DNA from: a bacterium HR40
Lineage (GTDB): Bacteria > Pseudomonadota > Alphaproteobacteria > Geminicoccales > Geminicoccaceae
DNA: 64,000 nt
Reading direction: 5' to 3'
Assembly: GCA_002898275.1 (NCBI GenBank)
Contig: BEIQ01000002.1
Coordinates: 372,001 to 436,000, forward strand
Positions 1-64,000 of this stretch are shown piece after piece (positions within the stretch are counted from its first letter, which is position 1; every line of letters starts with the position of its first letter). Under the pieces are notes generated by a model. That model did not search any database. It worked only from the letters and a program-made list of their open reading frames with translations, and had not been told where the DNA came from. Position numbers and translations under genes: made by a program.

Positions 1-348
1 CAGCGCCTGGGCGGGGTGGAAGCACAGGGTGAGGTTGGTGGCAATGCCCTCCGCCGACAACCGCCGGCAGGCTTTGAGCCCGTCCCACGTGAGCGGCAGC
101 TTGACGCAAATGTTCCCCGCGATCTCGGCGAGTCGATGGGCCTCGCGCAGCATGCCGTCGAAATCGGTCGCCGCCACTTCCGCGCTCACCGGTCCCGGCA
201 CCAGGGCGCAGATCTCGGCCAGGACGTCGAACAACGGCCGTCCGGTCCGCGCCACCAGGGTCGGGTTGGTGGTCACCCCGTCGACGAGTCCGCTCGCCGC
301 GAGCTCCGCGATCTCGCCCACATCCGCCGTATCGACGAAAAACTGCAT
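1..348 (-). CDS. tal: Transaldolase, 3' end outside window
   Basis: Transfers a dihydroxyacetone unit between sugar phosphates in the non-oxidative pentose phosphate pathway, in the cytosol. The visible 116 residues begin [16 protein letters not shown] and contain [12 protein letters not shown] (22-33), VSAEVAATD (54-62) and [13 protein letters not shown] (82-94), with the Schiff-base lysine at K83. This is the small alphaproteobacterial transaldolase type (about 215-220 residues), so roughly the C-terminal half lies beyond the left edge. The ATG is 27 bases downstream of the hspQ stop on the same strand, so the two genes may be cotranscribed. Confusion with the closely related fructose-6-phosphate aldolase is possible, but transaldolase is more likely. 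Confidence 0.93.
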
Positions 349-375
349 GTCCGTCCCGTCGCCTCCCCGGTGCTG

Positions 376-705
376 TCAATGGCTCGTGCGCGGACGCGGA
401 ATGTAACGACCGTCGCGGCACTCGGCAAAGAATTCCCCGAGCTGCGGATGTTCGACGGGTTCGCCACTCGTGTCGGGTTGAAGGTTTTGCTCGGACACAT
501 AGGCGATGTAGTAAGAATCCTCGTTTTCCGCGAGGAGATGGTAGAAGGGCTGATCCTTGCGTGGCCGGATCTCCTCGGGGATCGATTGGTACCACTCCTC
601 CGTGTTGCTGTACACCGGATCCACGTCGAAGATCACGCCGCGAAACGGAAAGAACCGGTGGCGAACCACTTGACCGATGGCGAACTTGGCGGTGCGCTGC
701 GACAT
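376..705 (-). CDS. hspQ: Heat shock protein HspQ
   Basis: HspQ (YccV-like, once described as a hemimethylated-DNA-binding protein) is a small heat-shock-induced factor that affects protease specificity and protein turnover. The 109-residue product shows the family core: KFAIGQVVRHRFFPFRGVI near the N terminus, then DVDPVYSNTEEWYQSIP, QPFYHLLAEN and YIAYVSEQNL. Length fits the family. The open frame extends 29 codons further upstream, but homology begins at the ATG at 705, and the extra stretch is low-complexity and arginine-rich. A 6-bp inverted repeat lies 69-84 bases upstream of this start. It precedes the transaldolase gene by 27 bases. Confidence 0.93.
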   Translation of the reverse strand: MSQRTAKFAIGQVVRHRFFPFRGVIFDVDPVYSNTEEWYQSIPEEIRPRKDQPFYHLLAENEDSYYIAYVSEQNLQPDTSGEPVEHPQLGEFFAECRDGRYIPRPRTSH

Positions 706-798
706 CGTCCACCTCGCGGGAAATCGCCCCTGGCGGCCGCGCCGGGGCTCGTCCGCGCGGCGCGACCACAGCTCGCTATCGACATAGCGCAATGCCGG

Positions 799-1668
799 TT
801 AGTTTTCGACGAGGTTGCGGACGAGGCTCGAGGTGTCCCAACGGCCACCACCTGCCTGCTGGATCAGCCGGTAGAACTGGTCGACGAGGGCCGTAACCGG
901 CAATGCCGCGCCGTTCCGTCTCCCCTCCTCGAGCGCGATGCGGAGGTCCTTCCGCATCCAATCGACGGCAAAGCCGAAGTCGAACTCGCCTCTTACCATG
1001 GTCTTGAAGCGGTTGTCCATCTGCCAAGATTGCGCCGCACCCTTGGATATCACCTCGTAGACCTTGTCCGTATCGAGTCCCGCCCGTACGGCGAAGTTGA
1101 CGGCCTCCGCCAACGCCTGGAGCAATCCCGCGATGGCGATCTGGTTCACCATTTTGGTGAGCTGGCCGCTGCCTGCCGGCCCCATGAGCGCGACCATCCG
1201 CGCATAGGCGCGGATGAGCGGCTCGGCTCGGCCGAAGGCCTCGGCCTCGCCGCCGCACATCACCGTGAGCGTCCCGTTCTCCGCCCCGGACTGGCCGCCG
1301 GAAACCGGACAGTCGAGGAAATGCGCCCCTCGTTCGGCACAGGCCCGAGCGAGTTCGCGCGCCACCTCTGCCGAAGCGGTGGTGTGATCGATGAACAGCG
1401 CTCCCGGCGCGAGCCCGGCGAGGATCCCGTCTTCTCCATAGGCCACGGCGCGCAGATCGTCGTCGTCGCCGACACAGGTGCAGACGGCTTCTGCTCCGAG
1501 TGCGGCGGTACGGGGGCTGGTCGCCACCTCGCCGCCATGGAGCTGTTGCCAGCGCTCGGCCTTCGCCCGGGTGCGGTTCCAGACCCGCACGCGGTGGCCG
1601 GCACGGGCGAGATGTCCGGCCATGGGAAAACCCATGACGCCGAGACCAATGAACGCGACTTCGGCCAT
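799..1668 (-). CDS. NAD(P)-dependent beta-hydroxyacid dehydrogenase (3-hydroxyisobutyrate dehydrogenase family)
   Basis: Member of the family that includes 3-hydroxyisobutyrate dehydrogenase and tartronate semialdehyde reductase, which oxidise or reduce a beta-hydroxyacid with NAD(P). The 289 residues hold the Rossmann motif GLGVMG (8-13), the substrate-binding signature DCPVSGG (119-125) and the catalytic lysine K172 in GQLTKMVNQ, followed by the all-helical C-terminal domain. Length is typical. The substrate cannot be read from the sequence. A D-glycerate dehydrogenase gene at 6.7-7.7 kb makes tartronate semialdehyde one possibility. The gene lies upstream of hspQ on the same strand with a 93-base gap. 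Confidence 0.88.
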   Translation of the reverse strand: MAEVAFIGLGVMGFPMAGHLARAGHRVRVWNRTRAKAERWQQLHGGEVATSPRTAALGAEAVCTCVGDDDDLRAVAYGEDGILAGLAPGALFIDHTTASAEVARELARACAERGAHFLDCPVSGGQSGAENGTLTVMCGGEAEAFGRAEPLIRAYARMVALMGPAGSGQLTKMVNQIAIAGLLQALAEAVNFAVRAGLDTDKVYEVISKGAAQSWQMDNRFKTMVRGEFDFGFAVDWMRKDLRIALEEGRRNGAALPVTALVDQFYRLIQQAGGGRWDTSSLVRNLVEN

Positions 1669-1833
1669 CCTTCGTCCTTCGCTCCTCGAACCGCCATCGA
1701 CAGCGGGCGGAGACGCGACCGTCTGCCGCTGTCGGCACCGCCCATCCTGTCCGATCCCGTTCGCGGCGCGGCGTCCGTTTGCCGCGAGCCTCTCGCTCCC
1801 ACCGGCGGCTCTGCCCCGTCGCGATCCGGCCTC

Positions 1834-3282
1834 CTACACGAACCAGATCAGAGTGACGACGAGGAAGAGCGGCAAAAGAATGCTCCCCGACCACACCATG
1901 AAGCCGAAGAAGCTGGGCATGGGAGTGCCCGCTTCCTCGGCAATGGAGCGCACCATGAAATTCGGGGCGTTACCGATGTAGGTGTTGGCACCCATGAACA
2001 CGGCGCCGGCCGAAATGGCGAGCAGCGTGCTGGCGAGGGGACCGGTGAGCTGGACCGGGTCGCCTCCCGCGGTGTTGAAGAACACGAGATAGGTCGGAGC
2101 ATTGTCCAAGAAGCTGGAGAGTATACCAGTCGCCCAAAAATACATCGCATCGATCGGCGTGCCATCGGGTCGCGTCACGGCTGAAATCACCGGCGCGAGC
2201 GCCCCTTCCGTACCAGCCTTCAAGATCGCGATGGCCGGGATGATGGTGACGAAAATACCGGCAAAGAGCTTGGCCACTTCCTGGATCGGGAACCAACTGA
2301 AATCGTTGGCCTCGCGCGTCTCGAGCGGGGTCACGATCCAGGAGATGCCTGCGAGCAGCAAGAGCAGCAGGTCGCGTACGAGGTTCTGCAGCTCGACTTC
2401 GACATGGTAGATCTCGAAAACGATACCCGGTCGCCAGATCCCGCTCAACAGCACCGCCCCGACGACGCCGGCGAGCAGCAGCAGATTGTAGCCGCCGTGA
2501 ATGCGTAGACGCCCCGGCTCGACCGCTGGAGGTGCGACTCCATCGCGGGCGAGCATGAAGCGGTCGAAGACGTAGAAGACGGCGAGCAAGACCCCGCAGC
2601 AGAAGAGCCACAGGGGCAGCATGTGGACCGTCGGCCAGAAGAAGGGCACCCCTTTGAGGAAGCCCAAGAACAACGGTGGATCGCCGAGGGGCGTGAGCGA
2701 GCCGCCGATGTTGGCGACGAGGAAGATGAAAAAGACGACGACGTGCTTGCGCGACCGACGCCAGGCGTTGGCGCGCAAGAGCGGACGGATCAGCACCATG
2801 GCCGCACCCGTGGTACCCATCCAGCTCGCCAGCAACGCGCCGAGCCCGAGGATGCCGGTGTTGACCGCCGGCGTACCGCGGATCGCGCCTTCGACATAGA
2901 GGCCACCGGTGATGGTGAAGAGGGCGAAGAGCAGGATGATGAACGGGATATATTCCAACAGGGCGGTGTGCAGGAGCTGGTACAGGGTGAGCGCCGGTCC
3001 GTAGGTGGCGAGCAATGGCACCACGACGGCGAGCCCCCAGGCGGCGCTGATCTTGCCGAAGTGATGGTGCCAGAATACCGGTGCCACCAGCGGGAAGATC
3101 GCGATGGACAGCAGGATACCGGCGAACGGGACGCCCCAGAGCAGGCCGAGGGTGCTGCCGTCGAGATGGAGCTCGGCCGCCGCGGCCATTTGCGGAAGAA
3201 AGAGGGTGACAGCCCCGACGATGCCGGGAGCGACAGGCAAGCGGGGGGAACCTTCGTGGCGATGCGGCACGGTCGCGAGCAC
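1834..3282 (-). CDS. NhaD/CitT-type membrane transporter, probable sodium:proton antiporter
   Basis: A 482-residue polytopic inner-membrane protein of the ion transporter superfamily that includes NhaD and citrate carriers. About 12 hydrophobic segments run along the chain, and the duplicated architecture shows as two conserved re-entrant-type signatures: NIGGSLTPLGDPPLFLGFL in the first half, and LSSFLDNAPTYLVFFN followed by GANTYIGNAPNFMV in the second. The N terminus is a short hydrophobic stretch ending in AAAAEL that looks like a signal or first membrane segment. The start is a GTG with a purine-rich stretch just upstream, and a slightly later start is possible. Sodium/proton exchange is the usual annotation for such sequences, but substrate is inferred from family only. 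Confidence 0.85.
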   Translation of the reverse strand: MLATVPHRHEGSPRLPVAPGIVGAVTLFLPQMAAAAELHLDGSTLGLLWGVPFAGILLSIAIFPLVAPVFWHHHFGKISAAWGLAVVVPLLATYGPALTLYQLLHTALLEYIPFIILLFALFTITGGLYVEGAIRGTPAVNTGILGLGALLASWMGTTGAAMVLIRPLLRANAWRRSRKHVVVFFIFLVANIGGSLTPLGDPPLFLGFLKGVPFFWPTVHMLPLWLFCCGVLLAVFYVFDRFMLARDGVAPPAVEPGRLRIHGGYNLLLLAGVVGAVLLSGIWRPGIVFEIYHVEVELQNLVRDLLLLLLAGISWIVTPLETREANDFSWFPIQEVAKLFAGIFVTIIPAIAILKAGTEGALAPVISAVTRPDGTPIDAMYFWATGILSSFLDNAPTYLVFFNTAGGDPVQLTGPLASTLLAISAGAVFMGANTYIGNAPNFMVRSIAEEAGTPMPSFFGFMVWSGSILLPLFLVVTLIWFV

Positions 3283-3628
3283 CTCCCGGAACGCTCCTGC
3301 AGCCGCCTCGGCCGGCGGGAGCCTGCGACGGGCGTGCTTCTAGGGCGCTTGCCGCCACCTGTGAAGTCAGCCGCTGCCGGGCGGGGAGGCCGGCAGCGTT
3401 CCGGCAACCCCGTGGCATCGCGGCAACAGTGCGGGAGAGTTCGCCACACTCCCTCCGCGCCGCGCTTTATCCGATCCGTCCCTTACCAGATGATCGCCGA
3501 GATGCGATCTGACGCTGTGGTAGCGCAGAAGGGTGTGCACCCCGGGGTGTCCCGCCCAGCGGAGCTCTTGCCGGGGGATAGCCTCGACGGCTAAAACTGT
3601 CGCTACCGAAGGCAGATGGGCGCGACGC
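3283..3628. other. Divergent intergenic region, no gene seen
   Basis: About 346 bases separate the diverging transporter and glycosyltransferase genes and must hold both promoters. Short open frames here do not resemble any protein family. I could not identify convincing -35/-10 boxes, a riboswitch or a tRNA. Confidence 0.5.
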
Positions 3629-4573
3629 ATGAACCCCCGCGTGAGCATCGGCATTCCGGTGTGGAATGGCGAGAACTACCTCGCCGAAGCGATCCAGTCG
3701 GTGCTCGATCAGACCTTCGACGACTTCGAGCTGGTCGTTTGCGACAACGCCTCGACCGATCGGACTCGCGACATCCTCGCCGATTTCGCGGCGCGCGACC
3801 GGCGGGTGCGGGTGCTCGCCAATCCGCGCAATCTGGGAGCTGCTGCGAATTACAACCGCGTGTTCTCGGAAAGTCGTGGCACGTATTTCAAATGGCTTGC
3901 CCACGATGACCGAATGCACCCGCAATACCTAGAAAAAGCCGTCGCCGTTCTCGATGCACGGCCGGAGGTGGTTCTCGTCAACAGTCTCGTCGAGTACATC
4001 GACGGCGCCGGTCGCCCGATCGGCATATACGACAGCGGGCTCGCCCTTGCCGATCATCCTTCGGCGGTGCGCCGGTTCGCCAGCCTCGTGCTACGGTCCC
4101 ATTCCTGTGTCGACTTTTTCGGCCTCCTCCGCCGCCGGGCCATGTCCGGCTCGCTCCTGCACGCACCGTTCCACGGAGCCGACCGGGCGTTCCTCGCCCA
4201 GATGGCACTGCGCGGCCGATTCGCCCAGATCGCCGAGCCCCTCGTGCAGATGCGCGAGCATCCGAACCGCTACACCCGGCGGGCCCGGCGCGTCGCCGAG
4301 CGCGCGCGCTGGCACGACGCCAGCCTGAGGGGCCGTTTCGCGTTCCCGACCTGGCGGCTGTATCGTCACTATCTCTCCCTCGCGGTGCACGAACGTCTGA
4401 CACCGCAGGAGAGGGCGGGGGTGTTCGCCGTGCTCATCGCCTGGTGGGGCTGCAACTGGAACGCGGTACGGGCCATCGCCGATCTCGGAGAGGCGCTTCT
4501 GCCCGGCTTCACCGGCTTTGCCGAACACGTGAAATCTCGCCTTTTCGGCCCGGCACCGGGTCACTTTCTGTGA
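3629..4573 (+). CDS. Family 2 glycosyltransferase
   Basis: A 314-residue GT-A fold glycosyltransferase, expected to move a sugar from a nucleotide donor onto a surface polysaccharide or glycan in the cytosol or at the membrane face. The GT2 signature VSIGIPVWNGENYLAEAI lies at 5-22, followed by the nucleotide-binding DNASTD (39-44) and the metal-binding HDD (92-94) preceded by KWLA. No membrane segment is evident. The ATG at 3629 fits the family start, and the longer upstream frame has no homology. It stands alone rather than in a polysaccharide cluster. Its last 65 bases overlap the end of the convergent HExxH gene. Donor and acceptor are unknown. Confidence 0.87.
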   Translation: MNPRVSIGIPVWNGENYLAEAIQSVLDQTFDDFELVVCDNASTDRTRDILADFAARDRRVRVLANPRNLGAAANYNRVFSESRGTYFKWLAHDDRMHPQYLEKAVAVLDARPEVVLVNSLVEYIDGAGRPIGIYDSGLALADHPSAVRRFASLVLRSHSCVDFFGLLRRRAMSGSLLHAPFHGADRAFLAQMALRGRFAQIAEPLVQMREHPNRYTRRARRVAERARWHDASLRGRFAFPTWRLYRHYLSLAVHERLTPQERAGVFAVLIAWWGCNWNAVRAIADLGEALLPGFTGFAEHVKSRLFGPAPGHFL

Positions 4574-5012
4574 GCGCCGCGAGGAGACCGCGCGCATCGA
4601 CGACCACGGGCGCGACGTCGATGCGTGCCTGGGCGAGGGTGGCCAGCAAATGGCTGCGCGACAACCCGGCGAAGCGGACGAGGAGTTCCACATAGGTGCC
4701 GACGAACAAGGGACCGTGGCGGTCGGGGGCGAGACCGTGTGCGCACTCGTGCAGCACGATGGCCAGGGTGCGTGCCCAGCGCGGCAGGCGGATCACCTCG
4801 CGCGAACCGCAGGCATGGCGGCGGCCCCGCCCATCGGTCACGAGCGGCGGTTGCCAACCCGGCGCATGCGCACGCTCGGCCTCGGCGAAACGGTAGACCT
4901 CGAGGACGAGGGCGCGGCAGAAGGCGAGATCGAGCCGGCGGCCGGCCAGTGGAAAGACCACTTGGGTCTCCCAGCGGTAGACGCGGGCGCGCTGGTAATC
5001 GCGTTCACCCAC
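4509..5012 (-). CDS. HExxH-motif putative zinc metalloprotein
   Basis: A 167-residue protein resembling the small HEXXH putative metallohydrolases annotated mainly in actinobacteria. The key element is VLHECAHGL with H88, E89 and H92, and a possible third ligand H99 in PDRHGP, followed by FVGTYVELLVRF. The N terminus GERDYQRARVYRWE also fits such proteins. The start is taken as the GTG at 5012 because recognisable sequence begins there; the frame stays open to 5084. No signal peptide is visible, so it is probably cytosolic. The 3' end overlaps the convergent glycosyltransferase by 65 bases. Whether it cleaves peptides is unknown. Confidence 0.7.
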   Translation of the reverse strand: MGERDYQRARVYRWETQVVFPLAGRRLDLAFCRALVLEVYRFAEAERAHAPGWQPPLVTDGRGRRHACGSREVIRLPRWARTLAIVLHECAHGLAPDRHGPLFVGTYVELLVRFAGLSRSHLLATLAQARIDVAPVVVDARGLLAALTESDPVPGRKGEISRVRQSR

Positions 5013-5187
5013 GGCCCTACCCCCGCCGGTGCGGCGCAGGACAGGTTGCGATGCCACGCGCCCTCGGGCAGATGAGGATCGCACGCCACGGTCCCCGTCG
5101 CGGACAGCTGTCGGAATGGCAGCACCGGTGGGGATCGTGCAAGGGGCGACCGCGGCATGCGGTCGCGGCAGGAGTGGTGTGGTCCCC

Positions 5188-6054
5188 GTGCATGACGATC
5201 CGAAGGGTTATTATGCGGCACTGGGCGTCAGCCGCGAAGCCTCGGCCGACCAAATCCGCATTGCCTACCGGGCGCTCGTCCGCCGCTACCATCCCGACCA
5301 TGCGCAGGACCCCGATGCCCAGGAGCGGTTCCGCCGCATCCAGGAAGCCTACGAGGTCCTGCGCGATCCCCTGGCGCGCATGGCCTATGACCGCGAGGCG
5401 CGTCTCGCCCAGACTCCCGCCGGGAAAGCGGCTCCGGGGATCGCCCGCACCCCCCAGGGATCGCTAACCTCCCGCCGCCTTTGGTCGATCTCGGGCGCGG
5501 TCGCGCTTCTCGGGGTGCTGCTCGTCAGTGCGTGGATCTGGTCGCGCGGGAGAAACGGGACGGAACGGCCGGCGCCCGAGCTGCCGGCAGCCCTGATCCC
5601 GAGTGCCGGACCGTCCGTCGCTACCCCCTCGCCGCCATCGCCGGAAGTCACCGCAGACGGGCGCGTGCTGTTCGAGGCGAGCGTGCATTTCGCCCCCGGC
5701 TCTTTCGATCTCGACGATCGAGCGCGGATGGAACTCGCCGAAGCCCTCTCGCGCCTCGCCGTCACGCTCGACGGTCTCTCCGGGGTTGGGCGCTGGCTGG
5801 TCGTCGTCGAGACCTTCGCGCCCCGCGCCGCCTCGCAAGCGGGTGCGGCGTTCGACGACTGGGGGCTCGCGCTCGGGCGGGCAGCATCGGTCATCGACGA
5901 ACTGGTCGCTGCCGGCATGCCGGCCGACCGCCTCGCCGCCCGCCTCCACGCCGGGCTCGCACCGAAGGGCGTCCAGCCTTCCGAGCTCGCCGACGTCCGC
6001 CTCGCGCTCTTCTGCTGCGCCTCCCCCGTGTCGGACAGCAGGCCGCGGCGGTAG
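5188..6054 (+). CDS. J-domain membrane protein with OmpA-like C-terminal domain
   Basis: An unusual 288-residue architecture. Residues 5-70 form a J domain with the HPD triad at 35-37 (RYHPDHAQ), which would stimulate an Hsp70 in the cytosol. A single membrane segment follows at about 99-118. Then comes a proline-rich linker and a C-terminal region (about 160-280) that resembles OmpA/MotB domains, with VHFAPGSFDLDDRARMELAE and a later helix-rich RAASVIDELVAAGMPADRL. Topology predicts the J domain inside and the OmpA-like part in the periplasm. The start is uncertain: a GTG at 5188 fits the J domain best, while a GTG at 5179 sits closer to the AGGAG sequence. It diverges from the HExxH gene. 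Confidence 0.75.
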   Translation: MHDDPKGYYAALGVSREASADQIRIAYRALVRRYHPDHAQDPDAQERFRRIQEAYEVLRDPLARMAYDREARLAQTPAGKAAPGIARTPQGSLTSRRLWSISGAVALLGVLLVSAWIWSRGRNGTERPAPELPAALIPSAGPSVATPSPPSPEVTADGRVLFEASVHFAPGSFDLDDRARMELAEALSRLAVTLDGLSGVGRWLVVVETFAPRAASQAGAAFDDWGLALGRAASVIDELVAAGMPADRLAARLHAGLAPKGVQPSELADVRLALFCCASPVSDSRPRR

Positions 6055-6230
6055 AAGCGCGCCGCGGCCGGTCGACGGGTCTCGCAGGAAAAGGCGGCGA
6101 TCGGCCGCGCGGCGGGAGTGGGACCGCGGCACGCGATCGACGCCGGGCGCAGCCGCCGCTGCCCTTCCGCCGCGTTCGCCAATCCCCATATGCGGGGAGG
6201 GTTCACCCGATGCGTCTGCGGGAGGTCGCC

Positions 6231-6659
6231 ATGTCGTTCACCGGTCTCGATGTCTTCGATCACACCATCCAGATCACCAATCTCTGGCTCAAGGAGCTCA
6301 TGGAGAAGCTCGGCACCGAGGACCGCCATCGCGCCTATCTCGCCCTCCGTTCGGTGCTCCACGCGCTCCGGGACCGGCTCACCGTCGACGAGGCAGCCCA
6401 TCTCGGCGCCCAGCTGCCGATGCTGGTCCGCGGCCTCTACTACGAGGGCTATCACCCGGCCCACAAGCCGCTCAAGGAGCGGAGCCGAGAGGAATTCCTC
6501 GCCCACATCGTCGAGCAATTCCGCAAGGACCCCGACGTCGATCCGGAGCAGATCGCACGCGCCGTCTTCGCGCTCCTCAGCGACAAGATCACCAAGGGCG
6601 AGATTCAGGACGTCCGCCACTCGCTGCCGTCGGCGATCCGCGAGCTCTGGCCCAGCTGA
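6231..6659 (+). CDS. DUF2267 domain-containing protein
   Basis: A 142-residue all-helical protein of the DUF2267 family, whose biochemical role is unknown. Family features seen are LKELMEKLG followed by HRAYLALRSVLHALRDRL, EAAHLGAQLPMLVRGLYYEG and a C-terminal half ending KGEIQDVRHSLPSAIRELW. The ATG at 6231 is preceded by a good GGGAGG site at 5-6 bases, which fixes the start over an in-frame codon at 6210. No signal peptide or membrane segment is seen. It lies 176 bases after the J-domain fusion gene and converges with the downstream dehydrogenase. DUF2267 proteins are often found beside stress genes, which is consistent here but proves nothing. Confidence 0.85.
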   Translation: MSFTGLDVFDHTIQITNLWLKELMEKLGTEDRHRAYLALRSVLHALRDRLTVDEAAHLGAQLPMLVRGLYYEGYHPAHKPLKERSREEFLAHIVEQFRKDPDVDPEQIARAVFALLSDKITKGEIQDVRHSLPSAIRELWPS

Positions 6660-6702
6660 GAGCGCCGCGGCGGACCGCCCGCTCGTCTCGGGTGGCCGCC
6701 CC

Positions 6703-7671
6703 TCAGGTCACCGGGTTGGGCACCGGCTTGCCGGCAAAGAACGCATCGAGATTGTCGAGACAGCAGAAGCCCATGGCGTTGCGGGTCTCGATGGTGGCGC
6801 TGCCGATGTGAGGCAGGAGGAAGGCATTGTCGATCCCGAACCATTCGGGGTCGACGTTCGGTTCGTTCTGGTAGACGTCGAGCCCGACGGCGAACAGGTG
6901 ACCGGATTTCACCGCGGCGAGCAAGGCCTTTTCCTCGATGATGTTGCCGCGGGCGGTGTTCACCACTACCGCTCCCTTCGGCAGCAGGGCGATGCGCCGC
7001 GCATCGAGCAAGTTCACGTTTTCCGGCGAGCCCGGACAGTTGACAGAGAGGAACTGGCAGTGCGGTAGCATGGCGTCGAGCGTCTCATGGTACGTTGCTC
7101 CCGCTTCGAGCTCGGGAGGCAGCCGTCGCCGATTGTGGTAATGGATCCTCAGGCCGAACCCCCGAGCCCGCCGAGCCACGGCGCGGCCGATACGCCCCAT
7201 CCCGACGATGCCGAGGACGCGGTCCTGCAGGCCGAGGCCGAGGTATTGGGTCGCTCCCCAGCGCGTCCACCGGCCGGCGCGCAGGTCCCGTTGCGCCTCG
7301 TAGGCACGGCGGGCGGCACCGAGCAGACAGAGGAGGGCGATGTCCGCGGTGGCTTCGGTCAGGACTTCGGGAGTATTGGTGACGACGATGCCGCGGCGCC
7401 TGCAGGCCTCGATGTCGATGTGTTCGTAGCCGACCGAGAAGGTGGCGATGATCCGGACCCGTTCTGGCAGCCGTTCGATCAGGCTGGCCGGCCATTTCTC
7501 GGTGCCGCAGGTGAGGATCGCATCGGCCTCGCGGGCCTTCTCGAGGAGCTCCTCGGGGCCGTACGGCCGGTCGTCGGGATTGAGGATGGGTCGATAGTCG
7601 GCGAGCAGCCGCGCTTCGACCGCCTCGGGTAGCTTGCGGGTGACGAACACGACGGGCTTCGGCTCGGGCAT
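6703..7671 (-). CDS. D-2-hydroxyacid dehydrogenase, probable D-glycerate dehydrogenase
   Basis: A 322-residue NAD(P)-dependent D-isomer-specific 2-hydroxyacid dehydrogenase, likely reducing glyoxylate or hydroxypyruvate or oxidising D-glycerate in the cytosol. The dinucleotide fold carries GMGRIG (157-162). The catalytic arginine is R241 in NTARG, the glutamate E270 in VYQNEP, and the histidine H288 in LPHIGSAT. The sequence SVGYEHIDIEACRRRGI (79-95) is typical of the glycerate/glyoxylate reductase branch. Length is normal and the ATG start is unambiguous. The gene diverges from eipB. Confidence 0.9.
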   Translation of the reverse strand: MPEPKPVVFVTRKLPEAVEARLLADYRPILNPDDRPYGPEELLEKAREADAILTCGTEKWPASLIERLPERVRIIATFSVGYEHIDIEACRRRGIVVTNTPEVLTEATADIALLCLLGAARRAYEAQRDLRAGRWTRWGATQYLGLGLQDRVLGIVGMGRIGRAVARRARGFGLRIHYHNRRRLPPELEAGATYHETLDAMLPHCQFLSVNCPGSPENVNLLDARRIALLPKGAVVVNTARGNIIEEKALLAAVKSGHLFAVGLDVYQNEPNVDPEWFGIDNAFLLPHIGSATIETRNAMGFCCLDNLDAFFAGKPVPNPVT

Positions 7672-7758
7672 CGTCGATCTCCGCCGGGTGCGGGGTGGGG
7701 TTTACGGGGTCGCGTTCGCCGTGCCAAGCAGCCGCGAGAAGGAGGGAGCGAGAGGTCG

Positions 7759-8547
7759 ATGACATCCCGTCTGTGGGCAGCCGGGTTGGCCACCGCTGTG
7801 GCCTGGGGTTGTGGGTACCTGTCGGCTGCCGAGCTGCAGTCGCACCGCGCCATCTACCGTCTGTCCCTCGCCAAGCCCGCGGCCGAGAGCGGTTTTCTGG
7901 ACGTGAGCGGGGCGCTCGTCATCGAATGGCGGGAGACTTGCGAGGGCTGGCTGAGCCGCCAGCGCCTCGGCTTCGTCGCCGCCACGGGCGAGGGCGAAGG
8001 GGTGACGTACGACGTGCGTTTCTCGAGCTGGGAATCGCGCGATCGCACCCGGATTCGATTCGCCCTTCGCTCCTATGACGGCTCGCAACTGGTCGAGGAA
8101 TATCAGGGCGAGGCGGTCCTCGCTGCCCCCGGCGCCGCGGGACGGGCGCGCTACCAACGGCCGCAGGCGAGAGAAATGGAGCTGCCGGCCGGAACCATGT
8201 TCCCGACCGAGCAGATCGCCCGCCTGATCGAGGATGCCCGGGCGAGCCGGCGTCTCGTCCAATACACCGTGTTCGATGGCTCCGGGCCGCAGGCGCTCAA
8301 TACGGTGAGCGCCGTCATCGGCGAGCCTCGCGAGGTGGCGGCTGCCGACGGCACGCGTTCGCGCCGCTGGCCGGTGTCGCTCGCCTATTTCGCAGCCGAT
8401 GCCGCCACCGATTCGCCAGACTTCGAAATCGCTTTCGATCTCGACGAACGGGGTATCCTCTACGACGTCGCGCTCGACTACGGCGCCTTTTCCCTGCGCG
8501 GCGAGCTCGACCAGCTGGAGCTGCTCGAGGCCGAACGGTGCCGCTGA
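7759..8547 (+). CDS. eipB: Cell envelope integrity protein EipB (DUF1849 family)
   Basis: EipB is a periplasmic spiral beta-barrel protein conserved in Alphaproteobacteria that supports envelope integrity. This 262-residue protein has an N-terminal signal peptide ending near AAELQ (residues 23-27), then HRAIYRLSLAK, DVSGALVIEWRETCEGW, FSSWESRDRTRIRF and a characteristic MELPAGTMFPTEQI segment. The two cysteines that form the family disulfide are present as C61 and C261, the latter at the extreme C terminus. The TGA stop abuts the stop of the convergent ROK kinase gene inside the shared sequence TGATCA. Identification rests on motif pattern and length. Confidence 0.88.
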   Translation: MTSRLWAAGLATAVAWGCGYLSAAELQSHRAIYRLSLAKPAAESGFLDVSGALVIEWRETCEGWLSRQRLGFVAATGEGEGVTYDVRFSSWESRDRTRIRFALRSYDGSQLVEEYQGEAVLAAPGAAGRARYQRPQAREMELPAGTMFPTEQIARLIEDARASRRLVQYTVFDGSGPQALNTVSAVIGEPREVAAADGTRSRRWPVSLAYFAADAATDSPDFEIAFDLDERGILYDVALDYGAFSLRGELDQLELLEAERCR

Positions 8548-9468
8548 TCACAGCCGTCCGCTAGCGAGGGCCCGACCGAGCCAGGCAGCGCCGCGCACGC
8601 CCGAGCTATCGCCATGGACCGGCGGAGCCAGCCGCGTCTTCACCGTATCGGAAAATACCCAACGCGGCCACAACTCGAGCACTCCGGTATAGAGGCGCCG
8701 GATATTGGAGAGCCCACCGCCCAGCACGATCACATCCGGATCGAGGACATTGATGACCGTCGCCAGCGCTCGCGCCAGCCGGTGCTCGTAGCGCTCGAGA
8801 CTGGCTTCGGCGGCGGGATCGCCCGCCTCGGCGCGAGCGACGATTTCGGGCCCCGAGACGCGCTCGCCGGTATGCCTCAGATGATCGGCCTCGAGACCGG
8901 GCCCGGAGAGGAAGGTCTCGATGCAGCCGGAGAGGCCGCAGTAGCAGGGCGGTCCCGGCCGCTCGTCCTCCTCCGGCCAAGGCAGCGGATTGTGGCCCCA
9001 TTCGCCGGCGATGGCATTGATCCCGGTGATCACCCGGCCGTGCACGGCGATCCCGCCGCCCACCCCGGTGCCGAGGATGACGGCGAAGACCACGGCCGCC
9101 CCCGCCCCTGCGCCGTCGGTCGCCTCGGAGAGGGCGAGGCAGTTGGCATCGTTGGCGAACGCGACCGGCCGGCCGAGACGGGCGACGAGGTCGCGATCGA
9201 ACGGTCGGCCATTGAGCCATGTGGAATTGGCGTTCTTGACCAGGCCAGTGGTCGGCGAGACGGTGCCCGGATGCCCGATGCCCAAGGTACAGCGAACACC
9301 TAGCTCGGCTTCCGCCTCGGCGACGAGCTGCACGATCGCGGAAAGCGTCGCCTCGTAGTCATTCCGGGGAGTCGGCACGCGCCGCCGCAAGACCGTTCGC
9401 CCGACCGCATCGAGGGCGGCGATCTCGATCTTGGTTCCCCCGAGATCGATGCCGAGTGCGAAGGTCAT
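8548..9468 (-). CDS. ROK family sugar kinase (fructokinase or N-acetylglucosamine kinase)
   Basis: A 306-residue ATP-dependent sugar kinase of the ROK family. The phosphate-binding motif is GIDLGGTK (6-13), the catalytic aspartate is D107 in FANDANCLALSE, and a zinc site is formed by the histidine of GEWGHNPL and the cysteines of CYCGLSGCIETFLSG. These are shared by the fructokinase Mak and the GlcNAc kinase NagK, so the substrate is open. The nearby nagA-anmK-murQ block would give a GlcNAc kinase an obvious role. The ATG at 9468 begins the family homology; the frame runs open further upstream without similarity. It converges end-to-end with eipB. Confidence 0.88.
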   Translation of the reverse strand: MTFALGIDLGGTKIEIAALDAVGRTVLRRRVPTPRNDYEATLSAIVQLVAEAEAELGVRCTLGIGHPGTVSPTTGLVKNANSTWLNGRPFDRDLVARLGRPVAFANDANCLALSEATDGAGAGAAVVFAVILGTGVGGGIAVHGRVITGINAIAGEWGHNPLPWPEEDERPGPPCYCGLSGCIETFLSGPGLEADHLRHTGERVSGPEIVARAEAGDPAAEASLERYEHRLARALATVINVLDPDVIVLGGGLSNIRRLYTGVLELWPRWVFSDTVKTRLAPPVHGDSSGVRGAAWLGRALASGRL

Positions 9469-9523
9469 GATCGGCGCTCCGCGATTGCCGTCGCCTCTCG
9501 CTTTTCCCTCTCGAGGGCGTCCG

Positions 9524-10759
9524 TCAAGCGGCCGCCTCGCGGGCGAAGCCCGGTGCCGGCCGCTCGCCGATGGGCAGATGGACCAAGGCGGCGAACAGCG
9601 CGAGCCCGACACCCGCCCACCACACCGGCTCGTAGGTGCCCAAGCGGTCGAATACCGCCCCGCCCAACCATACCCCGAGGAAGGCGCCGAGCTGATGGCC
9701 GAAAAAGACAATGCCGAAGAGGGTGCCGAGGTAGCGGGTGCCGAACATCGCCGCCACCAGGGCCGAGGTCGGTGGCACGGTCGAGAACCACAGGATACCG
9801 ATGGCCGCGGTGAACGCCAGAACGAGCCCGCTGCTCGGTGGCAGCAGCAGGAAGAGGACGATCGCCACGGCGCGTGCGCCATAGATGGCGGAAAGCAGAA
9901 GACGCCGTGGGATGCGGCCGCTGAGCTCGCCGCTTGCCCAAGAGCCGGCGATATTGAAGAGGCCGATGAGACCGAGCGCCCACGCCGCCGTCCACGGATC
10001 GATGCCGATGGCCGAGCAGTGGGCCGGGAGATGGGCAGCGATGAAGGCGACGTGGAAACCGCAGACGAAGAAGCCGAGGACGACCAGGAGATAGCTCGGA
10101 TGGCGCAGAGCGGCGACGAGCGCGCGTGACAGAGATGGGGCGGCAGCCGAGATTTTGGCTGGCGGCGGGCTGTCGGCGCCAGCGAGCGCGAGGGCGAGGA
10201 ACGGCACCACCGCCGGAAAGACGGCGAGCAGGTAGAGCGCCGTTCGGTAGCCGAACTCTTGGATGAGGCTCTGGCCCAGCGGCGCCATCACGAACTGGCC
10301 GAGGCTGCCGGCGGCGGTGACGAAGCCGGCGGCCCGCGCCCGCGACGCCGGTGGCAAAAGGCGGCTCGTGGTGGCAATGACGACGGCGAAGGAAGCGCCC
10401 GCGAGGCCGAGGCCGACGAGCACGCCAGCCGCGAGGTGGAGCAAGAGCGGCGTATCGGCCACAGCGGTGAGCGCCACGCCCGCGGCATAGACGATGCCGC
10501 CACCGCTCAATACGCGCGCCGGCCCGAAGCGGTCGGCCAGGCCCCCGGCGAGCGGTTGCGCCGCGCCCCAAAGGAGATTCTGGAGGGCGATCGCGAGCCC
10601 CAGGGTCTCGCGCGAGTAGCCATGGGCGAGCGCCAGCGGCTCGACGAAAAGCCCGTAGATGGAGCGGATGCCGAAGCCCACGAGGGCGATGAGGCCGCCC
10701 GCCACGAGCACGAGGGCGAGCCGGTGACGAGAGGAAGAAGACGAACCCTGCCGGACCAT
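9524..10759 (-). CDS. Major facilitator superfamily transporter
   Basis: A 411-residue inner-membrane protein with about 12 hydrophobic segments in two halves. The loop between segments 2 and 3 carries GGLADRFGPARVL, the usual MFS signature, and ERPAPGFAREAAA forms the cytosolic C terminus. It resembles the monocarboxylate/organic-acid branch of MFS carriers more than drug exporters, but substrate cannot be assigned. I chose the ATG at 10759 because GGAG lies 7 bases upstream; a second in-frame ATG is six codons earlier at 10777. It lies 55 bases upstream of the ROK kinase gene on the same strand, so both may be transcribed together and the cargo could be a sugar. Confidence 0.83.
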   Translation of the reverse strand: MVRQGSSSSSRHRLALVLVAGGLIALVGFGIRSIYGLFVEPLALAHGYSRETLGLAIALQNLLWGAAQPLAGGLADRFGPARVLSGGGIVYAAGVALTAVADTPLLLHLAAGVLVGLGLAGASFAVVIATTSRLLPPASRARAAGFVTAAGSLGQFVMAPLGQSLIQEFGYRTALYLLAVFPAVVPFLALALAGADSPPPAKISAAAPSLSRALVAALRHPSYLLVVLGFFVCGFHVAFIAAHLPAHCSAIGIDPWTAAWALGLIGLFNIAGSWASGELSGRIPRRLLLSAIYGARAVAIVLFLLLPPSSGLVLAFTAAIGILWFSTVPPTSALVAAMFGTRYLGTLFGIVFFGHQLGAFLGVWLGGAVFDRLGTYEPVWWAGVGLALFAALVHLPIGERPAPGFAREAAA

Positions 10760-10844
10760 CGGGTCGCTCCGCAGCATGGTCGGGCACAGATGGCGCGGAC
10801 CGGCGGTTGGCGCAACCGCCGGCGTTCGACCGCCGCAGCAGGCC

Positions 10845-11621
10845 TCAGGTGAAGCCGCGTTGCTTGGCGATCCGATCGTAGGCGGCGTTGATCGCCGCGA
10901 GCCGCTCGTTCGCCCGGCGCACCAGTTCTTCCGGCAGGCCCTCGGCAACCAGCCGATCCGGGTGATGTTCGCGCACGAGGCGCCGCCAGGTGCGGCGGAT
11001 CTCCTCGTCGCTCGCGTCCCGCGACACTCCGAGCACGGCATAGGGGTCGGGCTCCTCTTCTGCCGGCGCTTCGCGTCGGAAGGTCGCCTGCCAGCGCGCG
11101 AGGATCTGCTCGAACTGCCACGGCCCGAAACCCAACAAGCGCGCCACTTCCCGCAGATACTGCTCCTCCGCCCGGTGCAGGCGGCCGTCGGCGGCGGCGA
11201 TCGCGATGAGCGCATCGAGCAGCTCTTCGAGGAGTGCCGGATCGTGGCCGAGGACCTCCGCCACCTGGGTGGCATAGGCCTCGAAACCGAACGGCGACTC
11301 CCGCGCCTCGTCGAACAGCTTCGCGACCTGCGGCACTTCCTCGTCGTCGATGCGGAACACTTCGCGGAAGGCCTCGACCTCGTCCCGGCTCACCACCCCG
11401 TCGACCTTGGCCAGCTTGGCGGCGAGGGCCACCACGCCGGCGCCAAAGGCGAGGCGCCTGAGCTCGCGCTGGTCGAGCTCTGGCTCCATGTCTTTCCGGC
11501 CTTCGCCCTTTTCTCGCACATGGTCGAAGACGTGGCCCGCGAGCCCGCCCAGCAGCGCACCGAGCGGACCGCCGAGCACGAAGCCGGCTGCCGCTCCCGC
11601 GAGCTTGCCCCAAATGCTCAC
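10845..11621 (-). CDS. DjlA-like co-chaperone (TerB-like and J domains)
   Basis: A 258-residue protein with the DjlA layout. A glycine-rich hydrophobic N-terminal segment (about 4-30, GAAAGFVLGGPLGALLGGLA) could insert in the membrane, a helical TerB-like domain spans about 50-165, and a C-terminal J domain (191-258) has the HPD triad at 220-222. DjlA-type proteins recruit DnaK. The GTG at 11621 follows a GGAG site at 5 bases and is preferred over other in-frame starts to 11660. It runs in the same direction as the downstream MFS gene with an 85-base gap. It is one of three J-domain genes in this window. Confidence 0.85.
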   Translation of the reverse strand: MSIWGKLAGAAAGFVLGGPLGALLGGLAGHVFDHVREKGEGRKDMEPELDQRELRRLAFGAGVVALAAKLAKVDGVVSRDEVEAFREVFRIDDEEVPQVAKLFDEARESPFGFEAYATQVAEVLGHDPALLEELLDALIAIAAADGRLHRAEEQYLREVARLLGFGPWQFEQILARWQATFRREAPAEEEPDPYAVLGVSRDASDEEIRRTWRRLVREHHPDRLVAEGLPEELVRRANERLAAINAAYDRIAKQRGFT

Positions 11622-11714
11622 CGACACTCCTCCCTCGTCACGTCGCTGCCGAGCGAGCATAGGCCAGATGGCGACCCGACGTCACTCTGGTCGACAGCGA
11701 CAACCGTTCCCATC

Positions 11715-12380
11715 TCAGCTGCGACGTGGCCCGGCGCGGGAGAGGTTGCCGTGGACGTCCTCGTCTATCTGATCCCGATCGCCGTTTCCCTCGGCTTTCT
11801 CGGCCTGCTCGCTTTCCTCTGGGCGCTGCACAGCGGTCAGTTCGACGACCTCGATGGTGCCGCCGAGCGCATCCTGTTCGATGACGAGGCGCCGCCCGCC
11901 GAGCCGGCCGACGGCCCGCAGCCGGCCACCGAGGAGGCGGGCGAGCACGGCCAAGAGCGCGCGCGGGCAGCCGGATGGCTGCCAGCGCAGGAGGTGTGAG
12001 GGGCAGCGTCGGCAGTCGCTGCTGCCGAAACCCCGAGCCGCGACGACGAAGTCGCCGCTGCGCAAAAGGGTGTTCGAGAGCACGCATTGGTCGCCGCTCG
12101 GCACAGCGACGGCTAGGCGAGCGGGTGCATGGGGCAGCAGCCAGTCGATGTGCCAGTGGACCCTGCCGCTCGCCTCGAGATGGCGCGTCACTCTCGCCCG
12201 GATGCCCCCCGGGCCGCGGGCATTGCCCACATAGACATAGGCCCCTGGAGGGAGTTCGAAGCCGTGCCGGCCGAGCGCGAGAGCCACCGGTTTCGCGAGG
12301 GTGATCGCGAGCAGATACGCTCCCGGACAGCCGGGCAGTGGCCAGCCGGTTTCAGAACCGGCTCGCTTCCCAGTTGGCAA
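11715..12380 (-). CDS. DUF123 (GIY-YIG-like) family protein
   Basis: The first 135 or so residues match DUF123, a GIY-YIG-like nuclease-related domain of unknown role: GAYLLAITL, ELPPGAYVYVGNARGPGGI, VTRHLEASGRVHWHIDWLL and GFGSSDCRRCPSHLLRW. A TTG at 12380 with GAGG 9 bases upstream is the likely start; no ATG or GTG is available before the domain. It overlaps the upstream lipoprotein gene by 29 bases. There is no stop codon after the conserved domain until 11715, so the 221-residue frame runs antisense through the whole of ccoS. The last 85 residues have no recognisable homology and may be an accidental extension. Confidence 0.75.
   Translation of the reverse strand: MPTGKRAGSETGWPLPGCPGAYLLAITLAKPVALALGRHGFELPPGAYVYVGNARGPGGIRARVTRHLEASGRVHWHIDWLLPHAPARLAVAVPSGDQCVLSNTLLRSGDFVVAARGFGSSDCRRCPSHLLRWQPSGCPRALLAVLARLLGGRLRAVGRLGGRRLVIEQDALGGTIEVVELTAVQRPEESEQAEKAEGNGDRDQIDEDVHGNLSRAGPRRS
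11751..11999 (+). CDS. ccoS: cbb3-type cytochrome oxidase assembly protein CcoS
   Basis: CcoS is a small single-span membrane protein needed for maturation of cbb3 cytochrome c oxidase. The first 48 residues are diagnostic: a hydrophobic span VLVYLIPIAVSLGFLGLLAF followed by LWALHSGQFDDLDGAAERIL and FDDE. A charged and proline-rich tail of about 34 residues extends beyond the usual length of 50-60. The GTG at 11751 has GAGAGG at about 5 bases. Third-position GC is very high in this frame, supporting real coding. It is alone: no ccoN, ccoO, ccoP or ccoGHI is in the window. The gene is completely enclosed, on the opposite strand, by the DUF123 open frame. Confidence 0.83.
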   Translation: MDVLVYLIPIAVSLGFLGLLAFLWALHSGQFDDLDGAAERILFDDEAPPAEPADGPQPATEEAGEHGQERARAAGWLPAQEV

Positions 12381-12876
12381 GGGCTTCGTCCTCGGGGAGA
12401 TCCAAGGCGATCAGCACCCGCCAAGCGGGACCCCGCGCACGGTCGGTCGGCAGCGTTTGCCGCAGATGTTCGCTCGCCCCGCTGCGCTCCCCCGGCCGCC
12501 CGACCTCGAGCTCCGTGGAAAAGCGCTCCCGCGCGACGACCGCCCCCCGTTCGTCCAGCACCACGAGGAGCCAGGGCACCCGCACCCGTCCCCCGGCGAC
12601 TTCGGCAGTGGGCTCGACCAGGATGTCGAAGCGATAGTCGAGCTCGATCGCATCCCCGCCGTAGGTGCAGGAACCACGGATAGCCGACAGCTCGGCTCTG
12701 ACCGGCAGCGCGCGACCGTCGACATCGAGCTCGTCCACCGCGTGCAATCCGTAGAGAAAGGCCACGCGCGGACAGGGCGGCGGCGCGCTATCGCCCGTCG
12801 CCGCACAGGCGGCGAGCAGGGTGGCAGCGGAAAGCGGCAAAATCGAACGCGCCGCGGGCAAGCCCGCGCTCCTCAC
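12352..12876 (-). CDS. Putative lipoprotein of unknown function
   Basis: A 174-residue predicted lipoprotein. The N terminus has arginines, a hydrophobic stretch and the lipobox LLAAC, so the mature protein would be lipid-anchored, facing the periplasm. After the cysteine come PRVAFLYGLHAVDELD, a stretch IRGSCTYGGDAIELDYRFDI with another cysteine, and VPWLLVVLDERGAVVARERF, suggesting a beta-rich domain. I do not recognise a named family. The GTG at 12876 overlaps the TGA of the CDGSH gene as GTGA, which suggests translational coupling; a TTG at 12861 with AGGAG 7 bases upstream is the alternative. Its 3' end overlaps the DUF123 start by 29 bases. Confidence 0.68.
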   Translation of the reverse strand: MRSAGLPAARSILPLSAATLLAACAATGDSAPPPCPRVAFLYGLHAVDELDVDGRALPVRAELSAIRGSCTYGGDAIELDYRFDILVEPTAEVAGGRVRVPWLLVVLDERGAVVARERFSTELEVGRPGERSGASEHLRQTLPTDRARGPAWRVLIALDLPEDEALANWEASRF

Positions 12877-13112
12877 AAGCTCTTGTGAGTGCCGTCGCAG
12901 AACGGCCGGTTCCCGCTGTGCTTGCAGCCGCAGAAAAACACCGGCCCCGAACGATCGGCCTTCCAGCGCACGGGTTCGAACCCGGTGCCCTTGTGCGAGC
13001 CATCGCAGAAGGGCTGATGGCTGCTCCGGCCGCAGGCGCACCAAAAATAGGTCTTCCCCTCCTCGACTTCGACCCGGAAGGGCGCCTTCTGGGCGATCAC
13101 CGGCTCCGGCAT
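12873..13112 (-). CDS. CDGSH iron-sulfur domain protein
   Basis: A 79-residue protein with two CDGSH-type [2Fe-2S] sites. The first uses C25, C27, C36 and H40 (motif PFCDGSH), the second C61, C63, C72 and H76 (motif PFCDGTH). Each cluster is expected to be held by three cysteines and one histidine, the redox- and acid-sensitive arrangement of this family; physiological partners are unknown. The ATG at 13112 begins the homology. It is 80 bases downstream of the aminotransferase gene on the same strand, and its stop overlaps the start of the lipoprotein gene by four bases. Confidence 0.92.
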   Translation of the reverse strand: MPEPVIAQKAPFRVEVEEGKTYFWCACGRSSHQPFCDGSHKGTGFEPVRWKADRSGPVFFCGCKHSGNRPFCDGTHKSL

Positions 13113-13192
13113 GCGGTGGCTCTCCGTCGGTCCGCGAAAGAGACGCCCAGCCGCGTAGCAGGATGCCCTGCCGAGGGCAAGCTCCTGGCGGT

Positions 13193-14377
13193 TCACGGGC
13201 GACGTCGCGGATGGGCGGCAAGGAAGCGGCGGATTCGCTCGATGGCCTCGGCGATCGCCTCGATCGAGGCGGCATAGGAGAAGCGCAGATAGCCTTCGCC
13301 GTAGATCCCGAAGCTCGTGCCCGCGATCACCGCGACCCCGGCTTCCTCGAGCAGGCTGTCCTGTAGCTCCTGCGCCCGAAAACCGGTGGCGGCGATGTTG
13401 GGAAAGGCGTAGAAAGCTCCCCCCGGCATGACACAACGGAAGCCCTCGAGGGCGTTCAGCTGGTCGACGATGAAGCGTCGCCTGCGGTCGAACTCGGCGA
13501 CCATGCGGTCGACTGCGTCCTGCGGCCCCTCGAGGGCCTCGATCGCCGCCCACTGGGTCGCTGCATGGACGCAGGAATGGCAGTTGATGGCGAGCCGGGT
13601 CGCGAGCGGTGCTAGCCTCTCCGGCCAGATGCCATAGCCGATTCGCCAGCCGGTCATCGCATAGGTCTTGGACCAGCCGTCGAGCAGGATCAGCCGATCG
13701 GCGAGCTCGGGATAGGCGAGCATGGTGGCGTGCGGCACGCCATCGTAACACATGCGGGCGTAGATCTCGTCGGAGAGCACCGCCACCTCGGGATAGTCGC
13801 GCAGACCCGCGACCAAGCGGTCGAGCTCTTGCTTCGGCACCACCCCGCCCGTGGGATTGGCCGGACTGTTGAGGATGACGAGACGGGTGCGCGGGCCGAT
13901 CCGGCCGAGCACCTCGTCGGCGGAGAAGGCGAACCCCTTGTTCTCGTGCAGGGCGATCGGCACCGGGGTCGCGCCGGTGAATTCGATCATCGAGCGGTAG
14001 ATGGGGAAGCCGGGATCGGGATACATGATCTCCGCCCCCGGCTCGCCGAACATGAGGATGGCGAAGAACATCGTCACCTTGCCACCGGGGACGATGACGA
14101 TGCGGTCTGGATGCACCTCCACGCCGCGCCGCCTCAACACGTCGCGCGCCACCGCCTCGCGCAGCGGCAAGATGCCGTTTGCCGGGGTGTAGCCATGATG
14201 GCCGTCACGGAGGGCACGGACCGCTGCCTCGACGACATTCGGAGGTGTCGGAAAGTCCGGCTGACCGATGCCGAGATTGACGATCGGGCGACCCGCCTGC
14301 GCCAGGCGAGTGGCGCGGGCGAGCACGTCAAAGGCGGTCTCGGTGCCGAGGCGCGACATGGCGGCGACGAGCTGCAC
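13193..14377 (-). CDS. Class I/II pyridoxal-phosphate aminotransferase
   Basis: A 394-residue fold-type I aminotransferase, close to the aspartate/aromatic group. The PLP Schiff-base lysine is K237 in GWSKTYAMTGWR. Other cofactor contacts are N174 in SPANPTGG, D203 and Y206 in LSDEIYARM, and the N-terminal VNLGIGQPDFPTP segment at 33-45 shapes the active site. Length and motif order are normal. The likely donor is glutamate or aspartate, but the amino acid made cannot be read from sequence. It is the first gene of a same-strand series (aminotransferase, CDGSH protein, lipoprotein, DUF123) with short gaps or overlaps. It ends the operon-like stretch that begins upstream at nagA, 15 bases away. 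Confidence 0.9.
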   Translation of the reverse strand: MQLVAAMSRLGTETAFDVLARATRLAQAGRPIVNLGIGQPDFPTPPNVVEAAVRALRDGHHGYTPANGILPLREAVARDVLRRRGVEVHPDRIVIVPGGKVTMFFAILMFGEPGAEIMYPDPGFPIYRSMIEFTGATPVPIALHENKGFAFSADEVLGRIGPRTRLVILNSPANPTGGVVPKQELDRLVAGLRDYPEVAVLSDEIYARMCYDGVPHATMLAYPELADRLILLDGWSKTYAMTGWRIGYGIWPERLAPLATRLAINCHSCVHAATQWAAIEALEGPQDAVDRMVAEFDRRRRFIVDQLNALEGFRCVMPGGAFYAFPNIAATGFRAQELQDSLLEEAGVAVIAGTSFGIYGEGYLRFSYAASIEAIAEAIERIRRFLAAHPRRRP

Positions 14378-14392
14378 GGGACGATCCTTTCC

Positions 14393-15571
14393 TCATCCAT
14401 CGCCGCTGTCCTGCACCGCGGCCGACCGGCGATCAAGCGTCCCTCCCGGGATCGGAATCCGAGCTCGGACCCGTTCGCCGGCGGCGAGGCGCTGGCCGCC
14501 GAGCCACACCGCCCGCAGTCGCAGCGCGCCGTCCATCTCCACGAGATCCGCTCGAGCGCCCTCGGCGATCCGACCGATGTCGCGCTCGCCGAGATAATCC
14601 GCGGGCAACGTCGACAGACGCGCCGCCGCCTCCGCAACCGGCAGCCCGATCGCGACCAAATGGCGGAGCGCCGCATCCATGGTGAGGACGCTTCCAGCGA
14701 GCGTCCCATCGGCGAGTTCCACCCTGGTGCCCCGCTTGACCACCTCGTGGCGGCCGAGGCGATACCGGCCGTCGGGCATGCCCGTTGCCGCCACCGCATC
14801 GGTGACCCCGTAGAGGCCGGGAATGGCGCGACGGGCGGCGAGGATCGCGCCGGCTGCGACATGCTCGAGATCGGGAATGATCTCGGCCCAAGTGCCGTGG
14901 GCCAAGGCTGCCGTCGCCACCCCCGGCGCCCGGTGCGCGAGACCGCTCATGGCGTTGAAGAGATGCGTGAAGCCACAGGCTCCGGCTTCGAGCGCAGCCA
15001 ACGCCTCGCTATAGGAGCAGCGACTGTGACCGATCTGGATCCGCACGCCGAGCTCGGCCAGCCTGCGGACGAGGCGCAGATCGCGGTCGACTTCGGGCGC
15101 GAGGGTGACGACCCGAACCACCGAGGTGGCGAGCAGCCGATCGACGAGGGCGAAGTCGGGCGCCGTCGCGAAAGGGGGCTGAGCGCCGAGCGCCGCCGGC
15201 GAGATGAACGGGCCTTCGAGGTGAAGGCCGAGCACCCGCGCTTCTCGGGCACCAGGCCTGCGCACCACGTCGGCGCAGGCCGCGGCGACCCGGATCAACT
15301 CGTCCGCCGGGGCGGTGACGCTCGTCGCCAAGAGGGCAGTGGTGCCGTGGCGCAGATGGAAGGCTGCCGTGCAGCGGATGCCTTCCTCGCCCTCCATGAC
15401 ATCGCGCCCGCCGCCGCCGTGCACGTGGAGATCCACGAAGCCTGGCAGCACGAGCGGCTCCTGCGGGGCTTCGGGATCGGGTTCGACGGCGAGAATGTGG
15501 GAATCGAAGTGGATGCGCGCCGGCACCAGACCGTGCGGCAGGAGGATGCGCCCCCTCAAGGTTTCGGGCAT
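14393..15571 (-). CDS. nagA: N-acetylglucosamine-6-phosphate deacetylase
   Basis: NagA removes acetate from GlcNAc-6-phosphate to give glucosamine-6-phosphate, feeding recycled amino sugar to GlmS/GlmU products. The 392-residue amidohydrolase has the first metal motif HVH (49-51 in VDLHVHGGGG), the metal glutamate in GLHLEGPFIS, histidines in QIGHSRCSYSEA and FTHLFNAMS, and the catalytic aspartate in GVTDAV. The ATG at 15571 is chosen over an upstream in-frame codon at 15619, because it leaves a 32-base spacer to the diverging anmK. The pairing with anmK and murQ points to peptidoglycan recycling rather than chitin use. Length is typical. Confidence 0.94.
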   Translation of the reverse strand: MPETLRGRILLPHGLVPARIHFDSHILAVEPDPEAPQEPLVLPGFVDLHVHGGGGRDVMEGEEGIRCTAAFHLRHGTTALLATSVTAPADELIRVAAACADVVRRPGAREARVLGLHLEGPFISPAALGAQPPFATAPDFALVDRLLATSVVRVVTLAPEVDRDLRLVRRLAELGVRIQIGHSRCSYSEALAALEAGACGFTHLFNAMSGLAHRAPGVATAALAHGTWAEIIPDLEHVAAGAILAARRAIPGLYGVTDAVAATGMPDGRYRLGRHEVVKRGTRVELADGTLAGSVLTMDAALRHLVAIGLPVAEAAARLSTLPADYLGERDIGRIAEGARADLVEMDGALRLRAVWLGGQRLAAGERVRARIPIPGGTLDRRSAAVQDSGDG

Positions 15572-15603
15572 GCTCGTCACGGCTCCAGCATCGAGGCTGC
15601 GCG

Positions 15604-16725
15604 ATGACGTTCCGCCCACTGCGCGCGCTCGGCTTCATGAGCGGCACGTCGATGGACGGCGTCGATGTAGCGCTGGTCGAGACCGACGGCGAGCAGCAGT
15701 TCCGGCCCATCGCCGCCACCACCCGGCCCTATCCGCCGGAACTGCGCGCGCGGCTTGCCGCCTTGGTCGCCCGACGTGGAGACGATGCCGCGGAGAGCGC
15801 GGCGGTCGAAGTCTGGCTCACCGCGTGTCACATCGAGGCGGCGAAAGCGCTCTTGGACGGGCTTCCGGCCTGCGAGCGGCGGCTCGACCTCGTCGGTTTC
15901 CACGGCCATACGGTCGACCACCGGCCGCGGGCCGGAGTCACTCGCCAGATCGGCGATGCCACGCGCCTTGCCCATGCCCTCGGGGTGCCGGTGGTCCACG
16001 ATTTCCGCAGCGAGGATGTGCGCCAGGGTGGCGAGGGCGCGCCTCTCGTTCCCGTCTTCCACGCGCTGCTCGCACGGGGCCTCGAGCGGCCCCTGGCCTT
16101 CCTCAACATCGGCGGTATCGCCAATGTCACTTGGGTCGGCCCAGGCGACCGGCTCCTCGCCTTCGACACCGGACCCGGTAACGCCCTTCTCGACGACTGG
16201 TCGCTCCGCACCACCGGTCGTCCCTTCGACGAAAACGGCCGACTCGCCGCCTCCGGGCGGGTCGACAAATCCCGTCTCGCCCGTCTGCTCGCCCACCCCT
16301 TCTTCCTGAGGCCCCCACCCAAATCCCTCGACCGCAACGATTTCCCTCTCTCCGCAGTGGAGGGACTGGACCCCGCGGACGGCGCGGCGACCCTCGCCGC
16401 CTTGACGATCGAGGCGGTGGTACGCGCTATCCCGTTCCTGCCGCAGCCGCCGTGCCGCTGGCTCGTCTGCGGCGGCGGGCGCAGGAACCGGACCTTGGTC
16501 GCGGGGCTGGCCAGCCGGCTCGAAGTGCCCGTGGCGCCGGTGGAAGCGATCGGCGCCGATGGCGATGCCCTCGAGGCCCAAGCCTTCGCTGTGCTCGCGG
16601 TGCGGGTGTTGCGCGGTCTGCCAACGAGCTTCCCCGATACCACCGGCGTTGCCGCTCCCTGCTGCGGCGGACGCATCGCCCTGCCGAACAGACCGGCCGG
16701 CGATCGCCCCTTGCTGTCCGGCTGA
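15604..16725 (+). CDS. anmK: Anhydro-N-acetylmuramic acid kinase
   Basis: AnmK phosphorylates and hydrates 1,6-anhydro-MurNAc, released from the wall by lytic transglycosylases, to MurNAc-6-phosphate, the substrate of MurQ. The 373 residues start with LGFMSGTSMDGVDVALVE, the family hallmark, and include VGFHGHTVDHRP, LNIGGIANVTWV and FDTGPGNALLDDW; the C-terminal half has VCGGGRRN for nucleotide binding. Length is standard. It diverges from nagA (32 bases) and converges with murQ, giving a compact recycling block. The ATG start is well supported by homology. Confidence 0.95.
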   Translation: MTFRPLRALGFMSGTSMDGVDVALVETDGEQQFRPIAATTRPYPPELRARLAALVARRGDDAAESAAVEVWLTACHIEAAKALLDGLPACERRLDLVGFHGHTVDHRPRAGVTRQIGDATRLAHALGVPVVHDFRSEDVRQGGEGAPLVPVFHALLARGLERPLAFLNIGGIANVTWVGPGDRLLAFDTGPGNALLDDWSLRTTGRPFDENGRLAASGRVDKSRLARLLAHPFFLRPPPKSLDRNDFPLSAVEGLDPADGAATLAALTIEAVVRAIPFLPQPPCRWLVCGGGRRNRTLVAGLASRLEVPVAPVEAIGADGDALEAQAFAVLAVRVLRGLPTSFPDTTGVAAPCCGGRIALPNRPAGDRPLLSG

Positions 16726-16897
16726 GATCTGTGCCGTTCGCCCCAAGAGCCCGCGTGCGCGCACGTTCGGGCACGAAACAGGAAAGACGACGATCTCGCT
16801 CGCGCCGCGACCGCCGCGGACAGTCTCGGCACCGGACCGCCCTCGACCCCTCGCACCACGAGACGCACAGACGATGGTCCGAGCGGCCGATGGCAGC

Positions 16898-17776
16898 TCA
16901 GAAGCCGCGGGCCTGCCGAAGGTCGCCGCGGGCCTCGGCGAGCCGCCGGCGCGCCTCCTCGAGAGACAGCCCGTCGAGGCGTAGGACTGCCAGCCGGACA
17001 TCGCCCCCCGTCTCTTTCAGGGCCATGGCCGCAGCTTCCTCCCCTGCTCCGGTGAGTTCGCAGAGGATGCGAAGGGCCCGCGCCCGAAGCTTGGCGTTGG
17101 TGGGCACGACGGCCACCATGCGGCCGCGGTAGACCCGCTTGAGCCCGTACATGATGCCGGTCGACAGCAGATTGAGAGCGATCTTCTGCGCCGTACCGGC
17201 GACCATGCGGGTGGAGCCGGCGAGAAACTCCGCGCCCGTCGGCAGGGCCACCGCGTGCTCGGCTGCGGCGAGAAGCGGCGATCCGGGATTGTTGGCGATC
17301 GCGATCGTGAGCGCGCCGCGGACCCGCGCCTCGGCCTGCGCGGCGAGCACGAAAGGAGTGGTGCCGGAGGCGGCCACCGCGATGTGGACATCGGCCCTGG
17401 CCAGACCGAGGTCGGCGATTCTGGCGCGTGCCGCTGCCTCGTCGTCTTCCGCTCCCTCGATCGAAGCGGTCAGCGCCGCCTCGCCACCGGCGAGCACGAA
17501 GGCGAGGCGCTCCCGCGGCCAGGAAAACGTCGGCACGAGCTCCACCCCGTCCTGCACAGCCAGGCGCCCGGAGGTACCGGCACCGGTATAGACCAACCGG
17601 CCAGTGCCCCGACCGAGCCGCTCCGCCGCTGCCGTCACCGCGGCCTCGAGGGCCGGCAGGGCCGTCCATACCGCGGCCAAGGCCACCGTCTGCCGCTCCA
17701 ACATCGCCGCGAGACGCTCGCGCACCGGCCAGCGGTCGGCATCCTCGAACCGTTCGAGCCGGTCTTCCGTATGCAG
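16898..17776 (-). CDS. murQ: N-acetylmuramic acid 6-phosphate etherase, probable CTG start
   Basis: MurQ cleaves the lactyl ether of MurNAc-6-phosphate to GlcNAc-6-phosphate and D-lactate, linking AnmK to NagA. The SIS fold shows VYTGAGTSGRLAVQDGVE, AVAASGTTPFVLAA, IANNPGSPL and the signature STRMVAGTAQKIALNLLST. The first ordinary start codon is a GTG at 17725, but codons upstream (TEDRLERFEDADRWP) match the N terminus of the family. The frame upstream ends at a TGA and the only near-start codon between is CTG at 17776, preceded by GAGGAGGG. I therefore extend to 17776 (292 residues). If wrong, the 275-residue version from 17725 remains recognisable. Confidence 0.88.
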   Translation of the reverse strand: MHTEDRLERFEDADRWPVRERLAAMLERQTVALAAVWTALPALEAAVTAAAERLGRGTGRLVYTGAGTSGRLAVQDGVELVPTFSWPRERLAFVLAGGEAALTASIEGAEDDEAAARARIADLGLARADVHIAVAASGTTPFVLAAQAEARVRGALTIAIANNPGSPLLAAAEHAVALPTGAEFLAGSTRMVAGTAQKIALNLLSTGIMYGLKRVYRGRMVAVVPTNAKLRARALRILCELTGAGEEAAAMALKETGGDVRLAVLRLDGLSLEEARRRLAEARGDLRQARGF

Positions 17777-17845
17777 CGTACCCTCCTCTGGTCAGCTCCA
17801 GCCGGCACCACTATAGCAGTCGGCAGCGACGGTCACAGGCGGGGG

Positions 17846-18775
17846 ATGGTCCTGGCGCAAACTTGGCTCGTCGGACTCGATTGGGGCACGAGCAGTCTGC
17901 GCGCCTTCCGCATCGGGGCGAACGGCGGCGTGCTCGAGCGCCGCGAGGGACCGTGGGGCATCCTCGCGGTCGAGGGCGGCGACTTCGAGAGCAGGCTGCG
18001 GCAGTTCGTCGGCGATTGGCTCGCTGCGGCACCTCTCGCGCCCGTTCTGGCTTCGGGGATGGTGACCAGCCGCCAGGGCTGGGTGGAAGTGCCCTATCTT
18101 CCGTGTCCGGCCGGCATTGGCGAGCTCGCTGCCGCCCTCCATCCGCTCCGGCTCGCCGATGGCCGGATCCTCCACTTCGTGCCCGGCCTCGCCTGCCGCC
18201 AAGCCGGCGACGCGCCAGAAGTCATGCGCGGCGAAGAAACCCAGATCGCTGGCGCCCTCGCCAGCGGTCCGACATCCTGCCTCTTCGTGCTGCCGGGGAC
18301 CCACAGCAAGTGGGCCGAGGTCGAGAACGGCCGCGTGCAGCGCTTTTCCACCTTCATGACCGGAGAACTCTACGCGCTCCTGTGCCGACACTCGATCCTC
18401 GGTCGCGGCATGGCGGGCGAGGCCTTTCAGGCTTCCGCCTTCGAGGAAGGCGTGCGCGCCGGCCATGCGCCCGGGAAAGCCACCGGCGGCCTTCTGCATC
18501 GGCTCTTCGGGGTGCGCACCCGGGGCCTCGCGGGCGAGCTCGCCCCCGAGGCAGCGGCCTCCTTCCTCTCGGGCCTGCTCATCGGCAGCGAAATCCGCGA
18601 GGCGGAGGGCATGTATTCGACCGGTCGGGCCGTGGATCTCATCGGCAGCTTCGCGCTCGCCACGCGCTACGGACGGGCCTTCGCCCTGTTGGGTCGACCG
18701 TCGACGATCTGGCCCGAGGACCTGGCGGCGCGCGGTCACTTCGCCCTGGCTCGGGCAGCCGGGCTCGTCGGCTGA
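17846..18775 (+). CDS. dgoK: 2-dehydro-3-deoxygalactonokinase
   Basis: DgoK phosphorylates 2-keto-3-deoxy-D-galactonate with ATP in the De Ley-Doudoroff route for galactonate. The 309-residue protein carries the family N terminus LVGLDWGTSSLRAF, then GMVTSRQGWVEVPYLPCPAG, PEVMRGEETQIAGAL and LPGTHSKWAEV, in the expected order. Length is normal. The ATG at 17846 sits in a G-rich stretch that can act as ribosome binding site. It diverges from murQ with about 70 bases between. Its usual aldolase partner dgoA is not in the window; AraD1 at 27 kb and transaldolase at 0 kb are the other sugar-acid-related genes seen. Confidence 0.9.
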   Translation: MVLAQTWLVGLDWGTSSLRAFRIGANGGVLERREGPWGILAVEGGDFESRLRQFVGDWLAAAPLAPVLASGMVTSRQGWVEVPYLPCPAGIGELAAALHPLRLADGRILHFVPGLACRQAGDAPEVMRGEETQIAGALASGPTSCLFVLPGTHSKWAEVENGRVQRFSTFMTGELYALLCRHSILGRGMAGEAFQASAFEEGVRAGHAPGKATGGLLHRLFGVRTRGLAGELAPEAAASFLSGLLIGSEIREAEGMYSTGRAVDLIGSFALATRYGRAFALLGRPSTIWPEDLAARGHFALARAAGLVG

Positions 18776-18841
18776 TTCCCCCTTGCAGCGCCCACCGCTG
18801 CCGCCATGTGAGGGGTGAGGCGGCATCGGCTCGAGGACGCC

Positions 18842-21043
18842 ATGCGTCGCGGCGAGACGCTCGATTCCCTGGATCTCCTTCAGGCCCTGGCCGAACATCC
18901 AGACGTGGTCGCGCGGCCCGAGGCGGGCCGGCCGTTCGAGCTGGTCTCCGACTTCCAGCCGGCAGGGGACCAACCACAGGCGATCGCCGAGCTCACAGCC
19001 GGGCTCCAGGCAGGCGAGCGTGACCAGGTGCTGCTGGGGGTCACGGGCTCCGGCAAGACCTTCACCATGGCGCACGTCATCGCCCGGATGCAGCGGCCGA
19101 CGCTGATCCTCGCGCCGAACAAGGTGCTGGCAGCACAGCTCTACGGCGAGATGAAATCGTTCTTTCCGAACAACGCCGTAGAGTATTTCGTAAGTTATTA
19201 CGATTACTATCAGCCCGAAGCCTACGTGCCGCGTACGGACACTTATATCGAAAAGACTTCCAGCATCAACGAGCAAATCGACCGCATGCGCCACGCGGCG
19301 ACGCGCGCCCTGCTCGAGCGCGACGACGTGATCATCGTCGCCAGCGTCTCGTGCATCTACGGCATCGGCTCGCCCGAGGTCTATGCCCGGATGACGCTCA
19401 CGCTGCGCCGGGGCCAGCGAGTCGAGCGGCAGAAGCTCCTGCGCGCCCTGGTCGAGCTCCAGTATCGGCGCAACGATCTCGAATTCAGTCGGGGCGCCTT
19501 TCGGGTGCGGGGGGATGTCGTGGAAGTGTTTCCCGCCCATCTCGAGGACCGCGCTTGGCGGATTTCCCTGTTCGGCGACGAGATCGAGCACATCGTGGAG
19601 TTCGACCCGCTCACCGGGGAGAAGACGGCGAAACTGGACCAGATCCGGGTCTATCCATCGAGCCATTACGTGACGCCGAAGCCCACGCTGCAGCAAGCGA
19701 TCGAGGGGATCAAAGCGGAACTCGCCGAACGGGTCGCATGGTTTCGCGAGCGCGGGCGGCATCTCGAGGCAGAGCGGCTCGAACAGCGGACGCTCGCGGA
19801 TCTCGAGATGCTGCTGACCACCGGCTCGTGCCCCGGCATCGAGAACTACTCGCGCTATCTCACCGGACGCCGGCCGGGCGAGCCACCGCCCACTCTTTTC
19901 GAGTATCTGCCAGAGAACGCGCTCTTGTTCGTCGACGAGAGTCACGTCACGGTGCCACAACTCCAGGGCATGTATCGGGGAGACTATCAGCGCAAGTCGA
20001 CGCTCGCGGAATATGGTTTCCGGCTGCCCTCCTGCGTCGACAATCGGCCGCTCAAATTCGAGGAATGGGACGCGATGCGGCCGCAGACGATCTTCGTTTC
20101 CGCCACCCCCGGGCCATGGGAGCTGGCGCGCACGGGCGGTGCGTTCGTCGAACAGGTGATCCGCCCCACCGGCCTCGTCGATCCGCAAACGATCGTGCGG
20201 CCGGTCGAACATCAGGTGGACGATCTGCTCGCCGAATGTCGAGCCTGCGCGGCCAAGGGCCTGCGGGTCCTGGTGACCGTTCTCACGAAACGTATGGCCG
20301 AAGACCTCGCCGAGTATCTGCACGACAACGGCATCCGCGTGCGCTACATGCACTCGGACGTCGACACCCTCGAGCGTATCGAGATCGTGCGCGATCTGCG
20401 GCTCGGCAAATTCGATGTGCTCGTGGGCATCAACCTGCTCCGCGAGGGGCTCGACATTCCGGAATGCGGCCTCGTCGCCATCCTCGATGCCGACAAGGAG
20501 GGCTATCTCCGTTCCGAGACTTCCCTCATCCAGACCATCGGCCGCGCGGCGCGCAATGTCGAGGGACGAGCCATCCTTTACGCCGACCGCATGACCAAGT
20601 CGCTCGAGGCGGCCATCCGCGAGACCGAGCGGCGGCGAAAAAAGCAGCTTGCTTGGAACGAGGCCCACGGGATCACGCCGCAGTCGGTAAAGAAGCAGAT
20701 CGGGGACATCCTCGAGGGTGTCTACGAGCGCGATTACGTGACCGTCGATCTCGGTCTCGGCAGCTCTCTGCGGTTGGCCGAGGGCGATCTCGAGGCCCAC
20801 ATCGCGGCGCTCGAAAAGCGCATGCGCGAACATGCGGCCAATCTCGAATTCGAGGAAGCCGCACGGATCCGCGACGAGATCCGCCGGCTCGAGGCGCATC
20901 GACTGGGACTGGACCTGCCGGGCGTGCCGGCGCGGGGCGAAAAGACCGAGGGACGACCGCAGGAGCGCAATTTGCGGGAAAAGAAGCGGCGCCTCGCGGA
21001 GGCGAAGAAGAAGGCGCGCAGCCGTCGGCGTCGGGGAGCGTGA
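18842..21043 (+). CDS. uvrB: Excinuclease ABC subunit B
   Basis: UvrB verifies damage in nucleotide excision repair and loads UvrC. The 733-residue protein has the Walker A motif GVTGSGKT (66-73), the strand-separating hairpin region [19 protein letters not shown], the DEAD-type box LLFVDESH, helicase motifs such as [15 protein letters not shown], and a C-terminal UVR domain ([17 protein letters not shown]) used to contact UvrC. A basic tail rich in K and R ends the chain. I chose the ATG at 18842 (GAGG 6 bases upstream) over an in-frame GTG at 18815. No clear alphaproteobacterial LexA box (GTTC-N7-GTTC) is seen just upstream. Confidence 0.96.
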
Positions 21044-21052
21044 GCGCCGGTC

Positions 21053-22255
21053 CTAGAAGGCGCCGCGCAGGGCGCCCGCGAGGGCACAGGCTGCCACCAG
21101 CGCGAGCGTCGGCGCGGCGAAGAAGCGACGGGCGGCGAACGCCGTGGCCGCGAGCACGAAGTCGGTGCGATCCTCGACCGCATGCTGCCAGACCGGATCG
21201 TAGAGGGCCGCGAGGAGCAGGCCCACGACGGCGGCATTCACGCCCGACAGCGCTCGGCCGACGAGCGGCTGGCGGCGCAGTTCGGCGAGGAAGGGTACGG
21301 TGCCCAGTACGAGGAGGAGCGAGGGCAGAAAGATCGCCACCAACGCCACGATGCCCCCGCCGACGCCGCCGGCCGGCCGAGCGACCGCACCGAGATAGGC
21401 TGCAAAAGAGAGCAGAGGTCCGGGCACCGCCTGGGCGGCACCATAGCCGGCGACGAAGAGTTCGGGAGCGACCCAGCCACGGCCGACGATCTCCCCTTGC
21501 AGCAGCGGCAGCACCACATGGCCGCCGCCGAAGATGAGCGAACCCGCGCGAAAGAAGGCGTCGAAGAGGGCCAAGAGCGGCCATCCCGCGCTCCGCGCCG
21601 CGAGCGGCAACAGGAGGAGCAAGAGGGCGAACAGCACGAGCAGGGCAAAGGCGAAGTGCCGGCCCAAGGGGGGCGCAAGCGGCCGGTCGGTGTCCCATGG
21701 GCTGTCCCCGGTGAACAGCGCCCCGACCCCCGCACCGAGGAGGATCGCCGCGATCTGGCCGGTCACGCCGGGCAAGAGGAGGACGCAGGCGAGGGCCGCG
21801 AGGGCGAGCAGGATATGGAGGCGATCGCGGCATCCCGAGCGAGCCATGAGCCACACCGCCTCGGCGACGATCGCGAAGGCAGCGATCTCGAAGCCGTCGA
21901 GCCAGGGGGCGAGCGTCTCGGGCGAGGCGAGGGAAATGCCCAGTCCGAGCAGCAGCATGGCGAGCGCCGAGGGCAGGGTGAAGCCGAGCCAGGCGCATAC
22001 AGCCCCAACGGGCCCGGCCCTGAGCAGGCCGATCGCCATCCCGACCTGGCTGCTCGCCGGCCCGGGCAGCATCTGCGAGAGGGCCATGAACTGGGCGAAG
22101 GTGGCGTCATCGAGCCAGGCGCGCCGGCGGACGAAGGTGTCATGGAAGTAGCCCATGTGGGCGACCGGTCCGCCAAAGGAGCGCAGACCCAAGCCGAAAA
22201 AGACGGCGAGGACTTCGCCCGGCCGACCCGGTCGGCGAGGGGTTGCGCCGGTCAC
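21053..22255 (-). CDS. chrA: Chromate efflux transporter ChrA
   Basis: ChrA exports chromate across the inner membrane. This 400-residue long-chain form contains two homologous CHR halves: the first has GLRSFGGPVAHMGYFHDTFV and QMLPGPASSQVGMAIG, the second has AGSLIFGGGHVVLPLLQGEIV and QAVPGPLLSFAAYLG. About 10-12 hydrophobic segments are visible. It converges with uvrB (9-base gap) and diverges from the Crp-type regulator gene. No chrB is adjacent, so resistance rather than basal transport is an inference only. The ATG start matches the family N terminus. Confidence 0.92.
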   Translation of the reverse strand: MTGATPRRPGRPGEVLAVFFGLGLRSFGGPVAHMGYFHDTFVRRRAWLDDATFAQFMALSQMLPGPASSQVGMAIGLLRAGPVGAVCAWLGFTLPSALAMLLLGLGISLASPETLAPWLDGFEIAAFAIVAEAVWLMARSGCRDRLHILLALAALACVLLLPGVTGQIAAILLGAGVGALFTGDSPWDTDRPLAPPLGRHFAFALLVLFALLLLLLPLAARSAGWPLLALFDAFFRAGSLIFGGGHVVLPLLQGEIVGRGWVAPELFVAGYGAAQAVPGPLLSFAAYLGAVARPAGGVGGGIVALVAIFLPSLLLVLGTVPFLAELRRQPLVGRALSGVNAAVVGLLLAALYDPVWQHAVEDRTDFVLAATAFAARRFFAAPTLALVAACALAGALRGAF

Positions 22256-22395
22256 CGCGACCTCCGAGCCGTGCTGGACGATGCGGCCACGATCGCCTGC
22301 TCGACGATTCTCGCCGGCTCGCGCGCACCCTTGCGCGCTGCCCCGGAGTCCGCTTCGATGGCGGCGGGGGTCCAGTCAAGCCCATCGGGCGCGAC

Positions 22396-23100
22396 GTGAC
22401 GATTGCCGACGAGCTGCTCCTCCAGGTAGCCGACAACGAATTGCTGCGCGGGGCGCGGCCGCAGACGATCGAGTTCGTTTGCGCGCGGCTGCAGCTGCGT
22501 CGCTGTGCGCCAGGACAGCTGGTGCTGGGCCAGAGCGATCCCGGTCAGCATGTCTTCCTCGTGCTGCAGGGCCGGGTACGGGTTACCCTCCATACGGCGA
22601 GCGGACGAGAGGTCGCCTTTCGCGATCTGGGCAGCGGCGAGATGTTCGGCGAGATCGCGGCGATCGACGGCGGCCCGCGCTCGGCAAGCGTGCTCGCTCT
22701 CGAGCGGAGCTGCCTCGGCGTGCTCCCTCCGACGGCCTTCCGCGAGGCCATCCAAAGGGATCCCGCGGTGGCCGACAATGTGCTGCACAAGCTCGCCCGC
22801 CTGGTGCGCTCGCTCACCGAGCGAGTCTACGAGTTCAGCCTGCCGGTCGCGACCCGCGTCGGCCACGAGCTCCTGCGACTGTGCGCGCAGGCTGGCGGCA
22901 ACGGACCGGTGGTGCTCGCACCGCCGCCGCGACATGCCGAGATCGCGAGTCGCGTGAGCACCCATCGCGAGGCTGTCTCCCGCATCTTCGCCCAGCTGCA
23001 ACGCGAGGGCTTGCTGCTGCGCCGTCCCGGCGCGCTCGTCGTACCCGACGTCGCGAAACTGCGAAGCTGGCTTGCGGAGCCCGAAGACGCCGAGTGCTGA
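22396..23100 (+). CDS. Crp/Fnr family transcriptional regulator
   Basis: A 234-residue regulator with an N-terminal cyclic-nucleotide-binding barrel and a C-terminal winged helix. The phosphate cassette is GEMFGEIAAIDGGPRSASVL, which has the glutamate and R-S pair of cAMP-binding Crp proteins. The DNA-recognition helix region is IASRVSTHREAVSRIFAQLQ. The cysteine pattern of oxygen-sensing Fnr is not present. The start is uncertain: a GTG at 22396 precedes IADELLLQVADNELL, but no good ribosome binding site is seen and a TTG further up at 22243 is possible. It diverges from chrA; control of chrA is possible but unproven. Confidence 0.82.
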   Translation: MTIADELLLQVADNELLRGARPQTIEFVCARLQLRRCAPGQLVLGQSDPGQHVFLVLQGRVRVTLHTASGREVAFRDLGSGEMFGEIAAIDGGPRSASVLALERSCLGVLPPTAFREAIQRDPAVADNVLHKLARLVRSLTERVYEFSLPVATRVGHELLRLCAQAGGNGPVVLAPPPRHAEIASRVSTHREAVSRIFAQLQREGLLLRRPGALVVPDVAKLRSWLAEPEDAEC

Positions 23101-23113
23101 CCGCGTTCCGCGC

Positions 23114-24094
23114 TCACGGGTAGCAGCCGGCGATCCGGGCCCGCAGCCGCACGAGCGCCAGGACCGTATCGATGGTCGGCGTCGGCACGCCGACGATGCG
23201 CCCGAGCTCCTGCACCGCCCCGACCAGGGCATCGATCTCCATCGGCCGACCGCGCTCGAGATCCTGCAGCATCGACGTCCGGTGCGCACCCACGGCGGCC
23301 GCACCGGCGATCCTCCGATCGACGTCGATACCGAAGCGAACCCCGAGCTTCTCGGCGATCGCCTGGGCCTCGAGCATCATCGCCCGGGCGACCTCCCGGG
23401 TGCCCGGATCGGTGCAGATGACATCGAGAGTGGCGAGAGTGAGTGCGCTGATCGGGTTGAAGCTCAGGTTTCCCCACAGCTTGACCCAGATCTCGTCGCG
23501 GATGCGCGGCCGGATCGGGGCCTTGAAGCCGGCCGCGATCAGCGCCTTCGACAGGCGCTCGACCCGCTCGCTGCGGACACCCGTGGGCTCACCCAGGACG
23601 AAGCGGTCGCCGTCGACGAGCCGGATCACTCCGGGCGAGGGCACCTCGGCGGCCGGATAGACCACGCAGCCGATCACGCGCCCGGGCCCGATCCTTTCCC
23701 ATTGCACGCCGCCCGGATCGACCGATTCGAGCCGCCGCTCGCCATAGGGACTGTCGAGGCCGTAGAAATACCACCAGGGAACGCCATTGACCGCCATGAC
23801 CACGGCGGTCTCGGGCGCGAGAAGGGGTTGCATGGCCTCGACCACCCGCGGCACGGCGTTGGCCTTGAGGGTGACGATCACATAGTCCTGTGGCCCGAGC
23901 TCCGTCGGATCGTCGGTCGCCCGCACCGGAACCGTGAAGGTCTCCTCGGGCGTCTCGAGGGTGAGTCCCCGCTCCCGCATGGCGGCGAGGTGCGGCCCGC
24001 GAGCGACGAGCGACACCTCGCCAACGCCGGCGCGCACCAGGCGTGCCGCGAGCAGGCCACCGATGGCGCCGGCGCCATAGATCGCGATCCTCAC
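23114..24094 (-). CDS. panE: 2-dehydropantoate 2-reductase family protein
   Basis: A 326-residue ketopantoate reductase (PanE/ApbA) homologue, which uses NADPH to reduce 2-dehydropantoate to pantoate for coenzyme A. The N-terminal Rossmann motif is GAGAIGG (8-14). The central segment GFKAPIRPRIRDEIWVKLWG holds the catalytic lysine, followed by NLSFNPISALT. The C-terminal helical domain contains HRTSMLQDLERGRPMEIDAL, typical of the family. Translation starts at a GTG that overlaps the stop of the upstream AMP-ligase as GTGA, so the two are translationally coupled. Because of that pairing a paralogous hydroxyacid role is possible. The panC end at the right edge is not linked to it. Confidence 0.85.
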   Translation of the reverse strand: MRIAIYGAGAIGGLLAARLVRAGVGEVSLVARGPHLAAMRERGLTLETPEETFTVPVRATDDPTELGPQDYVIVTLKANAVPRVVEAMQPLLAPETAVVMAVNGVPWWYFYGLDSPYGERRLESVDPGGVQWERIGPGRVIGCVVYPAAEVPSPGVIRLVDGDRFVLGEPTGVRSERVERLSKALIAAGFKAPIRPRIRDEIWVKLWGNLSFNPISALTLATLDVICTDPGTREVARAMMLEAQAIAEKLGVRFGIDVDRRIAGAAAVGAHRTSMLQDLERGRPMEIDALVGAVQELGRIVGVPTPTIDTVLALVRLRARIAGCYP

Positions 24095-25629
24095 TCCACC
24101 AGCCCCAGTCGCTGGGCAAGCCCCAGCCGCTGCAGCTTGCCGGTGGCACCCTTCGGGATCTCGGTCACGAACACGAACTTCCGCGGCACCTTGAAGTCGG
24201 CGAGGCGCTCGGCGGCGAACCGACGCAGCTCGTGTTCGTTCACCTCGGCCCCGTCGGCCAGCACCACCGCCGCGGCCACCTCCTCGCCGAGTTTCGGATG
24301 CGGCAGGGCGAAGGTCACCACTTGCCGTACCGCAGGGTGCTCCATGAGCACATTGTCGACCTCGAGCGGCGACACCTTCTCGCCGCCGCGGTTGATGATC
24401 TCCTTGATGCGTCCGGTGATGGTGAGATAGCCGTCGGCATCGAACCGGCCCTGGTCACCAGTGCGGAACCAGCGCCGGCCCTCGGCCTCGAAGAAGGCCT
24501 CGGCATTGGCCTTGGGATGGCTCTCGTAGCCCGGGGTGACATTGGGGCCCGAGATCGCCACTTCCCCCTCCTCGCCTGCCGGAAGGAAGCGCCCCGAGGG
24601 GTCGGCGATGCGCACGAGCGGCCCCGCCGGCACGCCCACCGAACCCGGCTTGCGGGGCCGCGGCGGCAGCGGATTGCTGGTCATCTGGTGGGCGGCTTCG
24701 GTCATGCCGTAGGATTCGATCACCGGACAGCCGAAGGTCGCCTCGAGCTCCCGCATCACCTGCGGCGGCAGCGAGGCCGAGCTCGAGCGGATGAGTCTGA
24801 GGCGACGGCGCTCGACGATCTCGGGGTTGCGCGCCGCCCGGGCGAGCACCGCCTGGTGCATGGTCGGCACGGCAGTGTACCAACTCGCCCGCGATTCATC
24901 GAGCCAGCGGAAGAAACGGATCGCGTCAAAGCCGGGGGTGGCGAAGATGCTGCCGCCGGCCGCGAGGGAGCTCGCCACCGCGGCGACCAAGCCGTGAATG
25001 TGGAAGAGCGGCATCACGTTGAGGACCCGGTCTGCGGGCGAAAGGGCGAGGGCTTCGCCGATGTGCCGGGTGGAGGCGACGATGTTGCGGTGGAGCAAGG
25101 GCACGATCTTCGGGCGCGAGGTCGTGCCCGAGGTGTGCAGCACGAGCGCCACATCCTCCGCCTCGGCCGGACCTGGACGCGCGGCACGCGGGGCTCCTCC
25201 CCCCTCCTCGGGCTCGAGCTCGAACCATCCAGCCGGCGCCCCGGCCGGCACCCGCAGGCGCAGCACCCGCGCGCCGTGCCGGCGGGCAACCGCGAGCGCC
25301 GGTGTCTCCATCCCTTCCGCCACCACCAGGGCGCGGGCGCCGAGATCGGAAATGTAGAACGCGAACTCCTCTTCCCGGTACGCCGGGTTGAGCGGCGCGG
25401 TGGTGGCGGCACTCGCCATCGCCACGAAGGCCGTCGCCATCTCGGGGCCATTCGGCAGCACGATCGCCACGCGGTCGCCGCGGCCGATGCCGAGGGCGTT
25501 GAGCCGCTCGACAGTGCGATCGCAAAGATCGCGCAAGCTCGCATAGTCGAGCGTCTCCCGCTCGGGCGCGAGCACCGCCGGTGCGTCGCCCGGCTTACCT
25601 TCGAGCAAACCGCGGATGGTTTCCAGCAT
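24091..25629 (-). CDS. AMP-dependent acyl-CoA synthetase, Pcs60/AAE3-like
   Basis: A 512-residue adenylate-forming ligase that activates a carboxylate to acyl-AMP and then CoA thioester. The ATP loop is HTSGTTSRPK, the acyl-binding motif ESYGMTEAAHQM, and the hinge GRIKEIINRGGEKV; the C-terminal catalytic lysine is in PKGATGKLQRL. The stretches VPLLHRNI, SSSASLPPQVM and MTSNPLPPR closely resemble yeast Pcs60 and plant AAE3, which are oxalyl-CoA synthetases. Oxalate is therefore a candidate substrate, but neighbouring formyl-CoA transferase or oxalyl-CoA decarboxylase genes are absent. It is cotranscribed with panE through a four-base overlap. Confidence 0.86.
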   Translation of the reverse strand: MLETIRGLLEGKPGDAPAVLAPERETLDYASLRDLCDRTVERLNALGIGRGDRVAIVLPNGPEMATAFVAMASAATTAPLNPAYREEEFAFYISDLGARALVVAEGMETPALAVARRHGARVLRLRVPAGAPAGWFELEPEEGGGAPRAARPGPAEAEDVALVLHTSGTTSRPKIVPLLHRNIVASTRHIGEALALSPADRVLNVMPLFHIHGLVAAVASSLAAGGSIFATPGFDAIRFFRWLDESRASWYTAVPTMHQAVLARAARNPEIVERRRLRLIRSSSASLPPQVMRELEATFGCPVIESYGMTEAAHQMTSNPLPPRPRKPGSVGVPAGPLVRIADPSGRFLPAGEEGEVAISGPNVTPGYESHPKANAEAFFEAEGRRWFRTGDQGRFDADGYLTITGRIKEIINRGGEKVSPLEVDNVLMEHPAVRQVVTFALPHPKLGEEVAAAVVLADGAEVNEHELRRFAAERLADFKVPRKFVFVTEIPKGATGKLQRLGLAQRLGLVE

Positions 25630-25756
25630 GCGTCCTCCCCCTCTCGCACAGACGCAGCTGCGAGATTGCCGCCAGCGGCCGCGGAGACAAGCGGTTTTCC
25701 CCGCTGTGCAGCGCCCTATGTGGCGGGATGGCGAGACCGGAGGGAGGAGCGAAGCG

Positions 25757-26932
25757 ATGCGCGCGAACTGGCTCGCACCGATCGCCGGGGTCGTCCTGCT
25801 GGTCGCGAACTCTTGTGCCCATCTGCGGCTCGGGCCGGCGGCACAAGCCGCCGAGCAGCGCGCCATCAGGGTGAGTTCCGAGCAGGCCACCTTCGTTTTG
25901 CGGCAGCTCACCCCCGGGCTCGAGCATCCCTGGGGGCTCGCGTTTTTGCCCGACGGTCGGATGCTGGTCTCGGAACGACCGGGGCGACTTCGTCTGGTCG
26001 CCGCGGACGGCACCCTCGATCCGCAGCCCCTGGCCGGCGTACCCGAAGTGTGGGCGCAGGGTCAGGGTGGTCTTCTGGATGTCGCCATCCATCCCGAGTT
26101 CGCCACCAACGCCCTCGTCTATCTGAGCTATGCCGCAGCCGGCGCCGACGGCCGCGCCGGCACGCATGTGGCCAGGGCGCAGCTGAGGGATCGCGCCCTC
26201 GTCCGGTTGGAAGAGATTTTCGCCTCCAATGCCCGCAGCACGAGCGGAGTCCACTTCGGCTCGCGACTGGTCTTCGCCGACGACGGCACCCTTTTCGTCA
26301 CCCTCGGGGAGCGAGGCGAGCGGGAGCTCGCGCAGCGCCTCGACAGTCATGCCGGCAAGATCGTCCGCATCCGTGAGGATGGCACCATCCCCGCTGACAA
26401 TCCCTTCGTCGGCAGAGCCGGAGCGCTCGCCGAGATCTGGAGCCTCGGCCATCGCAACGTCCAGGGTGCCGCCCTCCATCCCGTCACCCGCGAACTGTGG
26501 ATCCATGAACACGGACCGCAGGGCGGCGACGAGATCAACATCGCCCGCGCCGGGCGCAACTATGGCTGGCCAGTGGTTACCTTCGGGCGGGAATATGGCA
26601 CCGGGGCACCCATCGGCGAGGGCACGGCCAAGGCCGGAATGAAGCCTCCGCTCTGGTCCTGGGTCCCCTCCATCGCCCCCTCGGGCATGACCTTCTATCG
26701 CGGCGAGCGGTTCCCGGCTTGGCAGGGAGATCTCTTCGTCGGCGCGTTGCGCGCCCAAGCCCTCGTGCGGCTCGAGCTCGAGGGCGAGCGGATCGTCGGC
26801 GAGGAGCGGCTTTTGGCGGGGGTGATCGGCCGCATTCGGGATGTGCGCGAAGGACCGGACGGGTTCCTCTACCTCCTGACGGACGCGGCGGACGGAGCTA
26901 TCTGGCGGCTCGAACCGGCGGACGGAAGCTGA
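25757..26932 (+). CDS. PQQ-dependent soluble aldose sugar dehydrogenase
   Basis: A 391-residue beta-propeller of the Asd/YliI and soluble glucose dehydrogenase family, which oxidises aldoses in the periplasm using PQQ. An N-terminal hydrophobic stretch ending near AAEQ is a signal peptide. Family motifs follow: LEHPWGLAFLPDGRMLVSER, AQGQGGLLDVAIHPEF, GERGERELAQRLDSHAGKIV, EIWSLGHRNVQGAALHP, WIHEHGPQGGDEIN and SIAPSGMTFYRG. The ATG at 25757 has AGGGAGGAG about 6 bases upstream. No pqq biosynthesis gene is in the window. The gene diverges from the AMP ligase and precedes araD1 by 30 bases on the same strand, so both may serve sugar oxidation. Confidence 0.9.
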   Translation: MRANWLAPIAGVVLLVANSCAHLRLGPAAQAAEQRAIRVSSEQATFVLRQLTPGLEHPWGLAFLPDGRMLVSERPGRLRLVAADGTLDPQPLAGVPEVWAQGQGGLLDVAIHPEFATNALVYLSYAAAGADGRAGTHVARAQLRDRALVRLEEIFASNARSTSGVHFGSRLVFADDGTLFVTLGERGERELAQRLDSHAGKIVRIREDGTIPADNPFVGRAGALAEIWSLGHRNVQGAALHPVTRELWIHEHGPQGGDEINIARAGRNYGWPVVTFGREYGTGAPIGEGTAKAGMKPPLWSWVPSIAPSGMTFYRGERFPAWQGDLFVGALRAQALVRLELEGERIVGEERLLAGVIGRIRDVREGPDGFLYLLTDAADGAIWRLEPADGS

Positions 26933-26962
26933 GTTCCGCTCCGCCCATCCGGGGGGACTCCC

Positions 26963-27946
26963 ATGCATCTCCTCCAACTCCGCACCCGCGATGGCGGGCG
27001 CGCAGTAGCCGTCGTCGACGGCGCGCAGCTGTGGCTTCTCGACGGTGTCGTTTCCGTGCGGGAGCTCGCGGCCCGGAGCTTCGCGGCTGGGCGCTCGCTG
27101 GAGGAGATGGCGGCGAGCTGTGCCGGCCGGGTCCGCGAGGACTACGACCAGGTGATCGCCGAGCGGCGGCTCTTGCCCCCTCTCGACCACGAGGATCCGG
27201 CCCATCTGCTCGTGAGCGGCACGGGTCTCACCCATCTCGGCAGTGCCGCCGCTCGCGACCGCATGCACCGCGCGGCGGACAGCGAGATCACCGATAGCAT
27301 TCGCATGTTTCGCATGGGACTCGAGGGAGGCAAACCGGCGGATGGGGCGGTGGGGGTGCAACCAGAGTGGTTCTACAAGGGCGACGGCTCCTGGATCGTG
27401 CCTCCCGAGGGTGACCTGGTGTCGCCCGCTTTCGCCCTGGATGCCGGCGAGGAGCCGGAAGTTTGCGGCCTATACTGGATCGCCCCCGACGGTACTCCCT
27501 GCCGACTCGGCTTCGCCCTCGGCAATGAATTCTCGGATCATGTGACCGAGCGTCATAACTATCTGTGGCTCGCCCATTCGAAGCTCCGCGTCTCGTCCTT
27601 CGGTCCGGAGTTGGTGACCGGGGAACTCCCCGCCTCGATCGAGGGCGAAAGCCGCATCCGCCGGGGCGATCGAATCGTCTGGCGGCAACCCTTCTGGAGC
27701 GGCGAGGCCAATATGAGCCATTCCATCGCCAATCTCGAGCACCATCACTTCAAGTACGCAGCGTTCCGGCGTCCGGGCGACCTGCACCTGCACTTCTTCG
27801 GCACCGCCACCTTGAGCTTCGCTGACGGCGTGCATACCGAGCCCGGGGACGTGTTCGAGATCGAGGCGCCGTTTTTCGGTCGACCGCTGCGCAATCGGCT
27901 CGTCGTCGAAGAGAGGGACGAGCCGGTGCGGGTGCGCCCCCTCTAA
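26963..27946 (+). CDS. AraD1 family protein (fumarylacetoacetate hydrolase fold)
   Basis: A 327-residue member of the AraD1 group, named for 2-keto-3-deoxy-L-arabonate dehydratase, which works in non-phosphorylative pentose catabolism. Diagnostic stretches are LLVSGTGLTHLGSAAARD, GVQPEWFYKGDGSWIVPP, CGLYWIAPDGTPCRLGFALG, NEFSDHVTERHNYLWLAHSK, NMSHSIANLEHHHFKY and the C-terminal LHLHFFGTATLSFADGV. Acidic residues of the fumarylacetoacetase fold bind a divalent metal. It follows the aldose dehydrogenase by 30 bases, so periplasmic aldose oxidation and sugar-acid dehydration could be linked. The partner arabonate dehydratase is not in the window. Confidence 0.85.
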   Translation: MHLLQLRTRDGGRAVAVVDGAQLWLLDGVVSVRELAARSFAAGRSLEEMAASCAGRVREDYDQVIAERRLLPPLDHEDPAHLLVSGTGLTHLGSAAARDRMHRAADSEITDSIRMFRMGLEGGKPADGAVGVQPEWFYKGDGSWIVPPEGDLVSPAFALDAGEEPEVCGLYWIAPDGTPCRLGFALGNEFSDHVTERHNYLWLAHSKLRVSSFGPELVTGELPASIEGESRIRRGDRIVWRQPFWSGEANMSHSIANLEHHHFKYAAFRRPGDLHLHFFGTATLSFADGVHTEPGDVFEIEAPFFGRPLRNRLVVEERDEPVRVRPL

Positions 27947-27952
27947 AGCCCC

Positions 27953-29071
27953 TCACCCATCTTTCGCCAACAGATGGATGCCGTCGGCGAGCAGGCTGAC
28001 GCTCGCCGCGACCCCCACCGCCAGCCCGTTGCGGCGCGCCACATGGACGGGAAGGGAGAAGTGCAGCCGGATGCCGTGCGTGCCATCGAGCAGCAGGGTC
28101 GCGAGGGTGTTCGGTCCCAGATCGAGGAGTTCGCCGATCCGCCCGGACAGCGGGTTCTCCCGTTCGCCGCGCGACGGTCGGTCGCGCCGATGGAGGAGGA
28201 TACTGCCGTCGGGGATCACCCAATCGACTTCTTCACCTGCGGCGAATCGAGGATCGTAGGAGGTCTCGAGCTCGCGGCCGGCAAAAGCGAGGATGGTCCG
28301 ACCGCGTTCGGGCTCGTGGCGCAGCACGCGGCTGCGGAACAGATTGCGCAGGCCGACCAGCCGAGCCACCTCGGCGGTAGCCGGGCGGGCCACGATCTCG
28401 GCCGGGGTACCGGTCTGCAGGGTGCGGCCGCGGTGCAGGATGGTCATACGGTCGGCGAGCATGCGCGCCTCGTCGAGATCGTGGGTGACGAGCACGATCG
28501 GCATCCCGAGATCGCGCCGCAGGGTCGCGATCTCGCGGTAGAGGCGTTCGCGCGTCGCCTTGTCGACCGCCGAGAAGGGCTCGTCGAGCAACAGCACCGC
28601 CGGTTCGCGCGCCAGCGCCCGGGCGACCGCCACCCGCTGTCGCTGGCCACCCGACAGCTGGCCCGGCTTGCGCTCCTCGAGGCCCTGCAGATGCACGCGC
28701 GCGAGGAGCTCGCGCGCCCGTTCCCCACGCTCGCGGCGAGGCAGATGGCCCAAGGCCATCTCGACGTTGGCGCGCGCGGTCATGTGCGGGAACAGGGCAT
28801 AGCTCTGGAAGACGATGCCGACCCGGCGCCGGTGCGGGGGAACGAAGATCCCGCGTTCGCTGTCGAACCACACCTCGCCGTCGACTCCGACATATCCGGC
28901 GCGGACCCGCAGGGTGCCGGTGATCGCCCGCAGGATCGACGTCTTCCCGCTGCCCGAAGGACCGACGAGGGCGAGCAGTTCGCCACAAGCGCACGTCAGC
29001 TCGACGGACAGCCCGATGGGCTGGTCCTGCCGCAGCGCCACCCTGAGACCGGATCGATCGCTGCGCGCCAT
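27953..29071 (-). CDS. modC: Molybdate ABC transporter ATP-binding protein
   Basis: ModC powers uptake of molybdate through ModB. The 372 residues include Walker A GPSGSGKT (37-44), the signature [15 protein letters not shown], Walker B VLLLDEPFSAVD and the switch histidine in VLVTHDLDEA. The C-terminal region from about 290, with LSGRIGELLDLGPNTLATLL, is the TOBE/Mop-type molybdate-sensing domain. Its ATG shares one base with the modB stop (TGATG), so translation is coupled. The 3' end converges with araD1 at a 6-base gap. No ModE-binding palindrome was recognised near the operon. Confidence 0.93.
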   Translation of the reverse strand: MARSDRSGLRVALRQDQPIGLSVELTCACGELLALVGPSGSGKTSILRAITGTLRVRAGYVGVDGEVWFDSERGIFVPPHRRRVGIVFQSYALFPHMTARANVEMALGHLPRRERGERARELLARVHLQGLEERKPGQLSGGQRQRVAVARALAREPAVLLLDEPFSAVDKATRERLYREIATLRRDLGMPIVLVTHDLDEARMLADRMTILHRGRTLQTGTPAEIVARPATAEVARLVGLRNLFRSRVLRHEPERGRTILAFAGRELETSYDPRFAAGEEVDWVIPDGSILLHRRDRPSRGERENPLSGRIGELLDLGPNTLATLLLDGTHGIRLHFSLPVHVARRNGLAVGVAASVSLLADGIHLLAKDG

Positions 29072-29736
29072 CAGTTCCGCGATCCCCAGCCCCGCCCGAA
29101 GAGCATGGCAGCGGCCATGGTGGCCACCGAGATGGCGAGCAGCAGCGTCGCCATGCGGCCGGCGGCTGCCTCGTCGAAGGCCTGAACGCGATCGTAGATG
29201 GCGATCGCGATGGTGCGAGTCTCGCCCGGAATGGCGCCACCGACCATCAGCACCACGCCGAACTCGCCGAGAGTGTGCGCGAAGGTCAGGGCGGCGGCGG
29301 TGACCATGCCGGGTGCGGCGAGTGGCAGTTCCACGCGCAGGAAGGCGCGCAGCGGCGTCATGCCGCAGCTCGCTGCGGCCTCGCGAATGTCCGGATCGAT
29401 CGCCTCGAAAGCGCGTTGGACGGGATGCACGGCAAAGGGCAGATTGACCACCAGCGACGCCGCTACGAGGCCGCTAAAGGTGAAGGCGAGCGGCCCGCCG
29501 AAGAGATCCTGCCACAGCCAGGCGATGGGGGAGCCGGCGCCGAAAAGCTCGAGCAGGTAGAAGCCGAGGACCGTAGGCGGCAGCACGAGCGGCAGTGCCA
29601 CCGCCGCCTCGATCAACGGCTTCGCGAAGAAGCGGCCGAAGGCGAGCCAACGCGCGAGAAGCATCCCCGCCGGCACGAGGATGAGAAGGGTGACCGCAGC
29701 GAGCTCGAGGGAAAGGACGAACGCGGTCCAGTCCAC
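29071..29736 (-). CDS. modB: Molybdate ABC transporter permease
   Basis: A 221-residue inner-membrane channel subunit with about five membrane spans. Family features are LLARWLAFGRFFAKPLIEAA, PLVLPPTVLGFYLL, and the cytosolic coupling helix region EAAASCGMTPLRAFLRVELP that contacts ModC, followed by THTLGEFGVVLMVGG-type sequence (here AHTLGEFGVVLMVGG). The start is taken as the GTG at 29736, which precedes DWTAFVLSLEL and has GGAAG upstream; the frame stays open further but without homology. It lies 13 bases downstream of modA and overlaps modC by one base, giving a normal modABC order. Confidence 0.92.
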   Translation of the reverse strand: MDWTAFVLSLELAAVTLLILVPAGMLLARWLAFGRFFAKPLIEAAVALPLVLPPTVLGFYLLELFGAGSPIAWLWQDLFGGPLAFTFSGLVAASLVVNLPFAVHPVQRAFEAIDPDIREAAASCGMTPLRAFLRVELPLAAPGMVTAAALTFAHTLGEFGVVLMVGGAIPGETRTIAIAIYDRVQAFDEAAAGRMATLLLAISVATMAAAMLFGRGWGSRN

Positions 29737-29749
29737 GCGCCGCTTCCGC

Positions 29750-30547
29750 TCAATGGCTCTCGCCTGGGAGCAAAAAACCGTAGCGCCGGAACACGGCGCG
29801 GGCTCTTTCGCTCTGCAGCCAGGCGTAGAAGGCCTCAGCCATCGGTCCGGCATGGCGCAGCAACGCCATGCGCTGGTTGAGGGGCTCGTGCCATTCGGCA
29901 GGGATCGCGGCGTAACGCAGCTTGCCGGCGAGAGGCGGGGCCAGAGCCAGGGAGAGAGCGACGATCCCGGCGGGAACCGAGCCGGACACGACGAACTGCG
30001 TGGTCTGGGCGATGTTCTCGCCATAGACCAGACGGGGCTCGAGCTCGGACCAAAGGCCCCGGTACACGAGCGCCTCCTTGGCCCGCAGCCCGTAGGGCGC
30101 ATGCTCGGGATTGGCGATGGCGAAGCGCTCGAGGCGGCCCTCGGCCAGGGCGGCTGCGATGCCGTCGAGACGGGAATCGACGGCGATCGGGGAGTCGGGC
30201 GCGGCCGCCACCGCGATCCGCCCGACCGCATAGAGGACGCCCGCATCGCGCGCCCAGCCGTCGCGAGCGAGGCCGAGCACGAATGCCTCGTCGGCCGACA
30301 GAAACAGCGAGAACGGCGCGCCCTGACGGATCTGCCGGGCGAAGTTGCCCGACGATCCGAAGACCAGCCGTACGTCCGCGCCCTTTGCCGCGCGGAAGTC
30401 CGCCGCGATCTCCTCGAGCGCGAATTTGAGATCGGACGCGGCGGCGACCAGCGGCGGCTCCTTCGCCAGCGCGACGCCAATGGCGAAGGTCCCGGCGACC
30501 AGCAGGAGGACGGTGCGGCGGCGCAAGAGCCCAGCGGGCGCCGGCAT
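29750..30547 (-). CDS. modA: Molybdate ABC transporter substrate-binding protein
   Basis: Periplasmic molybdate-binding protein of 265 residues. A signal peptide with the RRR-rich n-region and the hydrophobic VLLLVAGTFAIGVALA ends near AKEP. The mature part begins LVAAASDLKFALEEIAADF, with the anion-binding serine in AAASDL, then VFGSSGNFARQIRQGAPFSL, FLSADEAFV and GVLYAVGRIAV, all typical of ModA. The ATG at 30547 lies only four bases beyond the cbpA stop codon, so modABC appears to be cotranscribed with that chaperone gene. Selectivity between molybdate and tungstate cannot be judged. Confidence 0.92.
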   Translation of the reverse strand: MPAPAGLLRRRTVLLLVAGTFAIGVALAKEPPLVAAASDLKFALEEIAADFRAAKGADVRLVFGSSGNFARQIRQGAPFSLFLSADEAFVLGLARDGWARDAGVLYAVGRIAVAAAPDSPIAVDSRLDGIAAALAEGRLERFAIANPEHAPYGLRAKEALVYRGLWSELEPRLVYGENIAQTTQFVVSGSVPAGIVALSLALAPPLAGKLRYAAIPAEWHEPLNQRMALLRHAGPMAEAFYAWLQSERARAVFRRYGFLLPGESH

Positions 30548-30551
30548 CGCC

Positions 30552-31463
30552 TCAGACACGGACCCGCTCCCTGCGGCTGACCCAACGGCGGATCGCCTCC
30601 TCGAACTCGGCATCGGCCGGATCGGGGAGGTCGATCAGCAGCTCCACCAGCTGGTCGCCGCAGCGGCCCGAAGAGTCGCGGATTCCCCGGCCGCGCAGGC
30701 GCAAGACGGTGCCGCTATTGGACCGGCGCGGAACCTTGAGAACGACGTCGCCATCGATGGTCGGCACCCGTACCTGCCCACCCAGCACCGCCACCTCGAG
30801 GGGCACGCGCTGACGCACTCGAATATCGAGTCCGTCGCGGGTGAACAGGGCGTGCGGCGCCACCTCCACTTCGATCAGAAGGTCGCCGGCGAGCCCGCCG
30901 AAACTGCGTACGCCCTGACCGCGCAAGCGCAACACCTGGCCATTCTCGATCCCAGCCGGGATCTCGACCTCGAGGGTGCGGCCGTCCGGCAGCGTCACGC
31001 GCTTCCGGCCGCCGCGCGCGGCCTCGAGGAAGTCGAGACGAAGCTTGGTCCGCAAATCCTCTCCGCCGAACGCCCCACCGCCCGGAAAGTTCCCTGCGCC
31101 GGAGCGGCGCCGTCCGCCTCCGAGGATCTCGTCGAAGAGGTCCTCGAAACCGCCGAATCCGGCCCCGGTACGAAAGCGGAAGTGGCGCGCCCCGAACCCG
31201 CGATCGCCGTCGCCGCCGAAGCCGAAGGGCGGACGCTCGCGGCCCTGTTCGTCGATTTCTCCGCGGTCGTAGCGCGCGCGCTTGCCCGGGTCGCCCAAGA
31301 TCTCGTAGGCCGCGCTGATTTCCTTGAAGCGTGCCTCGGCGCCGGGATCCCCGGGATTGAAGTCGGGATGATAGCGCTTGGCGAGCCGCCGGTAGGCGCT
31401 ACGGATCTCTTCGTCGCTCGCGCCGCGCGGCACCCCCAAGATGTCGTAGAGTGACCTCGCCAT
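30552..31463 (-). CDS. cbpA: J-domain protein CbpA-like (DnaJ without zinc finger)
   Basis: A 303-residue class B J-protein. The J domain occupies 1-70 with HPD at 32-34 ([11 protein letters not shown]). A Gly/Phe-rich linker ([15 protein letters not shown] and following) leads directly to the DnaJ C-terminal peptide-binding domain ([39 protein letters not shown]). The cysteine-rich zinc finger of DnaJ is absent. It therefore resembles CbpA, a DnaK co-chaperone also described as curved-DNA-binding. A heat-shock-like promoter candidate lies 51-78 bases upstream. The stop is four bases before modA. Confidence 0.92.
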
Positions 31464-31513
31464 GCCGTCTCCGCGCGCTCACCTGCCCGATGGCCGTCGG
31501 GACGCATTCTGGC

Positions 31514-31541
31514 ATTTGGCAGCGGGCACCGGGCCTTCAAG
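31514..31541 (-). promoter_or_regulatory. Candidate RpoH (heat shock) promoter for cbpA
   Basis: On the minus strand CTTGAA begins at 31541 and CCAAAT lies at 31519-31514, with 18 bases between CTTG and CCAAAT. This approximates the heat-shock sigma pattern CTTG, 17-18 bases, CCCATnT. A start point would fall near 31507, about 45 bases before the cbpA ATG. The -10 half is only a partial match, so this is tentative. Confidence 0.4.
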
Positions 31542-31581
31542 GGTGACCCGGCGAGCGACGATACCCGCTCGTCGCAGGCCT

Positions 31582-33099
31582 CTAGGACGTGCCGGAGACG
31601 GGTCGGGCGGGGCGACAGCCGAGAAGACGACGGAGCAGGGTCGGCAGGTCGCGCGTCGAATAATCGCCGTCGGGAACGGCCGACGCCGCCGGCCCCGAAA
31701 CCAGGAGGAAGCCGTCCGGGCGGTGGGCTCCGGTACGTCCGGACAGGGCGTAAAGGGGTCCCCCGAAGTCCAGCACCCGACCGTCCGCGGTGCGGATGCC
31801 GCGGGCACAACCGGAAGGCAGTTCGCGCCATTGCACCGCGAGATCGGGCAGCAGCGGGCGAGCCGGAGCGCTCTCGCCGACGAGCTCGTCGACGAAGCCG
31901 ATCCTGGCGACCAGCGGTTCGCCGCTCGCGAGCTCCCGCAACCCGGACAGACCCTCGGCCAGCTGCTCCAGCACGTCGCGATACTCGGCGCCCGGCGCCA
32001 CGATGCCGAAGCGGTCGCGACCGCGGAGATTGACCCGGATGCAGCCGGTACCCTCGCTCGGCATCGCGAACGCGCGGGTGCGCGACCAATCGTAGAGTCG
32101 ACGCGAAGTGAACCCGGCCATCGCCTCCTGGAGCCGCTGCGGGAGCTTGCGGGCAGCGGCGAGGGCCAACCGCGAGCGGCGGGCCCGGGCGAGCCATCCT
32201 CTGGCCGCGGCGACCTGGCCTGCCCCCTCTCCGCGCGAGAGGAAATCGAGGAGGAGCGGTAGGCGCTCGGTCCAGGGAGTCTCCGCTCCCATGCCGTGCA
32301 GCGCGAACAAGGCGAGGGTAGCTCGGGGCGGCAGGGCCGCACGGATCGCGCCCAGTGCCTCGTCGACCGCCCGGTAGACGAGGCGCAGGCCGGAAGCGAG
32401 CGCGTCGGCGGCGAGCTGGTCGATCCGGCCGCTGCGAGCGAGCAGTCCGGGGTCCCACAGATAGTGGCCGGCACGGTGCGCGGCTCCCACCACCGCGAGG
32501 ACGAGATCCCATTCTCTCTCCGCCAGTGCCCGCAACACGAGACCGCGGAACTGTCGCGCGGCGGCGAGGCACCGGTCTCGCAGCGCGAGCAGGGCGACCC
32601 TCGAAACGTGTCCGTAGTCTTCCTGCCCCAGCACGGGTTCGCCGAGCTGCTGCCGAAGGCCTTGCTCGAGATGCGCGGGACGAAAACCGGCGACGACCTC
32701 GTCGTGGGTCTGCCAGCCGGAAATCACGAGCTGCGCGGGATTGCGCTCGAGCGGCGGCGCGAAAGGCACGTCGATCGTCGCCACCGCGAGGCCGGATTCG
32801 ACGAATGCCTGCCAAAAGCACGATTCGGAGGCGCGCCAGCGCGGATTGAAACCGATCCGCCCTTCCTCCGGAAACCAGCTCTTCAAGTAGAGGACACCGT
32901 GCTCGCCGACGCCCCGGTGGGCGACGAACGAATGCCAGGGAGGAAAGACGATTCCCGGCCATTCGCTCGCGAGGCGCCACCACCGTCCCTGACGGCGAAG
33001 CGCCGCGAGATTCGGCAGCTCGCCCGCGGCGCTCCAGCGATCCACGAGCTCGACCTCGAAGGCGTCGAGCCCGATGGCGACGAGGGGTCCCGTTTCCAT
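31582..33099 (-). CDS. Alkaline phosphatase superfamily (type I phosphodiesterase-like) protein, probably inactive or divergent
   Basis: A 505-residue protein whose N terminus AIGLDAFEVELVDRW with GELPNLAALRRQG (26-38) and SFVAHRGVGEHGVLYLKSW (57-75) aligns by eye with type I phosphodiesterases. The first metal aspartate is D12. However, the usual Thr nucleophile region reads IVFPPWHSF, the D-x3-H pattern reads GAAHRAGH (205-212), and the usual DHG motif reads LHG (267-269). Several metal ligands of the superfamily therefore seem replaced. No signal peptide is evident. A catalytic role is doubtful; binding or a changed chemistry is possible. It lies 118 bases upstream of cbpA on the same strand. 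Confidence 0.65.
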   Translation of the reverse strand: METGPLVAIGLDAFEVELVDRWSAAGELPNLAALRRQGRWWRLASEWPGIVFPPWHSFVAHRGVGEHGVLYLKSWFPEEGRIGFNPRWRASESCFWQAFVESGLAVATIDVPFAPPLERNPAQLVISGWQTHDEVVAGFRPAHLEQGLRQQLGEPVLGQEDYGHVSRVALLALRDRCLAAARQFRGLVLRALAEREWDLVLAVVGAAHRAGHYLWDPGLLARSGRIDQLAADALASGLRLVYRAVDEALGAIRAALPPRATLALFALHGMGAETPWTERLPLLLDFLSRGEGAGQVAAARGWLARARRSRLALAAARKLPQRLQEAMAGFTSRRLYDWSRTRAFAMPSEGTGCIRVNLRGRDRFGIVAPGAEYRDVLEQLAEGLSGLRELASGEPLVARIGFVDELVGESAPARPLLPDLAVQWRELPSGCARGIRTADGRVLDFGGPLYALSGRTGAHRPDGFLLVSGPAASAVPDGDYSTRDLPTLLRRLLGCRPARPVSGTS

Positions 33100-33346
33100 G
33101 GGTCGCCACTCCTGCGCCCTGTTCGACTGTCACCACTGGGCGAGCGGCAGGCAAGTCTTTCGCGCGATCCGTCGCCCCGCGGTACGCCGTGGATTGGCTC
33201 GCGGCCACGACCGCTCCTTCCGCCGCCGGGCGTTTGCCGGCGCCGTCACGAGTGCTAGCTTGCGGCCGCGCTGGTGTCGGGGACGAGGTGAGCGAGGCGA
33301 GGGGACCGGCCGTCGGTGGTTGCCCGCTCAGGGAGGAGGCTGCGCC

Positions 33347-34765
33347 ATGAGCGATCTCTCCGCCTTCGCCGCGCGCTGTCGGGCGCTGCTCGGCCGAGCT
33401 GGAGTGGTCGACGACCCGGCAGAGATCGAGCGCTACACGGTGGATTTCTGGGGTCAGTATCGTGGCCGTGCCGCCCTCGTGCTGCGACCGGCGGACACCG
33501 CCCAAGTGGCGGCAGTGGTGGCGGAAGCCGCTCGTCTGCGGATCCCTCTCGTTCCCCAGGGCGGGAATACCGGACTCGTGCGCGGCGGCATTCCCGACGA
33601 CAGTGGCACGCAAGTGGTCCTGAGCCTGGCCCGGCTCTCCCGCATCCGCGAGATCGACCCCTTTGGCGAGTATCTCGTCGCCGAGGCGGGATGCGTGCTG
33701 GCCGACATCCAGGAGGCGGCACGCGCACACGGGCGGCTTTTCCCGCTTTCCCTGGGCGCCCAGGGATCCTGCCGGATCGGCGGCAATCTCTCGACCAATG
33801 CCGGCGGGGTTACGGTGCTGCGCTACGGGATGGCGCGAGACCTCGTGCTCGGCCTCGAGGTGGTGCTGCCCGATGGCCGAATCTGGAACGGGCTGCGGGC
33901 GCTGCGCAAGGACAATACCGGCTATGACCTCAAGCAGCTGTTCATCGGCGCCGAGGGCACGCTCGGGGTGATCACTGCCGCCGTGCTGCGGCTGTTCCCG
34001 CTGCCGCGGGAACAGGTCACGCTGTGGCTTGCCATCGATTCCCCCACCACCGCGGTCGATCTCTTCGAACGCGCCCGCGATCGTTTCGGCGAACTCGTCA
34101 GCAGCTTCGAGCTGTTGTCCGGTTTCGGTGTCGAGGCGGCGGTGCGGCATTTGCCAGGGGCGCGCCGGCCGGTGCCAGCGCCGAGCCCGTGGCACCTCTT
34201 GATCGAGATCGGCTGGAGCCTGAGGCGTGGGCTGCGCGACTTCGTCGAGGAATGGGTCGACGAGGTGCTGGCCGATGGCCGGGTGGCCGAGGGAACCGTC
34301 GCGGAGAACGAGACCCAGCGTGCCGGCATGTGGCGCATCCGCGAGGGCCAGAGCGAAGCCACCCGACACGAGGGTGCGATCGTGCGCAGCGACGTGTCGG
34401 TGACCCCGGCTCTCCTGCCGGAGCTCATCGACACGGTGATGGTCCGCACGCGCGAGCTGTGGCCGGAGGCCGAGCCGCTCCCCTTCGGTCACGTCGGCGA
34501 CGGCAACCTCCACTTCAATTTCATCGTCCCGCCCGCGCGCTTCGCCGAGCTGCGCGAGCCGCTCCTCGCCCTTCTCCTCGAGGAGGTGGTACGGCGTGGG
34601 GGCTCCTTCAGTGCCGAACATGGCATCGGCCGGCTCAAACGCGAGGAATTGCGCCGCTACCGCTCCGAGGTGGAGCTCGCCCTCATGCGCACCCTCAAGC
34701 GGGCCCTCGACCCGCTCGCGATCATGAACCCGGGCGCCGTGCTGCCGCCCGAGGACACCGCGTGA
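33347..34765 (+). CDS. FAD-linked D-2-hydroxyacid dehydrogenase/oxidase
   Basis: A 472-residue flavoprotein of the GlcD / D-2-hydroxyglutarate dehydrogenase family, oxidising a D-2-hydroxyacid and passing electrons to a carrier. The FAD-binding PCMH domain includes PLVPQGGNTGLVRGGIP and SCRIGGNLSTNAGGV; the C-terminal domain has FGHVGDGNLHFNF with the metal-binding histidines and AEHGIGRLKREEL. Length matches the bacterial D2HGDH-like group. The ATG at 33347 has a strong GGGAGGAGG site. No GlcE or GlcF partners are adjacent, so it probably acts alone. Substrate (D-lactate, D-2-hydroxyglutarate or similar) is undetermined; D-lactate released by MurQ would be one source. Confidence 0.88.
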   Translation: MSDLSAFAARCRALLGRAGVVDDPAEIERYTVDFWGQYRGRAALVLRPADTAQVAAVVAEAARLRIPLVPQGGNTGLVRGGIPDDSGTQVVLSLARLSRIREIDPFGEYLVAEAGCVLADIQEAARAHGRLFPLSLGAQGSCRIGGNLSTNAGGVTVLRYGMARDLVLGLEVVLPDGRIWNGLRALRKDNTGYDLKQLFIGAEGTLGVITAAVLRLFPLPREQVTLWLAIDSPTTAVDLFERARDRFGELVSSFELLSGFGVEAAVRHLPGARRPVPAPSPWHLLIEIGWSLRRGLRDFVEEWVDEVLADGRVAEGTVAENETQRAGMWRIREGQSEATRHEGAIVRSDVSVTPALLPELIDTVMVRTRELWPEAEPLPFGHVGDGNLHFNFIVPPARFAELREPLLALLLEEVVRRGGSFSAEHGIGRLKREELRRYRSEVELALMRTLKRALDPLAIMNPGAVLPPEDTA

Positions 34766-34766
34766 G

Positions 34767-35327
34767 CTAGTCCCTCACCGGGATTTCGTGCACGTGCACG
34801 TCGTGGGTCGAGTGGCGGGCGAGGATCTCGATCGCCCGGCGCTCGGCCGCGGCATCGGGCGTGCGCACCCAGAGCAGGATGCCGCCGCGTTCGAGCTGCT
34901 CCTGCAGCCATTGCGCCCGCCGCTCGTCCATATAGTGGGTCAAGGCGGTGGCGAGCAGGGCACCGGCGACCGCGGTGCCGACGATGGCGGCGGCAAGCGC
35001 ACCGCCCGAGGCCACCACCGTTCCGGCCGCGATCAGGGTGGGCAGGAGGGTCAGCGAGGTGGCCACGCTCTTCTCGCGTTCGCCGAGCTCGTCGAGCGGC
35101 TCGAAGACGACCCGCGGCGCTGCCGGATCGTCCGCGAGCTCTTCGACCCGGCGGAAACGACGGCCGAGTTTCCTCTCGACCGTCTCCACCCCGGCGAGGA
35201 TATTGATGTCCTCGCGGGCAAAGCCAGCCGCGCGCAGCTCCGCCACCGCCTCGTCGAGATCGGCGATGTCGTCGAAGACGGCCACCGCCTCGCGCACCGT
35301 CTTCGGCCTTGGATCCGCACCGCTCAT
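34767..35327 (-). CDS. Stress-protein-like protein with glycine-zipper segment
   Basis: A 186-residue protein. The first 60 residues, AVFDDIADLDEAVAELRAAG followed by REDINILAGVETVERKLG, resemble the N-terminal domain of YflT/general-stress-type proteins. Residues about 95-125 are a Gly/Ala-rich hydrophobic hairpin (AAGTVVASGGALAAAIVGTA) of the kind seen in glycine-zipper membrane proteins. The C-terminal part, LERGGILLWVRTPD and a ferredoxin-like end with HDVHVHEIPV, resembles small ligand-binding domains. I cannot name a function. It follows ppa by 66 bases on the same strand and converges with the FAD dehydrogenase at one base. Confidence 0.65.
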   Translation of the reverse strand: MSGADPRPKTVREAVAVFDDIADLDEAVAELRAAGFAREDINILAGVETVERKLGRRFRRVEELADDPAAPRVVFEPLDELGEREKSVATSLTLLPTLIAAGTVVASGGALAAAIVGTAVAGALLATALTHYMDERRAQWLQEQLERGGILLWVRTPDAAAERRAIEILARHSTHDVHVHEIPVRD

Positions 35328-35393
35328 CGCCCGGCCTCCCTCTCCGACCGTACCGTCGAGATAATGACCGCCGAGCCGCCGTGCCAGCCGTCC

Positions 35394-35936
35394 CTAGCTG
35401 CCGGAGCCCTGACGGCCGGCCCGCTCGATGGCGGCGAGGATCAGCGCGTGCGCCCGCTCCGGTCCCTGCCAACCCTTGACCCGGACCCATTTGTCGGGCT
35501 CGAGATCCTTGTAGTGCTCGAAGAAATGGGCGATGCGGGCGAGGTCGAGTTCGGGCAGGTCGCGATAGCTTCTCACCTTGCTGTGGACGGGCGTGATGCG
35601 GTCGATCGGCACGGCGAGGATCTTCTCGTCCGGTCCCGCCTCGTCCTCCATCTCGAGCACCCCGATCGGTCGCGCCCGCAACACCGCTCCGGGAAGGACG
35701 GGCATGCGACCGACCACCATGACATCGACCGGATCGCCATCCTCGGAAAGCGTGTTCGGGATGAAGCCATAGTTGCACGGGTAGAACATCGTCGTATAGA
35801 GATAGCGGTCGACGAAAATCGCACCCGTTTCCTTGTCGAATTCGTATTTGACAGGGTCGGATCGTAGAGGCACTTCGATGAGAACATTGACTTCTTCGGG
35901 CGGATTGCGCCCCGGTGGAATACGGCTGATATCCAA
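35394..35936 (-). CDS. ppa: Inorganic pyrophosphatase
   Basis: Family I soluble pyrophosphatase of 180 residues that hydrolyses PPi to two phosphates and drives biosynthesis. The signature EDGDPVDVMVVGRMP holds the metal-binding aspartates; YEFDKETGAIFVDRYLYT and YPCNYGFIPNT form the rest of the active site, and KVRSYRDLPEL lies near the C terminus. Length is normal. The ATG is 27 bases downstream of the hemF stop on the same strand, so cotranscription with hemF is likely. No unusual features. Confidence 0.96.
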   Translation of the reverse strand: MDISRIPPGRNPPEEVNVLIEVPLRSDPVKYEFDKETGAIFVDRYLYTTMFYPCNYGFIPNTLSEDGDPVDVMVVGRMPVLPGAVLRARPIGVLEMEDEAGPDEKILAVPIDRITPVHSKVRSYRDLPELDLARIAHFFEHYKDLEPDKWVRVKGWQGPERAHALILAAIERAGRQGSGS

Positions 35937-35963
35937 GGTCGTTCTCCTGCCTGCAACGAGGCC

Positions 35964-36839
35964 TCAGGGCCAGGCGGCGAGGGGCGGCAGCGACATCAAC
36001 ACGGCTTCCGGATTGCCGCCGGTCTCGAGCCCGAAGCGTGTCCCGCGGTCGTAGATGAGGTTGAACTCGACGTAGCGCCCGCGGCGCACGAGCTGGACCT
36101 GCCGATCCGCCTCGCTCCAGGGCTGATGCATCCGGCGCCGCACCAACTCCGGATAGACGCGAGCGAAGGCCTCGCCGACAGCACGCGTGAAGGCGAACAA
36201 GCGCTCGAAGTCACCCTCGAGATAATCGTAGAAAATGCCGCCGACCCCGCGCGGTTCGTTCCGGTGACGGATGAAAAAGTATTCGTCAGCCCAAGTCTTG
36301 AACCTCCCGTACCATCCAGGGTCGAAGGCGTCGCAAACGTTTTGGAGAGCCGCATGGAAATCTCGGGTGTCTTCGTCGTTGGGAAAGATGGGATTGAGAT
36401 CCGCACCCCCGCCGAACCAGGCCCGTGTGGTGCGGATATGGCGGGTGTTCATGTGCGCCGGCGGCACGTGCGGATTGCGGGGGTGCGCCACGACGGAGAT
36501 GCCGCTCGCCCAGAAATGCGGATCTTCCTCCGCACCCGGGATCTGCTTCGCAAAGGGCTCGGGGAAACGGCCGAAGACGGTGGACACATTGACGCCGACC
36601 TTTTCGAACACCCGGCCGCGCAGGATGGCCATCACTCCGCCCCCGCCACCCGGACGTTCCCAGGCGCGACGCTCGAAGCGACCGGGCTCGAGGCCGCAGG
36701 CCACCGGCCCCTCGCACTCCCGCTCGATCGCCTCGAAGAGCGCGCAGAGTCGGTCACGCAGGGCCTCGAACCATTCCCGAGCCCGTGTCTTTTGGGCTTC
36801 GGCCATGGCATCGGTCGCGGCAATGTCGGTCGAGCTCAT
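35964..36839 (-). CDS. hemF: Oxygen-dependent coproporphyrinogen III oxidase
   Basis: HemF decarboxylates coproporphyrinogen III to protoporphyrinogen IX using O2, in the cytosol. The 291-residue protein includes [68 protein letters not shown] and the C-terminal [20 protein letters not shown], all diagnostic. Dependence on O2 agrees with an aerobic lifestyle. The ATG at 36839 was chosen because the next upstream frame belongs to the overlapping trmL gene, which it overlaps by 86 bases. Length is typical. Confidence 0.95.
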
Positions 36840-37305
36840 CGAGCATTCCCAGCTGCCGGGCGGCTTCGCCGAGGACGATCGCCGCGGCGGTGACGACGTT
36901 GAGGGATCGGGTTTCCAGCCGGATGGGGATGCGCAGCGCGACATCGGCGGCAGCGCGCACCGCTTCGGGCACGCCGCTGCTCTCGCGTCCCAACAGCAGC
37001 ACGTCCCGCGGCTGGAAGGCGAAGCGATGATAGGGCCTTTCGCCGGCGGTGCTCAACAGGACGAGTCGCCGCGCATGCGCCCGTCGCCAGGCCTCGAAGG
37101 CGGCGAAATCGAGGTGGCGCCGCCAGCGGCTGAGCGGCACATAGTCCATGCCCGCCCGGCGGATCCGACGGTCGTCGAGGGGAAAGCCCGTCGGCTCGAT
37201 CACCTCGACCGGGACCCCGAAGCAGGCCGCGAGCCGCAGCATCGCCCCGAAGTTGGGGGCGAGCTCGGGCTCGAAGAGCGCGAGGGCGAGAATGGCGTCG
37301 TCCAC
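36754..37305 (-). CDS. trmL: tRNA (cytidine(34)-2'-O)-methyltransferase TrmL-like
   Basis: A SPOUT methyltransferase that 2'-O-methylates the wobble base of leucine tRNAs. Recognisable are [60 protein letters not shown] and [20 protein letters not shown], the last two forming the AdoMet knot. The GTG at 37305 starts just before the homology (183 residues); an ATG at 37362 is a possible earlier start, and neither has a strong ribosome site. A 30-residue basic tail beyond the domain overlaps hemF by 86 bases. It diverges from petA. Confidence 0.86.
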
Positions 37306-37429
37306 GACCGAGAGACACCGTCCATCGCAGGCGGATTTATGCGACCAGACGCCGCTTGCCATGGCCGGACCCGCAAGTAGAGTCGCGCCGCCGGTCGATC
37401 GACCGCGTTCAGCCAAGGGGCGGCATGCG

Positions 37430-37978
37430 ATGGCGCAAACACAGGACGGGCCCGAAAAGGGAGCCGGCGCGGTCCGGCGCGACTTCCTCGAACTGGTCGC
37501 TTGGTCGACCCTCGGGGTCGGGACCCTCGTCTCTCTCTGGCCGTTCGTCGACAGTCTCAATCCCTCGGCCGACGTGCTGGCACTGGCTTCGACCGAGCTC
37601 GATCTCGCCCCGATCGAAGAAGGGCAGCGAGTGACGGTGAAGTGGCGCGGCAAGCCGGTCTTCGTCGATCATCGTACGCCACAGGAGATCGAGGCCGCGC
37701 GCGCGACGCCGCTGTCCGAGTTGCGCGATCCGGAGCCCGACGAGGCGCGGGTGCAGCGGCCGGAATGGCTCGTGGTGATCGGCATCTGCACCCATCTCGG
37801 TTGCGTGCCCCTCGGCAATCGTCCGGGCGAACCGCGCGGCGAGTGGGGCGGCTGGTTCTGTCCATGCCACGGTTCCCACTACGATACCTCCGGCCGCATC
37901 CGCAAGGGGCCGGCGCCGCGCAACCTGCACGTGCCCCCCTACACCTTCGTCGACAACACGCTGCTGCGCATCGGCTGA
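37430..37978 (+). CDS. petA: Ubiquinol-cytochrome c reductase Rieske iron-sulfur subunit
   Basis: Rieske protein of the bc1 complex, 182 residues. A twin-arginine-type signal anchor, RRDFL (16-20) with a hydrophobic segment at about 22-40, places the [2Fe-2S] domain in the periplasm. Cluster ligands lie in CTHLGC (119-124) and CPCHGSHY (143-150): two cysteines, two histidines, and the stabilising disulfide pair. The C terminus [14 protein letters not shown] is standard. The gene begins a petABC operon with 43 bases to petB. The ATG at 37430 has a G-rich sequence upstream. Confidence 0.96.
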
Positions 37979-38021
37979 AGCCGATGGCAGCGGGACGATG
38001 ACGACCGAAAGGATCGCCACG

Positions 38022-39293
38022 ATGAGCGGCGAATTCGTCAAAGCGCCCTTCAAGAACGTCGTGCTGCGCTGGATCGATGACCGGCTGCCGGTGCTCAGCT
38101 GGGCCTACAACGAGCTCGTGATCTATCCAGCCCCGCGCAATTTGAATTACTGGTGGAACTTCGGCTCGCTCGCCGGCATCATGCTGGTCGTGCAGATCGT
38201 GACCGGCATCGTTCTGGTCATGCACTACACCCCCCATGCCTCGATGGCCTTCGACAGCGTCGAGGGCCACATCATGCGCGACGTCAACTGGGGCTGGCTG
38301 CTGCGCTATTTGCACGCCAATGGCGCGTCGATGTTCTTCGCCCTCGTCTATATCCACATTTTCCGAGGACTTTACTATGGTTCCTACAAGGCGCCGCGAG
38401 AACTTTTGTGGATGCTCGGGGTCGTCATCCTCGTCCTGATGATGGCCACCGCCTTCATGGGCTACGTATTGCCGTGGGGCAACATGAGCTATTGGGCGGC
38501 GACGGTGATCACCAATCTGTTCTCCGCCATCCCGATCTTCGGCGACACCATCGTCACCTGGCTGTGGGGCGGGTTCACCGTCGACAATCCTACGCTCCAG
38601 CGCTTCTTCTCGCTGCACTATCTTCTGCCGTTCGTGATTTTCGCGGTGGTGTTCCTGCACCTGTTGGCACTCCACCAGTTCGGCTCCAACAACCCGCTCG
38701 GCATCGACCTGACCGCAAAAGACAAGATCCCGTTCCATCCCTATTACACCGTAAAGGACATGTTCGGCCTGTCGGTGTTCTTGTTGGTTTACGGCTTTTT
38801 CGTGTTCTACGCGCCCAACGCCTTCATCGAGCCGGTGAACTTCGAGCCGGCCAATCCGTTCCGCACTCCTGCTCACATCGTACCAGAGTGGTACTTCCTG
38901 CCATTCTACGCGATCCTTCGCGCGATCACCTTCGATTTCCTGTGGATCGTGCCGGCCAAGCTGGGCGGCGTCATCGCCATGTTCGCATCGATCTTCGTGC
39001 TCTTTTTCCTGCCTTGGCTGGACACCTCGCGCGTGCGCAGTGCCCGCTTCCGCCCGGTCTACAAATGGCTGTTCTGGGTGCTGGTCGTGGACGTGCTGGT
39101 GCTCGGCTACTGCGGTGCCAATCCTCCCGAGGGCTGGTATCTGGTGGCGGCGCAGATCGCGACCCTCTACTACTTCGTCCATTTCCTCGTGTTGATGCCC
39201 CTCGTCGGCAAGTTGGAACGGCCCCTGCCCCTGCCGACGAGCCTGAGGGAACCGGTGCTGGGCGCCGCGCCGCGTCCGCAGCCTGCCGAATGA
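38022..39293 (+). CDS. petB: Ubiquinol-cytochrome c reductase cytochrome b subunit
   Basis: Cytochrome b, 423 residues, with eight membrane spans carrying two b hemes and the Qo and Qi quinone sites. The b-heme histidines sit in [20 protein letters not shown] and in [20 protein letters not shown]. The Qo-site PEWY motif is present ([18 protein letters not shown]). I chose the ATG at 38022 with AAGGA 8 bases upstream; an in-frame ATG at 37998 would add eight residues. A short proline-rich tail ends the chain. It precedes petC by 11 bases. Confidence 0.96.
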
Positions 39294-39304
39294 GGAGAGC
39301 GACC

Positions 39305-40054
39305 ATGCGCAAGGCGCTTCTCGCGACCGCCCTCCTGCTCGTCCCGCTCGCCGCTTCCGCGGCCGAAGGCGAGGCTCTCGTCGACCGCAGCTGGCCGCAC
39401 GAAGGCTTCTTCGGCTCTTACGACAAAGCGGCACTGCAACGCGGTTTCCAGGTTTTCGAACAGGTCTGTGCGAGCTGCCATTCGGCGAAATACCTCGCCT
39501 TCCGCCACCTCGCCGGGATCGGCCTGGACGAGGCGCAGATCGCGGCGATCGCCGCCCGCTACACGGTCGTCGACGGCCCCGACGACAAGGGGGAGATGTT
39601 CGAGCGGCCTGCCCGACCGTCGGACTATTTCCCCCGTCCCTTCCCCAACGAACAGGCGGCGCGCGCCGCCAACAACGGCGCGTTGCCTCCCGATCTCTCG
39701 CTCATCGTCAAAGCGCGCGAGGGGCACGAGGACTACATCTACAGCCTGCTCGTGGGCTTCGAGGAGCCCCCGGCGGATGTCGAGGTGCCCTCCGGTCAGT
39801 ACTACAACCGCTACTTCCCCGGCCATCTGATCTCCATGCCACCACCCTTGAGCGAGGGGATGGTCGAGTATGCCGACGGCACTCCGGCGACCGTACCGCA
39901 GATGGCCGAGGATGTGACCCAGTTCCTCGCCTGGCTGTCCGAGCCGCATCTCGAGACCCGGAAGGCCGTGGGTCTCAAGTTCATGCTCTTCGTGCTCGCG
40001 CTCACCGGCATTTTCTACGCCTACAAGCGCCGGCTATGGGCGAAGCTGCACTGA
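39305..40054 (+). CDS. petC: Ubiquinol-cytochrome c reductase cytochrome c1 subunit
   Basis: Cytochrome c1, 249 residues. A cleavable signal peptide ends near SAAEG (residue 20). The heme c motif CASCH (55-59) is present; the methionine ligand is expected in the GHLISMPPPL segment, and NGALPPDLSLIVKAREG is typical of c1. A C-terminal membrane anchor (KFMLFVLALTGIFYAYKRRL) orients the domain to the periplasm. The ATG follows GAGGAGAG about 5 bases upstream. It closes the petABC operon; downstream is a 39-base gap to the convergent MFS gene. Confidence 0.95.
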   Translation: MRKALLATALLLVPLAASAAEGEALVDRSWPHEGFFGSYDKAALQRGFQVFEQVCASCHSAKYLAFRHLAGIGLDEAQIAAIAARYTVVDGPDDKGEMFERPARPSDYFPRPFPNEQAARAANNGALPPDLSLIVKAREGHEDYIYSLLVGFEEPPADVEVPSGQYYNRYFPGHLISMPPPLSEGMVEYADGTPATVPQMAEDVTQFLAWLSEPHLETRKAVGLKFMLFVLALTGIFYAYKRRLWAKLH

Positions 40055-40093
40055 GGCACGGCTCGTTGCCGCTTTCGCGCGGTCCGGACGCTC

Positions 40094-41296
40094 TCATCCT
40101 TCCGGCGGCCGGAGCTGTCGCAGCTCCGGCCAGCGCAGCAGGACGAGGAGGAAGGCGAAGATACCGCCGCAAGAGATGACCAGCTGGGCCAGGAAGGCGC
40201 CATAGGCTTCGGCGAGCAGGCCCGCCTGGAGCAGCCCGAGCGGTGCGACCCCGATGGAGCTGGTGACGAGACCCACCACCTGGGCGCGCAGCTCCGGAGG
40301 AGCGGCGCGCAGCGGCAGCACCATCTGGCCGATCGTGAATCCCGCCATGCCCAGCCCGGCGAGGGCGAGAGCGGCGGCCGCCGCACCGAGGCTGCCTGCG
40401 AGGGCGAAGAGCGCGGTGCCACTCACGAACAACAGCGGCCCCAAGGCATAGGAGAGGCGGAACAGCCGATCGGGGAGAAGCCGCGCGAAGAGCAGGGCCG
40501 CCAGGGTCGCGGCGAGCGGCTCGCACGCCAGCAGCAGACCCGTTCCGGCGGCGGTCAGCCCATGCCGGCGTTCGGCGATGACCGGCGCCAGCGCCACATA
40601 GGGAAAGGCGAACAGGTTGAACGCGGCGGAGATGGCGATGGTGGCGAGCAGAAGGCCATTGCGGCGTACCGCCCGCATGCCCTCGCGCAGGCGGGCCAAG
40701 GGGTGGACCGCCGCCGAGATGGCCGAGCGCGGGGACCGCGCCGGAATCCGGAGGATCACCGCCGCGCCGAGACCGTAGAGCAGCAGGCCGGTCGCGAACA
40801 CGCCGGCGAGACCCAGCCAGGCCACTCCGGCACCCCCGAGGACAGCGCCCAGCACCCGGGTCACCTGATTGGCGAAGATCTCGAGGCCCATGCTCGCTCC
40901 GACCCGCCCGAGGCCACCGAGCTCGGCGAGCATGGTCCGCCGCAGCGGGAATTCGATGGCCCAGAACAGACCGCCCGCGAGGGACGCGAGGAGCACCGCC
41001 CCGATTCCGGCACCGCGGGAGAGCTCGAGGACGAGCAGCGCTCCGAACACGAGGCTCATGGCGGCGAAGGCGCGCACGAGGGCGAGCCGCCGATCGCCGC
41101 GCTCGGCGAGGGCGAGGAGGAGAGGGCTGGCTAGGAGAAGGGGCGTCATGCGGCAAAGCACGGTGAGGGCGACGAGGAGCGGCGAGCCGGTGGCGGAGAG
41201 GGCGTAAAGGCCGAAGGCCAGCATCTCGAGCCAGCGCATGATGCTGACCATGAGTCCTGCCAACCACAGGCGCGCCGGACCGGGTTCGCGGATCAC
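40094..41296 (-). CDS. MFS transporter, EntS-like
   Basis: A polytopic inner-membrane protein of about 400 residues with 12 hydrophobic segments and the MFS loop LALAERGDRRLALVRAF after span 2. Sequence character (LWLAGLMVSIMRWLEMLAFG at the N terminus, FPLRRTMLAELGGLGRVGAS) is that of the EntS-type group, which includes siderophore exporters and many transporters of unknown cargo. The start is uncertain: a GTG at 41296 places the first span near residue 10, whereas the frame continues to a TTG at 41404. It converges with petC and diverges from the diguanylate cyclase gene. Confidence 0.8.
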   Translation of the reverse strand: MIREPGPARLWLAGLMVSIMRWLEMLAFGLYALSATGSPLLVALTVLCRMTPLLLASPLLLALAERGDRRLALVRAFAAMSLVFGALLVLELSRGAGIGAVLLASLAGGLFWAIEFPLRRTMLAELGGLGRVGASMGLEIFANQVTRVLGAVLGGAGVAWLGLAGVFATGLLLYGLGAAVILRIPARSPRSAISAAVHPLARLREGMRAVRRNGLLLATIAISAAFNLFAFPYVALAPVIAERRHGLTAAGTGLLLACEPLAATLAALLFARLLPDRLFRLSYALGPLLFVSGTALFALAGSLGAAAAALALAGLGMAGFTIGQMVLPLRAAPPELRAQVVGLVTSSIGVAPLGLLQAGLLAEAYGAFLAQLVISCGGIFAFLLVLLRWPELRQLRPPEG

Positions 41297-41617
41297 GGCG
41301 AACGGGCCGGCCGTCGCGACATCGCTCCGCCTCGGCCTCAGGACTGCCTCCCCAACAGCGAGCGTGGCGCCGCCACTCTTGTGCCGGATCCCCCGCGGCG
41401 GCAAGCCCGGGCCGCAGAGCGCTGGCGATGGGCTCCTGGAACGATCGGCCGCTGCCCGCGAGCCCGCCGATCTCCCGTCTCAGCCGCACCGCCGACTGGC
41501 GGCCCGACGGGACCGAGAGCTTGCCCCTATGCCCGCCCCATGCCATAAAACCAGTGGTTTGGGCCTGCGGCGTCGGCTGCCGCCCTGGAGTTTGTTCCTG
41601 TCCGCGGAGGCCCGCCC
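41297..41617. other. Intergenic region, no further gene seen
   Basis: About 320 bases lie between the MFS gene, if it starts at 41296, and the GGDEF gene. The MFS reading frame remains open to 41404, so part of this may be its N terminus. No RNA gene, riboswitch or clear promoter box was recognised. Confidence 0.4.
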
Positions 41618-42403
41618 GTGCCCTTCTCCCGCGAGCCGCCACACCGCCCGCTCGGGGTCCGCGCGTGGACGTGCGCGCTTTTCTTTCTCTTGGCGACCGT
41701 CGCCATCCCGTTGGTCGGGGCCCCGTCGTGGCTGGTGGCCGCCACCCTAGGCTCGGCCGCTTTCCTCTGGGGCTACGGTCTCGCTCTGGCCCGGACGTCC
41801 CGGGTGATCGCCGCGCTCGCCCGCGACGTCGAGCGCGATCCCTTGACCGGAGTGTGCAACCGGGCCGCCCTGTGGCGTTTCGCTGCCGCCGAACTGGCGC
41901 TCAGTCGCCGGTCGCAGCGCCAGCTTGCCGTGGCCTTCGTCGATCTCGACCGTTTCAAGGAGATCAACGATCGCTTCGGCCATGCGGTGGGCGATGCCGT
42001 TCTCGTCGAGGTGGCACGCCGGCTGTGCGAGCGGACCCGTCGGTCGGATTTGGTATGCCGCTTTGGCGGCGAGGAGTTCGTCGTGCTGCTGCGCGATACC
42101 GACCTCGCGGCGGCAGTGGATTATGCCGAACGGACCCGGCGGCTGGTGGCCGCGCAAGCGGTCGGGCACCCGCAGCCGGGAGTGCAGGTCACGGTCAGTA
42201 TCGGTGTGGCCGCCTCGCAGGGCGAGGACCATTTCGACGATCTCCTGCGGCGCGCCGATCGCGCCATGTACGCCGCCAAGGCGGCAGGCCGCAACCGGAT
42301 CGCTGTGCACACGGGCGATGGCGTCAGGCTGGTCCCGGAGGCGCTCTCGCTGGTCTGGCGCGACGCCGAAGCGGGAACGGATCGCCCGCAGAGCGGCGAC
42401 TGA
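41618..42403 (+). CDS. Diguanylate cyclase (GGDEF domain)
   Basis: A 261-residue membrane protein that should make cyclic di-GMP from two GTP. Two hydrophobic segments at about 18-34 and 37-58 anchor it, followed directly by the catalytic domain. The active-site signature is GGEEF (150-154). The product-inhibition I-site RxxD is present at 141-144, five residues before it, so feedback control is expected. Substrate-binding motifs DPLTGVCNRAAL and FVDLDRFKEINDRFGHAVGD also fit. The GTG at 41618 has GGAGG at 7 bases. No sensory domain beyond the short hairpin is visible. Confidence 0.92.
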   Translation: MPFSREPPHRPLGVRAWTCALFFLLATVAIPLVGAPSWLVAATLGSAAFLWGYGLALARTSRVIAALARDVERDPLTGVCNRAALWRFAAAELALSRRSQRQLAVAFVDLDRFKEINDRFGHAVGDAVLVEVARRLCERTRRSDLVCRFGGEEFVVLLRDTDLAAAVDYAERTRRLVAAQAVGHPQPGVQVTVSIGVAASQGEDHFDDLLRRADRAMYAAKAAGRNRIAVHTGDGVRLVPEALSLVWRDAEAGTDRPQSGD

Positions 42404-42541
42404 CCCGCGGGACTCCCCCGCTCGGCCGAGCGGCTTGCGCCTTCCGACGTAGGCCGGGCTGGGTTAGGCTGCGATCGTCGCCGGCGGTAGGACACTTCCG
42501 GCGTCGCCTGGATGTGGCTTCACGGCGTGGAGGGAACCACC

Positions 42542-44142
42542 GTGACACGAACGATGACTGCAGTCGTGGGCCTCGCCCTTGCCGCACTCGCCGTCGGCCC
42601 GACCGCGGCGGCCAAGACCCTGGTCTATTGCTCGGAGGGCAATCCGGAGGGCTTCAACCCTGCCTTCTACACCGCCGGGACTACCTTCGACGCCTCCTCG
42701 CGGCAGATCTTCAATCGTTTGGTGGAGTTCCCCTCGGCACCACGGAGGTGGAACCCGCGCTCGCCGAGAGCTGGGAAGTGTCGGACGACGGGCTGGTTTA
42801 CACCTTCCATTTGCGGCGCGGCGTCAAGTGGCAGAAAACGGCGAATTTTACACCCACGCGCGAGTTCAATGCGGACGACGTGCTCTTCACTTTCGAACGG
42901 CAGTGGAAGGCCGATCATCCCTATCACCGGGTGAACCAGCCATCCTACGAATATTTCGAGAGCATGGGCATGCCCAGCTTGCTCGATCGCATCGAAAAGA
43001 TCGACGACTACACGGTACGGTTCGTTCTCAAACAGCCCGAGGCGCCTTTCCTCGCCAATCTCGGCATGGATTTCGCCTCGATCTTCTCGGCGGAATATGC
43101 GGCGCGCATGATGGCGGCCGGGACCCCGGAGAAGGTGGATTTCGAACCGGTCGGCACCGGGCCGTTCCAGTTGGTCGCCTTCCAGAAGGATGCGGTGATC
43201 CGCTACCGTGCCCATCCCGACTATTGGCGGGGTCGCGCGAAGATCGACGACCTCGTGTTCGCCATCACAGTCGATCCTTCCGTGCGTTACCAGAAGCTGA
43301 AATCGGGAGAGTGCCATATCATGGCCTACCCGAATCCGGCCGATATTCCCGCGATGAAAGCGGATCCCGAGCTCGTGGTCATGGAGCAGGAGGGTCTCAA
43401 TATCGGCTATCTCGCCTTCAACACCGAGAAGAAGCCCTTCGATGACGTGCGCGTGCGGCGGGCGTTGGCCATGGCCGTCAACAAGCAGGCGATCATCGAC
43501 GTGGTCTTCCAGGGCTATGCGCGGGTCGCCAAGAACCCGATTCCGCCCACCATGTGGTCCTATCACGAGGATATCCAGGATTATCCTTACGATCCGGACG
43601 CGGCGCGCAAACTGCTCGCCGAGGCCGGCTTCCCCAACGGCTTGCGCACCGATCTCTGGGCGATGCCGGTCCAGCGCCCCTACAATCCCAACGCGCGGCG
43701 CATGGCGGAGTTGATCCAGGCGGATTGGAAGGCGATCGGCGTGGAGGCCGAGATCGTGTCCTTCGAATGGGGCGAATATCTGAAACGCTCCAAGAACGGA
43801 GAACACCAGACGCTGCTGCTCGGCTGGACCGGCGACAATGGCGATCCCGACAATTTCCTGCATGTGCTGCTCGGCTGCGACGCCGCCAAGGACGGCACCA
43901 ACCGCGCCCGCTGGTGCCATCCGGAGTTCGACGCGCTCGTGGTGGAGGCGAAACGCACCACCGACATCGCCAAACGGACCGAGCTCTACCGCAAGGCACA
44001 AGAGGTCTTCAAACGCGAGGCGCCGTGGATCACCATCGCCCATTCCATCGTCTTCATGCCCATGCGCAAGGAGGTGCAGGGCTACGTGATGGACCCGCTT
44101 GGCGGGCACGCTTTCTACCCGGTCGATCTGGTCGCCCGTTGA
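42542..44142 (+). pseudogene. ABC transporter substrate-binding protein (DppA-like), frameshifted
   Basis: A peptide- or solute-binding protein of the SBP_bac_5 (DppA/OppA) family split by a one-base shift. The first frame starts at a GTG (42542, GGAGGG 7 bases upstream), has a signal peptide ending in TAAAK, then LVYCSEGNPEGFNPAFYTAG and IFNRLVEF. At the C run 42730-42733 homology switches frame and continues GTTEVEPALAESWEVSDDGL and on to the end (GWTGDNGDPDNFL, WCHPEFDALVVEA, HAFYPVDLVAR). One extra C would restore an uninterrupted protein of about 533 residues. It could be a true pseudogene or a homopolymer sequencing error. No permease or ATPase genes adjoin it. Confidence 0.85.
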
Positions 44143-44171
44143 CCACCGGGTGAACGATCGCGAGTCGAGGG

Positions 44172-44195
44172 GGGGGCAGCCGCCCCCTTTTCTCT
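44172..44195 (+). terminator. Rho-independent terminator after the binding-protein gene
   Basis: GGGGGC at 44172-44177 pairs with GCCCCC at 44182-44187 around the four-base loop AGCC, followed by TTTTCTCTC. It starts 29 bases after the stop of the frameshifted binding-protein gene. A G run just before the stem adds to its strength. Confidence 0.78.
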
Positions 44196-44207
44196 CGCGG
44201 TCCCCGT

Positions 44208-45452
44208 CTATTGGGTGAGACGCGCGAACAGCTCGGGCAGCAGGGATCCGCCGCGCGGGAGAATATCGAGCTCCGGCGGCGGCGGTAGCGGTCGCCCGTC
44301 GGGACCGAAGAGCGCGCGCACCCGTTCCACCGCCCGCGCGAGATCGCACACCGGCGGGGGAATCCGCCCCTCCGGCCAGGATTCGCCGAGCCACACGGCC
44401 CGGCCCTCTTCCACCTGGCGGCGATGGATCAGGCTGACGTCGCGGGTCAGCCGCCGCGGTCCGATGCGCATGCCGATACGGTAGATGGTCGGCCGTGGGT
44501 GCCAATCGGCCAGCCGTTCCAGGAGCGAGCGCCCGCGTATCCTCGCCTCGGGCGGCACCGGCGGCCGATGGGAACCGCGCCCCCGCGAGAGGTCGAAGAT
44601 GAAGACCGGCTTGCCGGTGGAACAGGCCTCGGCCAGCATCGACATGGAATCGCAGGTGACGACGATGCGTTCGGCCAAGCCCAGCAGGGCGAAATACGGG
44701 TTGTCCCGGTCCTCCGGGCGATAGCGGTAGAGGAAGTGCGGCACGTCGAGCTGCGCGGCGAAGGCATCGGCCGCTTTCGGCGGGGTGCGGGCGCTCGTGG
44801 TGGCGAGCACCGATCCGCCCCCCTCGCGGGCGAGCCGTGCCGCCCACCAACCGAGCACCGCGCCGTTCTCGCGGTCGAAATTGTAGGGGCCGGCCTGACC
44901 GCCGAGGAGGACGGCGACATAAGGGCGCGGCAGATGGGCGAGACGAGGACGCCAGCGCTCCGCCGCCTCGGCCAGGCGCTGCGGGGTCACGCGGTGGAGC
45001 GGCAGCTCGTTGTGCAGGATATTGGGCTTGTCGGGCAGGCGGTACTGCGGCGTCGTGACGATGAGATCGAAGCACTCGTGCAGCGCCCAGGGGCGTCCGA
45101 CGTGCACGAGCTTGATGCGATGGCGGCCGCCAGCTTGACGCTGGATCCAGCGCACGAGCGGTTCGTTGCGGCGGCCGGCGGAAATCACCAGCTCGGGCCA
45201 GGGCGGCTCGAGCGGGCTCGACCGGTCGCGCACCAGGCCCATGAGGGTCGGCCCCGCCAGCAGATTGGTGAGGAGCTCGGTGCGACGGTAGACCAGCCGC
45301 TTGATCTCGAACGGCCAGCCGAGCGCTTCGGCGAGCGCCAGGATCTGGGAGTTGTCGCCCGCCTTGTGACCCATCATCAGCCAGGTACGCGGCGGCCGGA
45401 AGTGTGTCCGCGGCGCCACGGGTCGAGGTGCGGCAAGGGAACGGTCTGCCAT
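44208..45452 (-). CDS. ELM1 (mitochondrial fission protein) family protein
   Basis: A 414-residue member of the ELM1/GRDP1 family (formerly DUF1022), common in Alphaproteobacteria and plants, whose bacterial function is unclear. Characteristic stretches are TWLMMGHKAGDNSQILALAE, WPELVISAGRRNEPLVRWIQ, KLVHVGRPWALHECFDLIVT, PQYRLPDKPNILHNELPLHR and VVTCDSMSMLAEACSTGKPV. The last two resemble glycosyltransferase GT-B folds such as LpxB or MurG, so a sugar-transfer role is conceivable. The ATG at 45452 is preferred to an upstream in-frame codon. It lies 19 bases after the acyltransferase gene, suggesting an operon concerned with the envelope. Confidence 0.85.
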   Translation of the reverse strand: MADRSLAAPRPVAPRTHFRPPRTWLMMGHKAGDNSQILALAEALGWPFEIKRLVYRRTELLTNLLAGPTLMGLVRDRSSPLEPPWPELVISAGRRNEPLVRWIQRQAGGRHRIKLVHVGRPWALHECFDLIVTTPQYRLPDKPNILHNELPLHRVTPQRLAEAAERWRPRLAHLPRPYVAVLLGGQAGPYNFDRENGAVLGWWAARLAREGGGSVLATTSARTPPKAADAFAAQLDVPHFLYRYRPEDRDNPYFALLGLAERIVVTCDSMSMLAEACSTGKPVFIFDLSRGRGSHRPPVPPEARIRGRSLLERLADWHPRPTIYRIGMRIGPRRLTRDVSLIHRRQVEEGRAVWLGESWPEGRIPPPVCDLARAVERVRALFGPDGRPLPPPPELDILPRGGSLLPELFARLTQ

Positions 45453-45471
45453 GGCCGACGACACCCTCGCC

Positions 45472-46452
45472 TCAGGCGGCCGTGACCGCTCGCCGGCGGT
45501 TGGCACGCAGTTTCGGATCCTCGGGCCCCTTGGGCCAGCGCCGCTTGGCGCACAGCCATTCGCCCGGGCGTGCCCGGATCCAGTCCTCGAACAGCCGATT
45601 GAGCCGCGCGGTCATGGCGAGGGCAGCCTCCCGCCGGTCGCGGACCGGCGCTTCCGGCTCGATCGGCTCGTAGACGGTGATGCGCAGGTCGAGACCGTCC
45701 AGCCGTTCCACCCGCACCGGGACCAGGGGCAACCCATGACGCAACGCCAGACGGGCCGGTGTCACCGCGGTCTGCGCCTCCCGACCGAAGAAGGGAACGA
45801 GCTCGCCGTCATCGAACCGCTGGTCCACGAGCAGACCCAGGCTATGGCCTTCGGCGAGCGCCTTCGGCAGCAGCCGCGCCGATTCTCCCACCGCTACGAG
45901 ACGGGCTCGCAACGCCTGCCGCCGACGGGCAATCAGGCGATCGAGAAGGGGGTTGGTCTGGCGGGCGTGGACCACCGTGACAGGCAGGCTCCAGCGGTTC
46001 GGGACGAGCGCGGCGAGCTCCCAGTTGGCGAGATGGGCACCGACGAAGATGATTTGCTGGCGCCGATTCCGAAGGTGGGGGCTGGCATGGTCGACGATCT
46101 CGACCCGCTCCGCCAGCTCGCCCTCGAGGAATCGCTCGAGGAAGGCGAACTCGGCCAGCACTCGACCGAGATTGCCCCAGATCGCGCGAGCGGTCTCCTC
46201 GTACCAGGCAGGATCGCGCCCGGGAAAGGCGATCGCCAGATTGGTCAGCACGTGCCGATGCTTGTAGCTTTTCGGCCCGAGCATACGGCCGAGTCTTTCG
46301 CCGAAGTTCGATGCGGCAGCGGGCCGGAGGCTGCGCGACAGAGCGAGCACGCCCGCCGCGAGCGCCGCTTCCGCCGTCCACAGGGGATGGCGAAGGAAGG
46401 GGAGTGGGCGTGCCCACCGTTCCAGGGTGCGACCGAGAAAATGCTTCGCCAC
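45472..46452 (-). CDS. Lauroyl/acyl acyltransferase of lipid A type (LpxL family)
   Basis: An inner-membrane-associated lysophospholipid acyltransferase-fold enzyme of 326 residues, of the LpxL/HtrB group that adds an acyl chain to lipid A. The catalytic HX4E motif is H140 to E145 in GAHLANWELAALV, and other family marks are TNLAIAFPGRDPAWYEETAR and SLGLLVDQRFDDGELVPFFG. A hydrophobic N-terminal region (about 22-41) may anchor it. The GTG at 46452 gives the usual N terminus AKHFLGRTLERWARPL; an ATG at 46479 is an alternative. It is followed by the ELM1-like gene within 19 bases, suggesting linked function. Confidence 0.88.
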   Translation of the reverse strand: MAKHFLGRTLERWARPLPFLRHPLWTAEAALAAGVLALSRSLRPAAASNFGERLGRMLGPKSYKHRHVLTNLAIAFPGRDPAWYEETARAIWGNLGRVLAEFAFLERFLEGELAERVEIVDHASPHLRNRRQQIIFVGAHLANWELAALVPNRWSLPVTVVHARQTNPLLDRLIARRRQALRARLVAVGESARLLPKALAEGHSLGLLVDQRFDDGELVPFFGREAQTAVTPARLALRHGLPLVPVRVERLDGLDLRITVYEPIEPEAPVRDRREAALAMTARLNRLFEDWIRARPGEWLCAKRRWPKGPEDPKLRANRRRAVTAA

Positions 46453-46573
46453 CGTTGTCGATCCGTCTTCCCCGCACATGCGACCGCGCTCGGCGGCTCA
46501 TCGGTTGCCCTCGGCACCGGGGAACCGGACCCGCAGGTGCGGTTCCCGCGCCGGCCGCACGTCGCCGTTCGGC

Positions 46574-46861
46574 TTAGGACTCGAAGATGCGATCGCCAAG
46601 CTGGTCGATGATTTGCCGCCCCTTGTGGATCGCGAACTCGGCCGCGTCTTCGGCGGTCGCGTGGGTGTCGGCGCGCACGAAACGATGTTCGAGCATACCT
46701 TGCGCCGTATGTTTGCGGATGATGCCAGCGGTCACGAACTGACCGCCTTGCGCGAGCGGGGTCGGCGTGATCGTGTACTCGCCGTAAGTGACCGGCTCCC
46801 GCTCCTCCCGCCGCTTGGCACCCGTACCGAGCAGGCGGCGCAGCCATCCTCCGACGGCCAT
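46574..46861 (-). CDS. HlyU family protein
   Basis: A 95-residue member of the HlyU family, named for a transcriptional activator of haemolysin in Vibrio; the alphaproteobacterial members are of uncertain role. The core TYGEYTITPTPLAQGGQFVT, then AGIIRKHTAQGMLEHRFVRA, TAEDAAEFAIHKGRQII and DQLGDRIF, fit the family. The ATG at 46861 has GGAG 8 bases upstream; the frame continues further without homology. Two adjoining genes face the same way: an arylformamidase-like gene upstream and the acyltransferase gene downstream. No haemolysin genes are nearby. Confidence 0.85.
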   Translation of the reverse strand: MAVGGWLRRLLGTGAKRREEREPVTYGEYTITPTPLAQGGQFVTAGIIRKHTAQGMLEHRFVRADTHATAEDAAEFAIHKGRQIIDQLGDRIFES

Positions 46862-46986
46862 AGCGTCGTCTCCAGCGTCTCCGTCCCGGTGCCCGATCGC
46901 CATAACTAGGTCGCGCCCGAGGCCGATCCAGCGCCCTTGATCGGGTGGCGGACGCGCTGCGCGCAAGCTTCCCGAGGAATCCGGCA

Positions 46987-47847
46987 CTACTCGCCGCGGA
47001 CAAGATCCAGAACGGCGGCGAAGAGCTCGCTGTCCGGCCGCTCCAGCTCCTCGAGGATGCGGAAATGGTCGAGGCCCTCCGCTTCGAGGAAGCCGCAGGT
47101 GAGTCCTTTCGCCAGGCAAGCCGCGTGGAAGTCCCGGCTCTGGCGGCGGAATTCGGCGGTCTCGGCACCGCCCACCGCGATCAAGAGCGGCGGCGCGCGG
47201 TCGGGAACGTGGAGGATCGGGCTCAGGCGCAGCACCTCGCCCCAGTCGAGCTGGAGGGTCGGCTGCAGCCAGGTCCAGGGAAAGGGTGCGAGGTCGAAGA
47301 GGCCGCTTATGGCAAGCCCGCCTTTCACCACATCGGCTGGAAGATCGTAGTCGCCCGGCCAATCGGTGAAGGCGGTCATGGCCACCAAATGCCCGCCGGC
47401 GGAATGTCCGGAAATGGTGATGCGTCCGGGATCGCCGCCGAACTCGTCGGCATGGCGGGCGATCCAGGCGACGGCCGCGCGGGCTTGGCGGACGATTTCG
47501 GTGACGCTCACCATCGGGCAGAGGGCGTAGTTGACGTTGACGAGGGTGATACCGGCCTCGACGAAGGCCGGGGCGAGAAAGGCGAAGTCGCGAGCCGCGA
47601 AGCGGCGCCAGTAGCCGCCGTGGAAGAAGACGTGCACGGGACGATCCCGGCCGGCTGGAAAGACATCGAGATGTTCGGCGCGGGTCGGACCATAGGCGAT
47701 ACCCAGCCGCGCCTCGAGCCGGTCGAGGACGGCGGCGCTGCGGGCGAGCCAGCCGCGGATCACCGCGTCGCTATCGGCTACCGCAGCGGCGGCGTTATAC
47801 TCGCGATCGAGTTCCTCCTGGGTCCGAAACTCACGGTAGAGCCTCAT
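46987..47847 (-). CDS. Alpha/beta hydrolase, arylformamidase-like
   Basis: A 286-residue serine hydrolase of the kynurenine-formamidase-like branch, predicted to be cytosolic. The oxyanion motif HGGYW is at 76-80 and the nucleophile is S149 in GHSAGGHL. The catalytic histidine is likely in GLDHFRIL near the C terminus, and the acid in VGGAETAEF-type sequence is an aspartate or glutamate. The N-terminal ELDREYNAAAAVADSDAVI resembles formamidases. It could hydrolyse N-formylkynurenine or another ester or amide; no kyn genes are nearby. The ATG at 47847 has GGGAGT about 6 bases upstream. Confidence 0.82.
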   Translation of the reverse strand: MRLYREFRTQEELDREYNAAAAVADSDAVIRGWLARSAAVLDRLEARLGIAYGPTRAEHLDVFPAGRDRPVHVFFHGGYWRRFAARDFAFLAPAFVEAGITLVNVNYALCPMVSVTEIVRQARAAVAWIARHADEFGGDPGRITISGHSAGGHLVAMTAFTDWPGDYDLPADVVKGGLAISGLFDLAPFPWTWLQPTLQLDWGEVLRLSPILHVPDRAPPLLIAVGGAETAEFRRQSRDFHAACLAKGLTCGFLEAEGLDHFRILEELERPDSELFAAVLDLVRGE

Positions 47848-48395
47848 CGTCCACTCCCTGCTCCAGAGCGGGATCGAACCCGGCAAGCATGTGGCCGCGA
47901 ATGGCTCGTTTTTCATCGGCGGGAATCGGCAGGACCAGCTTCCGAACGTCTCTTCGACCATCCCGCCGGCGCGATCCCGGCGGCGCCATGCCCGTTGGCG
48001 TTGTCATCTCGGGGTGAACCGAGCCCGCCGAAACCGCGCCGGATCCGGGCGGGAACTGCCGGGCGGTCGCCGCCCGTTCCGGCCGCGGAGACGAGGCCGT
48101 CGCACTGGGTGACGCGGACGGCCGGCCTCGCCCAAGCTGGGATGGTAGCGAGCTATCGACGGCAAGGCGACCTCGACCGCCGGCGGGCTGTCGGTGGCGG
48201 GAAGGGTGTCCTCGAAGGGGCTCTCCCCGCATCGCCGGACGATCGCGGAATTGCCCCGAGCGCTTCGATCAGGCCGCGGTCGCACCGAGCCGCGGCCGGC
48301 CACCGGCGAACCCTGCGAGCGGCCGTCGGGCGAGCCGGCATGGAGCACCCGCACTGCTCCGCCGCTCACCCTCGCGGCCGGCGCCTGGCGACGGC
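47848..48395. other. About 550 bases without a recognisable gene
   Basis: The space between the hydrolase and carboxypeptidase genes has only low-complexity, arginine-rich frames. I saw no homology, ribosome binding site or RNA gene. The sequence CGGGATCGAACCCGG at about 47868-47882 resembles a tRNA T-loop but lacks other tRNA parts. It must hold the hydrolase promoter. Confidence 0.5.
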
Positions 48396-49676
48396 TCAGC
48401 GCGAGGCCACGCGCACCGGTCCGTCATAACGGACGACGAGGCACTCGTGGCGGCGACGTTCGAGCTGACGACAGATCCTCTGCGCCTCCCTTTCCGAGAA
48501 GCCGGCCACCCGGGCTTCGTAGAACAGCTTGCGGCGACCCTTGCGGGGACTCACGTCGATCGTCCCGTCGAGCAGATCGGGGAATCTCCGCACCAGCGCG
48601 CGCGCCGCCCGATCGGCCTCGTCGCGCCGCAAGAAGCTGCCGATCTGGACGCCGAAGAGCGGTCCGTTGGCAGCCACCGGGGTGACCGGCGGTCGGGAGA
48701 GGCGAGCCGGCTGGGCGTCGGCGACGGCGGTGCGGGAGGGCGTCTGCGGACGGCTCCGCGGAGGTGCCGGATCTTGCTCGCGTCGGCCCACCGCACTGGC
48801 GGAACGTGCGGCGGGAGCTGCGGCGGGCGGAGTGGCCGGCCGCACGGCCGTCGCCTGGGCCACGCGGGTTCCGGCATCTTCGAGCTGCGCGAAGCCGAGA
48901 TCGAGCAAACCGGCGACCGTGCGGTCGCGGGCCGGCGCGGTAGGGCCGCCGACATAGACGGCGATGACCCGCTTGCCGTTGCGCACCGCCGAGGCCGCCA
49001 AATTGTAGCCGGAGGCGCGAATGTATCCGGTCTTGAGGCCGTCGGCGCCGCGGTAGAGCCGCAGAATACCATTGTGGCTGCGATGCACCCGTCCCTGCCA
49101 GCGGAATTCGGGTGCTGAGAAGTACCGGTAGAACTGCGGGAAATCCAGGACGAGGTGACGCGCGAGGGTGGCGAGATCGCGCACCGTCGTCTGCTGGCGA
49201 TCGTCGGGGAGGCCCGAGGCATTGGCGAACGTGGTGCGGCTCATACCCAACGTCCGCGCCCGTCGCGTCATCGCCTGCGCGAACTCCTGTTCGCTGCCGG
49301 CGAGGGCCTCCGCCACCACCACGGCCACGTCGTTGGCCGACTTCACCACCAGGGCGCGGATCGCATCCTCGACCCGGATGGATTCACCCGCGGCCAGCCC
49401 GAGCCGCGAGGCCGGCATGGCGGCGGCACGAGCAGAGACCGGGAGCCTGTCGTCGAGCTTGAGCTCGCCCCGATCCACCGCCTCGAACAGCAGGTAGAGA
49501 GTCATCATTTTGGTGAGCGAGGCAGGATAGATCGGCAGATCCGCTCCCCGCTCGTGCAGCACGCGGCCGTTGCCAGCCTCCACCACGATCGCCGCTTCGG
49601 TACGCGCATACGCCGCACCGGCAGACGGAAGCCAGAGGATCCAGATCGCGAACACGAGACGCCAATACGGTTTCAC
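48396..49676 (-). CDS. D-alanyl-D-alanine carboxypeptidase with SPOR domain
   Basis: A 426-residue S11-family peptidase (DacA/DacC-type PBP) that trims the terminal D-alanine of peptidoglycan stem peptides in the periplasm. A signal segment (about 8-24) is followed by the three active-site motifs: SLTK (53-56), SAN (113-115) and KTG (215-217). After a proline/alanine linker, residues about 345-425 form a SPOR domain (FGVQIGSFLRRDEADRAARA) that binds denuded septal glycan. The GTG at 49676 has GGAGGA about 5 bases upstream. This domain combination is common in Alphaproteobacteria. Confidence 0.92.
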   Translation of the reverse strand: MKPYWRLVFAIWILWLPSAGAAYARTEAAIVVEAGNGRVLHERGADLPIYPASLTKMMTLYLLFEAVDRGELKLDDRLPVSARAAAMPASRLGLAAGESIRVEDAIRALVVKSANDVAVVVAEALAGSEQEFAQAMTRRARTLGMSRTTFANASGLPDDRQQTTVRDLATLARHLVLDFPQFYRYFSAPEFRWQGRVHRSHNGILRLYRGADGLKTGYIRASGYNLAASAVRNGKRVIAVYVGGPTAPARDRTVAGLLDLGFAQLEDAGTRVAQATAVRPATPPAAAPAARSASAVGRREQDPAPPRSRPQTPSRTAVADAQPARLSRPPVTPVAANGPLFGVQIGSFLRRDEADRAARALVRRFPDLLDGTIDVSPRKGRRKLFYEARVAGFSEREAQRICRQLERRRHECLVVRYDGPVRVASR

Positions 49677-49806
49677 GACTCCTCCGATCGTGTCCGGCCT
49701 CGCTCCCTCGTCGTCGCTCGCTGCCGGCGGCCCGCATGTGACCCGGCATTGGCCCCGGGTCGGCCCCCTCAACCCAGGGTATATCCTTCAGGATACGGCT
49801 CTACCC

Positions 49807-50775
49807 TTACCCTTCCCTGCCGCTGTCCGCAACCGGTTCTAGCCACTTGCGGTAAACGAATCCCTTCGCCCCGTCGTCGAAGAGGATTTCCTTCCAGCCG
49901 CGTGTCTCGCCGAGCACGCGCACGGTCTCCCCTCGCCGGATGACTCGCACCACCGGATGCTCGTTGCTGGGACCGGCGCGCACATTCACCGCCGCCACCG
50001 CTTGCCAACGCCTCTCCTCCGTCGCCGCCTCCGTCGTTTCCGGCCGTGCGGCGCTGGCTGCGGCAGCTGCGGCAGTCGCCGAAGTGGCGGCAGTCGCTTC
50101 GCTCCCCGGCGCAGGCGCGATGCCAGGAGCCGGTTTTGCGCCAACCGCCGCCGGCTGGGCGGCGGGAGAAGCGGGGCGATCGGGCATCGGTCGCGACGCC
50201 GCGGCGGCTGCCGCCTGTCGCGCTTCCTCGACGCGCGCGGCAAGCCGCTCTCGCGCCGCCGCGATCTCGGCATCGCCCGCCCGCCGTGTCTCGGCTTCGG
50301 CAAGGTCGCGGGCGGCTCCTTCGAGGTCGCCCATTTCCATCCGTACTTCGGCGCGCCGCAGCCAGGCCAGATGGTGCGACGGTTCGAGTTCGATCGCTCG
50401 ACCGAGGTCGTCGAGAGCCCGCTCGAATTCGCCGAAATTCGCCTGGGCGACGCCGCGCCGGGTATAGGCGACGCGGAGGTTGCGTAGCGCCGTCGGATCG
50501 CCCGGCACCAGCGCCAGCGCCTCGCGATAGTCGGCGATGGCTCGATCGAAATCGCCGAGCTCGTTGTAGACCACGCCGCGGTTGTTGTAGGCGAGGGCGA
50601 GCGCCTCGGCGTCGAGCTCGCCAGAGACGATCGCCCGCGTGTAGGCCTGCAAGGCTTCTTCCTTGCGGCCAGCGGCGAAGGCGTCGTTGCCTTGCCGGAT
50701 GTCGTCGATCGCCCCCGCCACTGCCCCGCTCGCCGACAGCAGCACGAAAACGAGAACCGCGATCAGTCGCGCCAT
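49807..50775 (-). CDS. TPR and SH3-domain periplasmic protein
   Basis: A 322-residue exported protein of unknown function. A signal peptide (1-20) is followed by at least three tetratricopeptide repeats (LALAYNNRGVVYNELGDFDR, RRGVAQANFGEFERALDDLG, LAWLRRAEVRMEMGDLEGAA), a coiled Ala/Arg-rich stretch, a Pro/Ala linker, and a C-terminal bacterial SH3 domain with VNVRAGPSNEHPVVRVI and GFVYRKWLEP. The layout suggests a scaffold for cell-wall enzymes. The ATG at 50775 is favoured by GGGGAGGAGC upstream. It sits between the carboxypeptidase and glmU on the same strand, so a shared wall role is possible. Confidence 0.82.
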   Translation of the reverse strand: MARLIAVLVFVLLSASGAVAGAIDDIRQGNDAFAAGRKEEALQAYTRAIVSGELDAEALALAYNNRGVVYNELGDFDRAIADYREALALVPGDPTALRNLRVAYTRRGVAQANFGEFERALDDLGRAIELEPSHHLAWLRRAEVRMEMGDLEGAARDLAEAETRRAGDAEIAAARERLAARVEEARQAAAAAASRPMPDRPASPAAQPAAVGAKPAPGIAPAPGSEATAATSATAAAAAASAARPETTEAATEERRWQAVAAVNVRAGPSNEHPVVRVIRRGETVRVLGETRGWKEILFDDGAKGFVYRKWLEPVADSGREG

Positions 50776-50812
50776 GACCTGCTCCTCCCCGGGGGCCGGT
50801 CGCACAGCCGCT

Positions 50813-52180
50813 TCAGCTCCCGTCCGCCCGGGAGCCCTCCCTTTTGCGACGTCGAAACCGCTCCCGCAATTCCGGTGCCCGATGTTCCAGAATGCGCTCG
50901 CGCGCCCGTGCGACCGCCACCGCCTCAGCCGGCACATCGACGGTGATCGTGCTGCCGGCGCCGACGATCGCGCCGGCGCCCACCGTCACCGGTGCGACGA
51001 GGGCAGTGTGGGAGCCGATGAACGCGTCCTCGCCGATGCGCGTCTCGTATTTGCCGAACCCGTCGAAGTTGCAGGTGATGGTGCCGGCACCGATATTGGC
51101 TCGCGCCCCCACCTCGGCGTCGCCGAGGTAGGTGAGATGATTGGCTTTGGCGCCGCGCCCGAGGCGAGCGTTCTTGGTCTCGACGAAGTTGCCGATGCGG
51201 GCGCCGGCGCCGACGCGGGTCCCGGGTCGCAGCCGCGCGAAGGGACCGACCTCGGCTCCCGCCTCGAGATACGCGCCTTCGAGATGGCTGAAGCTGCGGA
51301 TCACCGCTCCTGCCTCCGCTCGCACCCCGGGACCGAAGACCACATAGGGTTCGACCCGCACCCCGGCCTCGAGCTCGGTGTCGAAGGCGAAGAACACCGT
51401 CTCCGGGGCGGGCATCACCACGCCGCGGTCCAGCGCCGACGCCCGGGCCCGCGCCTGGAAGCGGGCCTCGAGGGCGGCAAGTTCGGCCTGCGAATTCACC
51501 CCCAAGCCCTCCTCCGTCGCTCCCCGGATCCAGATGCAAGAACGCCCGAGACGGCAGGCGAGCGCGACCATGTCCGTGAGATAGTACTCGCCCTTGTCGC
51601 GATGTCGCGGCAGTTGCTCGAGCAGCTCGCGAGCGCAGGCGAGATCGAGCGCCATGACTCCGGCGTTACAGGGCGCCGAGGCGAGGAGCGTGGCATCCGC
51701 CTCCCGTTCCTCGACGATGGCGAGAAGCCCCCCTTCTGCGTCGACCCGCAGACGCCCGTAACCGCTGCGATCCTCCGGCTCGATGCCGAGTACCGCCACC
51801 GCCGCCCCGCTGCGCTCGCGGCTCAGCACGAGGGCCTGCAGGGTCTCCGGCCGCAGCAATGGCGTATCGCCATAGACGACGAGCAGGGTTCCCGCTTCCG
51901 GCAGCTCGGGCAGAGCGCGGCGCACGGCATCGCCGGTGCCGAGCGGCGGATCCTGGACGACAACCGCGATGCCAGGGAGGATGCGACGGGCCGTTTCCGA
52001 CACGGCTTGGCCATCGGCCGCCACCACCAGCACCGTGCGCGCCGGAGCGAGGCGCGACACGCTGCGCAGCACGTGTGCCAGCAGGGGCGCCCCGGCGAGG
52101 GGATGCAACACCTTGGGTAGGGCGTTGCGCATACGGGTGCCCCGGCCGGCTGCGAGGACGGCAACAGCGATGGCTGCCAT
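50813..52180 (-). CDS. glmU: Bifunctional GlcNAc-1-P uridyltransferase / GlcN-1-P acetyltransferase
   Basis: GlmU acetylates glucosamine-1-phosphate and then makes UDP-GlcNAc for peptidoglycan and lipid A. The 455-residue protein has the uridyltransferase motif LAAGRGTRM (9-17) with lysine K23 in LPKVLHPLAG, and the C-terminal left-handed hexapeptide-repeat acetyltransferase domain (for example ARLRPGTRVGAGARIGNFVE, KANHLTYLGDAEVGARANIG, HTALVAPVTVGAGAIVGAGS). Length matches the family. The ATG at 52180 was chosen because the extra upstream frame has no homology. It diverges from gph and is 37 bases upstream of the TPR-SH3 gene. glmS is 3.8 kb away, on the same strand. Confidence 0.95.
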   Translation of the reverse strand: MAAIAVAVLAAGRGTRMRNALPKVLHPLAGAPLLAHVLRSVSRLAPARTVLVVAADGQAVSETARRILPGIAVVVQDPPLGTGDAVRRALPELPEAGTLLVVYGDTPLLRPETLQALVLSRERSGAAVAVLGIEPEDRSGYGRLRVDAEGGLLAIVEEREADATLLASAPCNAGVMALDLACARELLEQLPRHRDKGEYYLTDMVALACRLGRSCIWIRGATEEGLGVNSQAELAALEARFQARARASALDRGVVMPAPETVFFAFDTELEAGVRVEPYVVFGPGVRAEAGAVIRSFSHLEGAYLEAGAEVGPFARLRPGTRVGAGARIGNFVETKNARLGRGAKANHLTYLGDAEVGARANIGAGTITCNFDGFGKYETRIGEDAFIGSHTALVAPVTVGAGAIVGAGSTITVDVPAEAVAVARARERILEHRAPELRERFRRRKREGSRADGS

Positions 52181-52284
52181 GGGGATCTGCTGCTCCGCGA
52201 CGACCCTGGCGATGGACCTCTGGACGAGCAGCCGCACTTTAGCGAGATCCTGCCGGCCGACAATCGCCAAGCGGAGTGACGCCC

Positions 52285-52968
52285 GTGCTCCAAGCCCTGC
52301 CGATCGTCTTCGATCTCGACGGAACGCTGGTGCACACCCTTCCCGACATCGCCGCCGCGCTGTCGCGCGTCTTCACCGCCCACGACCTTCCGGCCCCGGA
52401 CGAGTCGCGTGTCCGGCGGATGATCGGCGATGGCGCACGAACCCTCGTCGCCCGCGCCCTCGAGGCCGCCGGCGTGGAAGCGGACGACGCGCGAATCGAC
52501 ACCCTCTACCGCGCCTTTCTCGACGACTATGGCGCCAACGCCTGCGTCGCCAGTCGGCCTTTTCCCGGCGTCATCGAAACGCTCGCCGAGTTGCACGGCC
52601 GGGGCCATCCCCTCGGCGTGTGCACCAACAAACCCGAGCGCTCCACCCATCTGCTCCTGGACGGTCTCGGTCTCGCACCCTTCTTCGCGGCGATCGTGGG
52701 TGGCGATCGCCTGCCGTTCCGCAAGCCCGACCCCCGCCATCTCGGTGCGGTGCTCGACCGGCTCGCCCCGCAGGACGGGACGACGGCGGTGATGGTCGGC
52801 GATTCGCGCAACGATCTGCTCGCCGCCCGCGGCCTCGGCATCCGCTGCGTCCTGGTGCGCCACGGCTACGGCGAGGACTGCGCCGACGAGCTGGGTGCCG
52901 ATCTGGTGATCGACGGCTTTGCCGATCTGCCCGCCGCCATCCGCGAGCTCACGGCGAGCCGGGGATAG
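52285..52968 (+). CDS. gph: Phosphoglycolate phosphatase
   Basis: A 227-residue HAD hydrolase that dephosphorylates 2-phosphoglycolate formed by DNA repair or oxygenation. HAD motif I is FDLDGTLVHTLPD with nucleophile D10 and acid D12, motif II is LGVCTNKP, motif III is PFRKPDP, and motif IV is MVGDSRNDLLAAR. The helical cap is the C1 type used by Gph. The GTG at 52285 has GGAG 8 bases upstream; a GTG at 52276 is the alternative. It diverges from glmU and is 125 bases before the ABC ATPase on the same strand. Confidence 0.9.
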   Translation: MLQALPIVFDLDGTLVHTLPDIAAALSRVFTAHDLPAPDESRVRRMIGDGARTLVARALEAAGVEADDARIDTLYRAFLDDYGANACVASRPFPGVIETLAELHGRGHPLGVCTNKPERSTHLLLDGLGLAPFFAAIVGGDRLPFRKPDPRHLGAVLDRLAPQDGTTAVMVGDSRNDLLAARGLGIRCVLVRHGYGEDCADELGADLVIDGFADLPAAIRELTASRG

Positions 52969-53093
52969 CCCCGCGAGGGTGGTCGGCGGGCGGCCTCGGC
53001 TGTCGGATCTTGTCACCGCAGCGGGCGGCTCCCATGATCGCCGCCGCAGGCGCGAGCAGCCCGCTTGGCGATGTCGGGGGAGGAGCAGGACGA

Positions 53094-54167
53094 ATGGCCT
53101 CGGTGGAAATCCGGCAGGTCGACAAGTTCTTCGGATCGACCCAGGTGTTGTTCGGAGTGTCGATCGACATCGCCGACGGCGAGTTCGTCGTCCTCGTAGG
53201 GCCTTCGGGCTGCGGCAAGTCCACGCTCTTGCGCATGATCGCGGGCCTCGAGGAAATCAGCCGCGGCGAGATCCGCATCGGCGGCCGGGTAGTCAACGAT
53301 GTTCCTCCCAAGGACCGCGACATCGCTATGGTGTTCCAGAACTATGCCCTCTACCCGCACATGACGGTGCGCGAGAACATGGCCTTCTCGCTCAAGCTCG
53401 CGAAGGCACCGCGCCATGTCATCGAAGAGCGGGTCGGGCGGGCGGCGCGCATCCTCGGTCTCACCGAACTCCTCGATCGCTATCCGCGCCAGCTGTCCGG
53501 TGGCCAGCGGCAGCGGGTCGCCATGGGCCGGGCGATCGTGCGCGACCCGCAAGTGTTCCTGTTCGACGAGCCGCTCTCCAATCTCGACGCCAAATTGCGC
53601 GTCCAGATGCGCACCGAGATCAAGGCCCTGCACCAGCGGCTGCGGACGACCGCCGTTTACGTCACGCACGACCAGATCGAGGCGATGACCATGGCCGACC
53701 GTATCGTGGTCATGCAGCACGGCCATGTCGAGCAAATCGGGGCGCCACTCGAGCTTTACGACCGACCGGCCAATCTCTTCGTCGCCGGCTTCATCGGCTC
53801 GCCAGCCATGAACTTCATCGAGGCGACCATTCGGCGCGACGGTGGCCAGCCGGTGGCGGTGGCCAAGGACGGCACGGTTTTGCCCTTGCCTGCCGATGCG
53901 CCTGGCGAGGACGGACGCGAGGTCATCTACGGTATCCGACCCGAGCACCTCGATCTGGCCGACGGTTCGGCCGGCACCATCGCGGCGCGAGTCGAGGTGG
54001 TGGAACCCACGGGTGCGGAGATCCTGGTGGTCGTCTCGCTGGCCGGGCAAGAGGCGCAAGTGTTGTTCCGCGAACGCCATCCGTTCGTACCGGGCGAGAC
54101 GCTGCAGCTGCGCCCCCGCGTCGATCACGTCCATCTGTTCGACCGGGCGACCGGCCGCCGTCTTTGA
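53094..54167 (+). CDS. UgpC/MalK-type sugar ABC transporter ATP-binding protein
   Basis: A 357-residue CUT1-family ATPase that drives uptake of sugars or glycerol-3-phosphate. Walker A is GPSGCGKST (36-44), the signature [15 protein letters not shown], Walker [13 protein letters not shown] and the switch [11 protein letters not shown]. The C-terminal regulatory region has [11 protein letters not shown] and [16 protein letters not shown] typical of MalK/UgpC. The ATG has GGGAGGAGCAGG upstream. No permease or binding protein is adjacent, so it is orphaned and may energise several import systems. Substrate is not assigned. Confidence 0.88.
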
Positions 54168-54284
54168 GGGCTGCGAGTGCCCTCCGGGTTCCGTTCCCCC
54201 TTCCCGGCGCTGTGAGTTTCCGCACAGCGCAACCCCGCCCGTGGGTCCACTCTGGCTGCCGCCGAGGGTGGCGCGAGGGGAGGA

Positions 54285-54538
54285 TGGCGATGGCACCGGA
54301 ACCCTACGAGGTGGAGTTGCGCGTGCGCCTGCTGCGCCGGGTCGAACGTCTGGTGGCGCTCCTCGACCGGGTGAGCGGGGGCGGTGGGGGCTTCTCTGGC
54401 GGCGGCCCTTCCGGGCCTCGCCCAGCGGCAGGCACGGGACAGACGGCGGTGTTTTCGCCGGCTGGGGGTTGTGCCGGTGCGGGCGCGCCTTCACAACATG
54501 GGTACACGGGCACGCCACAGGCCGCGCATTGGGCATGA
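54285..54538 (+). CDS. Small protein with amphipathic helix and glycine-rich tail
   Basis: An 84-residue frame. A strong GGGGAGG site precedes the ATG, and the first 30 residues (EVELRVRLLRRVERLVALLD) are an amphipathic, possibly coiled-coil helix with strongly GC-biased third positions. This is followed by a Gly-rich stretch and a Pro/Ala tail that lies antisense to the zinc-ribbon gene. I do not recognise a family. The frame may be a genuine small gene whose 3' end overlaps that gene tail to tail, or only its first half may be real. Confidence 0.45.
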
Positions 54539-54612
54539 CCGTGGACGAAGACGAGCCGCAACGGTTGCCCACACCAGGGGCAAAAGGCATCGAACTCGTC
54601 GCCCCGGCTCAT
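54304..54612 (-). CDS. Zinc-ribbon small protein
   Basis: A 102-residue protein with paired cysteines: CPWC and then CAAC about 17 residues later, followed by PCC. The core FCPWCGQPLRLVFVHGHAQC resembles small alphaproteobacterial zinc-ribbon proteins of unknown function. After about residue 45 the sequence becomes Pro- and Arg/Ser-rich and lies antisense to a short plus-strand gene, so the true end may be earlier in a functional sense. Its ATG overlaps the stop of the HutF-like gene as ATGA, so it is translationally coupled to that gene and probably works with it. Confidence 0.72.
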   Translation of the reverse strand: MSRGDEFDAFCPWCGQPLRLVFVHGHAQCAACGVPVYPCCEGAPAPAQPPAGENTAVCPVPAAGRGPEGPPPEKPPPPPLTRSRSATRRSTRRSRRTRNSTS

Positions 54613-55952
54613 GGCCCGACGCCCGAGAAGAGACGTTCCCGCACCCGCCGGAAGCTCGTTTCCACCCGCTCGTCGGCAGCGTGACGGCCGTCGCGGATCT
54701 GCCAGCGGCCGCCCACCATCACGTCGCGCACCCAGGATCGCCGCTCGCCGTCCGTGATCCACGCCGCCAGCACGTCTTCCGGCGCCAGCCCGGCGAGGAG
54801 CGGATGCGTCGGATCGAGATGGACGAGATCGGCCCGAAAGCCGGGCGCGATCCGGCCCACGGCACGCCCGGATGCCTGGGCGCTGTTCGCCAACGTGCGC
54901 AGCAGGACGGGTCCGGGTGCCACTTCCGCCCCGCCGCCAGCGGCGACTCCGGCGAGCAGCAACCACCGCAGCGACGCCGTCGGGTCGAGGGTACCGCCCG
55001 GCCCAGAGCCCACGGCGAGGGTCGGAAGGCGATGCAGCAATTCGGCGAGCGCGGGAGCCGAACGCATCTCCGCTTCCGGCAGCAATCCAGCCACCGCCTC
55101 GAGCCGCGACAGCGCCTGCCGTTCCGCTGGCTCCAGCCTGGCCGCACCCAAGAGGCAGAAGGCCGCATCCGGCTCGCGGATACGCCGCAGCGTCGAAAGG
55201 GGCCCGTCACCGGTGCAGGCGCGGCAGCGGGCCACATCCTCCGGCTCCATCGCCAACGGAACGTGCACGGGGGTGCGCGGTCCCAGACTGTCGCCCACGG
55301 CGAAGAACTCGGCCAGGCGCGAAGGCGGGACCCCTCCCGGAACGGCGATGCCGATGGCGAGCCGGCGTTCGGGATCGTCGCGAAACTCCCGCGCCAGACG
55401 GGCACCGAGGCGAGCGAGGGCTTCGGGTGAAAGCCGGCTGCGGCGTTCCGGACCCTCGACCGGACGACCGTCGAACCCACCGGAAACTTGCCCGGCGAGC
55501 ACCAGCGTCAGCCCGATGCCGACCTCGCGCGCGGCTTCGTGCAAGACGAGGGCGAGGAGCGCGGGATCCTCGTAAGGGGTGCCGTCGGGAGCGTGATGGA
55601 GCTCGTGGAAGGCGACGGCGGCGGTGCAGCCGGCGTGCAGCAGTGCGACGAAGGTGGAAGCGGCCGCCGCCCACAATTCCTCGGGTCCGATCAGGGCGAG
55701 CAGCCGCCGGCGTAGACGAAGCACCCGCTCCGACCCCCGACCGCGGCTGGCGAAACCGGCGAGAAGCCGATCGGTGACTCGCACGTGGACGTCGACGAGA
55801 CCGGGCACCACGTAGCCCGCGAGCCGCTCGCCCTCCTCGCCCCTAGCGGCTGGCGCGAGGTTGGCGATGCTGCCGTCCGCAGCCACCTCGATGGCGACGT
55901 GCCGACGCCATTCGCCGTGGATCAGCGCGTACTCACAGACGATCCGGCGCAT
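54609..55952 (-). CDS. HutF-like amidohydrolase homologue lacking most metal ligands
   Basis: A 447-residue protein that follows formimidoylglutamate deiminase (HutF) along its whole length: VVPGLVDVHVRV (48-59), AFHELHHAPDGTPYEDPALL, EAAREVGIGLTL, the ASLRWLLLAG segment and the end SWVRDVMVGGRWQIRDGRHA. But the catalytic sites of the family are changed: HxH reads H56-V-R58, the usual HIHIAE reads HVPLAM (230-235), the CLVHATH region reads FCLLGAA (265-271), and GSDSH reads GSGPG (315-319). It therefore probably does not bind the metal or catalyse deimination. A coupled zinc-ribbon gene follows in an ATGA overlap. No hut genes are nearby. Confidence 0.75.
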   Translation of the reverse strand: MRRIVCEYALIHGEWRRHVAIEVAADGSIANLAPAARGEEGERLAGYVVPGLVDVHVRVTDRLLAGFASRGRGSERVLRLRRRLLALIGPEELWAAAASTFVALLHAGCTAAVAFHELHHAPDGTPYEDPALLALVLHEAAREVGIGLTLVLAGQVSGGFDGRPVEGPERRSRLSPEALARLGARLAREFRDDPERRLAIGIAVPGGVPPSRLAEFFAVGDSLGPRTPVHVPLAMEPEDVARCRACTGDGPLSTLRRIREPDAAFCLLGAARLEPAERQALSRLEAVAGLLPEAEMRSAPALAELLHRLPTLAVGSGPGGTLDPTASLRWLLLAGVAAGGGAEVAPGPVLLRTLANSAQASGRAVGRIAPGFRADLVHLDPTHPLLAGLAPEDVLAAWITDGERRSWVRDVMVGGRWQIRDGRHAADERVETSFRRVRERLFSGVGP

Positions 55953-55955
55953 GCC

Positions 55956-57779
<1,824 letters not shown>

Positions 57780-58550
57780 GACCTTCGACTCCGAGCGGAA
57801 TGCGATCGCAACCTTGCCACCATCCCCATGATCTTTAATCCCTTGCGCAGCTGCTGGCCAGCTGCGCGGGAGCGAGATCGCATCGGGGTCCGCCCCGATT
57901 GCCCGCGGCAGATCGGCCGCTCGCCGTGCTGGCACCCAGATCGCGGCTCGAGCGCGGCGCCACCGCGCCGTCAGCCGGTCGGTCGTCGTCCGCGGGCTCG
58001 TCGCCGGCGGCGGGAAGGGGAGTGCCCCACGAAGAACCGAGTCGTCTCGACGTGGACGGAGCCGAGGCGGTTCGGACCGAGCGACCGGGGACCGCGCGGC
58101 AGCGATCGAGACGGTCGTCGGTCCCTTCGGGGCAGCGCCTCGGGGGTGGAGCTCGCCATGCGGAAGAAGGGCGGGCGTCGCGCTAGCGCATGCGAGGAGG
58201 AGCGACGGGCCAAAAGGCGGGTACGCCATCCCCGGCGGGCGGCGCTGGCCGATCCCGCCGATCTCCGAACCTCCAGGCCTGAAATCGGGCGAAGGGTTGC
58301 GAGAGGAGCTCGGCCTCCACGACCTCCCGCCGGCCCGCATGCCAGTCCTCGCGGGATCCCCTGGCAGATGGTCGGCGTACGGTCGATCGCGAATCGGTTT
58401 CGTCCACGAGGCGCGGAGCCGACGCCCACAGCGCCCAGCCTCGCAGACAGAAAGAGCGCCCGAAGCTCGGGGACACGCGCAAGGCCCTGCGCTCGCCGGT
58501 CCTCCGGACATCGGGCGCGGAGGGCATCCGGCTCGACCTCGCACCCTTCC
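57780..58550. other. About 770 bases without a recognisable gene
   Basis: The gap between glmS and the Hpt gene contains the glmS leader and several short frames of low-complexity sequence. None shows homology or a ribosome binding site I would trust. It does not look like a tRNA or rRNA. A small RNA cannot be excluded. Confidence 0.5.
57845..57867 (-). promoter_or_regulatory. Perfect hairpin in the glmS leader
   Basis: GCGCAGCTG (57845-57853) and CAGCTGCGC (57859-57867) form a nine-base-pair stem around the loop CTGGC. It lies 66-88 bases upstream of the glmS ATG on the template for that gene's leader, with no T run after it, so it is not a terminator. It could stabilise the leader or act as a binding site. 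It does not resemble the glmS ribozyme. Confidence 0.4.
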
Positions 58551-58955
58551 CTACCGGTGTCCCGAAGCCGATCCCTCGGCTCCGTCCGAGGGAAAGGGCG
58601 GGGCGATGCCGTCGTCTCGCCCATGCGCCTCCGGCGAATCCGCGAGCAACGCTTCCATGCGCGGCAGGGCGGCACGGAGCTCCGCAAGCGGTGCATCCCC
58701 CGCCTTCGAGATCGACGCCTCGAGGCGAGCCGCCTCGGCGCCGAGTGCGGGAAAGCCGAAGGTGCCCGCGCCCCCGGCGAGCTCGTGCAAAAGCCGCCGG
58801 ACCTCTTCGAGGGTCGCGGTCGCCGCCAGTGCGGGTCGCTGCCCCTCGCGCAGGCCGGCGAGCATGCCGAGGCGCGCGAGACGCTCGCGACTGCGCGCCC
58901 GGAAACGCTCGCGAAGGGTCGCCAGCATGTCAGAGGGCGATAGGGTTCGGGTCAT
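58551..58955 (-). CDS. Hpt domain phosphotransfer protein
   Basis: A 134-residue histidine phosphotransfer protein. The phospho-accepting histidine is H57 in LLHELAGGAGTFGFPALG, the standard Hpt core. The C-terminal 30 residues are disordered-looking. The ATG at 58955 overlaps the end of the receiver gene by 26 bases; an in-frame ATG at 58928 would almost abut the receiver stop instead. It forms the last gene of a same-strand set with a hybrid-like histidine kinase and a receiver, so it probably relays phosphate between them. Confidence 0.82.
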   Translation of the reverse strand: MTRTLSPSDMLATLRERFRARSRERLARLGMLAGLREGQRPALAATATLEEVRRLLHELAGGAGTFGFPALGAEAARLEASISKAGDAPLAELRAALPRMEALLADSPEAHGRDDGIAPPFPSDGAEGSASGHR

Positions 58956-59367
58956 CGCCGAGATATCCCCGGACCTGGTCGGCAAGCCGCATGGGGTCGA
59001 AGGGCTTGGGGATCACCCCGCGGGCCCCTAGCCTGCGGTAGGTCGCGATTTCCTGGGGCTGCACCTTGGCGGTGAGGAAGACGACCGGCAGGCCTCGGGT
59101 GCGGGCATCGCTGCGCAGGCGTGCCAGGGTCTCGATCCCGTCCATTCCTGGCATCATCACATCGAGCAACACGAGATCGGGCGCGAGCACCGGCGCGAGG
59201 GCGAGAGCTTCGGCGCCGGAGGTGCAGGACGTGACGCGCAGGCCACCTATGGTTTCGAGCGCCAGCACGAGAAGAGAGAGGATATCGGGATCGTCCTCGA
59301 CGCACAAAAGGTGCGGAACGGACGAGGCTTCAGGGCAGAGCGGAGGCCCGCTCGGGATCTCGGACAT
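58930..59367 (-). CDS. Single-domain response regulator
   Basis: A 145-residue CheY-like receiver with no output domain. The phospho-acceptor is D69 in VLLDVMMPGMDG, the acidic pair is D25-D26 in CVEDDPD, the switch threonine T99 is in VVFLTAK, and the invariant lysine K121 is in VIPKPFD. The first 17 residues are extra. The start overlaps the kinase gene end by 38 bases and the stop overlaps the Hpt gene, so all three are translationally linked. Lack of an output domain suggests it passes phosphate or works through protein contact. Confidence 0.86.
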   Translation of the reverse strand: MSEIPSGPPLCPEASSVPHLLCVEDDPDILSLLVLALETIGGLRVTSCTSGAEALALAPVLAPDLVLLDVMMPGMDGIETLARLRSDARTRGLPVVFLTAKVQPQEIATYRRLGARGVIPKPFDPMRLADQVRGYLGDDPNPIAL

Positions 59368-60901
59368 CGGCGTCCTCCGCGACAACGGGGCAAGAGTTCG
59401 ACACACCGGCGAAACGGGGCAGTTCCAGGGTGAAGCGGCTACCCTGACCGGGACGGCTGGCCACGCGGATGGTGCCACCGAGCCGCTCGGCCAGCTCGCG
59501 CGCGATGGCGAGCCCGAGCCCGATGCCGGCGCGGGCGCGGCGGTCGGAGACGTCGAGCTGGACGAAACGCTCGAAGATGCGGGGCAGGAGATCCTCGGGG
59601 ATGCCCGGTCCACTGTCGGCGACGGTGACCCGCACGAACGGACCCGCCTCTTCCAATGTCAGTTTGACGGTGCCGCCGGTGGGCGAGAACTTGATCGCGT
59701 TGCCGACGAGATTGCCGAGGATCTGGGCGAAGCGCAGGGGATCGCTGCGACCGAGGAGCCGGCCCCGCAACGGTTCGATCTCGAGGCGAACGCGCCGCTT
59801 TCCCGCCGAGGGACGATGTTCCGCCACCACTTCGGTCACTAGGCGAGCATAGTCGACGGGCTTCGGCTCCACCTTGAGCGTGCCGTTCGCCATCCTCTGC
59901 AGGTCGAGGAGGTCGTCCACCATGGCGGCGAGACGCGCGCCGTTGCGATGCGCCGTCTCGAGGAGCTCCCGGCCGCGCTCGGGCAAACGGTCGGCGAAAA
60001 GGCCGCGCAACGCGGAGATGGCGCCGAGCACGCAGGTGAGCGGTGTCCGGAGCTCGTGGCTGACGATCGACACGAACTCGTCCTTCATTCGGGCGAGTGC
60101 CAATTGGTCGCCGATGTCCTGGCAGATCCCCCAGATCGCGGTATTGGAGCCGCCAGGCGGCCCGCTGCGGCGCAGTTCGAGGTGGAAATCGCCGAGAGTG
60201 CCGGCGGCGGTGCGCAGCCTCAGGGTCAAACCGGCATGTTCCCGCTCCCGCAGCACCGACCGGAGCGCGGTCGCGAGCCGCCGGCGGTCGGCCGGGGCGG
60301 TCCGCCGCAGGAGGGTGCGCAGCCCCACCTGCGGCGATGGCAAACCGAGCATCCCCTGCAGCTGACGCGACAGATCGACGCCCGCCTCGCCCGGCTGCCA
60401 ACGGAAGTCGCCGAGCCGCGCCAATCGCTGCGCTTCCTCGAGCTGCCGTTCGCGCCGCTCCAGGGCCCGCAGCAGGCGGCAACGCTCGATGGCCGTGACC
60501 AGCGAGCGCCGCAGCGAGGCGGCATCGACCGCGAGCTTGGGCAAGAAATCCTGGGCCCCGACGGCGACCGCCCGGCGAGCCAGGGCAAGACCGTCGTCGA
60601 CGCCGCTGAGGACCACGACGGCGACATCGGGCGCCGCGGCGGTCACCGCCGTGAGCACTTCCTCGCCGCGCGCATCGGGAAGGATCAGATCGAGCAGGAC
60701 CGCATCCCAAGGCTCGGCGGCGAGTCGCACCAGCGCCTCCCGGAGACGGCCGACGGCGGCCGCGCGAAAGCCGGGCTGCTCCGCTAGGATCTCGAGGACG
60801 AGGCGGGCGTCGGCGGGATTGTCCTCGACCACCAGCACCCGAATGCTCGTGCCCGCGTTCCCGTCGGGGCTGACCTCCTGTGGTGCCGACCACGCCCGCA
60901 T
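59330..60901 (-). CDS. Sensor histidine kinase with N-terminal receiver domain
   Basis: A 523-residue cytosolic kinase. Residues 20-140 form a receiver (D71 in LLDLILPD, K122 in LPKLAV), 155-265 a PAS-like region (LARLGDFRWQPGEAG), 270-340 the HisKA dimerisation domain with phospho-accepting H282 in SHELRTPL, and the rest a HATPase with N401 in NLVGNAIKF, DSGPGIPEDLL and GIGLGLAIARELAE. No membrane segment is seen. The ATG at 60901 is used; the receiver-first layout means input may come from another kinase. It follows clpB by 232 bases on the same strand. Confidence 0.88.
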   Translation of the reverse strand: MRAWSAPQEVSPDGNAGTSIRVLVVEDNPADARLVLEILAEQPGFRAAAVGRLREALVRLAAEPWDAVLLDLILPDARGEEVLTAVTAAAPDVAVVVLSGVDDGLALARRAVAVGAQDFLPKLAVDAASLRRSLVTAIERCRLLRALERRERQLEEAQRLARLGDFRWQPGEAGVDLSRQLQGMLGLPSPQVGLRTLLRRTAPADRRRLATALRSVLREREHAGLTLRLRTAAGTLGDFHLELRRSGPPGGSNTAIWGICQDIGDQLALARMKDEFVSIVSHELRTPLTCVLGAISALRGLFADRLPERGRELLETAHRNGARLAAMVDDLLDLQRMANGTLKVEPKPVDYARLVTEVVAEHRPSAGKRRVRLEIEPLRGRLLGRSDPLRFAQILGNLVGNAIKFSPTGGTVKLTLEEAGPFVRVTVADSGPGIPEDLLPRIFERFVQLDVSDRRARAGIGLGLAIARELAERLGGTIRVASRPGQGSRFTLELPRFAGVSNSCPVVAEDADVRDPERASALP

Positions 60902-61084
60902 GCCACACGCCCGCTCGCCACTGCGCCGACGAGAAAAGCACAATGGCGCAAACAAATGGTAAACGCGCCGAGGGGCAAAGGGGAACCCGAGGGCTCGAGC
61001 CGCGCATCGGCGATGGGAGCGGCGCCCGTATCGGCAAGCGGGCGAAGCGGCGAGCCGACGCCATGGCCGGCGAGCGCCGCAGGT

Positions 61085-61124
61085 CGGCTGCGGGCCGCCT
61101 GCCGCCCGGGCCCGCCCGCAGCCG
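61085..61124 (-). terminator. Long hairpin downstream of clpB
   Basis: CGGCTGCGGGC (61085-61095) and GCCCGCAGCCG (61114-61124) form an 11-base-pair perfect stem with an 18-base loop, starting about 10 bases after the clpB stop. No T tract follows it on the minus strand, so intrinsic termination is unproven; it may protect the transcript end or act with Rho. Confidence 0.35.
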
Positions 61125-61133
61125 GCGACGACG

Positions 61134-63728
<2,595 letters not shown>

Positions 63729-63808
63729 CTCGTCCTCCTCGATCTGTCCCCGCTTCGGGCGGACCTGGCCGCGCGGCCCGCACCGGCACCGCAGCGGCAC
63801 TGCCGTTC

Positions 63809-63836
63809 ATGTGGGCATGACGGCCGGAGGTACAAG
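63809..63836 (-). promoter_or_regulatory. Candidate RpoH promoter for clpB
   Basis: On the minus strand CTTG (63836-63833) is followed after 17 bases by CCCACAT (63815-63809), close to the heat-shock sigma pattern CTTG-N17/18-CCCATnT. A start would be near 63802, about 74 bases before the clpB ATG. It lies between the panC stop and clpB. Confidence 0.55.
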
Positions 63837-63882
63837 AGCGGCGAGAGGGGGGATTCGACCGTGGGTTGGGCAGGCCGCTGGC

Positions 63883-64000
63883 TCATCCCTCGTCCGGTCG
63901 CACCGGCACATTGTCGATGAGCCGCGTCCCGCCGAGATGGACGGCGGCGAGCAAGCGCCCCTCGCCTTCGCTCGCCCGCTCGAGCGGGGCGAGGGTTTCG
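63883..64000 (-). CDS. panC: Pantothenate synthetase, C-terminal end
   Basis: Only the last 38 codons are in the window. They read LLAAVHLGGTRLIDNVPV and end soon after, the standard C terminus of PanC, which joins pantoate and beta-alanine in coenzyme A synthesis. The stop is at 63883. It is separated from clpB by 154 bases holding a heat-shock promoter candidate. Identity rests on this short tail, so it is good but not certain. The panE gene at 23-24 kb is not linked. Confidence 0.72.
   Translation of the reverse strand, partial: ETLAPLERASEGEGRLLAAVHLGGTRLIDNVPVRPDEG

Follow-up and report, generated by a model that had tools for sequence, protein, structure and literature searches.

Why would a single bacterial protein carry a J-domain at one end, an OmpA-like domain at the other and a membrane span between the two? 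This question is raised by the gene at positions 5188-6054 (+) of the window, by which we mean the whole 64,000-nt stretch of DNA that was analysed. The original prediction saw in the gene product an Hsp70 co-chaperone domain in the cytosol, joined by one span to a peptidoglycan- or envelope-binding domain in the periplasm, and proposed that this arrangement could couple wall or envelope stress to DnaK.

Architecture of the J-TM-OmpA-like protein

The frame is open, starts with GTG and encodes 288 amino acids followed by a TAG stop codon. An alternative in-frame GTG at 5179, with AGGAG at 5170-5174, matches the N-termini of relatives as read by eye and may be the true start instead of 5188. 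In full agreement with the prediction, Pfam, hydropathy and profile matches place a J-domain with its HPD motif, one membrane span and an OmpA-like domain in one and the same protein. The order J-domain, span, linker and OmpA-like domain is found in 18 aligned proteins including that of the window. A chance or one-off frame is ruled out by the 17 relatives, which have the same order of parts, 29-38% identity to the window's protein and an invariant HPD motif. Note that the family frames were picked with a Cys-Cys filter, which removed none of the 18 candidate loci. Two members from genus g13, L019 and L020, measure 388 and 407 amino acids. Their added residues lie between J-domain and span, are rich in Ala and Gly and include a common NWAxDAAAGAAWATGFG stretch.

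The J-domain covers residues 8-68 (5209-5391) and is matched by the Pfam DnaJ model with an E-value of 8.3e-22 and 77.5 bits, the cut-off being 27.8. Its HPD motif (residues 35-37, 5290-5298) is invariant in all 18 aligned proteins, as are Tyr8-Tyr9 and further J-domain positions. Up to an E-value of 5, Pfam found only DnaJ and OmpA in the protein and none of the other DnaJ domains, i.e., neither the zinc finger nor the C-terminal substrate domains. Judged by its sequence, the protein is a class C J-protein, having a J-domain with HPD and no further DnaJ domain. A single HSP70 was matched in the own genome at E ≤ 1e-20, and the partner of the J-protein is therefore most likely DnaK, which makes this part of the prediction plausible. 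An alternative is modelled on what has been discussed for the J-like domains of ZipN and ARC6: the J-domain would be a scaffold that works without DnaK, and the protein would organise an envelope complex. ZipN, too, is built from a DnaJ-type domain at the N-terminus, a single span and an additional C-terminal part (PMC6391411), yet the invariant HPD motif and the full DnaJ profile match argue against such a role, and we regard it as highly improbable. We favour a J-domain that is predicted to stimulate an Hsp70, with recruitment of DnaK suggested by the HPD motif. Two further genes with J-domains reside within about 26 kb of the J-TM-OmpA gene. One (10845-11660, -) encodes a protein with TerB (1.2e-26) and DnaJ (8.2e-11) matches; the other, L003, is a frame of 308 amino acids with a J-domain match at about 31260-31454 (-).

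The predicted membrane span comprises residues 101-119 (5488-5544), with a Kyte-Doolittle value of 1.96 and a helix over residues 96-123 in a low-confidence structural model. A second hydropathy window above 1.6 is absent, and each of the 18 aligned proteins has one span by hydropathy, so that the span postulated in the prediction is present throughout. It is followed by a periplasmic linker (5545-5664), delimited by the family alignment and Pro-rich in the window's protein. According to a motif count, a YR...L..AL-like segment occurs in this linker in ten of the 18 proteins, the window's not among them. Charges show a weak bias around the span: the window's protein has three Lys/Arg among the 15 residues of each flank, and among the other 17 aligned proteins two are tied and two are reversed. 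With the J-domain starting at residue 8, a signal peptide would not fit in front of it, and since a J-domain and an OmpA-like domain are at home on different sides of the membrane, we infer a topology with the J-domain in the cytosol and the OmpA-like domain in the periplasm. A stator-like protein was also considered; none of the 18 spans contains an Asp, and a Pfam search of eight neighbouring genes (five from the window, three from relatives) found no MotA-like protein.

The OmpA-like domain spans residues 160-277 (5665-6018). Pfam OmpA (PF00691) matched residues 168-251 with an E-value of 1.1e-3 and 19.7 bits, and the C-terminal part on its own scored 22 bits; both values lie below the cut-off of 27.2. 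The NCBIfam PRK09039 peptidoglycan-binding models matched the C-terminal part with 5.3e-9 at best, at 36.3 bits against a cut-off of 305. A profile built from the 18 C-terminal parts gave matches at E ≤ 1e-12 in 107 of 289 genomes of the class, three of them from the own family, and the best match outside this family reached 2.8e-17. All 30 profile-matched loci that were inspected show both HTD and NRR within the match, which identifies them as ordinary OmpA-like domains. When searched against solved structures, the profile found five OmpA entries with whole-sequence values of 3e-4 to 2e-3; the best single stretches, given for four, lie at 0.01-0.02. The domain also aligns nearly without gaps to PRK09039-type OmpA-like rows, which for this alignment were chosen by a pattern requiring Asp and Arg. 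Despite the PF00691 score below the cut-off, the homology to OmpA-like domains is clear by profile, and the periplasmic part most likely descends from an OmpA-like domain of the PRK09039 type. AlphaFold2, run on the single sequence of the whole protein (mean pLDDT 52.7), yielded a good J-domain (residues 1-70, block means 71-91) and modelled the span as helical. For the C-terminal part alone mean pLDDT was 55.9, and a fold search with this weak model had no hit at E ≤ 0.001, nor was OmpA among the best 50 of its 59 matches. The C-terminal model is too poor to be of use, and the OmpA-like assignment thus relies on sequence comparison.

Residues lost, kept and gained in the OmpA-like domain

For comparison with the 18 family rows, 30 OmpA-like rows (27 loci from the class search and three from the own genome) were taken by profile alone, without regard to the Asp. 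One of them, L214, is missed by the Asp plus Arg pattern; the column counts given here use the profile-picked rows. The diaminopimelate (DAP)-binding Asp is present in all 30 OmpA-like rows versus none of the family rows. In the window's protein its position is taken by Pro212 (5821-5823), and the family column contains Ala (6), Gly (6), Pro (4) and Arg (2); the relative L022 has GHTG as opposed to the GHTD of the OmpA-like rows. The NRR motif shows the same distribution (0/18 versus 30/30), with an Arg alone at either of its Arg columns in five of the family rows. Arg231 (5878-5880), the equivalent of the DAP-binding Arg, is kept in all 18 and all 30 rows.

In A. baumannii OmpA, D271 and R286 have each been reported to be critical for DAP (PMC6572160). 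In Tp0624 from Treponema pallidum, the Asp is replaced by Ala and the Arg is kept, and experiments found DAP binding to be absent (PMC5104382). Because a protein with this combination does not bind DAP, and given the loss of both Asp and NRR, we regard canonical peptidoglycan binding as an unlikely function of the domain and reject it; wall anchoring by this route appears unlikely. One could still argue that the domain binds peptidoglycan and that the protein couples the state of the wall to DnaK, since the domain descends from a peptidoglycan-binding type, has kept the Arg in every member and is matched by the PRK09039 models. Set against the absent Asp, the lost NRR, the behaviour of Tp0624 (PMC5104382) and the separate importance of both residues in A. 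baumannii OmpA (PMC6572160), such binding seems distinctly unlikely. What had been predicted as a peptidoglycan-binding domain is consequently disfavoured in that role, while a coupling of envelope state to DnaK could take place via another ligand or partner. The kept Arg could leave room for such a ligand, with some ligand binding persisting.

Near the C-terminus, the family has gained a pair of adjacent cysteines, Cys276-Cys277 (6013-6018), the only cysteines of the window's protein. The pair is present in 18 of 18 family rows versus none of the 30 OmpA-like rows, and also in the later-found members G024 and G029, i.e., in all 20 C-termini read. In 16 of the 18 proteins these are the sole cysteines, and the other two have one extra Cys inside the span. 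OmpA-like rows picked by the Asp plus Arg pattern have a KLTQR-like end at this site. Trp203 and Ala255-Gly256 are likewise invariant in the family alignment. These residues bear on the idea that the periplasmic domain is a drifted anchor and the protein a membrane-tethered J-domain with a DjlA-like use. Such drift would fit the domain's low resemblance to the window's copy, just 29-39% identity across the family, and the distance between J-domain and OmpA-like domain, which varies widely among the 18 proteins. However, the Cys pair in 20 of 20 members, the Arg in 18 of 18 and the invariant Trp203 and Ala255-Gly256 point to constraint beyond anchoring, and we consider a drifted anchor unlikely.

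Cys pairs are known to bind metals in MerA and MerT. In the protein studied here, the pair might correspondingly bind or sense soft metals or electrophiles and DnaK might be recruited upon such stress; in all 18 proteins no other Cys lies outside the span. In E. coli, moreover, loss of DjlB/DjlC or of HscC leads to higher Cd sensitivity (PMC8215388). Against this stands that a Pfam search of eight neighbouring genes gave no name pointing to metals, the HExxH protein described below aside, and we judge a metal response quite improbable. For the periplasmic domain we favour a use in protein contact or in thiol chemistry, the latter via the Cys pair.

Distribution and genomic surroundings

A first search of 60 genomes including the window's own gave matches in 24 at 1e-15, in part via ordinary DnaJ proteins only. 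In a profile search, the J-TM-OmpA gene was found in 20 of the 31 genomes of the family; the search of the order covers these same 31 genomes, all of which belong to one family in the collection. In one of the 20, G029, the contig end cuts the gene and only the last 100 profile positions are matched. Two of the 11 genomes without the gene are 99% complete, and absence from 11 of 31 implies that the gene is not needed by all members of the order. In wider draws, ten of 385 genomes of the class matched at 1e-25, four full-length ones from the own family and six others in the J-domain only, and 30 of 398 genomes of the phylum gave matches at 1e-24, which, except for that of the window's own genome, stay inside profile positions 1-94. 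No full-length match outside the own family was thus listed in these 385 and 398 genomes, at strict thresholds and with about five to six candidates scored per genome, settings under which a remote or separately arisen fusion could have escaped. A contig search with the single window protein found ten loci, all matching within residues 1-92 only. Among viral contigs 192 relatives were found, the best 80 of which match within the same residues, and none of 270 plasmid records matching the protein of relative L010 did so over 80% of the query. Based on these searches, the J-TM-OmpA protein is most likely specific to one lineage, i.e., one family or order. In line with the prediction, which knew of no characterised protein with this arrangement, none was found in the literature searched; broad surveys of J-proteins may list the domain pair.

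The J-TM-OmpA gene is accompanied by a divergent gene (4509-5084, -) for a metallohydrolase-like protein with an HExxH motif (HECAH at about 4737-4751). TIGR04338 matches the window's copy with 4.3e-5 and 23.4 bits and three relatives with about 3e-7 to 8e-7, all below cut-off; Pfam yielded no match for the window's copy at 0.1. The gene is kept beside the J-OmpA gene in 12 of the 15 regions compared, the best other gene in seven. Two more clusters of frames recur widely, in 11 and 9 regions, and from the copies checked we take them for antisense frames of the J-OmpA and hydrolase genes. A profile search found the hydrolase gene in 19 of the 31 family genomes. Sixteen genomes, i.e., 16 of the 20 with J-OmpA, have both genes, adjacent and divergent in every case, and the co-occurrence table (16, 4, 3, 8) gives a Fisher p of 0.007, with no correction for kinship and with genes missing at a contig edge entered as absences. 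Contig-edge cases are G029, one of the four J-OmpA genomes without the neighbour, and G020, one of the three with the neighbour alone; G028, also with the neighbour alone, is not, and G013 has only a distant hydrolase copy without the DGRGRRHACGSR segment. In G015, the hydrolase copy (L064:9048-9479) next to an open J-OmpA frame reads HRCLH for HExxH and is hence devoid of the catalytic Glu, which may mean that the neighbour is decaying or has taken on a different role. In 289 genomes of the class, the hydrolase profile matched three at 1e-8, all from the own family. From the linkage of the genes, which is not universal, we infer that the metallohydrolase acts in the same process as the J-protein. 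Neither this linked gene nor the conserved Cys pair figures in the original prediction.

Downstream on the same strand, the next gene (6204-6656, +) encodes a DUF2267 protein (8.2e-38), and a gene for an EipB-like protein (7759-8547, +; PF08904, 1.1e-60) follows about 1.7 kb downstream. A recurring RpoH (heat-shock) or EcfG promoter was not found over 18 upstream stretches; single low-mismatch cases are L009 (RpoH) and L011 (EcfG). A sigma-70-like TTGCCG/TATAG pair is present upstream in four relatives (L009, L010, L013 and L021). The 64,000-nt window contains no tRNA or Rfam match.

Proposed function and comparison with known systems

On balance, we lean towards a class C J-protein of the inner membrane, specific to its lineage, which takes DnaK to the membrane and whose periplasmic OmpA-like domain has been repurposed for protein contact or thiol chemistry. 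The cytosolic J-domain would recruit and stimulate DnaK at the inner membrane. The OmpA-derived domain, having lost canonical peptidoglycan binding, would have been put to another use: it would either dock on a protein partner or respond to the thiol or redox state via the Cys-Cys pair. As a result, DnaK would be delivered to a particular envelope complex or set free there. The partner or the Cys pair would decide which client is selected or when, and this use may be likened to that of DjlA. The periplasmic partner or redox trigger is presumed here. Rather doubtful is a more elaborate reading, in which the protein would be a transmembrane co-chaperone switch, its OmpA-derived domain sensing thiol/redox state or metal via the Cys-Cys pair without wall binding and controlling DnaK recruitment, and the divergent metalloprotease, which would be cytosolic, disposing of clients; the two genes would then form an envelope quality-control module of one order.

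Bacterial stress signalling from the envelope to the cytosol is known mostly via sigma factors and phosphorelays. If our proposal of a DnaK-recruiting membrane J-protein is true, its large periplasmic domain would connect the periplasm physically and directly with DnaK. The loss of the Asp and the acquisition of a Cys pair would also make the OmpA-like domain a testable case of a wall-binding fold in other use.

The metallohydrolase-like neighbour resembles the TIGR04338 (Rv0185-type) metallohydrolases in its HExxH and a downstream HGPxF, with matches from 4.3e-5 to 3.1e-7, but scores 23-30 bits against a cut-off of 90. The PRK09039-type OmpA/MotB-like proteins share with the J-TM-OmpA family the almost gap-free alignment of the OmpA-like domain and the YR...L..AL-like segment before it, which by eye is also present in L005 and L007 of the own genome. 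They differ in that HTD and NRR are kept in 30 of 30 and the Cys pair occurs in none, and the window's protein stays below the NCBIfam cut-off; the proteins of L005, L007 and L008, which are of this type, have no J-domain by eye. Domain D3 of Tp0624 is similar in being OmpA-like with the Asp lost, the Arg kept and no DAP binding; it differs by its other partner domains and its origin from another phylum, and the relevant passages of PMC5104382 name no J-domain and mention no Cys pair. ZipN/Ftn2/ARC6, compared by description, likewise combine an N-terminal J or J-like domain with one span and a further C-terminal part. They differ in their 798 amino acids, the span near 608-630 and the role as FtsZ tether; the passages concerned in PMC6391411 name no OmpA-like domain and leave the topology of ZipN unsettled. 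A functional precedent comes from DjlA of E. coli. When overproduced, DjlA activates Rcs via DnaK, for which both its J-domain and its membrane location are required; the effects were seen on overproduction, and for single-copy DjlA the authors report no Rcs phenotype (PMC11709261). Judging from DjlA, J-proteins of the membrane are able to influence complexes located there. DjlA, too, is an inner-membrane J-protein with a cytosolic J-domain, but its span is near the N-terminus and is followed by TerB and a C-terminal J-domain, and its periplasmic region is short (PMC11709261). In the J-TM-OmpA protein, in contrast, no TerB is matched by Pfam, the J-domain stands at the N-terminus and about 165 residues make up the periplasmic part.
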